Shown one piece after another: positions 1 through 34,508 of a stretch of 34,508 bases of DNA. The stretch's first letter is position 1, and every line of letters starts with the position of its first letter. The stretch lies in contig JAHWJI010000017.1 in assembly GCA_019348495.1 (NCBI GenBank), positions 1-34,508 on the forward strand. The letters are read 5' to 3'. The stretch is from Actinomycetota bacterium (GTDB lineage: Bacteria > Actinomycetota > Acidimicrobiia > Acidimicrobiales > CADCSY01). The notes under the pieces are model-generated. The model was not told the DNA's origin, did no database searches, and saw nothing but the letters and a program-made list of their open reading frames with translations. A program made the position numbers and the translations under genes.

Positions 1-1
1 C

Positions 2-121
2 GCGCAGAGGGAGATCGCCGCGGCGCTGGACATGAGTACCGGTACCGTCGGCAAGCTGCTCACGCGTACCATCGAGAAGCTGGCAAAGCGGCTCCGCAAC
101 CGTGCAGAGGATTTGACATGA
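2..121 (+). CDS. RNA polymerase sigma factor, C-terminal fragment (region 4)
   Basis: Partial gene cut by the window edge; only the last 39 residues are visible. The reading begins AQREIAAALDMSTGTVGKLL and ends RNRAEDLT. This is the helix-turn-helix of sigma-70 region 4, which contacts the -35 element: 'QREIAAALDMSTGTV' is the typical recognition-helix pattern. The stop TGA (119-121) overlaps the ATG of the next gene as ATGA, so the two are probably translationally coupled, as in sigma/anti-sigma pairs. The family within sigma-70 (probably ECF) cannot be fixed without the N-terminal part. Seen: HTH-like sequence and overlap. Inferred: sigma factor identity. Confidence 0.7.
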   Translation, partial: AQREIAAALDMSTGTVGKLLTRTIEKLAKRLRNRAEDLT

Positions 122-510
122 CCAACGACCCTGATGCGGGCCATCTCACCGACGAGCAGATGATCGAGCTGCTGCGCGGGCCGGTCCGGAGCACCTCGGG
201 CGCCGGGGAGCATCTGCCCTGCGATCGGTGCACGCCGCGGGTGCAGCAGCTCCAGGAGCAGTGGCTCCAGGTACGGGCCGCGATCGACGAGATCGCCCTC
301 CCCCCGGGGTTCGAGCTCCCCGTGCTCCCGCGCACCGTCACGCAGAAGCGCGGCTGGGCGGCGCCGGCGGGCGCGTCAGCCAGAAAGCCGAGAACCCTAT
401 GTCCACCCTCCAGAGCGACATCCAGAAGCCGACGACGACGACGACTTCGGCGTCGCCAAGCTCGGCAACGTCTACTCGGTCACCTTCTTCGGCGACCATG
501 CGGGCACTGA
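118..510 (+). CDS. Putative zinc-finger anti-sigma factor; 3' end uncertain
   Basis: The ORF starts at an ATG overlapping the stop of the sigma-factor fragment. Residues 1-75 look genuine: acidic, helical, with 'HLTDEQMIELLRG' and a small Cys/His motif EHLPCDRC (His32, Cys35, Cys38). This resembles the zinc-binding anti-sigma motif, although the usual spacing is His-x3-Cys-x2-Cys and here it is His-x2-Cys. There is no membrane segment, so it would be a soluble anti-sigma protein. From about residue 88 the sequence becomes an arginine-rich string that looks like the out-of-frame shadow of the next gene, so the natural C-terminus is probably near base 390 and may be blurred by a frameshift; all three plus frames are open there. 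The call rests on position after the sigma gene plus the motif. Confidence 0.45.
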   Translation: MTNDPDAGHLTDEQMIELLRGPVRSTSGAGEHLPCDRCTPRVQQLQEQWLQVRAAIDEIALPPGFELPVLPRTVTQKRGWAAPAGASARKPRTLCPPSRATSRSRRRRRLRRRQARQRLLGHLLRRPCGH

Positions 511-610
511 CGTCGCGGCGCTGGCGACCGACGCCACGAACCTGCGCTCCCGCGGCATCAACGCGGTCCTCACCGTCGACGGCGAGGGCGGCGACGAGGA
601 GGCGGCGTGA
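399..610 (+). pseudogene. Small acidic protein gene, apparently frameshifted at a GAC repeat
   Basis: No known family recognised. From ATG 399 the frame reads MSTLQSDIQKP and then falls into a meaningless Thr run. Shifting by one base at about 430 gives a convincing protein: five Asp, then FGVAKLGNVYSVTFFGDHAG, continuing through an alternating alpha/beta-like segment and ending DGEGGDEEAA at TGA 608-610. Restoring one G in the 'CCGAC' at 429-433 would join both parts into a protein of about 70 residues. This is either a single-base deletion in the organism or a sequencing/assembly error. It follows the sigma and anti-sigma genes closely and may belong to the same operon. It is soluble and acidic, with no motif I can assign. 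Confidence 0.4.
431..445 (+). repeat. (GAC)5 trinucleotide tract
   Basis: Five perfect GAC units. In the plausible frame they encode five consecutive Asp residues; in the frame of the nearest ATG they encode Thr. Gain or loss of whole units would not alter the frame, so the tract itself does not explain the frameshift next to it, though it marks a slippage-prone or hard-to-read spot. Confidence 0.9.
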
Positions 611-675
611 CACGGGAGCGCAGCCTAACGGCGCTCGGCGCCGAGGTGACCGCGGCCGGCGCGAGGTGCGGCTAG
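607..675 (+). CDS. Very short ORF overlapping the preceding stop (22 codons)
   Basis: A GTG at 607-609 overlaps the TGA of the small acidic gene as GTGA, the coupling arrangement seen elsewhere in this window. It encodes 22 residues beginning MTRERSLTALG and stops at 673-675, inside the 3' end of the convergent hydrolase gene. It may be a tiny real peptide, the stub of a gene truncated when the hydrolase came to lie next to it, or chance. No motif is visible. Confidence 0.15.
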   Translation: MTRERSLTALGAEVTAAGARCG

Positions 676-1475
676 GGCGACACGCCCGCCAGGAGGTCGG
701 CCACCGCGGCGTTGAAGGCGTCGGGCTCCTCGAGGTTGGAGAGGTGGCCGGCGCGGGGGAGCACGGCCAGGGTCGATCCCGGGATCGCCTCGCTCATGGC
801 TCGGGCCACCTCTGGGGGCGACGCGGTGTCCTGGTCGCCCACGACCACGAGGCTGGGAACCGAGATGCCGGCCAGGTCGGGGGTGGAGTCAGGGCGGCGG
901 CGCATGGCGTCCAGTGCCCCGACGAAGCCGCCCGGGGGGTTGTCGGTCAGAGCCCGGGCGGCAGCGACCACGTCGGGCCGGTGTTGGAGGCTGTGGGCAC
1001 CGAGGAGACCGCCGAGGAGGGTCTCGCGCAGCTCCTCTGTGCCCTGCTCAGCGACCTGTCGGGCCTGGTCGCGGCGCCGCTCGGCCACCTCGGGGGTGTC
1101 GGGGCCGGGCCGGGTGTCGGCCAGCACCAGCCCGGCCAGGCGGTCGGGGTGGCGGCGTACGAAGGCGAAGGCGGCGTAGCCACCCATCGACAGCCCGCCC
1201 AGCACGACCCGGCCCAGGCCCAGGCGGTCGAGGAGGCCCGCCACCTGGTCGGCCCAGACGTCCACGGAGTAGGCGGCGGGGTCGTCGGGGGCGTCGGTGG
1301 TGCCGAAGCCGAGCAGGTCGGGCGCCACCACCCGCGTCCGTGTGGCCAGGGCGCCCACCTGGGGTGCCCACATGCCGGCGTGGAAGGGAAAGGCGTGCAG
1401 CAGGACCAGGGCGGGCTCGCCGCTGCCCTCGTCGAGGTAGTGCACGACGACGCCGTCGATGGTGACCTCGGGCAT
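672..1475 (-). CDS. Alpha/beta hydrolase
   Basis: A 267-residue alpha/beta-hydrolase-fold enzyme of full typical length. Visible features: an oxyanion-region motif LLHAFPFHAGMW (about residues 25-36), the nucleophile elbow GGLSMGG with Ser96, the acid Asp216 in VVGDQD, and His244 in AGHLSNLEEP, in the right order for a catalytic triad. The best overall resemblance is to the 3-oxoadipate enol-lactonase/non-haem peroxidase-like branch, but the substrate cannot be read from sequence. No signal peptide, so cytoplasmic. It lies on the same strand as, and downstream of, the sugar dehydrogenase-like gene with a gap of about 30 bases, so the two may be co-transcribed, though no functional link is evident. 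Confidence 0.85.
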   Translation of the reverse strand: MPEVTIDGVVVHYLDEGSGEPALVLLHAFPFHAGMWAPQVGALATRTRVVAPDLLGFGTTDAPDDPAAYSVDVWADQVAGLLDRLGLGRVVLGGLSMGGYAAFAFVRRHPDRLAGLVLADTRPGPDTPEVAERRRDQARQVAEQGTEELRETLLGGLLGAHSLQHRPDVVAAARALTDNPPGGFVGALDAMRRRPDSTPDLAGISVPSLVVVGDQDTASPPEVARAMSEAIPGSTLAVLPRAGHLSNLEEPDAFNAAVADLLAGVSP

Positions 1476-1504
1476 GCACGGGACCCTACCGACGAGGGGC
1501 GGGG

Positions 1505-2731
1505 CTACACCGGGTCGAGGCGGAAGATGGTCCCGGCGATGGAGATGACGTAGAGCTCGCCCGAGGCGTCTTCGAAGAACGACACCAGCGTCCCCTCGTC
1601 CACGCCGACATCGAGGTCGACCCGGCCCGCCACCCCTCCGCCGCCGTCCACGGCGAGGGCCCAGAGCCGGGCAGTACCCAGGTCACCGAAGACGTAGGCC
1701 CCCTGCAGGGCCGGGATGCGCGATCCCCGGTAGACGTAGCCCCCCGTGACCGAGAAGCCGTCGTCGTGGGTGTACTCATAGACGGGGGAGACGGCGTCGG
1801 GAGGAGGGTCACCGTCGAAGGGTCGGGTCCCCTCCAGTGCGGGCCAGCCCAGGTTGGCCCCCGCCCCCCGGCCGAGGGGGAGGTGGTTGACCTCCTCGAT
1901 GGCGTTCTCGCCCACGTCGGCCAGCCACAGGTCCCCGGTGGCCCGGTCGAAGGAGAAGCGCCACGGGTTGCGCACGCCGTAGAGGTAGATCTCTCCCCGT
2001 CCCCCACCGCCGGCGAAGGGGTTGTCGGCGGGGATGGCGTAGGGGGCCTCGCCCTGGACATCGGGGTCGATGCGCAACACGGCGCCGAGCAGGGTGGAGG
2101 TGTCCTGGGCGTTGCCCTCGGGGTCGCCGCTGCTGCCGCCGTCGCCCAGGCCGTAGTAGAGGAGGCCGTCGGGCCCGAAGGCGACGTGGCCGCCGTTGTG
2201 GTTGGCGAAGGGCTGGGCCACCCGCAAGAGGGTGCGGCGGGACGACAGGTCGATGTCGGCGACTCCGGGTCCCATGGCGTACTCCTCCAGGCGGCTGTCG
2301 CCGTCCAGGTTGGTGTAGCTGACGTAGAGGCGGCTGCCGTCGGGGCTGAAGGCCAGGCCGAGCAGGCCCCGCTCGCCGTTGGTCGTGGTCTCCACCTCGA
2401 GCAGCGGCTCGGGCCGCACCTGGCCGTCGTCCACCACCATCACCCGCCCGGCCCGCTCAGCCACGAAGAACGGGTCGTGGCCCGGCCGCTGGGCCATGGC
2501 CACCGGAGCGTCGAGGGTGACGAGCTCGCTCAGGCGGACCCCGAGCCCCTCGAGCGCCTCCAGGGAAGCGGTGGCCGGTTCCCCGGGCGGCGGGGACGGC
2601 GCCGTCGTGGTCGGGGCGGTGACCGTGACCGTGGGCTGGGCGCTGGTGTCGCCGGGTCGGCCCTCAGCTCCCCCACAGGCCCCGGCAACCAGCCCGGCCA
2701 CCACCAAGAGGACCTGGCACCGGCCGGGCAT
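1505..2731 (-). CDS. PQQ-dependent sugar dehydrogenase-like secreted lipoprotein
   Basis: I chose the ATG at 2731 (408 residues) because it is followed at once by a signal peptide, MPGRCQVLLVVAGLVAGACG, with a lipobox-like Cys19. The longer ORF would run into the divergent gtrA-like gene. A Thr/Pro-rich spacer follows, then a six-bladed beta-propeller of the soluble glucose dehydrogenase/HHIP-like family (GSDH). Diagnostic stretches are GERGLLGLAFSPD, NHNGGHVAFGPDGLLYYGLG, YGVRNPWRFSFD and GANLGWPALEG. Family members oxidise aldoses or similar sugars using PQQ, but many lack demonstrated activity. Anchored outside the membrane, it may pass electrons to the respiratory chain. Substrate and PQQ use are inferred. 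Confidence 0.85.
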   Translation of the reverse strand: MPGRCQVLLVVAGLVAGACGGAEGRPGDTSAQPTVTVTAPTTTAPSPPPGEPATASLEALEGLGVRLSELVTLDAPVAMAQRPGHDPFFVAERAGRVMVVDDGQVRPEPLLEVETTTNGERGLLGLAFSPDGSRLYVSYTNLDGDSRLEEYAMGPGVADIDLSSRRTLLRVAQPFANHNGGHVAFGPDGLLYYGLGDGGSSGDPEGNAQDTSTLLGAVLRIDPDVQGEAPYAIPADNPFAGGGGRGEIYLYGVRNPWRFSFDRATGDLWLADVGENAIEEVNHLPLGRGAGANLGWPALEGTRPFDGDPPPDAVSPVYEYTHDDGFSVTGGYVYRGSRIPALQGAYVFGDLGTARLWALAVDGGGGVAGRVDLDVGVDEGTLVSFFEDASGELYVISIAGTIFRLDPV

Positions 2732-2816
2732 GAGGCCATGGTCGCACGCAGCCGGCCCGGACCGGGGCGCGGGGCGCCGTTGCGGCACAGCCGATGGCGC
2801 CGGGTAGCCTGGCTCG

Positions 2817-3260
2817 ATGTTCGGTTCCCTGGGCGATCTCGCCCGCGCCCAGTTCGATCGCAAGCCCGTGCGCTACTCGTTGGTCTCGGTGGTGGCCGTG
2901 GGCGTGTCCCAGCTCGTGCTCATCGTCTGCAACGGCCTCCTCGACTGGTCGGCGGTGCCCTCCAACTTGATGGCGGTGTCGGTCGGGTCGATTCCCTCCT
3001 ACACCCTCAACCGCTCCTGGGTGTGGGGCAAGCGGGGCGACAACGACCTGTGGCGGGAGGTGGTGCCCTTCTGGGGCTTCGCCCTGCTCGGTCTGGTCTT
3101 CTCCACCCTGCTGGTCCACCTGGCGTCCCTCTGGAACGACAGCACCGTCGTGGTCAGCGCGGCCAACCTCGCCGCCTTTGGCATCCTGTGGGTAGCCAAG
3201 TACCTGTTCCTCGACTCCCTGTTGTTCGGCGCGGCCGAAAAGGATCTGGTCACCCCCTGA
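2817..3260 (+). CDS. GtrA-family membrane protein
   Basis: 147 residues, the usual GtrA size, with four predicted hydrophobic helices (about residues 21-40, 47-65, 83-103 and 112-135). Family hallmarks are 'YTLNRSWVWGK' after helix 2 and 'AAFGILWVAKYLFLDSLLF' at the end. GtrA proteins are thought to move polyprenyl-phosphate-linked sugars across the membrane for cell-surface glycan modification. It is divergent from the sugar dehydrogenase gene (85 bases between starts) and its TGA abuts the methyltransferase reading frame, suggesting an operon. The context of glycosyltransferase and methyltransferase genes fits an envelope polysaccharide or glycolipid role. Confidence 0.85.
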   Translation: MFGSLGDLARAQFDRKPVRYSLVSVVAVGVSQLVLIVCNGLLDWSAVPSNLMAVSVGSIPSYTLNRSWVWGKRGDNDLWREVVPFWGFALLGLVFSTLLVHLASLWNDSTVVVSAANLAAFGILWVAKYLFLDSLLFGAAEKDLVTP

Positions 3261-3301
3261 ACCCGGTCCTGCGCCGCCAGGCGGAGGCAGCCAAGGGGTT
3301 C

Positions 3302-3880
3302 ATGCCGCCGGAGGAGGGCCTGGCCCTCCACCACGCTGCCATCCTGGCCGGCGACGCCGTGGCATCGGCGCCCATGCTCGAGATCGGGAGCTGGTGCGGC
3401 AAGTCCACCCTGTACCTGGGGGCGGCGGCGGTTGTCCACGGCCGGTTGGTCTTCGCCGTCGACCACCACCGGGGCTCCCAGGAGCAACAGCCCGGGTGGG
3501 AGTGGCACGACGCCTCCTTGGTCGATCCCTCGGCCGGGGTCATCGACACCCTGCCCGCCTTCCGGCGCACGGTGCGCGAGGCCGGCCTGGAGACGACGGT
3601 GGTGGCGGTGGTGGGCGAGTCGACCGCCGTGGCCCACCACTGGCGGACCCCCTGTGCCCTGGTGTTCATCGACGGCGGCCACGGCGCCGGCCCGGCCCAC
3701 GCCGACTACGACGGGTGGGCGCCGCACGTGGCTCCCGGCGGGACGCTCGCCATCCACGACGTCTTCCCCGACCCTGCCGACGGTGGCCGCCCGCCCTACG
3801 AGGTCTACCTCCGCGCCCTGGCCGACGGCTTCGTGGAGGCACCGGCCACCGGTTCGCTGCGGGTGCTGCGCCGCCCGTAG
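3302..3880 (+). CDS. Class I SAM-dependent methyltransferase
   Basis: Rossmann-fold methyltransferase of the Methyltransf_24 type. Motif I is MLEIGSWCGKSTLYLG; the acidic loop VFAVDHHRG follows, then 'ALVFIDGGHGAGPAHADYDG' and 'APGGTLAIHDVF'. From ATG 3302 it has 192 residues, with an AAGGGG-like ribosome site a few bases upstream. The open frame extends further up, and the residues before the ATG (RRQAEAAKGF) look protein-like, so the true start might be a CTG at 3257 overlapping the gtrA stop. The 3' end overlaps the tail of the convergent gene by 76 bases. The acceptor is unknown; context suggests a sugar or lipid intermediate. Confidence 0.75.
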   Translation: MPPEEGLALHHAAILAGDAVASAPMLEIGSWCGKSTLYLGAAAVVHGRLVFAVDHHRGSQEQQPGWEWHDASLVDPSAGVIDTLPAFRRTVREAGLETTVVAVVGESTAVAHHWRTPCALVFIDGGHGAGPAHADYDGWAPHVAPGGTLAIHDVFPDPADGGRPPYEVYLRALADGFVEAPATGSLRVLRRP

Positions 3881-4926
3881 TCGAAGGTGAACAGGGCCGA
3901 CGCCGGCGTCGTGGCCGAGAGGGCGTCGGCCGCCAGGAGCACGGCGGCGGCGCTGTAGGTGGCCCGCTCGTCGCCGGGGAAGTGGACCCGATCGGGCAGG
4001 ACGATCCCCGTGAAGTAGGAGCCGTCATCGGCCCGCAGGCCCTGGGCCCAGGCGAAGAGCTCGAGGGCCCGGCCGGCGTCGTCCGCGGCCAGATGGGCCA
4101 GGGCGCACTCGGCCGTCTCCGCCGCCGTCACCCACGGCCGGTCGTGCACGCAGCGGGCTCCGAGGCCGGGGATGACGAAGCGCTCCCACCTCTCGGCCAG
4201 GCGCCGCCGGCCGTGGTGTCCCTCGACCACGCCGGCCAGCACCGGGTAGTACCAGTCCATGGCCCAGCGGTCCTTGGGGGCGAAGGCCCCGGGCACGCCG
4301 GCCACGGTGCGGGCCAGCTTCGCCCGTCCCCGCTCCCAACCGGGCCGTCGATGCCCGAGGCGCCGGGCGACGGCCAGGGCGCACCCCAGGCTGTGACAGA
4401 TCGACGAGGAGCCGGTGAGCAGGGCGTAGGACCAGGGCGTGCCGTCGGCGTGGCGGGCCCAGAGGATCTCGCCCCGCCGGGTCTGCAGCCCCAGCACGAA
4501 GCTCACGGCCGCGTCGACCACCGCCCACAACGATTCCAGGAAGCCCACGTCGCCGGTCACGAGGAAGTGGTGCCACACACCGGTGGCCACGTAGGCGCAG
4601 ACATTGGCGTCGAGCGTGTCGACCTCGACCCGGTCGGCTCCGTCCGGGCCAGCCACGTAGTACTGGTGCCAGGCGCCGTCGGGACGCTGTCGGCGGGCCA
4701 GCCAGGCGTAGGCGGCTTCGGCCTCGGAGCGGCGGCCGGCGACATCGAGGGCCATGGCCGCCTCCACGTGGTTCCAGGGGTCGGCGTGGCCACCGGGGAA
4801 CCACGGGATCATCCCCGAGTCGAGCTGCACCGAGGCGATGGACTCGGCGCTGGCCGCGGCCTGGGCGCTGGTCAGGATGCCGGGAACGGCCGGCGGCACG
4901 GTGGCGGGCACGGAGGTGGGCGCCAC
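3805..4926 (-). CDS. Alpha/alpha-toroid protein (prenyltransferase/terpene cyclase-like)
   Basis: A 373-residue soluble protein built of helix-pair repeats. It shows WFPGGHADPWNHVEAAMALD, AYAWLARRQRPDGAWHQYY, VDTLDANVCAYVATGVWHHF and RGEILWARHADGTPW, with further AECALAHLA-type helices. Such repeats occur in squalene cyclase/protein prenyltransferase toroids, where databases usually place this actinobacterial family. They also resemble the (alpha/alpha)6 barrel of family 15-type glycoside hydrolases, where Asp and Glu residues in DGAW and DT(L/N) loops bind sugar. Given the glycosyltransferase partners, the sugar-acting reading deserves equal weight. It starts at ATG 4926, just after the stop of the methyltransferase gene upstream (4930). 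The last 25 residues are low-complexity and overlap the convergent gene. Confidence 0.65.
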   Translation of the reverse strand: MAPTSVPATVPPAVPGILTSAQAAASAESIASVQLDSGMIPWFPGGHADPWNHVEAAMALDVAGRRSEAEAAYAWLARRQRPDGAWHQYYVAGPDGADRVEVDTLDANVCAYVATGVWHHFLVTGDVGFLESLWAVVDAAVSFVLGLQTRRGEILWARHADGTPWSYALLTGSSSICHSLGCALAVARRLGHRRPGWERGRAKLARTVAGVPGAFAPKDRWAMDWYYPVLAGVVEGHHGRRRLAERWERFVIPGLGARCVHDRPWVTAAETAECALAHLAADDAGRALELFAWAQGLRADDGSYFTGIVLPDRVHFPGDERATYSAAAVLLAADALSATTPASALFTFDYGRRSTRSEPVAGASTKPSARARR

Positions 4927-4929
4927 GGA

Positions 4930-5637
4930 TCAGTGCTTCTTGCGGACGTAGACGACCAGGCTCTTGCCCAGCACGGGGTTGAGCACCACCTCGGCCAGGC
5001 GGGTGGGCCACGGCCGGCGGGTGATGTCCCACACCAGCATCCGGTGGTAGGCGGCCACGAGCGGATGGCGGTCCTGCGCCGGCCCCACCGCGCAGCGGAG
5101 CCACCAGTAGGGGCTGTGCAGGGCGTGGGCCCGGTGGCGGCCGAGCGAGGTGAGGCCGCTCCGGCACAAGGTGCGCTCCAACCCGGCTGCGGAGTAGATG
5201 CGCACGTGCCCTCCGGGCACGGCCGGGGCGTGGTAGTCGTCGGACAGGGCCCAGCACAGCCGCTCGGGTAGCCAGGCGGGCACGGTGACGGCCATGGTGC
5301 CGCCCGGTCGCAGGACCCGGACCAGCTCGGTCACCGCGGCGTGGTCGTCGGGCAGGTGCTCGAGCACCTCGGCGGCGATGACCCGGTCGAAGGAGGCGTC
5401 GGCGAAGGGCAGTCGTAGGGCATCGGCGGCGAGGGCGCTCGCCGGCGTCGCCGTCTCGGGTGCCAGCGCCGTCGACATGGCGGCCACGTCCTTGACCTCG
5501 GCCAGGTCGGCGTCCACGGCCACGACCCGTGCTCCCCGGCGGGCGGCCTCGAAGGCGTGGCGACCGGCCCCGCAGCCGAGGTCGAGCAGGCGCTCGCCGG
5601 GTCGCAGGCCGAGCCGCTCGTAGCGCACGGTCAGCAC
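4930..5637 (-). CDS. Class I SAM-dependent methyltransferase (Methyltransf_11 type)
   Basis: 235 residues from GTG 5637, chosen because it overlaps the glycosyltransferase stop as GTGCTGA; a longer upstream frame is only the shadow of that gene. Motif I is LLDLGCGAGRHAFEAARRGA, then VVAVDADLAEV, DALRLPFADASFDRV and AEVLEHLPDD, with post-motif VLRPGGTMAVTVP. This is the classic small-molecule methyltransferase signature related to UbiE. The C-terminal part (YWWLRCAVG, MLVWDITRRPWPTRLAEVVLNPVLGKSLVVYVRKKH region) contains aromatic and basic patches that might meet a membrane lipid substrate. It lies between the GT4 gene and the toroid gene in a tight minus-strand operon. Confidence 0.8.
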   Translation of the reverse strand: MLTVRYERLGLRPGERLLDLGCGAGRHAFEAARRGARVVAVDADLAEVKDVAAMSTALAPETATPASALAADALRLPFADASFDRVIAAEVLEHLPDDHAAVTELVRVLRPGGTMAVTVPAWLPERLCWALSDDYHAPAVPGGHVRIYSAAGLERTLCRSGLTSLGRHRAHALHSPYWWLRCAVGPAQDRHPLVAAYHRMLVWDITRRPWPTRLAEVVLNPVLGKSLVVYVRKKH

Positions 5638-6899
5638 GGCCGCCGGGCTCCGGCCCGGCCGATGACCTCGCGGTACTGCACCACTGTCGCCTCGGCCGTG
5701 GCCCGCCAGCTGTAGCGGGTGACGGCCCGCTGGCGCCCGGCCAGACCGAGGGCGGCCCGCCGGCCATCGTCGCCGAGCAGCCCGAGGACGGCCCCGGCCA
5801 GGGCGCCGGCATCGGCGGGGGGGACGAGCACCGCCGCCTCTCCGTCGGTCCCCACCACCTCGGGCAGGGCGCCGCCGGTGGTGGTCACGAGGGGGACGCC
5901 GCAGGCCATGGCCTCGACCGCAGGCAGGGAGAACCCCTCGTAGAGCGAGGGCACCACCGCCACCTCGGCCTCGGCGTAGAGCTCGACGAGTGCTTCGTCG
6001 CTCACCCCGGCGACGAAGCGCACGGCGCCGTCGAGGCCCAGGCGCCCGATCAGGCCGGTCAGGGGGCTGTTGGGCCCGGGGGCGCCGACAACCACCAACT
6101 CGGCGTCGGGGCGCTCGGTGCGCACCTTGGCCAGGGCCTCGAGCAGGTAGGCCAGCCCCTTCATGGAGACGTCGGCCGATGCCGTGCTCATGAGCCGACC
6201 GGGGACCCGGGGCCGGGCGGGGAGGGGGCGCCAGCAGGTGGCGTCGACCCCGACGGGCACGACGCGCAGTCGCTCGGGCGCCACCCCGTGCTCGGTGACG
6301 ATGTCGTCGAGCGACGACTGCGAGACGGTGAGGATGCGGTCGAGGCGTCGGGCCACGCGCGTCTGCATGCGGGTGAAGCCGTAGAAGCGACGCAGCGTCA
6401 ACCGCCGCTTCCAGTCGGGGGCATGGGCCAGCTCCACCCGGCGGTCGACGGTCACGGGGTGGTGGATGGTGGCGAGCAGCGGAAGGCCGAGGCCCCGGGG
6501 CGGCGGTGACTGGATGCGGAGCAGCCCCGCACCCAGGCTCTGGTTGTCGTGCACCACGTCGAAGTCGTGGCTGCGCCGGGCCAGGGACCGCTGGGCCCGC
6601 AGGCTGAAGGTGAGCGGCTCGGGGAACCCGGCGCTGCACATGAGGCCCAGCTCGACGGCGTGGGTCCAGTGGGTGAGCTCGGCCAGCCGGGGCCGGCGGA
6701 AGGGGTCGGGCTGGCGGTACAGGTCGAGCCCGGGGACCCGTTGCAGGTGGACCCGCTCGTCCAACTCGGGGTAGGGAGGCCCGCTCAGGACCTCCACGTG
6801 GTGGCCGAGGTCGACCAGGGCCCGGCTCAGGTGTCGGATGTAGACCCCCTGGCCCCCACAGTGCGGGTGGCCGCGGTAGGCCAGCAGGGCGATGCGCAG
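5631..6899 (-). CDS. GT4-family glycosyltransferase with non-canonical start
   Basis: GT-B fold glycosyltransferase. The C-terminal domain holds the nucleotide-sugar site: ADVSMKGLAYLLEAL and the E-x7-E motif in SLYEGFSLPAVEAMACG. From GTG 6797 the protein has 388 residues but lacks the first beta-strand and the glycine-rich loop of the N-terminal domain. These are encoded in frame directly upstream (RIALLAYRGHPHCGGQGVYI, then LSRALVDLGHHVEVL), reaching a CTG at 6899 exactly where an ATG/GTG would be expected. An in-frame TGA, the toxin gene's stop, lies 15 bases further up. I therefore extend it to CTG 6899 (422 residues). Donor and acceptor are unknown; it probably builds an envelope glycolipid or polysaccharide with the neighbouring methyltransferase and toroid proteins. 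Confidence 0.75.
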   Translation of the reverse strand: MRIALLAYRGHPHCGGQGVYIRHLSRALVDLGHHVEVLSGPPYPELDERVHLQRVPGLDLYRQPDPFRRPRLAELTHWTHAVELGLMCSAGFPEPLTFSLRAQRSLARRSHDFDVVHDNQSLGAGLLRIQSPPPRGLGLPLLATIHHPVTVDRRVELAHAPDWKRRLTLRRFYGFTRMQTRVARRLDRILTVSQSSLDDIVTEHGVAPERLRVVPVGVDATCWRPLPARPRVPGRLMSTASADVSMKGLAYLLEALAKVRTERPDAELVVVGAPGPNSPLTGLIGRLGLDGAVRFVAGVSDEALVELYAEAEVAVVPSLYEGFSLPAVEAMACGVPLVTTTGGALPEVVGTDGEAAVLVPPADAGALAGAVLGLLGDDGRRAALGLAGRQRAVTRYSWRATAEATVVQYREVIGRAGARRPC

Positions 6900-6914
6900 G
6901 GCGGACAGGACGGC

Positions 6915-7232
6915 TCAGCAGTCGACGGCGTCGATGAGCGCGGCGCAGGCGGCCGCCATCATGTCAGGACCCAGGGAACAGATCCGTGTCGTGAGAGCCC
7001 GCTTGGGGACCACTCGGAGGTTGTCGAGGCTGACCGCGCACTCCTGGGGCAGGCCGTTCCCGGTCCCCAGCGGGACCTCGGTGGCGATGCCGCGCACGGT
7101 CCTCGTCACCGGTGCGGCCAGCAGGGAGTGCAGGACGGGGATGGCCCGGTCCCGGGTCATGACCAGGAAGGGGCGGCGACCGGTATCAGGGACCTCGGCC
7201 CACCACACCTCGCCCCGATGGGGCGTGGTCAC
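6915..7232 (-). CDS. PemK/MazF-type toxin
   Basis: About 105 residues, normal for MazF/PemK ribonucleases. The N-terminus RGEVWWAEVPDTGRRPFLVM is the family signature (first beta strand plus the RP-x-LV segment), followed by TRDRAIP, 'LLAAPVTRTVRGIATEVPLG' and 'CAVSLDNLRVVPKRAL', which match the beta-barrel core. Known members cut RNA at short sequences and are neutralised by the partner. The GTG at 7232 overlaps the antitoxin TGA as GTGA; a TTG one codon earlier is the alternative. Its own stop sits 15 bases before the presumed start of the glycosyltransferase gene, so the module abuts that gene. Confidence 0.85.
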   Translation of the reverse strand: MTTPHRGEVWWAEVPDTGRRPFLVMTRDRAIPVLHSLLAAPVTRTVRGIATEVPLGTGNGLPQECAVSLDNLRVVPKRALTTRICSLGPDMMAAACAALIDAVDC

Positions 7233-7495
7233 CAAGGCTCCTCGACGATCGCCTGGCGGAGCGAGGCGAAGGCCGCGGCCTCCCCGGCCGGGGTGGGGGG
7301 CACCCGGGTGTAGCCCGCGATCAGGCTCTCGTCGACGTGGCGGCGACGTTCGGCTTCGGCCAAGAGACGCACACCAGCCCGCACCGCCGCGGCCCGGTTG
7401 GCGTAGGTCCCGTGACGCACCATGTCATCAAGGGCCGAGAGCAGCTCCACGGGCAGGCGCACCGCGATCTGCTCCGACTGCATGTCCGACAGCAT
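7229..7495 (-). CDS. Ribbon-helix-helix antitoxin (MazE-like)
   Basis: 88 residues (84 if the second ATG at 7483 is used). The N-terminal half, EQIAVRLPVELLSALDDMV followed by GTYANRAAAVRAGV, is a ribbon-helix-helix DNA-binding domain of the CopG/Arc type: beta-strand residues IAVRLP followed by two helices. The C-terminal tail (VPPTPAGEAAAFASLRQAIVEEPW) would wrap the toxin. Known pairs of this kind bind their own promoter and repress both genes. It is translated first and overlaps the toxin start by four bases, which favours antitoxin excess. No clear ribosome-binding site precedes either ATG, so leaderless translation is possible. Confidence 0.8.
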   Translation of the reverse strand: MLSDMQSEQIAVRLPVELLSALDDMVRHGTYANRAAAVRAGVRLLAEAERRRHVDESLIAGYTRVPPTPAGEAAAFASLRQAIVEEPW

Positions 7496-7525
7496 ACCAG
7501 TTTGGGATGCTGCGAAGCTCCACGG

Positions 7526-8935
7526 TCATGCCCATGGTCGAGGTCCGCAGCGCCGGCCGAGGAGCCATCCTCCTGCCAGGCTCACCACCGCGAGGGCGAC
7601 CAGGGGGCCGTCGCCCAGACGGGTGTAGACGGTGTGGCCCCGGCGCCGTTCGATGCCGGCGGTGAGGACGGCCGGCTCCCCCAGGTCGCTCTGGCGGCGG
7701 ACGCTGCCATCGGGCGCCACCACCGCGGAGAAGCCGGTGGGGGCGGCCTGGACCACGACCCGTCCGGTCTCCATGGCCCGCAGCCGCGCCGCGCCGAGCT
7801 CGAGGGCGGGCATCTGGGTGGTGGGGTACGACGCGGCGTTGGTGGGCACCAGGACCATCTCGGCGCCTTGGTGGAGGGCGGCGCGCACTCGTCGGGGGAA
7901 GAACACCTCGAAGGAGATGACCACGCCCAGGTCGCCGGCGGGCGTCTCCAGCAGCCCGGGGCCCTCGCCGGCCACGACGTCGCGGGGCACGGCCGACAGG
8001 TCGGCGACGCGACCGAGGAGGGAGCGGAACGGGATGCGCTCGCCGAAGGGCACCACCTGGTGCTTGCGGTAGCGGTCGAGCAGGTTGCCGTCGGGTCCCC
8101 AGGCCGCGGCCAGGTTGTGGCGCACCTCGCCCCGGCTCTCGCTCACCCCCGAGACGACGGTGGTGTCCAGACGTCGGGCCAACGCACCCACCTCCGCGGC
8201 CCGGGCCGACCCGGCCACGTCACCCTCGACGCGCAGCGCGTCCTCCGGCCACAACACCAGGTCGGTCCCGGCGGGGAGCTCGTCGGTGAGGGCGACCAGC
8301 GCGGGAAAGCCCGGGCCCGAGGAGGCCTCGACCGCCCGCAGACCGCGCTCCCCACCGGTTTGGACCACGGCCACGTCAAGGGTCCCGATCCCTCGTCCCC
8401 GTGGAGCGAGCGCACCGGCGAGGCTGAGGGCGACGACCACGCTGGCGGCCAGGGCCGCCGGGCGCCATCGCCGGGCGACCAAGGCGGCCAGGGCCACCCC
8501 CGCCCCGCCCACCAGGGCGGCGATGAGGAGGCTCCCGCCCAGGCGGGCCGCCTCCGCCAGCGGGCCGCCGATCTGGGTCTGGGCCAGGGTGGCGACGGGC
8601 ACGCCGCCGAAGGGCCAGACGCCCCGGAAGGCCTCGAAGAGCATCAGGGCGGCGGGGATGGCCAAGGCTTGTCCCCGCCCGGGCGGGGAGGCGGCCACGG
8701 CCAGGGCGAACACGGCGCTCTCGAGCACCACCGCCAGGGCGAAGCCCACCACGTGGAACTCGGTCAGCCAGAGCAGTCCGGGACCGAAGAAGCCGAGACC
8801 GACCACCGCCCCCGTGCACAGGCGCCGGCGAAGGCCCGCCTGGCCGACCACGCCGACCAGCAGCCCGGCGCCGACCAGGGCCAATGGCCACCAGCCGAAG
8901 GGCGGGAGCCCGGCGCTGAGCAGGACGCCGGCCAC
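7526..8935 (-). CDS. lnt: Apolipoprotein N-acyltransferase (Lnt), Ser at the catalytic Cys position
   Basis: A 469-residue membrane protein from GTG 8935: N-terminal hydrophobic helices (first one VLLSAGLPPFGWWPLAL), a periplasmic-type nitrilase domain (about 185-430), and a last C-terminal helix. Lnt transfers an acyl chain to the N-terminal Cys of lipoproteins. The catalytic Glu231 (LVLWPEDALR) and Lys291 (RYRKHQVVPFGERIP) are present. The nucleophile motif normally reads (V/I)C(F/Y)E, but here it is VVISFEVFFP with Ser341. This would be expected to impair or alter thioester chemistry. The open frame continues a few codons upstream without a standard start, so the N-terminus may be slightly longer. 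Several lipoproteins in this window are potential substrates. Confidence 0.85.
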   Translation of the reverse strand: MAGVLLSAGLPPFGWWPLALVGAGLLVGVVGQAGLRRRLCTGAVVGLGFFGPGLLWLTEFHVVGFALAVVLESAVFALAVAASPPGRGQALAIPAALMLFEAFRGVWPFGGVPVATLAQTQIGGPLAEAARLGGSLLIAALVGGAGVALAALVARRWRPAALAASVVVALSLAGALAPRGRGIGTLDVAVVQTGGERGLRAVEASSGPGFPALVALTDELPAGTDLVLWPEDALRVEGDVAGSARAAEVGALARRLDTTVVSGVSESRGEVRHNLAAAWGPDGNLLDRYRKHQVVPFGERIPFRSLLGRVADLSAVPRDVVAGEGPGLLETPAGDLGVVISFEVFFPRRVRAALHQGAEMVLVPTNAASYPTTQMPALELGAARLRAMETGRVVVQAAPTGFSAVVAPDGSVRRQSDLGEPAVLTAGIERRRGHTVYTRLGDGPLVALAVVSLAGGWLLGRRCGPRPWA

Positions 8936-9012
8936 GAGGGCCAGCCCGGACCGAGCCCCACGCCGAGCACCGGCCTGGTCGCCACCGATCCTCGGGTGCT
9001 GCCGGTCCCCGA

Positions 9013-9726
9013 TCAGGAGCCGATGTACCTCGGCGTGGGCCTGCGGTCGACCACGTCGTCGAGGGCGAGGCTGACCACGTAGCGGTACTGAGCCGAGCCC
9101 GGGGGGTGGCAGGCGAACAGGGTGGCGGTGGGTTGGGGGGTCTGCTCGACGATGCGCATGGCGTCGGGCGTCACCACCTCGTGGCCGGTCACCCGGTAGG
9201 TGGAGCGCTCGTCTCCCACAGTGAAGACGACGGCGTCACCCGGCTGGAGCTGATCGATGTGGCGGAAGGGTGCCGTCTTGGTCGCCCGGTGTCCGGCGAT
9301 CACCACGTTGCCGGGGTCCCCGGGTAGGGCGGTGCCGGGCCAGTGGCTCGGGCCCCGGTCGATGGAGTTGAGCGAGATGCCCTGGTTGAGGGGGACGGCC
9401 AGGCCCAGGCGGGGGATCTCGATGGTGCCGAGCACGACCGCCGGTTCCGGGGCGTAGGGGTCCTCGGGTGGGTCGACCGGGGTGGACAGGGGCCGGGGCG
9501 GGGGCGTGGGCGCCGAGGGCGCTGGGGGCGGTGGGTCGTCGTCCCCGAAGAGCCCCAGCAACCCCAGGGCGTTGACCTGTCCGGCCACCGGCGGCGCAGA
9601 TGCACCAGCGGGTTCTGGAGGGGCGAGGGTGGTGAGGGCGGCGGCCTGGGCGGCCACGGTGGCGGCCAGCAACAGGCACGTGAAGGCCAGGAGCGTCGGG
9701 CGGATCCGGAGACGGAGCTGGGGCAC
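9013..9726 (-). CDS. Class E sortase
   Basis: A 237-residue class E sortase. I start it at GTG 9726, just before the membrane anchor (RPTLLAFTCLLLAATVAAQ); the longer ORF to 9837 adds unconvincing sequence. After the anchor comes a Pro-rich linker of about 60 residues, then the sortase beta-barrel: TIEIPRLGLAVPLNQGI, 'GNVVIAGHRATKTAPF' (catalytic His146), TLFACHPPGSAQYRYVV with Cys206 and Arg215. Sortases attach surface proteins to the wall or polymerise pilins by cutting a sorting signal. Class E enzymes in actinobacteria usually recognise LAXTG-like signals (family knowledge); no substrate gene is visible here. It lies 77 bases upstream of lnt on the same strand. Confidence 0.88.
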   Translation of the reverse strand: MPQLRLRIRPTLLAFTCLLLAATVAAQAAALTTLAPPEPAGASAPPVAGQVNALGLLGLFGDDDPPPPAPSAPTPPPRPLSTPVDPPEDPYAPEPAVVLGTIEIPRLGLAVPLNQGISLNSIDRGPSHWPGTALPGDPGNVVIAGHRATKTAPFRHIDQLQPGDAVVFTVGDERSTYRVTGHEVVTPDAMRIVEQTPQPTATLFACHPPGSAQYRYVVSLALDDVVDRRPTPRYIGS

Positions 9727-9806
9727 GGGCGCATGGTAGGTCGCCAGGAAGCCGTCCGCTCGGGCACAGCCCTCGCTGCCGTCGGCAAGGACCGTGACAG
9801 GCTTCG

Positions 9807-9822
9807 GCAACCTCCCGGAAAC
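9807..9822 (+). promoter_or_regulatory. Candidate GlnR/NnaR-type operator upstream of the NnaR-like gene
   Basis: GCAAC (9807-9811), six bases, GAAAC (9818-9822). GlnR-type sites in actinobacteria are built as pentamers of the gTnAC/GaAAC kind separated by six bases, giving AC dinucleotides 11 bases apart. The same CAAC-N6-GAAAC arrangement occurs between nirA and the dmsBC fusion. It lies 24 bases before the ATG of the regulator gene. Seen: the element and its recurrence. Inferred: binding by GlnR or by the NnaR-like protein. Confidence 0.4.
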
Positions 9823-9845
9823 CGTGGCTGGCAACACTGCGTCAC

Positions 9846-11003
9846 ATGGCTGCGGCGACCACGAGGGGGGCCGGCTCCCGTCCCCTGCTCGGCTTTCGGG
9901 TAGGGATCGCGGCCCACCGGGGCAGCCAGGAACAAGCCGACGCCCTGCGGCGCGCCGGGGCCGAACCCGTGGTCGGTGCGGTCCTGGGACCGGTGCCCTC
10001 GGCCCGGATCGAGGCCCTCGAAGCCGTCACCGAGGACCTGCTGGCCCGCCCACCCTCGGTCGTGGTCCTCACCTCGGCTGCGGGGATCGAGGGGTGGTTG
10101 GGCACGGCGGAGGGCGCCGGCCGGGGCTCCGCCCTGCGCGATGCGCTCGCCGGCGCCACGGTCCTGGCCCAAGGTGACGCCGCCGCAGCGTCCTCGGCCC
10201 TGGATGTGGCCGTGGCCGCCACGCTGCCCCCCGGGGGGGTGGAGGGTGGGGCCCAGCTCGCTCGCCTCACCGGGGGCCTCACCGGCGCCCGGGTGGCGGT
10301 CCAGGTCCAGGCCGGCCATCCCGCCGGTCAGGCGACGGCCGGCCTGGTCGCCGGCCTGGTCACGGCCGGGATCGACGTGGTGGACGTCGCCGTCCCCGTG
10401 GCGCCCCCGGCCGAGGACTCCCAGGCGGCGCTGCGCCTCCTCGAGGCGGTGGTCGAGCAACGGGTCGACGCCCTCACCTTCACCGCCCCCGACGAGGTGC
10501 GCGGCTTCGTGGCGCTGGCTGTGGGCGCCGGCGCCGGGAACGAGGCCCTGGCCGCCCTCAGCGGCGACGTGGTCCCTGCGTGCATGGGCCCGGCGTGCGC
10601 CCAGGTCGCCACCTCGGCCGGCTTCAGGGGCGTGATCCAGCCCGAGCGGGCCCGAGTGGGGGCCATGGTCGAGGTGTTGGGGGAGCAGTTGGGAACTGGC
10701 GTGGTGCGCTTGGAGCTGGGCGGTGTCGACGTGGTGATCCGGGGCGCGCTGGCCCTGGTGGACGACGAGGAGGTGTGGCTGGCCGACCGGGAGCGGGGCC
10801 TGCTGGAAGCCCTGGCCCGCCGGCCGGGCACGGTGGTGGCCAAGGCCGAGCTGCTGCGCCGGGTGTGGCGCTCCGACGGCATCGACGGGGCCGAGGCGCA
10901 CGCCGTGGAGGTGGCCGTCGCCCGGCTGCGCCGGCGTCTCGGGCCCGCCGGCGCCGGCCTGCAGACGGTGCCCCGTCGGGGCTACCGCCTGGTCTCGGGC
11001 TAG
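9846..11003 (+). CDS. NnaR-like regulator: HemD-like domain fused to OmpR-type winged helix
   Basis: 385 residues in two parts. Residues 12-270 form a uroporphyrinogen-III synthase (HemD)-like two-lobed domain, with GFRVGIAAHRGSQEQADALR, PPSVVVLTSAAGIEGWL, VDALTFTAPDEVRGFVALA and 'ACMGPACAQVATSAGF'. Residues about 290-385 form an OmpR/PhoB winged helix: LLEALARRPGTVVAKAELLR, HAVEVAVARLRRRLG and VPRRGYRLVSG. This architecture is that of NnaR, the actinobacterial regulator reported to act in nitrate/nitrite assimilation together with GlnR. Whether the HemD lobe is catalytic or a sensor is unsettled. The nitrate/nitrite genes in this window support the NnaR reading over a housekeeping HemD. Its TAG overlaps the stop of the convergent epimerase by four bases. 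Confidence 0.85.
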   Translation: MAAATTRGAGSRPLLGFRVGIAAHRGSQEQADALRRAGAEPVVGAVLGPVPSARIEALEAVTEDLLARPPSVVVLTSAAGIEGWLGTAEGAGRGSALRDALAGATVLAQGDAAAASSALDVAVAATLPPGGVEGGAQLARLTGGLTGARVAVQVQAGHPAGQATAGLVAGLVTAGIDVVDVAVPVAPPAEDSQAALRLLEAVVEQRVDALTFTAPDEVRGFVALAVGAGAGNEALAALSGDVVPACMGPACAQVATSAGFRGVIQPERARVGAMVEVLGEQLGTGVVRLELGGVDVVIRGALALVDDEEVWLADRERGLLEALARRPGTVVAKAELLRRVWRSDGIDGAEAHAVEVAVARLRRRLGPAGAGLQTVPRRGYRLVSG

Positions 11004-11929
11004 GCGGGAGGGTGTGGTCGGATCCCCCAGGTGCACCGGGCAGCCTCACCGGGCTCCAGCACTTGGAGGCCGAGGCCGTTGTGGTAGGCGTCGGGGGCAC
11101 AGGTCATGGGCTCGACGGCCAGGCCCCGGCGGCGCCGGGCCGGGGCCAGGGTGTCGCCGCTGAAGACCATCACATAGGCCAGGGCGCGGTCCATCCAGAC
11201 CGTCACCGCTGGCGTCCCCCCGGGCGCGGCCAACACGACGTGGCTGTGGCCGTCGTCGCGCTCCAGCCCGGTGAAGCAGGCATCGAGGCGAAGGTCTCCG
11301 ATGCGCTTGGGGGATCGAAAGTCCACGACCGTGCCCTCCACCGGCGAGACGGCGCCGGAGGGAATGCCCTGCTCGTCGACCTCCAGCCGGTTGGCGGCGG
11401 GCACGTGCAGCACCGCCTGGTCGACGGTGTCGGTCCCCACGGTGAAATAGGGATGGAACCCGGCGCCGAAGGGCAGCGGCCGGCCGCCGGCGTTCGTCGC
11501 GGTGGTGGCGACCGAGAGGCCACCGCGGCTGAGGCGGTACTCGATCACGAGCTCGAGGGTGAAGGGGTAGCCCGACTGGGGATGCACCACGAGGCCGACG
11601 ACGGCACGGTCGGCCTCGTGGTGGAGCACCTCCCAGTTGGCCCAGCGCACCAGCCCGTGCATGGCGCTTCCCCGGTCGGGCTCGAACGGGAGCTGGAGCT
11701 CGTCGTCGCCGAAGCGGTAGCGGCCGCCGGCCAACCGGTTGGGCCAGGGAGCGAGCACCTGGCCCCGCCCGCCGCTGCACATCTCCCCGGCCTCGTAGCC
11801 GTCGAGCACGGGTCGCCCGTCGACGGTGTAGCTGCGCAGGCTGCCCCCCACCTCGGTGACCACCACCCGCTGGTCGCCCCACGCCAGTTCCAACTGCCGG
11901 CCCGAAGGCAGCTCGGGTTCCCTTGTCAT
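11000..11929 (-). CDS. Aldose 1-epimerase family protein
   Basis: 309 residues, galactose-mutarotase-like beta-sandwich. It shows QVLAPWPNRLAGGRYRF, GSAMHGLVR (His91), the central GAGFHPYF (His159) and AVEPMTCAPDAY with Glu273, matching the substrate-binding His, catalytic His and catalytic Glu of the family. It interconverts alpha and beta anomers of aldoses such as glucose or galactose; the 'YihR/YphB' type within the family cannot be excluded, so the exact sugar is open. Cytoplasmic. Start ATG 11929, with GGGAGA just upstream on the coding strand after the complement is taken (weak site). It stands alone on its strand between the regulator and the Lon-domain protein. Confidence 0.85.
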   Translation of the reverse strand: MTREPELPSGRQLELAWGDQRVVVTEVGGSLRSYTVDGRPVLDGYEAGEMCSGGRGQVLAPWPNRLAGGRYRFGDDELQLPFEPDRGSAMHGLVRWANWEVLHHEADRAVVGLVVHPQSGYPFTLELVIEYRLSRGGLSVATTATNAGGRPLPFGAGFHPYFTVGTDTVDQAVLHVPAANRLEVDEQGIPSGAVSPVEGTVVDFRSPKRIGDLRLDACFTGLERDDGHSHVVLAAPGGTPAVTVWMDRALAYVMVFSGDTLAPARRRRGLAVEPMTCAPDAYHNGLGLQVLEPGEAARCTWGIRPHPPA

Positions 11930-12074
11930 GGGGAGATATTCTCGCCCAAAGGCAGACAGGCCAAGATCTCACCCGACGGACAGGTGACCCACCAGCCCCG
12001 ATCGTTCACGCGGCCGTGCTCGCTCACGGCTGACGTCTGACCCACCCGCCGGCCGCAGGGGCTGGTGCATCCGC

Positions 12075-12848
12075 TCACCGTGGCGGGCCGCCCAGAGGGT
12101 CGCCGCCCAGACGCTCGAGCACGGCGAGAGCTTGGTCCAGGGTGGCGACTTCCGTGATCTCCAAGGCGTCGTCGGCCCGGGAGGCCGCCTCTCCTCCCTG
12201 GCCGGCCGGCACCAACAGATGGTCGACACCGACCTGTCCCATGGCGACCGCCTTCAGGTCGACGCTGCCCACCGGGCCGACGTCCCCGTCCGGCTCGATG
12301 GTTCCGGTGACCCCGATGCCCCGCCCGCCGGTCAGCTCTCCTGCGGTCAGCAGGTCGAGGATGGCGAGGGTGAACGCCAGACCCGCCGAGTTCCCGTCCA
12401 CCCCGGCGGCACTGATGCCCACCGTGGCCCGCTCGTCCGGCTCCAGGCCCAGACGATCGAGACGGTGCAGGGCGACCGTGGTGGCCACGTCCCGGGAGTC
12501 CTCCATGTCACGCGCACGTACGTCGGCGCTGACGACGTCGTCGGGCTGCACCGTCTCGATGTTGCTGTCCAGCCAGGCTTGGAGCGCTCGAAACGGGCTC
12601 AGGGGATGGAAGGCGACCGTCGCCATGAGCACCTCACCGCTGGCTGGGAAGACCTCGCCTCCGGAGATGGTGATGTGCTCGTCGACGGGCCGGATGGGCC
12701 CGGGGCCGACGGAGTAGCCCGGGAGCGGGAGCCCGGCGCCGGCCAGGAAGACGAGGGAGCTGACCAGGAGCACCGTGTCCCATCTCGACCAGCGGCGCCT
12801 GAGCCGGGCCAAGGGGCCCCACCGGGCGAGAGCAGTCGTCCTGGACAC
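12075..12848 (-). CDS. YlbL-like membrane-anchored Lon-domain (S16) protein lacking PDZ
   Basis: 257 residues from GTG 12848. An N-terminal transmembrane helix (VLLVSSLVFLAGAGLPLPGY) is followed by a short 'SVGPGPIRPVDEHI' and GEVLMATVAFHPLSPF segment typical of YlbL. Then comes a Lon-type proteolytic domain with nucleophile Ser154 in VDGNSAGLAFTL and Lys199 in GSVDLKAVA, 45 residues apart as in Lon. Normal YlbL proteins (about 340 residues) have a PDZ domain between the M-x-x-S segment (DMEDSRD) and the Lon domain. Here the sequence passes from MEDSRD through a single helix into the Lon domain, so the PDZ is missing. It would act on the outer face of the membrane; its substrate is unknown. 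Confidence 0.75.
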   Translation of the reverse strand: MSRTTALARWGPLARLRRRWSRWDTVLLVSSLVFLAGAGLPLPGYSVGPGPIRPVDEHITISGGEVFPASGEVLMATVAFHPLSPFRALQAWLDSNIETVQPDDVVSADVRARDMEDSRDVATTVALHRLDRLGLEPDERATVGISAAGVDGNSAGLAFTLAILDLLTAGELTGGRGIGVTGTIEPDGDVGPVGSVDLKAVAMGQVGVDHLLVPAGQGGEAASRADDALEITEVATLDQALAVLERLGGDPLGGPPR

Positions 12849-13020
12849 CGCACCGTGCTATCTCAGGTGTCTGAGGCGGTCAATCGACCCCGACAGGGGT
12901 CTCGCAGCCCAGCCAGGCATGGGCGAAGCTCCCGCATCGATCATGACCGATGCCTCATGACAACGGGACGGTCAGGGGCGGACAGTGCGTGTCATGGACC
13001 GACACCAAAGGAGCCCGGAG

Positions 13021-13422
13021 ATGAGACGACGATTGCTGAAGGGAACACTGGCCTTCGCATCGGTGGTGGCCTTGGCCATCACCGGCTGCGGGGACGACCC
13101 GGCCGAGGTGGCCGGTGGGAATGCAGCTACGGAGGTGGCCGGCGACAGTACCGGCGGGGAGGCGCCCGGCGGCAACCTCGAGCGCTACTGCGAGCTGCAG
13201 CGTGCGCTCCAATCCGAGGGTGACGCCGAGAAGCTCGACGAGCTCGCCGCAGTCGCGCCTCCGGAGATCGCCCAAGAGGTCGGATCGGTCACCGAGGCCT
13301 ACAAGGTGGTGCTCGAGAGCGGCGACGAACACGCTGCTGAGGCAGTGGCGGAACAGGAGGCGGCGATGCATGCGTTCAACGAAGAGCGGTGCGGCATCCC
13401 GAACCCCCTGGAGGAGCAGTAG
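13021..13422 (+). CDS. Small secreted lipoprotein, function unknown
   Basis: 133 residues. Start ATG 13021 is set by an AAAGGAG ribosome site at 13007-13013. The signal peptide MRRRLLKGTLAFASVVALAI ends in lipobox ITGC, then a Gly/Ala/Thr linker. The mature part is acidic and helical: NLERYCELQRALQSEGDAEK, LAAVAPPEIAQEVGSVTEAY, VVLESGDEHAAEAVAEQEAA, and a second Cys in EERCGIPNP. The two mature Cys residues may form a disulfide that staples the ends of a helical bundle. The order Cys-helix, 'APPEIAQEV', Tyr helix, C-terminal Cys is repeated in the lipoprotein at 24113-24541. No domain name recognised. Confidence 0.75.
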   Translation: MRRRLLKGTLAFASVVALAITGCGDDPAEVAGGNAATEVAGDSTGGEAPGGNLERYCELQRALQSEGDAEKLDELAAVAPPEIAQEVGSVTEAYKVVLESGDEHAAEAVAEQEAAMHAFNEERCGIPNPLEEQ

Positions 13423-13474
13423 CGCACCTCCGTCGCCCGCCTCCCGGCCCGATCAACCTACGCTCACCGCTGTC

Positions 13475-13852
13475 ATGACCAAGGTCGGCGATGACCGGAC
13501 CGAGGGCCGGGCGGTGGGGCGGGCGACGGCCACCGGATGGCCGGTGGCTGCAGCGGTTGCCCTGGCGCTCGTACCGCTGACGATCTGGCTTGGCGTCCTG
13601 TCGGGGGCGTCCTTGTTCAGTCACGTGGCCATGAGCTGGTGCGGGCAGTGTGGTCCTCCCCACAACCGTCCACCGGGGTCGCCCGCATGGAACTGCGGAT
13701 CACCCCGGACGTGGGCTCGGGTCCGAGGCGGCACCGGCCGGCTCCCAGATCGCCTGACCCACTGCTATGCCAGCCCCGTCAGGGCCGGGCCCAAGCCAAG
13801 TTGGGCAGGCGGGCGGTCGCCACCCGGGTGCGCAGGTAGCACCACCAGGTGA
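13475..13852 (+). CDS. Possible small membrane protein; weak call
   Basis: The stretch 13423-13778 holds no clear gene. The best candidate starts at ATG 13475: a polar N-terminus, MTKVGDDRTEGRAVGRATAT, then one hydrophobic helix (GWPVAAAVALALVPLTIWLG) and SWCGQCGPP with a CxxC. Beyond that the sequence becomes Pro/Arg-rich and looks like random coding, and it runs into the convergent narK 3' end. It may be a decayed or frameshifted membrane protein whose first 60 residues remain. I see no ribosome site and no family match. Confidence 0.25.
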   Translation: MTKVGDDRTEGRAVGRATATGWPVAAAVALALVPLTIWLGVLSGASLFSHVAMSWCGQCGPPHNRPPGSPAWNCGSPRTWARVRGGTGRLPDRLTHCYASPVRAGPKPSWAGGRSPPGCAGSTTR

Positions 13853-15179
13853 GCACCATGCACGAGCCGTAGAAGGCGATGAACGAGATCAGCGCCGCCT
13901 GGGGACCGCCGGTGGCGTTGGTGGACCAGCCGAAGCTCTGGGGGATGAGGAACCCGCCGTAGGCGCCGATGGCCGAGATGATGCCGAGGGCCGCCGCGCT
14001 CTCCCGTCGACCGGCGGCAGCCACGGCCGACTGGTCGACGACAGCACCGGTCTCGCTCGCCTGGTGGGCCAGGTGGGCCCGGAAGATCACCGGCACCATG
14101 CGGAAGGTCGAGCCGTTGCCCACACCGGTGGCCACGAACAGCACCAGGAACATGGCCAGGAACCCGGCGAAGGCCCAGGAGCGCTCCTTGTTGGTCAGGA
14201 AGAACAGCACGCCCACCACCGCGCAAGCCATGACCCCGAAGTTGCACAGGGTGACCCGGGCACCGCCCAGGCGATCGGCCAACCAGCCCCCGATGGGCCG
14301 GGTGATGGAGCCCACCAGCGGGCCGAGGAAGGCGTACTTGATGGCGTTGGGGTCGGCGAACTGGCCCTTGATGAGCAGGGGCAGGCCGGCCGAGTAGCCG
14401 ATGAACGAGCCGAAGGTGCCCACGTAGAGCCACGACATGGTCCAGGTGTGCCGGCGACGGGCCACCACTGCCTGGTCCCGGAACGACGAGCGGGCGGTGG
14501 CCAGGTTGTCCATGAAGCGCCAGGCGCACAGGGCGGCGGCCACGATGAAGGGCATGAGCATGAGGCCGATGTTCTGGAGGTGCAGGGAGCCTGCGTGCCC
14601 TTGGCCGCCCCCCACCACGGCGATGGCGCCGGCGGTGACGGCGAAGGGGGCGACGAGCTGGAGGATGGCCACCCCGAGGTTGCCCCCGGCGGCGTTGAGG
14701 CCCAGGGCCAGGCCCTTGCGGGAGTTGGGATAGAAGAACGAGATGTTGGCCATGCTCGAGGCGAAGTTGCCACCGCCGAGCCCGGCGGTGGCCGCGGCCG
14801 CCAACAGCGCCCAGTACGGCGTCGACGGGTTGGCGACCATGACGGCCAGCAACGTCGTGGGGATCAACAGCAACAGGGCGCTGACGATGGTCCAGTTGCG
14901 TCCCCCGAAGCGGGGCACGGCGAAGGTGTAGGGGAAGCGCACGGTGGCGCCCACCAGGTTGGGCACGGCCACCAGGGTGAAGAGCTGACCCGACGAGAGG
15001 TGGAAGCCGGCGTCGTTGAGGCGGATGGCGACCACGCTCCAGGTGAGCCACACCGAGAAGCCCAGGAACTCGGCGAAGATCGACCACACCAGGTTGCGCC
15101 GGGCCACGCGCTGGCCGATCCCGGCCCAGAAGGCGTCGTCCTCGGGCTCCCACTGCTCGATCCAGCGGGAACGGGACAT
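13779..15179 (-). CDS. narK: NarK-family nitrate/nitrite transporter
   Basis: 466 residues from ATG 15179, one base after the nirA stop, so the two are co-transcribed. It is a major facilitator protein, with 12 helices expected. The two nitrate signature stretches are clear: GLGGGNFASSMANISFFYPN followed by 'RKGLALGLNAAGGNLGVA', and ATGVGNGSTFRMVPVIF. Arginines expected in helices 2 and 8 to hold the anion appear in ATVRFPYTF and GSITRPIGGWLADRLGG. It should bring nitrate in (and possibly export nitrite) for the cytoplasmic reductases encoded beside it. Longer ORF starts upstream lie within nirA and are rejected. Confidence 0.92.
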   Translation of the reverse strand: MSRSRWIEQWEPEDDAFWAGIGQRVARRNLVWSIFAEFLGFSVWLTWSVVAIRLNDAGFHLSSGQLFTLVAVPNLVGATVRFPYTFAVPRFGGRNWTIVSALLLLIPTTLLAVMVANPSTPYWALLAAAATAGLGGGNFASSMANISFFYPNSRKGLALGLNAAGGNLGVAILQLVAPFAVTAGAIAVVGGGQGHAGSLHLQNIGLMLMPFIVAAALCAWRFMDNLATARSSFRDQAVVARRRHTWTMSWLYVGTFGSFIGYSAGLPLLIKGQFADPNAIKYAFLGPLVGSITRPIGGWLADRLGGARVTLCNFGVMACAVVGVLFFLTNKERSWAFAGFLAMFLVLFVATGVGNGSTFRMVPVIFRAHLAHQASETGAVVDQSAVAAAGRRESAAALGIISAIGAYGGFLIPQSFGWSTNATGGPQAALISFIAFYGSCMVLTWWCYLRTRVATARLPNLAWARP

Positions 15180-15180
15180 C

Positions 15181-17157
15181 TCAGCTCGGCGCGTAGTTGC
15201 CGGCGGGGGCCGGCGGCAGGGTGGCGTCCACCTGGACCGCACCCTCGGTGACGGTGACGGGCAGACAGCGGACGGCCTCGTCGGTGGGCCCGGCCAGGGC
15301 CGCACCGGTGCGCACGTCGAAGGTGCCGCCGTGGTGAGGGCACTCCAGCGAGGCGCCCCGGAGGGTGCCGTCGCCGAGCGACGCCCCGGCGTGAGGGCAG
15401 GCGTCGGCCACGGCGCAGAAGGTGCCGTCGACGTTGGCCAGCGCGACAGGGGTGCCGCCGGCGTCGACGGTCGTGACCGCGCCCGGTGCCAGGTCGCTCA
15501 CCCGGGCCACGGCCACCGGTGCGGGTACACCGACCGCGGCCAGCTCAGGTTCGGGGCCCGTCGCCCAACGTCCGGCCATGACCGACTCGAGGTGACCGGC
15601 GAACGCGTCGTGGCCGATGCGGGCCACCGCCGGTCCCAGGCCCTCCCCCTCGTGGCGCATGGCCTCCCAGATCCCGACCACCGCCTCCACTGCGGCGGGG
15701 ACGTCTTCGGTCGCCACCCGTCCCACCACCTCGCCCACCCGTCCGGCACCGATGTCGGCGCCCAGGTAGAGGTGGTAGCCGTCGCGGGTGGCGCCGCCGA
15801 TGCGGACCTTGGAGCCGGCCAGGCCGATGTCGCCGGCCTGGTGCTGGGCGCAGGAGTTGGGGCAGCCCGACACGTGCACCCGCAGGGCGGAGTTGCGGCC
15901 GAGGGCGGCGCTGGACAACAGGGCCTTGCCGGCGTCGGGGGCGGTGGTGATGCCCAGGGCGCACACGGCCGAGCCCGTACAGGCCCGCACCGAGGCGGTG
16001 TGGGCCTCTCCGGCCAGGAACAGTCCTCGGGCCCGCAGCGCATCCCGCACGGTGGTGACGGCGGTCACCGCCACGCTGCGCAGCACCACGTTCTGGTCCC
16101 GGCTGAGGTTCAGGGCGCTGTCGCCGTGGCGGTCGGCCAGGTCGCACAACAACTCGAGCTCCGAGCCGTTGGTGTCGCCTAGGGGGATGTCGACGGTGAG
16201 CGTGGCCAGACCGGGCGTGCGTTGCGGCCGTACACCCGCCGACCACCCTCCCGGGGGGACGTGGGCGAGGATGGCCACCCGGTCGGCTTCGGGGAGCACC
16301 TCTATGGCGACGGGCGGCTCGTGGGGGCGGTCCCGGGCGGCGGCGAAGGCCTGATCCCAGGCGGCCCGGAAGGCGGCCTCGCCCAGACGCTCGACCACGA
16401 ACTTCATGCGGCCCTTGGCCGGCTTGTCCAGGTCGCCGTGGTCGACGAAGACCTCCACGAGAGCCTCGGCCGCGGCCACCACGTCGGCCCGGACAACGAA
16501 GTCAGCCACCTTGACGGCCAGGAACGGGGCCTTGCCCAGGCTGCCTCCCGCCCACAGCTCGTAGCCGGGCTCGCCGTCGCGCAGCACCGACACGAAGCCG
16601 GCGTCGTTGAGCCGGGCGTCGGTGCGGCACCGGGGCGAGCCGCCGAAGGCGACGTTGATGCGACTGGGCAGCACGCAGTTCAGCTCGGCCGAGCGGGCCA
16701 CGATGGCGTCGCTCACGGCCCGGGCGTCGGGCAGGCAGTCGAAGGGCTCGTCGAGGTTCGATCCGGCGTCCTCGGAGCACATGACGTTGCGCAGGGTGTG
16801 CCCGCAGCCCGAGCGGGTGGTCATGCCGATGCCGGACACGGCGTCGAGCAGGGCAGGCACCCTGGTGGCCTCCACCCAGTGCAGCTCGAAGTTCTGGCGG
16901 GTGGTGAGGTGCAGCCAGTCGGGCCCGAACGACCGGGAGATGCGGGCCAGGCCCCGGGCCTGGGGCGTAGGCAGGGCGCCACCGGGGTTGCGCACCCGGA
17001 TCATGAACACCCCCGGCTGCTCCTGGGTGCACACCCCCCAGGTCTTGAGGGCGTAGCGGTCCTCGGGGGACAGCCAGGCGTCGCCCTCGGCGCCCAGACG
17101 CTCGAGGTCGACGGGCAGGCCGGCGCGCTTGGCGGCGGGGATGTTCGGAGCAGCCAT
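15181..17157 (-). CDS. nirA: Sirohaem ferredoxin-type nitrite reductase with C-terminal Rieske domain
   Basis: 658 residues from ATG 17157. The nitrite/sulfite reductase core (about 1-540) has [20 protein letters not shown], '[15 protein letters not shown]', [19 protein letters not shown] and [12 protein letters not shown]. The sirohaem-[4Fe-4S] ligands are Cys393 and Cys399 ([12 protein letters not shown]) and Cys432/Cys436 ([17 protein letters not shown]). A Rieske domain (about 545-650) is fused at the C-terminus, with ligands Cys587/His589 ([11 protein letters not shown]) and Cys606/His609 ([10 protein letters not shown]), like NirD. It reduces nitrite to ammonium with six electrons. Sulfite reductase activity cannot be excluded from the core alone, but narK one base downstream and the divergent nitrate reductase genes favour nitrite. 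Confidence 0.9.
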
Positions 17158-17268
17158 GCCGGTGACCCTAAGAACCGGGTGTTGCCGGCGTGGACCCGGG
17201 GTGTTTCCATCGCACGACGGCTCGCGCACGGCCGGGGCGGGGCGACGAGAGGACTCCTTCACACGGTG

Positions 17269-17295
17269 GTCATCCGACGACAACGGCCGGGAAAC
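17269..17295 (+). promoter_or_regulatory. Candidate GlnR/NnaR-type operator between nirA and the dmsBC fusion
   Basis: Three pentamers at 11-base intervals: GTCAT (17269-17273), ACAAC (17280-17284) and GAAAC (17291-17295), each separated by six bases. The last two repeat the CAAC-N6-GAAAC element seen before the NnaR-like gene. The site lies in the 160-base divergent region, so it could control both nirA-narK and dmsBC-nitrate reductase. The element is seen; the binding protein is inferred. Confidence 0.45.
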
Positions 17296-17317
17296 GGCTG
17301 CTTCGTAGGTTTCCGGC
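17286..17317 (+). promoter_or_regulatory. Inverted repeat ending at the start codon of the dmsBC fusion
   Basis: GCCGGGAAAC (17286-17295) and GTTTCCGGC (17309-17317) form an inverted repeat with one bulged G and a 13-base loop. The right arm touches the GTG at 17318, and the left arm shares GAAAC with the candidate operator. It may be a protein site, or an RNA hairpin that hides the start region. Confidence 0.4.
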
Positions 17318-19030
17318 GTGGACCTCCTCACTGCCGACCCCGCCGCCACCGGCGACGGCGGGGCCGGTGGCGCAGGGGCCGGTGGCGCAGGGGCGCTGAC
17401 CCCCCTCGACTGGTACCTGGCCGACCAGGCCGATCTCAGCGCGGTGGAGCGCTTCTCCCGCCGCCACGACGCCCACGCGCTGCCCGTCCAGGCCCGCTAC
17501 TACCGCGACCTCATCCCCCTGGACCGGCCCGGCCCCGGCCAGCAGTACGGCTTCGAGGTCGACCTCGACGCCTGCACCGGGTGCAAGGCCTGCGTCACCG
17601 CCTGCCACGCCCTCAACGGCCTCGACGACGGCGAGTCGTGGCGGACGGTGGGGTCCGTGCACGTCGAGGTGGCCGAGCCCTTCCAACAGACGGTCACCGC
17701 CGCCTGCCATCACTGCGTCGAGCCCGCCTGCCTGGCCGGGTGCCCGGTCAACGCCTACGAGAAGGACCCGGCCACCGGCATCGTCACCCACCTGGACGAC
17801 CAGTGCATCGGGTGTCGCTACTGCGTGTTGACCTGCCCCTACGAGGTGCCCCGCTACAACCCGGAGCGGGGCATCGTGCGCAAGTGCGACCTGTGCGCCG
17901 ACCGCCTGGAGGCGGGCGAGGCCCCGGCGTGCGTGCAGTCGTGCCCCAACGCCGCCATCCGGGTGTCGGTCGTGGACACCGAGGCGGCCCGGGCCGCCGG
18001 CGCACCAGGTCAGCGCCTGGTTCCGGGCGCCCCCCTCTCGTCGATCACCGTGCCCACCACCAGATACACCAGCCGCCGGGTCAGCGACGGTCTGGTGGGC
18101 GGCGGGCCGGCCGCTGTGGCCCAGCCGCCCCAGCGGGGCCAGGCCCACGTCCCCCTCACCGTGATGTTGGTGCTGACCCAGGTGGCGGTGGGCACCTCGG
18201 TGGTGGGGCTGGGCTTGCGCTCCCTGGCCGGTACGCAGGTGGCCGAGGCCGTGCGCCCGGCCTCGGCCCTGGTGGCCCTGGCCGTGGGCCTGCTCGCCCT
18301 GGGCGCCAGCGTCTTGCACCTGGGCCGGCCCGCCTACGCCTTCCGGGCGGTGCTCGGCATCCGCCGGTCGTGGCTGAGCCGGGAGATCGTGGCCTTCACC
18401 GCCTTCGCCCTCCTGGCCTCCGGCCACGGCTGGGCCGTGCTGGCCGGCGCCGGCAGGGCCGAACCCGCCCTCGGTGCCGCCGCCGCCGCGGCCGGAGTGG
18501 TGGGCGTGGCCTGCTCGGCCCAGGTCTACGCCGTGACCCGCAGGCGGTGGTGGGCCCTGCCCCGGACCGCCCTGAAGTTCGCCCTCACCACCGTGGCCAC
18601 CGGCGCCGGCGGGGTGCTGGTCGTCTCGGTGGCCACCGCCCTGGCTCTGGGCCAGGGCCCCGTGGAGCGGGCCGGCCTGGTGTCGGGCCGGCCGCTCGGC
18701 GTCCTCGTGGCCACGGCGGTGGTGGCCAAGCTGGCCTGGGAGGCGGGCCTGCTGCGCCACCTCCGCTCCGGTGCTCCCGCCGAGCTGCAGCGCAGTGCCG
18801 TGCTTTTGGCCGGCGAGCTGGCCCCGTCGAGCCGGTGGCGGTTCGCCCTGGGCCTGGCCGGGGCGTCGGCCGCGCTGGCGGTGGCCCTGGGCGCAGGGGC
18901 GGTGGCATCGCCCATGGTCCTGGTGCTGGCCGTGGCCAGCTTCGCCGCCGTGGTCGGCGGAGAGCTGGTGGAGCGCTGGCAGTTCTTCACCGCGGTCGCT
19001 CCACCCTGCATGCCGTCGGCCCTCTCGTGA
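17318..19030 (+). CDS. Fused DmsB-DmsC protein: four-cluster ferredoxin subunit plus membrane anchor
   Basis: 570 residues. The N-terminal half is a DmsB/NrfC-like electron-transfer subunit with 16 Cys for four [4Fe-4S] clusters: [11 protein letters not shown] (86-96), [13 protein letters not shown] (130-142), [11 protein letters not shown] (163-173) and CDLC...CVQSC (190-209). The C-terminal half (about 280-565) is a hydrophobic DmsC-like anchor of about eight helices, normally the quinol-binding subunit. In most organisms these are two proteins. It would pass electrons from menaquinol to the molybdenum subunit encoded next, whose GTG overlaps this TGA. The start GTG 17318 has a poor ribosome site, and the first 27 residues are Gly/Ala repeats, so the exact start is uncertain; '[20 protein letters not shown]' is clearly inside. 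Confidence 0.88.
17360..17394 (+). repeat. 15-base tandem repeat in the 5' end of the dmsBC fusion
   Basis: The unit GGGGCCGGTGGCGCA occurs twice perfectly (17360-17374 and 17375-17389) with five more bases of a third copy. It encodes the Gly/Ala run near the N-terminus. Unit length is a multiple of three, so copy number could vary without breaking the frame. Confidence 0.85.
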
Positions 19031-21240
19031 GCAGGGGCCGTCGGTCCAACCTGTTCATGGCCCGAGCCGGCCGCCAGGGTGACGACCTGGCCCGTCGCCC
19101 CGGCGGCTTCGGCCTGGGCCAGGTACCGACCCGGCTGGCCCCCGAGGCGGTCACGTCCATGGTCTGTGGCTACTGCTCGGTGGGGTGCTCGCTCGACATT
19201 CACCTGCGTGACGGCCACGCCGTCAACCTGTCGCCCACCACCGAGTACCCGGTGAACCTGGGGATGGCCTGTCCCAAGGGCTGGGAGGCGCTGGCCCCGC
19301 TCGCCGCGCCCGACCGGGCCACCACGCCCCTGCGGCGCGACGACCGGGGACAGCTCCAGCCGGTGAGCTGGCCGGACGCCCTCGACACCTTCGTGGCCCG
19401 GTTCCGGGCCGTGCAGGCCGAGCACGGCCCGGCCTCGGTGGCCTTCTTGTCGACGGGCCAGATCCCCACCGAGGAGATGGCGCTGCTGGGGGCCGTGGCC
19501 AAGTTCGGCATGGGCGTGGTCCACGGCGACGGCAACACCCGCCAGTGCATGGCCACCTCGGTGGTGGCCTACAAGCAGGCCTTCGGCTTCGACGCGCCGC
19601 CCTACACCTACGCCGACCTCGAGTCCTCCGACGTGATCGTCCTGGTCGGCTCCAACGTCTGCATCGCCCACCCCATCTTGTGGGAGCGCATCTGTCGCAA
19701 CCCCCATGACCCCCAGATCGTGGTCATCGACCCCCGGGCCACAGAGACGGCGGTGGCCGCCACCCAGCACCTGGCCCTGGCCCCCAAGTCCGACCTGGTC
19801 CTGCTCTACGGCCTGGCCCGGGCCCTCGTCCAGCGGGGTGCGCTCGACCGGGCCTTCGTCGAGGCCCACACCACCGGCTTCGACGCCTTCGCCGCCCACG
19901 TGGCCCCCTTCACGCCCGAGCGGGTGGCCGAGGCCACGGGCCTGGCACCGGAGGCCCTGGAGAGCCTGGCCACGACCGTGGCCGAGGGCGAGCGGGTGTC
20001 GTTCTGGTGGACCATGGGCGTCAACCAGAGCCACGAGGGCGTGCTGGTGGCCCAGGCCATCATCAACCTGGCCCTGCTGACCGGCAGCATCGGCCGCCCC
20101 GGCACCGGCGCCAACTCCATCACCGGGCAGTGCAACGCCATGGGGTCGCGCCTGTTCTCCAACACCACCAACCTCTTCGGGGGACGCGACTTCGCCGACG
20201 CCGCCCACCGGGGCGAGGTGGCAGCCACCCTCGGCATCGATGACGGGTGCATCCCCGACCAGCCCAGCTGGGCCTACGACCAGATCGTGGAGGGCATCGC
20301 CACCGGCGACATCCGGGGCCTGTGGGTGGTGGCCACCAACTCGGCCCACTCCTGGGTCAACCACGGTGACCTGCACGACCTGCTGGGCAGACTCGACTTC
20401 CTCGTGGTCCAAGACCTCTACGCCACCACCGAGACGGCGCAGCGGGCCGACCTGGTGCTGCCCGCAGCCGGGTGGGGGGAGAAGGAGGGCACCTTCATCA
20501 ACTCCGAGCGCCGCATCGGCCTCATCAAGCGGGTGGCCCGGGCGCCGGGGCAGGCCCTGGCCGACTTCGCCATCTTCAAGCTGGTGGCCGAGGCCTGGGG
20601 TTGCGGTGAGCTGTTGGAGGCGTGGTCGTCACCGGAGGCCGTCTTCGAGATGCTGGGACGACTTTCCACCGGGCGCCCGTGCGACTTCAGCGGGGTGGGC
20701 GACTACGCCATGGTCGACGATCTCGGGGGGGTGCAGTGGCCCTTCCCGCCCGGATCGACGATGGTGCCCGGAGAGGAGCGACGCCTCTTCGCCGACGGCC
20801 GCTTCTTCCACCCCGACGGTCGGGCCCGGTTCTGCTTCGGCGAGCCCCGTCCCCCTCGGGAGGCCACCAGCCGGCGCTATCCCCTCGTGCTGCTCACCGG
20901 ACGGGGCAGCTCGGCCCAGTGGCACACCGAGACCCGCACGGCCAAGTCGGCCGTCCTGCGCACCCTGCACCCCCCGGGGCCCTACGTGGAGGTCAACGCC
21001 ATCGACGCCCAGGCTGGCGGCCTGGTGGCCGGCCAGTGGGCCGTGGTGTCCTCGGCCCGGGGCTCGATGCAGGCCCGGGTGGTGGTCACCACCGCGGTGG
21101 CCGCCGGCCAGGTCTTCGTGCCCATGCACGACGCCCAGGTGAACCGCCTCACCCACCCCAGCTTCGACCCCTCCTCCCGCCAGCCGTCCTACAAGCACTG
21201 CGCCGTGGCCGTGCGCCCCCTCGAGCACTGGGAGCACTGA
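19027..21240 (+). CDS. Molybdopterin nitrate reductase catalytic subunit (NasC/NarB type)
   Basis: 737 residues from GTG 19027, overlapping the previous stop as GTGA. The N-terminal [4Fe-4S] ligands are Cys47, Cys50, Cys54 ([15 protein letters not shown]) and Cys82 (GMACPKGW). The Mo ligand is Cys174 in [20 protein letters not shown], the position typical of assimilatory/periplasmic nitrate reductases. Cofactor-binding stretches include [18 protein letters not shown], '[20 protein letters not shown]', QNCNAMG-like [13 protein letters not shown] and [20 protein letters not shown]. The C-terminal domain has [20 protein letters not shown]. No Tat signal is visible, so it is probably cytoplasmic, fitting assimilation; formate dehydrogenase is less likely because the Mo ligand is Cys and narK/nirA are beside it. 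Electron donor: the dmsBC fusion (inferred). Confidence 0.88.
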
Positions 21241-21252
21241 GCGCTGGTCCCC

Positions 21253-21274
21253 GACGCCAGCGACGGCCGGCGTC
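21253..21274 (+). terminator. Possible hairpin after the nitrate reductase gene
   Basis: GACGCC (21253-21258) and GGCGTC (21269-21274) could pair around a 10-base loop 12 bases after the stop. There is no T-run, so it would be a weak or factor-assisted terminator at best. Confidence 0.25.
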
Positions 21275-21396
21275 CCGGTCGGCGCCGCTGCTCGGGCACC
21301 GAACCCGCCCGCGGAAAGCCAACCGGGAGGCTCTAGCATGGGACGGTCGCTCCCTTGAGTGTGGGGCCTGTCTCCCTTTGCCCCGAAAGGCCGCCC

Positions 21397-23223
<1,827 letters not shown>

Positions 23224-23292
23224 CCGAGGAGACGACCGGCTCGCGGGGAGGGGGGCGGATGGGCAGGACCCACGGGCATACTCTCAGAGGTC

Positions 23293-23874
23293 ATGGCTAA
23301 GCGCCGACCAGCCGACGAGGGACCGGACCCTTACCAGGTGCTGGGCGTCTCGCGCCTGGCCACCCTCGAGGAGGTCACTGCCGCCTACCGGGCCCTGGCC
23401 CAGACCTACCACCCCGACCGCCACGTCGACAGTCCGGTGGCGGTGCAACAGCAGGCCGAGCGGCGCATGCGCGAGGTCAACCAGGCCTTCTTGACCCTGA
23501 AGAAGGGCTCGTGGTTGGCGGCCACCCCCGAGAGCCAGATCCACTCATGGGACACCCCCGACCCCGACGCCGCCTTCCAGGCCCGCCGCCGGGCGTCGCA
23601 GGCGTCACGCCAGCACACGGCCCAGGCCCGGGCCGCCCAGGCCAGCCGCACGCAGGCCAAGCAGTCGATGCCCGGCGGTGAGGCCCGGTCCAGGCCCAAG
23701 ATCAGCGGGGGGGAGAAGGTGGGTTACGGCCTGGCCCAGGCCCTGATCACCAACGAGCTCACCTGTCGAACGTGCAGGAGCGTCCAGCACCTGCCCGCCG
23801 GTTGGCAGCACCGCCTGCGGGACACCGACTGGTCGTGCTCGGCCTGCGGGCGCATCATCCTGGCCTGGCGCTGA
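23293..23874 (+). CDS. J-domain protein with C-terminal zinc ribbon
   Basis: 193 residues. Residues 11-75 are a DnaJ J-domain (PDPYQVLGVSRLATLEEVTA) with HPD at 40-42, the motif that stimulates Hsp70 ATPase. An Ala/Gln/Arg-rich helical linker follows (about 90-130). The C-terminus has CxxC pairs at 158/161 (CRTC) and 182/185 (CSAC), a likely zinc ribbon, around 'GYGLAQALITNELT' and HLPAGWQHRL. There is no DnaJ central G/F or CxxCxGxG region, so it is a specialised co-chaperone rather than DnaJ. The partner and client are unknown. It lies 69 bases after typA on the same strand. Confidence 0.8.
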   Translation: MAKRRPADEGPDPYQVLGVSRLATLEEVTAAYRALAQTYHPDRHVDSPVAVQQQAERRMREVNQAFLTLKKGSWLAATPESQIHSWDTPDPDAAFQARRRASQASRQHTAQARAAQASRTQAKQSMPGGEARSRPKISGGEKVGYGLAQALITNELTCRTCRSVQHLPAGWQHRLRDTDWSCSACGRIILAWR

Positions 23875-23906
23875 CCGCAGGCTCGCTTCGCTCGCCGCCT
23901 TGTCGG

Positions 23907-24116
23907 TCAGCCGACGGTGAGGGTGGCGACGGCCCACAGGGAGGCCACCAGGCCGATGGCGATCATCACCAGGCTGCGGGCAACCGGCGGCCGGGCCAGG
24001 TCGGTGTCACCCCGGCGCGTAGGCGGCCGTACCAGAGCCACCATGCTGCCCACGGCCATGGCGGCGCCGAGCGCCAGGACCAGCTGGGCCAGCAGGTCGT
24101 CTCCGAGGAGGTTCAC
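23907..24116 (-). CDS. Small two-helix membrane protein
   Basis: 69 residues with two hydrophobic helices: about 8-30 (LLAQLVLALGAAMAVGSMVA) and 47-66 (SLVMIAIGLVASLWAVATLT), joined by a basic loop (RPPTRRGDTD). The ATG at 24116 overlaps the lipoprotein stop as ATGA, so it is the second gene of a two-gene operon. No family recognised; probably a conserved actinobacterial membrane protein. Confidence 0.7.
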   Translation of the reverse strand: MNLLGDDLLAQLVLALGAAMAVGSMVALVRPPTRRGDTDLARPPVARSLVMIAIGLVASLWAVATLTVG

Positions 24117-24541
24117 CTGCCGGGGTTCTGGAAGCAGAACGAGACCTGGGCGATCTCTGCGGCGTTGTACTCGTCGGTGGTGAGGTCCTGGAAGGGGGCT
24201 TTGCCGTACCCCTTCTCCAGTACGGCGCGGGCGTAGCGGCCGTAGACCTGGTTGGTGAACTGCACCTGCTCACGCAGCTCGGCGGGCGCCTGCGAGGCGA
24301 TCTCCTGCTGCAAACGCTCGATGTTCTCGACGGTGCTCTCGATCTCGAGGTTGGACGTCGCCCGTCGGATCAGGTTGAGCCGGTCGTCCATCAGCTCCTC
24401 CAAGGGCCCGCAGAAGGGACCACCCTCGGGTTGGCTGGACTGCTCCGGGGCGCGGGACAAGAACCCGTTCTCCTCGCTGGCGCACGCAGTGAACATCAAG
24501 AGCAGCGCCAGGCAACTACAGAGGCTATGGCGCCGACGCAT
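24113..24541 (-). CDS. Small secreted lipoprotein, function unknown
   Basis: 142 residues. The signal peptide ends in a lipobox-like FTAC (Cys20). The mature part is helical: FCGPLEELMDDRLNLIRRAT, IERLQQEIASQAPAELREQV, TNQVYGRYARAVLEKGYG and a closing FCFQNPGR. The layout (early Cys, 'APAELREQV', Tyr-bearing helix, late Cys) parallels the lipoprotein at 13021-13422 (YCELQRAL, APPEIAQEV, EAYKVVLESG, RCGIPNP). Translation is coupled to the small membrane protein downstream. Function unknown. Confidence 0.75.
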   Translation of the reverse strand: MRRRHSLCSCLALLLMFTACASEENGFLSRAPEQSSQPEGGPFCGPLEELMDDRLNLIRRATSNLEIESTVENIERLQQEIASQAPAELREQVQFTNQVYGRYARAVLEKGYGKAPFQDLTTDEYNAAEIAQVSFCFQNPGR

Positions 24542-24670
24542 ATCCCCCCGACACTAGTGGCCCCGCGCTCTGCGCCGCCACGCGCCATGCTCTCCCCGCC
24601 ACCGAACGACCACGCTGCGCGTGCGGTGTAGAGGTGCAGCGCCTTGTCCTGGTTCGTGGCATCGTCGGGC

Positions 24671-24892
24671 ATGGTGCGAGTGGAGCCGGTGACGCTCGCC
24701 TGGGCTCAGGCGCTGGCCCAGGGCGACGATGTGTTCGCGGAGCGCTTCGGCGTGCCCGTAGAGCCGGGCTGGTCGGGGTTCCCCGAGGTGATCCCCCGCC
24801 TGGGCGAGGCGATCGCCGACGGTCGACCCACGGTGTGGGGATCCCTACAGGAGCGTCAGATGTCCTTGGCCATGTTGGCGAAGCGGGTGTAG
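24671..24892 (+). pseudogene. Truncated GNAT-like acetyltransferase remnant
   Basis: From ATG 24671 the first 57 residues read like the N-terminus of a GNAT-family protein: VTLAWAQALAQGDDVFAERF, 'GVPVEPGWSGFPEVIPRLGE' and RPTVWGS. The acetyl-CoA-binding part is missing: beyond about 24841 the frame enters the convergent 3' end of dnaB and stops at 24892. I read it as the stump of a gene cut when dnaB came to lie next to it. The GNAT assignment rests on resemblance of the PGW-x-x-FPE segment and is moderate. Confidence 0.5.
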
Positions 24893-27800
24893 TGGTCGAG
24901 GAAGGCCAGGCGGTCCATCCCGGTGGGCCCCGAGCGGTGCTTGGCCACCAGCACCTCGGCGGTGCCCCGGTCGGGTGATTCAGGGTGGTACAGCTCGTCG
25001 CGGTACAAGAACACGACCACGTCGGCGTCCTGCTCGAGACTGTTCTCCACGACGATGCCGTTGGCCACGAAGTTGTGGGTCTCGGCCACGGTGGCGTCGT
25101 AGACAGGCCGTTCGCCCAACGAGTCGATGGCCACGACCGGGTCCCAACGGACATCGGCCCGGGCCCGGCGGTCGAGGGCGGCATCGTCGAGGGCGGCCGC
25201 CACCTGGGCCAGGCGATGGCGGCTGGGTGGGGCCACACCCTGCCCCGCGCCCTGGCCGGCGAGGGCCATGGCGCCGGCCATGAGCTCGCCGAACCGCCGG
25301 CTGCTCTCGTCACCCTCGATGCTCAGCCGTGCCCGCCCGACCGCCGCGTTCGACCCCAGTCGCACGACACGACTGTGGACCTCCAGGCGCAACAGCAGGG
25401 TCTGCAAGTCGTCGATCAGGCGGCTGCTGGCCGAGACGCAGTGCGGGCGGGGCCGATGTCCATGGTGGCTGACGCCGTCGCCATGGGGCCATACCGCAGC
25501 CAGGAACGCCACCAGGGCGTCGTCGGGCAGGGAGAAGATGGCTCGGGGCACCACCGGGCAGTCGGCGGGGAGACGGTCCGTTGCCTCGACCACCTCTCGT
25601 GCCGCCTCCCGCACCTCCGCCACCGCCCACTCGCAGCGCCGGGTGGGAGCGGGCAGGCGTCGGGGGACGGCCACACGGGTACCGATCGCCAGCTCGTCGA
25701 GGCGGAGCCAGCCGCCGACGGTGAGGAACGGGTGGTTGGCGCTGGCGTCGATGCGCCGGCCCGATCCGAGCCGGAGCCGGTAGACCGGCTTGGTCCCACT
25801 GGCGAAGACGTGGGACATGGTGCCGGCCACAAGGGCCAGGTCGCGGTCGACGGTCCACACCGGGATGTCCCGCTCCCCGCTGAGCAGCAGCTCACCCATG
25901 GTGACCTCGGCTCCGGTGTCGGCCCGCAGCACCCGGGCATCGGCGGTGAGGCAGCCGCTCTCACGCAGGTCGGCGAGCATGGGGCGCTTGTCGGCCCGTA
26001 GCTCCAGGCCACGGGAGAGCTGGGAGAGGGCGACCACGGGCGTCTGCAGCTCCCGGGCCAGGACCTTGAGCCCCCGGCTGATCTCCGACACCTCCACCTG
26101 ACGGTTCTCGGCACGATCGCGTCCGGTCATGAGTTGGAGGTAGTCGACGACCACGATGCCGAGGTCGCCCAACCTCGACTTGAGCCGTCGGGCCTTGGCC
26201 CGGATCTCCAGCACCGTCGCCCTCGGGTTGTCGTCGATGTAGAGGGGCGCCTCGGCCAGACGGCCGATGGCGTGGCTGATCTTGGTCCAGTCGGACTCGG
26301 CCAGCCTGCCGTTGCGCATGCGGGTGCTGTCGACCCGGGCTTCGGAGGCGAGGAGCCGCTGGGTGATCTCCAGGTGGCTCATCTCCAGGGAGAAGAACAG
26401 CACCGGGCGGTGGGCCTCGAGGGCAGCGTGGGCGGCCATGCCCAGGGCGAAGGCGGTGTTGTGCACGAAGACGTCGGCGGCCACGAAGTTGTGATCGCCG
26501 GGCACGGTCAGGTCGTACACCTGGGCCGGGCCGTCGTCGTCGATGGCCACGACCTCGTCCCACAGCACGCTCGTGGGCGCCGGCGCGCAGGGGGCATCGG
26601 TGCTGTCCCGAGCGGCCGGCCTCCGGCCCGCCGGGGTGCGGTGGGGCGCGCCTGGCCCCGCCGGCGAAGCCGCGTGGGCCAGCGCTCTGGGGGCCTGGCT
26701 GGCTCGGCGTTGCCGGTGGTCGAGCTGATCGATGTGGGCCAGAAGGTTGGCCAGCGCCGAGTCCTTGGAGAACATGCCGATCTCGGTGGCGAGGTGGCGC
26801 AGCTCGGGTACGGAGGTCACCTCCAGCTCGTGCGCCGGGCCGCTCCATCCCTGGCGGTGGATGACGCGCCGGCGCCGGCGGGCGTTGATGCCGAAGCGCA
26901 ACAGCAGGTGGGCGACGTCGGCCACGAGCTCCCCTGATCGGCTGCAGTAGGAGACGTAGGCGGTGCCCCCCTGCCTGGTGGACCACCACAGGGAGCCGTC
27001 GACGCCCAGCAATCGGTTCAAGAACAGCGCCACCTGGCGCCGGGGCAGGCGGAACACCCACTCGGGGACCGAACGCCGGTGGGGGCTCGTGCCCATCAAA
27101 CCGTGGCCACCCAGGACGTGGTGCCAGGGGTCGGACCGGTCGGCGGGCGGGTGGAGGCGACAGGTCGATACACCGGGCACGCTGCGTTCGGTCACGGCCT
27201 CGACCTCGACCTGGCGGGCGTGGTGGGCCAGGTCGTCGATCACCGCCGGGGAGGTGGCGGTGAAGCGCACCGAGGCGCCGGTGTGGGCCCCGTCGCTGAG
27301 GAGGTAGGCGAGCAGTACGATCTCGGCTCGGGGCCGGGCCTCGTTGCCGAAGACCGGCAGCACCCGGGGGACGGCGACGGGGGTGCCCACGGCCACCTCG
27401 GCCAATGGCCGCCAGCCCGTCGGCGTGAGGAAGGGATGGGCGGCGGTGGTGCGCACCTCGCGTCCCAGCCTGGTGCGCACCCGGAACACCGGGCGCACCC
27501 CGTCGTCGACGAAGGCGTTCGGGCGCCGTACGTGCAGGCCGTGATCAGCGGCGCCGAGACTGGTGACCTCGACGTGGTCCCCCCGTCGGCCCCGGCGGTA
27601 CACCTCGGCCAGGGTGACGCGGGCGCCGGTTCGGGGCTCGACGAGCAGGGTGTCGCCGGTCAGGCACTTGCCGGTGGCGGGGCGCGCGCCCACGATCACC
27701 AGGCTCGAGGGCTGTAGCCCGGAGAGCAGCTCGTCGAAGCCCCGGTAGCCGGTGGGAACCCCCGTGATGCTGTCGGCCTTCTCGTAGAGCATCTCCAGGC

Positions 27801-28341
27801 GGGTGAGGGTGTGGTCGAGGAGGTCGCGAATGGGCGCCATGGTGTCGCTGACCCGGTGCTGGGCGACGTCGAAGACCATGGCCTCGGCCCGGTCGACGGC
27901 CTCGGCCACGTCGTCGGGCACCCGGTAGCCCATCTCGGCGATCTCGCCGGCCACGGCGATGAGGCGGCGCAGGAGAGCGTGCTCGCCCACGATGCGGGCG
28001 TAGCGGGCGGCGCTGGAGGTGGCCGGCGTGCGCACCTGGAGGGACACGAGCAGTCCCGGTCCCCCGATGTCGCCGAGCAGGCCGGCCCGGCGCAGCTCCT
28101 CACCCACCGTCACCGGGTCGGCCGGCTCGCCGGCGCCGTAGAGCGAGAGGATGGCGTCGAAGATGTGGCCGTGCACCGGCTTGTAGAAGTCCTCGGACGA
28201 GACCCCCAGCTCGGAGGCAGCCACGATGGCGTCTTTGCTCAACAACATGGCCCCCAGCAGGGACTCCTCGGCTTCGAGGTTGTAGGGGGGGACCCGACCG
28301 TCACCCCGCTGGGGACCGGGAGGAACCTCAGCGACGGCCAT
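24856..28341 (-). CDS. dnaB: Replicative DNA helicase DnaB containing two inteins
   Basis: 1161-residue precursor. Start ATG 28341 is set by an AAGGAGG ribosome site eight bases upstream; the longer ORF is rejected. The extein parts are residues 1-225, 629-796 and 1101-1161. Together they make a 454-residue DnaB: an N-terminal DnaG-binding domain (PYNLEAEESLLGAMLLSKDA) and a RecA-like ATPase with Walker A GARPATGK/TAF, Walker B IVVVDYLQLM, and DLRESG/SLEQDADVVVFLYR. DnaB is the hexameric helicase that unwinds the fork. Intein 1 splits the Walker A motif between Lys and Thr, so the helicase is inactive until spliced; intein 2 splits the later conserved RESG/SLEQ motif. The gene follows rplI in the usual actinobacterial order, with a 240-base gap. 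Confidence 0.95.
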   Translation of the reverse strand: MAVAEVPPGPQRGDGRVPPYNLEAEESLLGAMLLSKDAIVAASELGVSSEDFYKPVHGHIFDAILSLYGAGEPADPVTVGEELRRAGLLGDIGGPGLLVSLQVRTPATSSAARYARIVGEHALLRRLIAVAGEIAEMGYRVPDDVAEAVDRAEAMVFDVAQHRVSDTMAPIRDLLDHTLTRLEMLYEKADSITGVPTGYRGFDELLSGLQPSSLVIVGARPATGKCLTGDTLLVEPRTGARVTLAEVYRRGRRGDHVEVTSLGAADHGLHVRRPNAFVDDGVRPVFRVRTRLGREVRTTAAHPFLTPTGWRPLAEVAVGTPVAVPRVLPVFGNEARPRAEIVLLAYLLSDGAHTGASVRFTATSPAVIDDLAHHARQVEVEAVTERSVPGVSTCRLHPPADRSDPWHHVLGGHGLMGTSPHRRSVPEWVFRLPRRQVALFLNRLLGVDGSLWWSTRQGGTAYVSYCSRSGELVADVAHLLLRFGINARRRRRVIHRQGWSGPAHELEVTSVPELRHLATEIGMFSKDSALANLLAHIDQLDHRQRRASQAPRALAHAASPAGPGAPHRTPAGRRPAARDSTDAPCAPAPTSVLWDEVVAIDDDGPAQVYDLTVPGDHNFVAADVFVHNTAFALGMAAHAALEAHRPVLFFSLEMSHLEITQRLLASEARVDSTRMRNGRLAESDWTKISHAIGRLAEAPLYIDDNPRATVLEIRAKARRLKSRLGDLGIVVVDYLQLMTGRDRAENRQVEVSEISRGLKVLARELQTPVVALSQLSRGLELRADKRPMLADLRESGCLTADARVLRADTGAEVTMGELLLSGERDIPVWTVDRDLALVAGTMSHVFASGTKPVYRLRLGSGRRIDASANHPFLTVGGWLRLDELAIGTRVAVPRRLPAPTRRCEWAVAEVREAAREVVEATDRLPADCPVVPRAIFSLPDDALVAFLAAVWPHGDGVSHHGHRPRPHCVSASSRLIDDLQTLLLRLEVHSRVVRLGSNAAVGRARLSIEGDESSRRFGELMAGAMALAGQGAGQGVAPPSRHRLAQVAAALDDAALDRRARADVRWDPVVAIDSLGERPVYDATVAETHNFVANGIVVENSLEQDADVVVFLYRDELYHPESPDRGTAEVLVAKHRSGPTGMDRLAFLDHYTRFANMAKDI
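25042..25953 (-). other. Intein 2 of DnaB (304 aa), eroded endonuclease domain
   Basis: Begins with Cys (CLTADARVLRADTG) after DLRESG and ends GIVVEN before Ser of SLEQDAD. Block B is IDASANHPFLT with its His, block F is RPVYDATVAETHNFVA. The last two residues are Glu-Asn, not the usual His-Asn. A LAGLIDADG-type second motif survives in altered form (LVAFLAAVWPHGDG), but the first motif found in full inteins of this kind is absent, so homing activity is probably lost. The insertion site is the one used by the Synechocystis DnaB intein (RESG/SIEQ). Splicing should join RESG to SLEQ. Confidence 0.9.
26458..27666 (-). other. Intein 1 of DnaB (403 aa) with homing endonuclease core, in the P-loop
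   Basis: Begins with Cys (CLTGDTLLVEPRTG) after GARPATGK and ends ADVFVHN before Thr of TAFALG. Block B is EVRTTAAHPFLT, block F is AQVYDLTVPGDHNFVA, block G is DVFVHN. Between them lies a DOD/LAGLIDADG endonuclease with both motifs and both acidic residues: LLAYLLSDG (Asp125) and LFLNRLLGVDGSL (Asp223), followed by YCSRSGELVADVAHLLLRFG. A Pro/Ala-rich linker of about 45 residues (around 320-365) precedes the C-terminal splicing part. It looks complete and may still be able to home. Confidence 0.92.
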
Positions 28342-28411
28342 GCGTGGAGCCTCCTTCGTCGGGCCTGTGCGGTGCCAGGGGAACAACGCTGTGAATTGAG
28401 GGTGGACCGCA

Positions 28412-28420
28412 TGTGGACAA
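28412..28420 (-). promoter_or_regulatory. DnaA-box-like 9-mer upstream of dnaB
   Basis: On the minus strand the sequence is TTGTCCACA, the form of DnaA box preferred in high-GC actinobacteria. It lies 71 bases upstream of the dnaB ATG. A single box in an otherwise GC-rich gap suggests DnaA might regulate dnaB transcription; one 9-mer can also arise by chance. Confidence 0.45.
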
Positions 28421-28560
28421 CCGCCCTGCGTTCTCTTCGAGCCGCGCCGGGGCCCGAAGGGCTGCGAGCTGTCTCCAAGGTCCACGAGAAGCCAGCTTGA
28501 CGCCCGAGAGGCGATCGCTGGTGGACTACTGCGGTGATGTCACCGGGGCCTGGCGGGGGA

Positions 28561-28574
28561 GGGGTCGTTGCCCC
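28561..28574 (-). terminator. Short GC hairpin after rplI
   Basis: GGGG (28561-28564) and CCCC (28571-28574) flank a six-base loop 10 bases after the rplI stop, with a longer imperfect pairing possible outward (GCGGGG at 28553 with CCCCGC at 28571). There is no T-run. It might attenuate transcription into dnaB. Confidence 0.3.
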
Positions 28575-28583
28575 GCTGCCGTG

Positions 28584-29030
28584 TCAGGCCCGAGTCACCT
28601 CGACGGTGACGGGAAACTCGACCTCGGCGTGCAGCTTGACCAGGACACGGTGGGTCCCCAGCTCGCGGATGGGCTCGTCGAGGTGCATCTTGCGGCGATC
28701 GAGCTCGACGCCGGTCTGCGCGGCCACAGCCTCGGCCACGTCGACGGTGGTGACCGAGCCGAAGAGCCGCCCTTCGTTCCCGGCTCGGGCGCTCACGTGG
28801 ATGACCGCCGGGACCAGGCGACGAGCGATGTCCTCGGCCGCGCTGCGCGCCGCCGCATCCTTGGTGTCGCGTGCCCGGCGCATGGACCCGGCTTGGGCCA
28901 TCATCCCCTCGCTGGCCCGCATGGCCAGACCCCGAGGGACCAGGAAGTTGCGGGCGTAGCCGTCGGCGACGACCAGGACGTCGCCCCGCTTGCCCACGTT
29001 GCCCACGTCGGCCCGCAGGATCACCTTCAT
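28584..29030 (-). CDS. rplI: 50S ribosomal protein bL9
   Basis: 148 residues, full length. The N-terminal domain is [20 protein letters not shown] followed by [16 protein letters not shown], the bL9 signature that binds 23S rRNA. A long connecting helix follows, then a C-terminal domain with [20 protein letters not shown] and [13 protein letters not shown]. The ATG overlaps the rpsR stop as ATGA, so its translation is coupled. Confidence 0.97.
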
Positions 29031-29485
29031 GCGCTGTCCTGGTCGATCGGGGCGCGCTCGTCGAAACCGTCGGTGGACGAGCTCACGCCGGCGGGAACCC
29101 GGCTCGCCCCCGGCGGGGCGTTGCTGGGGCCGGGGCGAGGCGGTCGATCGTCACGGCTGGGACGATCTTCGCGACCCCGCCCACCGCCGCCCCGGCCGGT
29201 CCGGCTGCTCGTGACCTTGGTGACGAAGGGGAGCAGCGCCAACTCGCGCGCCGTCTTGATGGCCATGGCCACGTCGCTCTGGTGCTGCACGCAGTTGCCG
29301 TTGACCCGCCGGGCCTTGATCTTGGCCCGGTCGGACATGTAGCGCCGCAGCAGGTTCACATCTTTGTAGTCGACCCAGGCGATGCGCTCTTGGCAGAACA
29401 TGCACGGCTTCTGCTTGAACTTCTTGCCGTTGTCCTTGGGCTTGCGCTCTCCCCGGGCGGGCTGGGCCTTGGATTTCCGTCCCAT
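29027..29485 (-). CDS. rpsR: 30S ribosomal protein bS18 with long disordered C-terminal extension
   Basis: 152 residues from ATG 29485, which overlaps the ssb stop by one base. The core (about 20-95) is normal: [35 protein letters not shown] and [20 protein letters not shown]. Cys28, Cys31 and Cys65 mark the zinc-binding (C+) form. bS18 is usually 75-90 residues; here about 60 more follow, starting [20 protein letters not shown] and ending in a Ser/Asp-rich tail, low-complexity and charged. S18 pairs with S6 (rpsF in the same operon) on the platform of the small subunit. The tail has no recognised fold. Confidence 0.95.
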
Positions 29486-29931
29486 CAGAAGGGCTCCTCG
29501 TCGGGGTAGCTGGGACCGGGATCGGCCGGTGGGCGGGGGGACGGCGGCGCCGATCCGCCCTCGTTGCTGCGGCGCTCGTTCTTGACCACGCTGGCCGTGG
29601 CCCAGCGCAAGCTGGGACCGACCTCGTCGGCCACCACCTCCACGGTGGAGCGCTTGTCGCCCTCCTGGGACTCCCAGGAGCGCTGCTCCAGGCGCCCGGT
29701 GACCAGCACGCGAGCTCCCTTCTGCACGGACTCCCCGATGTTCTCGGCCATCTCTCGCCAAGCCACGATGTCGAAGAAGCTGGTGGCCTCCTCCCATGCC
29801 TGGGTCTGGCGGTTCTGCCAGCGCCGGTTGACGGCGAGACCGAACTTGGCCATGGCTTGACCCGAGGCGGTGTAGCGCAACTCGGGGTCTCGGGTGACGT
29901 TGCCCACCAGCGTGACGTTGTTTCCGGACAT
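29485..29931 (-). CDS. ssb: Single-stranded DNA-binding protein
   Basis: 148 residues. The OB-fold domain runs from [20 protein letters not shown] through '[20 protein letters not shown]', [16 protein letters not shown] and [19 protein letters not shown] (about 1-110). Then comes a Pro-rich linker and the acidic tip PDEEPF, the docking site for partner proteins. It protects ssDNA at forks. Located between rpsF and rpsR as in most bacteria; 18 bases separate it from rpsF. Confidence 0.96.
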
Positions 29932-29949
29932 GTCGATTCTTCCCTTGCT

Positions 29950-30306
29950 CTACTCGGTGTGCTCGGGTCCGGCCAGGGCGGGCTCGTCGGCACGGGGGCG
30001 AGCGGCCCTGGCGCCGGAGTGCTCGGGCATCCGGACGATCTTATGGCGAACGACGCCTTCGGTGAGGCGCAGAGAGCGGTCGAGCTCGCTGACGGCATCG
30101 GGCTCGACGCTGACCTCCATCAGGAGGTAGTAGCCCTCGCTGCGGTGGTCGATCTCGTAGGCCAGGCGGCGCTTGCCCCACTTGTCGGCTCGGGTGAGCT
30201 GACCGCCGGAGGCGCTCAGGAGCTCTCCCGTGCGGTTGATCACCGCCTGGACAGCCGCCTCCTCGAGGTGGGCGTCGAGGATCACCACGATTTCGTATGG
30301 ACGCAT
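29950..30306 (-). CDS. rpsF: 30S ribosomal protein bS6
   Basis: 118 residues from ATG 30306, preceded by AGGGAGGTGA; the longer ORF to 30384 has no support. Begins [40 protein letters not shown] is the S6 signature. The last 20 residues ([20 protein letters not shown]) are a polar tail. First gene of the rpsF-ssb-rpsR-rplI operon. It binds 16S rRNA together with bS18. Confidence 0.96.
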
Positions 30307-30346
30307 CTGCGTCACCTCCCTCTGGACCCGGCGCAAGACGCTCGGG

Positions 30347-30362
30347 GCCCCCGGTTGGGGGC
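30347..30362 (-). promoter_or_regulatory. Stable hairpin in the rpsF leader
   Basis: GCCCCC (30347-30352) and GGGGGC (30357-30362) form a perfect 6-bp stem with a 4-base loop, about 40 bases upstream of the rpsF start on the transcribed leader. In many bacteria the rpsF leader carries a structured site for the S6:S18 complex that represses the operon. This hairpin could be part of such a site, but I cannot match the consensus by eye. Confidence 0.35.
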
Positions 30363-30382
30363 AGGGTGAGACCGGACTGGCC

Positions 30383-30412
30383 ATCGTAGGACCGGAGGCC
30401 CGCCCACCACAA
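30383..30412 (-). promoter_or_regulatory. Likely sigma-70-type promoter for the rpsF operon
   Basis: On the minus strand: TTGTGG (30412-30407), an 18-base spacer, then TACGAT (30388-30383). This predicts a transcript start near 30376 and a leader of about 70 bases containing the hairpin. Spacing and hexamers fit the housekeeping sigma consensus of actinobacteria. Confidence 0.5.
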
Positions 30413-30470
30413 CCGCATCGTTCATGGCGCTGACCCTACCGAGGGGGTGCGACAGCATCGCCGGCGTGGT

Positions 30471-31454
30471 TCAGCCGTCAGTGAAGAAGCGACCGAGCTC
30501 GGAAGCCACCCGGTCGGGCTGCTCGTGGACCAGCCAGTGACCGGAGTCGGCAACGACCACCTCACGAAGGTGGTCGGTCGCCGGTCGCAGCGAGGCTGCC
30601 ACCGCCGGTCCGGCGCCGTGTTGTCCCCCCATGGCCAGCACCGGCATGCGCAGGCGACCCAGCTCGACCGAGGCCCGGTTGTCGGCGGCGTCTCGACCGA
30701 GCGATCGGTAGAGCTCGAAGCCGGCATGCAGGACGTCGGGCCGACGGTAGGTGCGCACGTACTCGTTCACATCAGCGTCGCTGACTGCCCCCTCCACCAC
30801 CTCGGAGACGTCGAAGAAGGCAGCCAGATACTCTCGCTCTCGCCCGGTCACCAGCAACTCGGGGAACCGCTCGGCCATGTGGAAGGCGAAGTGGAACGAC
30901 TCCTCGGTGGGGTCGTCATCGAAGAGGTCGTCGGGGCGAAAGCCGGGGAGGAGCAGCTCCAGCACCGCCAGGCGTGTCACCTCGTCGGGGTACTGGGCGG
31001 CGTACTGGAAGGCAACGGTGCCGCCCCAGTCGTGGCCGGCCAGCAGGATTCGCCGGTGACCGAGCGTTTCGGCTATCAGCCCGTGGACGTAGGTGGCCAG
31101 CGTCTTCTTGTCGTACGCCGTCGGCTGGCCCTCGGAGTCGCCGAGGCCAGGGAGGTCGACGGCGATCACCTGAAATCGTTCAGCCAGCGTGGGCAGCACC
31201 CTGCGCCAGCCCCACCACGTCTCGGGCCACCCGTGCACCAGCACCACCACGGGGCCCTCGCCCCCCTCGACGAAGTGCATGCGGACGCCTTCGACCTCGC
31301 TGAAGCGGTGGCGGAACGTGTTGGTGAAGGAGGGGTCGTCCCGGGTGGCCGACTCGAAGCCCGGTCGGGCGCAGGAGATCACCACCAGGGCGAACGCAAG
31401 CGTGAAGGCCCCACACAGGGGCCTCCGGAAGCGACGGGGGGCTCGAACCCTCAC
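30471..31454 (-). CDS. Exported epoxide hydrolase-like alpha/beta hydrolase (lipoprotein)
   Basis: 327 residues. The N-terminal signal LCGAFTLAFALVVISCARPG ends in a lipobox-like ISC (Cys28). The fold has VVVLVHGWPETWWGWRRVLP (oxyanion HGWPE), LPGLGDSEG, and the nucleophile elbow AGHDWGGTVAF with Asp142, which makes it of the epoxide hydrolase/haloacid dehalogenase branch (Asp rather than Ser). His306 sits in ADSGHWLVHEQPDRV. The acid partner is not obvious: the usual position reads MGGQHGAGP without an Asp. Two Tyr that activate the epoxide cannot be assigned by eye. It would act outside the membrane; substrate unknown. It ends seven bases before the recR-side stop on the same strand. Confidence 0.8.
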   Translation of the reverse strand: MRVRAPRRFRRPLCGAFTLAFALVVISCARPGFESATRDDPSFTNTFRHRFSEVEGVRMHFVEGGEGPVVVLVHGWPETWWGWRRVLPTLAERFQVIAVDLPGLGDSEGQPTAYDKKTLATYVHGLIAETLGHRRILLAGHDWGGTVAFQYAAQYPDEVTRLAVLELLLPGFRPDDLFDDDPTEESFHFAFHMAERFPELLVTGREREYLAAFFDVSEVVEGAVSDADVNEYVRTYRRPDVLHAGFELYRSLGRDAADNRASVELGRLRMPVLAMGGQHGAGPAVAASLRPATDHLREVVVADSGHWLVHEQPDRVASELGRFFTDG

Positions 31455-31461
31455 CTCGGCC

Positions 31462-32061
31462 TCAGGCCCCCACTTCCCGCCGGCCCTCCAGCGCCCGGCC
31501 CAGGGTGAGCTCGTCGGCGTACTCGAGGTCGCCCCCCACCGGCAGGCCGCTGGCGATGCGCGTCACCCGCAGCCCGAGGGGGGCGAGCAGGCGGGCCAGG
31601 TACATGGCCGTGGCCTCACCCTCGATGTTGGGGTTGGTGCAGAGGATGACCTCGCTGATCTGCTCGGGCTCCAGTCGGGCCAGCAGCTCGCGTACCTTGA
31701 GCTGGTCGGGGCCGATGCCCTCGATGGGGCTGATGGCGCCCTGGAGGACGTGGTAGCGGCCCCGGAACTCGTGGGTCTTCTCCACGGCCACCACGTCCCT
31801 GGGTTCCTCGACTACGCACAACACCCGGTGCTCGCGCCGGGGATCGGTGCAGATCCCGCACTCCTGGCCCTCGGCCACGTTGAAGCACCGGGCGCACAGC
31901 GCCACGCGCTCCTTCATCTCGATGACGGCACGGGCCAGGCGCACCGCCTCCTCCTTGGGCAGCTTCAGGAGGTGGAAGGCGATGCGCTGGGCCGACTTGG
32001 GGCCCACGCCGGGCAGCCGGCCGAGCTCGTCGATGAGATCCTGGACCGGCCCGGCGTACAC
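31462..32061 (-). CDS. recR: Recombination protein RecR
   Basis: 199 residues from GTG 32061 ([20 protein letters not shown]), the normal length; the longer ORF to 32124 overlaps ybaB and is rejected. Helix-hairpin-helix [17 protein letters not shown], zinc finger [16 protein letters not shown], and Toprim domain ([20 protein letters not shown] and '[19 protein letters not shown]'). With RecF/RecO it loads RecA at gaps. It is 10 bases after ybaB. Confidence 0.96.
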
Positions 32062-32071
32062 CAGGGGACGC

Positions 32072-32428
32072 TCAGCCGAGCAGGCCGCCGAGATCGGCGC
32101 CCGGCCCCGAGCCGCCCTCGCCACCCAGGCCGAGGCCTTCGGTGACGTCCCGCTGCAGCTCCTCGAGCTTGGCCGTGGCGTCGTGGAGGGCGGCGAGGAC
32201 GAGGTCCTGGAGCATCTCGACGTCGTTCGGGTCCACGGCGGCGGGGGCGATGGTGACCGAGCGGAACTCCATGGCGCCGCTCACCTCCACCCGCACGGCG
32301 CCGCCGCCGGCCTGGCCCTCGACCACTGCTTCGGCGGCCTCGGCCTGAGCGGCGAGGAGCCGTTCTTGCATCTGTTGGGCCTGGGCCATGAGGTTGCCCA
32401 GGTCGGGCAGGTCGGGGGGGAGGGCCAT
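32072..32428 (-). CDS. YbaB/EbfC family nucleoid-associated protein
   Basis: 118 residues. [40 protein letters not shown] and [20 protein letters not shown] are the family pattern: a helix with Met/Gln, a beta-sheet, and a second helix. Dimers bind DNA without strong sequence preference. The C-terminus is Gly-rich. The gene lies between dnaX and recR, the conserved order. Confidence 0.93.
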
Positions 32429-32464
32429 GGCGGCGAGACTACCGCCCCCAGCCAGCCTGGTCGG

Positions 32465-34258
32465 CTACGTGGACCCCTCCACCACCTCGGCGCCGGGGAA
32501 GGCTTCGGTGAGGCGTTCGAGGTGGCTGCGGGGATCGTCGGGCACGTCCCGCAGGTCGTCGAGGTCCACCGGCTCGCCCAGTGAGAGCCCCGGCGCCCCC
32601 CCGTCGGCCATCTGCGCTGCGGTGGAGGTGTCCACGACGAGGCGCAGGGGGACCGGCCGGCCGAAGTGGGCGGCCAGGGCAGCCTCGACGTCGCTGCGCC
32701 GGGCCTCGCACTTGGCCCGCATGGCGTCGGTGGGCACGGCGAAGGTGGCCACGGCGTCGTCCACCGCGGCGAAGCGACCGGAGCCGAACAGACCCTTGAC
32801 CACGGGACGCAGCCTGCTGAGGACGTCATCGGCCCAGGCCAGGGTCAGCTCCTCGCGGCTGGGCAGCCCAGTCGAGGGCCTGTCCTGGGCGACTACTGGG
32901 GGAGTGGCGACGGGCGGCCCGGGCGACGGGGGGGTCGGAGCGGGGGTCGGTTCCGCCGCGGGCGGACGGGTGACCGCACCCAGCGCCCGACGGGATGAGT
33001 CGGAGGCCCGGGCCGGAGCCGGCCCGGGAGCCGGTGCCGGTGGCGCAACCGGGGCCGGGGCCGGGGCAGCGCCCGACGAGGTGGAAGGGATCGACGAGGC
33101 CGGGTCCGCCGCAGGCGCCGGGCGTGGCCCACCTGCTCCGAGCTCGGCGGACGGATCAGCGCGCGGCGCCCGCTCCAGGCGCTCTATGCGCTCGAGCAGG
33201 GCGGCGGGTGAGGCGTCGGTCTCGGGCCGGGTGATCCGCACCAGGGCCACCTCCAGCACCACTCGGGGGTCGGGGGCGTCGCGCATGGCCACGAGCGCCT
33301 CGCCCACCGCGTCGAGGGCCCGCACGGTGGCGGCGGGCCCCAGGCGCCGGCCGTGGTCGGCGACCAGCTCGAGGGCGGCGTCGGGCAACGAGACGACCTC
33401 GGGGGCCATGGTGGCCAGGAAGGCGTCACGCAGCTGCGCCAGCAGGGTCTCGGCCAACGGCCGGGGGTCGCGCCCGGCGGCGCAGGCGCTGGCCACCGCC
33501 ACCAGGGCCCGGGCCGTGTCCCGCTCGCACAGGGCCTCGACCATCTCGTCGACGGCGCCCTCGTCGTCGAGCACACCGCCGGCAGCCACGATCTGGTCGA
33601 GCGCCGACAGGGCGTCACGGGCCGACCCCTGTCCCCGGCGTACGGCCACGTCCACGGCGTCGTCGCCCACCTCCAGGCCGGCGTCGGCCACCACCCAGCG
33701 CAGGTGCTCGGCCAGGGTGGAGGCGGCCAGCAGGCGGAACTCCAGGGCCTGGGTCCTGCTCGTGATGGTGGGCAGGACCTTTTGCGGGTCGGTGGTGGCC
33801 AGCACGAACACCACGTGGCCCGGGGGGTCCTCCAGGGTCTTGAGCAGCGCGTTGGAGGCCCCGGCGGAGAGCATGTGGACCTCGTCGAGGATGTAGACGC
33901 GCGTGCCACCCGCTCCGGCCAGCGCCACCCGGGCCACCAGCTCACGCATGGCGTCGACCCCGTTGTTGGAGGCGGCGTCGAGCTCGCTCACGTCGAGCGA
34001 CGTGCCCTGGTCCACCGCCGTGCACGTGGCGCAGACGCAGCATGGCTCGCCCTCGACCGGCGCCTCGCAGTTGAGCGCCTTGGCCAGGATCCGGGCGGTG
34101 GAGGTCTTGCCCGTCCCCCGGGGGCCGCTGAAGAGGTAGGCGTGGGACACCGTGCCCTGGGCCACGGCGTTGCGCAGGGCCCGCACCACGTGCTCTTGGC
34201 CCCGGACCTCGGAGAAGCGGCGGGGCCGGTAGCGCCGGTAGAGCGACTGGAAGGCCAC
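32465..34258 (-). CDS. dnaX: DNA polymerase III subunit gamma/tau
   Basis: 597 residues from GTG 34258 (VAFQSLYRRYRPRRFSEVRG), the standard start; the longer ORF runs through the SRP RNA gene. Walker A GPRGTGKTS (45-53), zinc-binding Cys64, 73, 76 and 79, Walker B VYILDEVHML (121-130), sensor region ATTDPQKVLPTITSR. Domain III follows, then an Ala/Pro-rich linker (about 390-470) and a C-terminal tau-like domain. It is the clamp-loader ATPase and holds the polymerase cores. No A-rich slippery site is visible, so a shorter gamma form by frameshifting is not supported. Confidence 0.96.
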   Translation of the reverse strand: MAFQSLYRRYRPRRFSEVRGQEHVVRALRNAVAQGTVSHAYLFSGPRGTGKTSTARILAKALNCEAPVEGEPCCVCATCTAVDQGTSLDVSELDAASNNGVDAMRELVARVALAGAGGTRVYILDEVHMLSAGASNALLKTLEDPPGHVVFVLATTDPQKVLPTITSRTQALEFRLLAASTLAEHLRWVVADAGLEVGDDAVDVAVRRGQGSARDALSALDQIVAAGGVLDDEGAVDEMVEALCERDTARALVAVASACAAGRDPRPLAETLLAQLRDAFLATMAPEVVSLPDAALELVADHGRRLGPAATVRALDAVGEALVAMRDAPDPRVVLEVALVRITRPETDASPAALLERIERLERAPRADPSAELGAGGPRPAPAADPASSIPSTSSGAAPAPAPVAPPAPAPGPAPARASDSSRRALGAVTRPPAAEPTPAPTPPSPGPPVATPPVVAQDRPSTGLPSREELTLAWADDVLSRLRPVVKGLFGSGRFAAVDDAVATFAVPTDAMRAKCEARRSDVEAALAAHFGRPVPLRLVVDTSTAAQMADGGAPGLSLGEPVDLDDLRDVPDDPRSHLERLTEAFPGAEVVEGST

Positions 34259-34313
34259 GAGCCCGAGGTTACCGAGGCTGCGGCGCACGACCCGGCGTGA
34301 GGCCCGGACGAAA

Positions 34314-34427
34314 CGACGTGGCGGCCGGGCAACCTGCGGCACACCGCTCGACCCGCTGAGAGCTGCTGCCTTCCGGCCCTGACTCGATTCACGGGGAGCC
34401 GTTGCACAGGACCCGACCGCCACGTCG
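34314..34427 (-). ncRNA. ffs: Signal recognition particle RNA (small bacterial type)
   Basis: On the minus strand the conserved apical helix CAGGGCCGGAAGGCAGCAGC is present with its GGAA tetraloop, the Ffh-binding site. The ends pair perfectly: CGACGTGGCGG at the 5' side (34427-34417) with CCGCCACGTCG at the 3' side (34324-34314), so the folded RNA is about 114 nt. The ends are set by this stem and could extend a few bases. The position just upstream of dnaX is common in actinobacteria. Confidence 0.9.
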
Positions 34428-34484
34428 CCCCTCAGCATAGGCCCGGTGGTCGGGGTGGCCCGGGTAGCGTGAGGCGTTCCTTCG

Positions 34485-34508
34485 GGAGGGATGCGAGAGC
34501 GGCCGAAT
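34485..34508 (+). tRNA. Probable tRNA-Ser, 5' part, cut by window edge
   Basis: The last 24 bases start with an acceptor-strand-like GGAGGGA, then TG at positions 8-9, and a D-arm AGCGGCCGAAT with the GG of the loop, a pattern usual for tRNA-Ser in actinobacteria. The neighbouring SRP RNA gene supports it, as tRNA-Ser is often next to ffs. The anticodon is outside the window. Confidence 0.6.

Follow-up and report, generated by a model that had tools for sequence, protein, structure and literature searches.

The described GlnR box reads gTnAc-n6-GaAAc and is set in an a-b-a-b array whose consensus varies between genera; nnaR, nirA, nasA, glnA, glnII and amtB are known GlnR targets (PMC10704036). 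In Mycobacterium, a GlnR box stands beside an NnaR palindrome at nitrate genes that appear to be leaderless (PMC6277429), the published NnaR motif being the palindrome CTCAC-N16-18-GTGAG (PMC6277429, PMC11162112). We found no paper on GlnR in Acidimicrobiia in the open-access literature. Here, we analysed a stretch of 34,508 nucleotides (the window) from an uncultured family of this class, in which short elements of GlnR-box build precede an nnaR-like gene (site 1) and the nasB-nasC genes (site 2). With a probability of about 0.9, both elements would be GlnR binding sites; GlnR would activate nnaR and nasB-nasC from them, and nirA-narK and the glnA/amtB genes from arrays of their own.

The features of the locus are collected in Table 1. 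Probably, nirA and narK form one operon with a shared transcript; in the NirA-type reductase, a Rieske domain forms the C-terminal part of the same chain. To judge by their sequences, the DmsB-DmsC fusion is the probable electron-transfer and anchor subunit of a nitrate reductase and the NasC-like protein a probable assimilatory nitrate reductase. The nnaR-like product has the HemD domain fused to an OmpR-type winged helix and the proximity to nitrate genes that characterise NnaR (best model NF005568, 224 bits, below the cut-off of 273). Elsewhere in the window, a long minus-strand open reading frame (24856-28485) reads, from the list of open reading frames, like a DnaB replicative helicase with two intein-like insertions.

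Table 1. Coordinates of the features discussed (window positions, except for the GlnR ortholog, which lies on contig C117).
Feature	Position	Strand	Details
Weak phased half-sites above site 1	9785-9789, 9796-9800		GCAAG, GACAG
Site 1	9807-9822	+	GCAAC-CTCCCG-GAAAC (GCAAC-N6-GAAAC), GlnR-type half-site pair before nnaR
-10-like hexamer AACACT	9833-9838	+	10 nt after GAAAC, 7 nt before ATG 9846; putative function
nnaR-like gene	9846-11003	+	HemD domain and OmpR-type winged helix; Pfam HEM4 4.6e-20, Trans_reg_C 5.7e-16
narK-like nitrate/nitrite transporter	13779-15179	-	TIGR00886 328.7 bits, above cut-off; directly after nirA, likely start 15179
nirA-like nitrite/sulfite reductase	15181-17157	-	NirA family NF007126 1.8e-70, below cut-off
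Third array, for divergent nirA	17165-17218	-	GAAAC-N6-GGTCC-N6-GCAAC-N10-TAGGGT-N7-ATG; GAAAC 17203-17207, GCAAC 17181-17185, TAGGGT 17165-17170, ATG at 17157
Conserved block CGCAC-N17-GAGAG	17225-17251		Between nirA and nasB arrays; other strand CTCTC-N17-GTGCG; tentative NnaR site
Site 2	17258-17295	+	TTCAC-N6-GTCAT-N6-ACAAC-N6-GAAAC, full four-half-site GlnR-type array before nasB/nasC; TTCAC 17258-17262, GTCAT 17269-17273, core ACAAC-GGCCGG-GAAAC 17280-17295
-10-like hexamer TAGGTT	17306-17311	+	10 nt after GAAAC, 6 nt before GTG 17318; putative function
DmsB-DmsC fusion (nasB)	17318-19030	+	Pfam Fer4_11 and DmsC; TIGR02951 below cut-off
nasC-like molybdopterin oxidoreductase	19057-21240	+	NasA/NasC models 1e-120 to 1e-135, below cut-offs
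GlnR ortholog	C117:50451-51128		Directly downstream of glnA2; best PDB matches are actinobacterial GlnR chains

The sequence-only reading had placed a pentamer-N6-pentamer element of GlnR-box build at each site, with GTCAT 11 nt upstream of the second core, and all of this was recovered to the base. On the coding strand, each site has at least two pentamers at 6-nt spacing, two of them clear at site 1; the extra phased half-site TTCAC makes site 2 an array of four half-sites at 11-nt steps. The last pentamer is GAAAC-like at both sites and GCAAC at nirA. The published a-site GTnAC next to the b-site is replaced by nCAAC, here and across the order, so that the box differs from the textbook sequence, and we treat this third pentamer as a lineage variant of the GlnR box. 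An inverted repeat at site 2 (GGAAAC-N13-GTTTCC), seen by eye, was not kept in the relatives compared and was dropped as a functional feature.

Downstream of the half-sites, the spacing to the start codons suggests that nnaR and nasB-nasC have the layout of leaderless promoters, with the last half-site in the -35 position; before nnaR, nACACT is found at identical spacing in five relatives. The same leaderless-type layout recurs on the minus strand at the nirA promoter. These two sites had been taken for the only nitrogen-controlled promoter regions of the window, which is wrong because divergent nirA carries a third array of its own. The distance from the last half-site to the -10 hexamer is 10 nt at the nitrogen promoters of the window and at amtB1, amtB2 and an orphan regulator gene elsewhere in the genome.

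The strict string CAAC-N6-GAAAC is found 4 times in the 2.21-Mb genome, base composition predicting 3.7, and its total frequency is therefore at chance. Two of the four copies lie in the 34.5-kb window (P about 0.0014, for a pattern itself defined from these two). The third, an independent copy (C117:52572), stands in the gap that separates glnA2 from a divergent gene, which is truncated at the contig end and reads like the start of glnA1. This copy is closely alike to site 1, both sharing CTTCGGCAAC-N6-GAAACC. The fourth is inside a sigma-factor-like open reading frame. Three of the four are thus at nitrogen promoters. For the two copies outside the window, the probability of one landing in the 150 bp before any one of five other nitrogen genes is ~7e-4. 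The result that would have told against a shared regulator, a random frequency with no bias to nitrogen genes, was found for the total count but not for the placement. By our own count, 19 of the 40 matches in the family are at nitrogen promoters (11 genomes, G003 left out), and a reversed control string gave 9 matches in all in the same genomes; G003, with 12 matches vs 12 control matches, is uninformative. As a genome-wide marker, the strict string is weak and was not retained: it misses amtB1, amtB2 and nirA and matches coding sequences too.

We then used profiles from relatives to rank the sites. Profile R1 was trained on eight boxes, all from glnA/glnII and amtB genes of relatives, so that neither the window nor any nitrate gene contributed sequence to it. 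Across the genome, its first two ranks were site 2 (E 1.2e-6) and amtB1 (5.8e-6), followed at ranks 3-5 by the orphan regulator gene before amtB1 (0.028), glnA1 (0.033) and site 1 (0.089), ranks 6-9 being in or near unrelated genes. With profile R2 (21 sites from relatives, source genome excluded), the six best matches were nitrogen promoters (2.7e-8 to 0.0049), and the next match followed at E 0.155; site 2 was at rank 1 (2.7e-8) and the nirA array at rank 2 (E 2.8e-5). R1 is the stricter test, since the six promoters of R2 include some that are homologous to its training genes. A weight matrix of the R1 sites, applied to 68,910 window positions, gave its three highest scores to site 2, site 1 and the nirA array. 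Site 2 scored 43 bits, vs 14.7 for the best of 60 random windows; site 1 scored 8.6 bits, a value reached by the best match in 15 of the 60, and being no better than the chance best in a quarter of random windows it draws its support from position, spacing and conservation. Weak, probably chance, matches to the box profile were also seen inside coding sequence of the source genome (C83:67-3677 and C145:5890-7694; L218, L220, L221), in genes for very long, acidic proteins with asparagine- and glycine-rich repeats.

Conservation was followed in the family and beyond. The site 1 element and its -10 hexamer are kept before nnaR in five relatives (G002, G004, G005, G006, G008), and with one change in G007. 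In the nirA/nasB intergenic region of five genomes, the half-sites of both arrays are near letter-for-letter identical and the spacers variable. Across 61 NnaR loci, R2 also matched just before nnaR in other Acidimicrobiia, in Streptomyces netropsis and in a Frankiaceae MAG. An order-level scan outside the family (E 5e-4 or better; genes named by sequence, not all Pfam-scanned) gave 13 matches, ten of them before glnA (6), glnII (2), amtB (1) or nnaR (1), one before an NMT1-like binding-protein gene and two before genes with no known nitrogen link.

At the glutamine synthetase and ammonium-transporter genes, where a nitrogen regulator would be expected to leave the same motif, the strict element was found before glnA1 and a variant box before amtB1 (GTAAC-N6-AGAAC-N6-GAAAT-N10-TACGTT), relatives having the strict form at both genes. 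The amtB2 box of the source genome reads TTCAC-N6-GAAAC-N6-GAAAC-N10-CAGCCT. The same type of array precedes amtB or glnK-amtB in G004, G005, G008, G009 and G010, and glnA or glnII in G000 (the source genome), G001, G002 and G011. Before amtB1, we also observed a gene for an orphan winged-helix protein of 170 aa that lacks a receiver domain (G000 C153:5219-5731; L215 980-1492, minus strand), which has its own leaderless GlnR-type array (TTCAC-N6-GAAAC-N6-GCAAC-N10-TAGGTT-N8-ATG). The orphan gene with its own box also occurs in G001 (L254) and G004 (L098), and the same gene lies upstream in G005, G008 and G009; from its array, this protein may be a second regulator under GlnR.

The genome contains ten OmpR-type winged-helix genes, one of which encodes a GlnR ortholog: an OmpR-family protein with a degenerate receiver (Pfam detects Trans_reg_C only, no receiver domain) and a GlnR-type winged helix. 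Its best PDB match is 8hih (4.4e-44), with 8hig and 8hml also matched, and its recognition helix, RTVDVHVRRLRAKLG, reads as in 8hih. The ortholog is found in 11 of 12 family genomes at 79-96% identity. In the remaining genome (G010, a 90%-complete assembly), the amtB-type box is kept and the search for GlnR returned only 42% paralogs.

Altogether, GlnR control of the nitrate locus is well supported by what can be read in the DNA itself, namely the elements, how they are phased, spaced and conserved, where they lie in the genome, and the presence of a GlnR ortholog. For GlnR binding, the direction of control, the transcription starts and the NnaR step, we infer the following scheme. GlnR monomers would bind head-to-tail to pentamers repeated every 11 bp, the last pentamer (GAAAC; GCAAC at nirA) standing in for the -35 region, with exactly 10 nt between it and the -10 hexamer. 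When nitrogen is short, GlnR would recruit RNA polymerase and switch on nnaR, nasB-nasC and the divergent nirA-narK pair, whose transcripts appear to start with the start codon. Its further targets outside the window would be glnA1, amtB1, amtB2 and the gene for the orphan winged-helix protein that precedes amtB1. NnaR would in turn be controlled by GlnR and serve as a co-activator of the nitrate genes via a separate site.

Such a site may be the block between the nirA and nasB arrays, through which NnaR could act with GlnR at the nitrate promoters, a reading compatible with the GlnR explanation that we hold as possible, at a little under even odds. The block lies just upstream of the GlnR array and is kept in five genomes (the spacer being one base shorter in the other four), its halves are each about one base from the published NnaR halves with a spacing within the published range, and an NnaR site is found beside a GlnR box in Streptomyces and Mycobacterium (PMC6277429). 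Against it, the string is too loosely defined to be judged by a genome scan, and the block was not found before nnaR in the source family. By eye, a similar block was noticed before nnaR at two loci of other Acidimicrobiia (L136, L147). The published palindrome itself, with up to two mismatches, has five matches in the window, fewer than chance, and none at these promoters. More tentatively, one can picture a two-tier Acidimicrobiales circuit, in which GlnR boxes with the lineage-specific nCAAC pentamer would drive glnA and amtB together with two orphan winged-helix regulators, NnaR and the undescribed 170-aa protein, and these two regulators would fine-tune nitrate and ammonium genes via their own sites, one of which could be the block between the nirA and nasB arrays.

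The locus had also been assigned to GlnR and/or the NnaR-like protein, with NnaR possibly controlling itself. The GlnR part of this proposal stands, on the box, the ortholog, the profile ranks and the conservation; the part in which NnaR would bind the same element, and would thereby govern the nitrate genes as well as nnaR, is not supported, and we regard it as improbable. Both sites do precede NnaR-linked genes, the nnaR promoters are conserved in NnaR-bearing relatives, and NnaR, too, is an OmpR-type winged-helix protein. However, its recognition helix (HAVEVAVARLRRRLG) differs from that of GlnR, and the published palindrome (PMC6277429) is unlike the 11-bp repeat and has no close copy at these promoters. 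The element also stands before glnA1 and before amtB and glnII of relatives, including two genomes (G001, G011) without a HemD-type NnaR, where the best matches are a lone HemD or a lone winged helix. Because both genomes keep GlnR and the box at glnII/glnA, the element is best explained by GlnR, and we rejected NnaR-only binding as the main explanation.

Just as unlikely is the reading in which the 11-bp repeats are bound mainly by another OmpR-family regulator (MtrA-, PhoP- or RegX3-like). In favour of such a paralog, the TTCAC-N6-TTCAC part at glnA resembles a PHO box. Several such paralogs are present in the genome and their boxes resemble GlnR boxes (PMC6277429); in other actinobacteria, MtrA and PhoP bind repeats that overlap or are almost the same (PMC6277429). 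Yet the strong genome-wide matches are at nitrogen genes, with none at phosphate or cell-wall targets, and it is the GlnR gene that adjoins the glnA box. Finally, chance recurrence of a short string, to which the strict-string total and the insignificance of site 1 alone in the profile scan would point, is scarcely credible and was rejected, being contradicted by cross-species conservation as well as by placement, phasing, the constant distance to the -10 hexamer and the ranks in the independent profile scans.

Since the same sites precede the ammonium-uptake and glutamine-making genes of this genome and are met again across the order, the elements very probably belong to a known control system in a further group, an uncultured Acidimicrobiia family where it is apparently undescribed. 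This would extend a well-studied nitrogen control to a large, mostly uncultured class. The details that appear to be new are the nCAAC third pentamer, the leaderless-type nitrate promoters, the nirA array and the putative second, orphan regulator. The box model (TTCAC-N6-TTCAC or GTnAC-N6-nCAAC-N6-GAAAC-N10-TAnnnT) is usable for finding nitrogen genes in unannotated genomes. An nnaR step under GlnR, known from Streptomyces and Mycobacterium, is suggested to predate the split of these classes.

Compared with the GlnR regulon of Streptomyces coelicolor (PMC10704036), the system shares the pentamer-N6-pentamer build with 11-bp steps, the same target genes, and a GlnR with a degenerate receiver and a matching recognition helix. 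It differs in that the third pentamer is nCAAC and not GTnAC, glnR lies directly downstream of glnA2, the nitrate promoters look leaderless and nasB-nasC is a DmsBC-type unit. With respect to Mycobacterium smegmatis (PMC6277429), the NnaR motif is only loosely matched here, the gene order and the nitrate reductase type differ, and the nitrite reductase is of NirA type, not NirBD. Like in M. smegmatis (PMC6277429), nnaR has a GlnR box, the box is near the start of apparently leaderless nitrate genes, and a possible NnaR palindrome is found beside the GlnR box.
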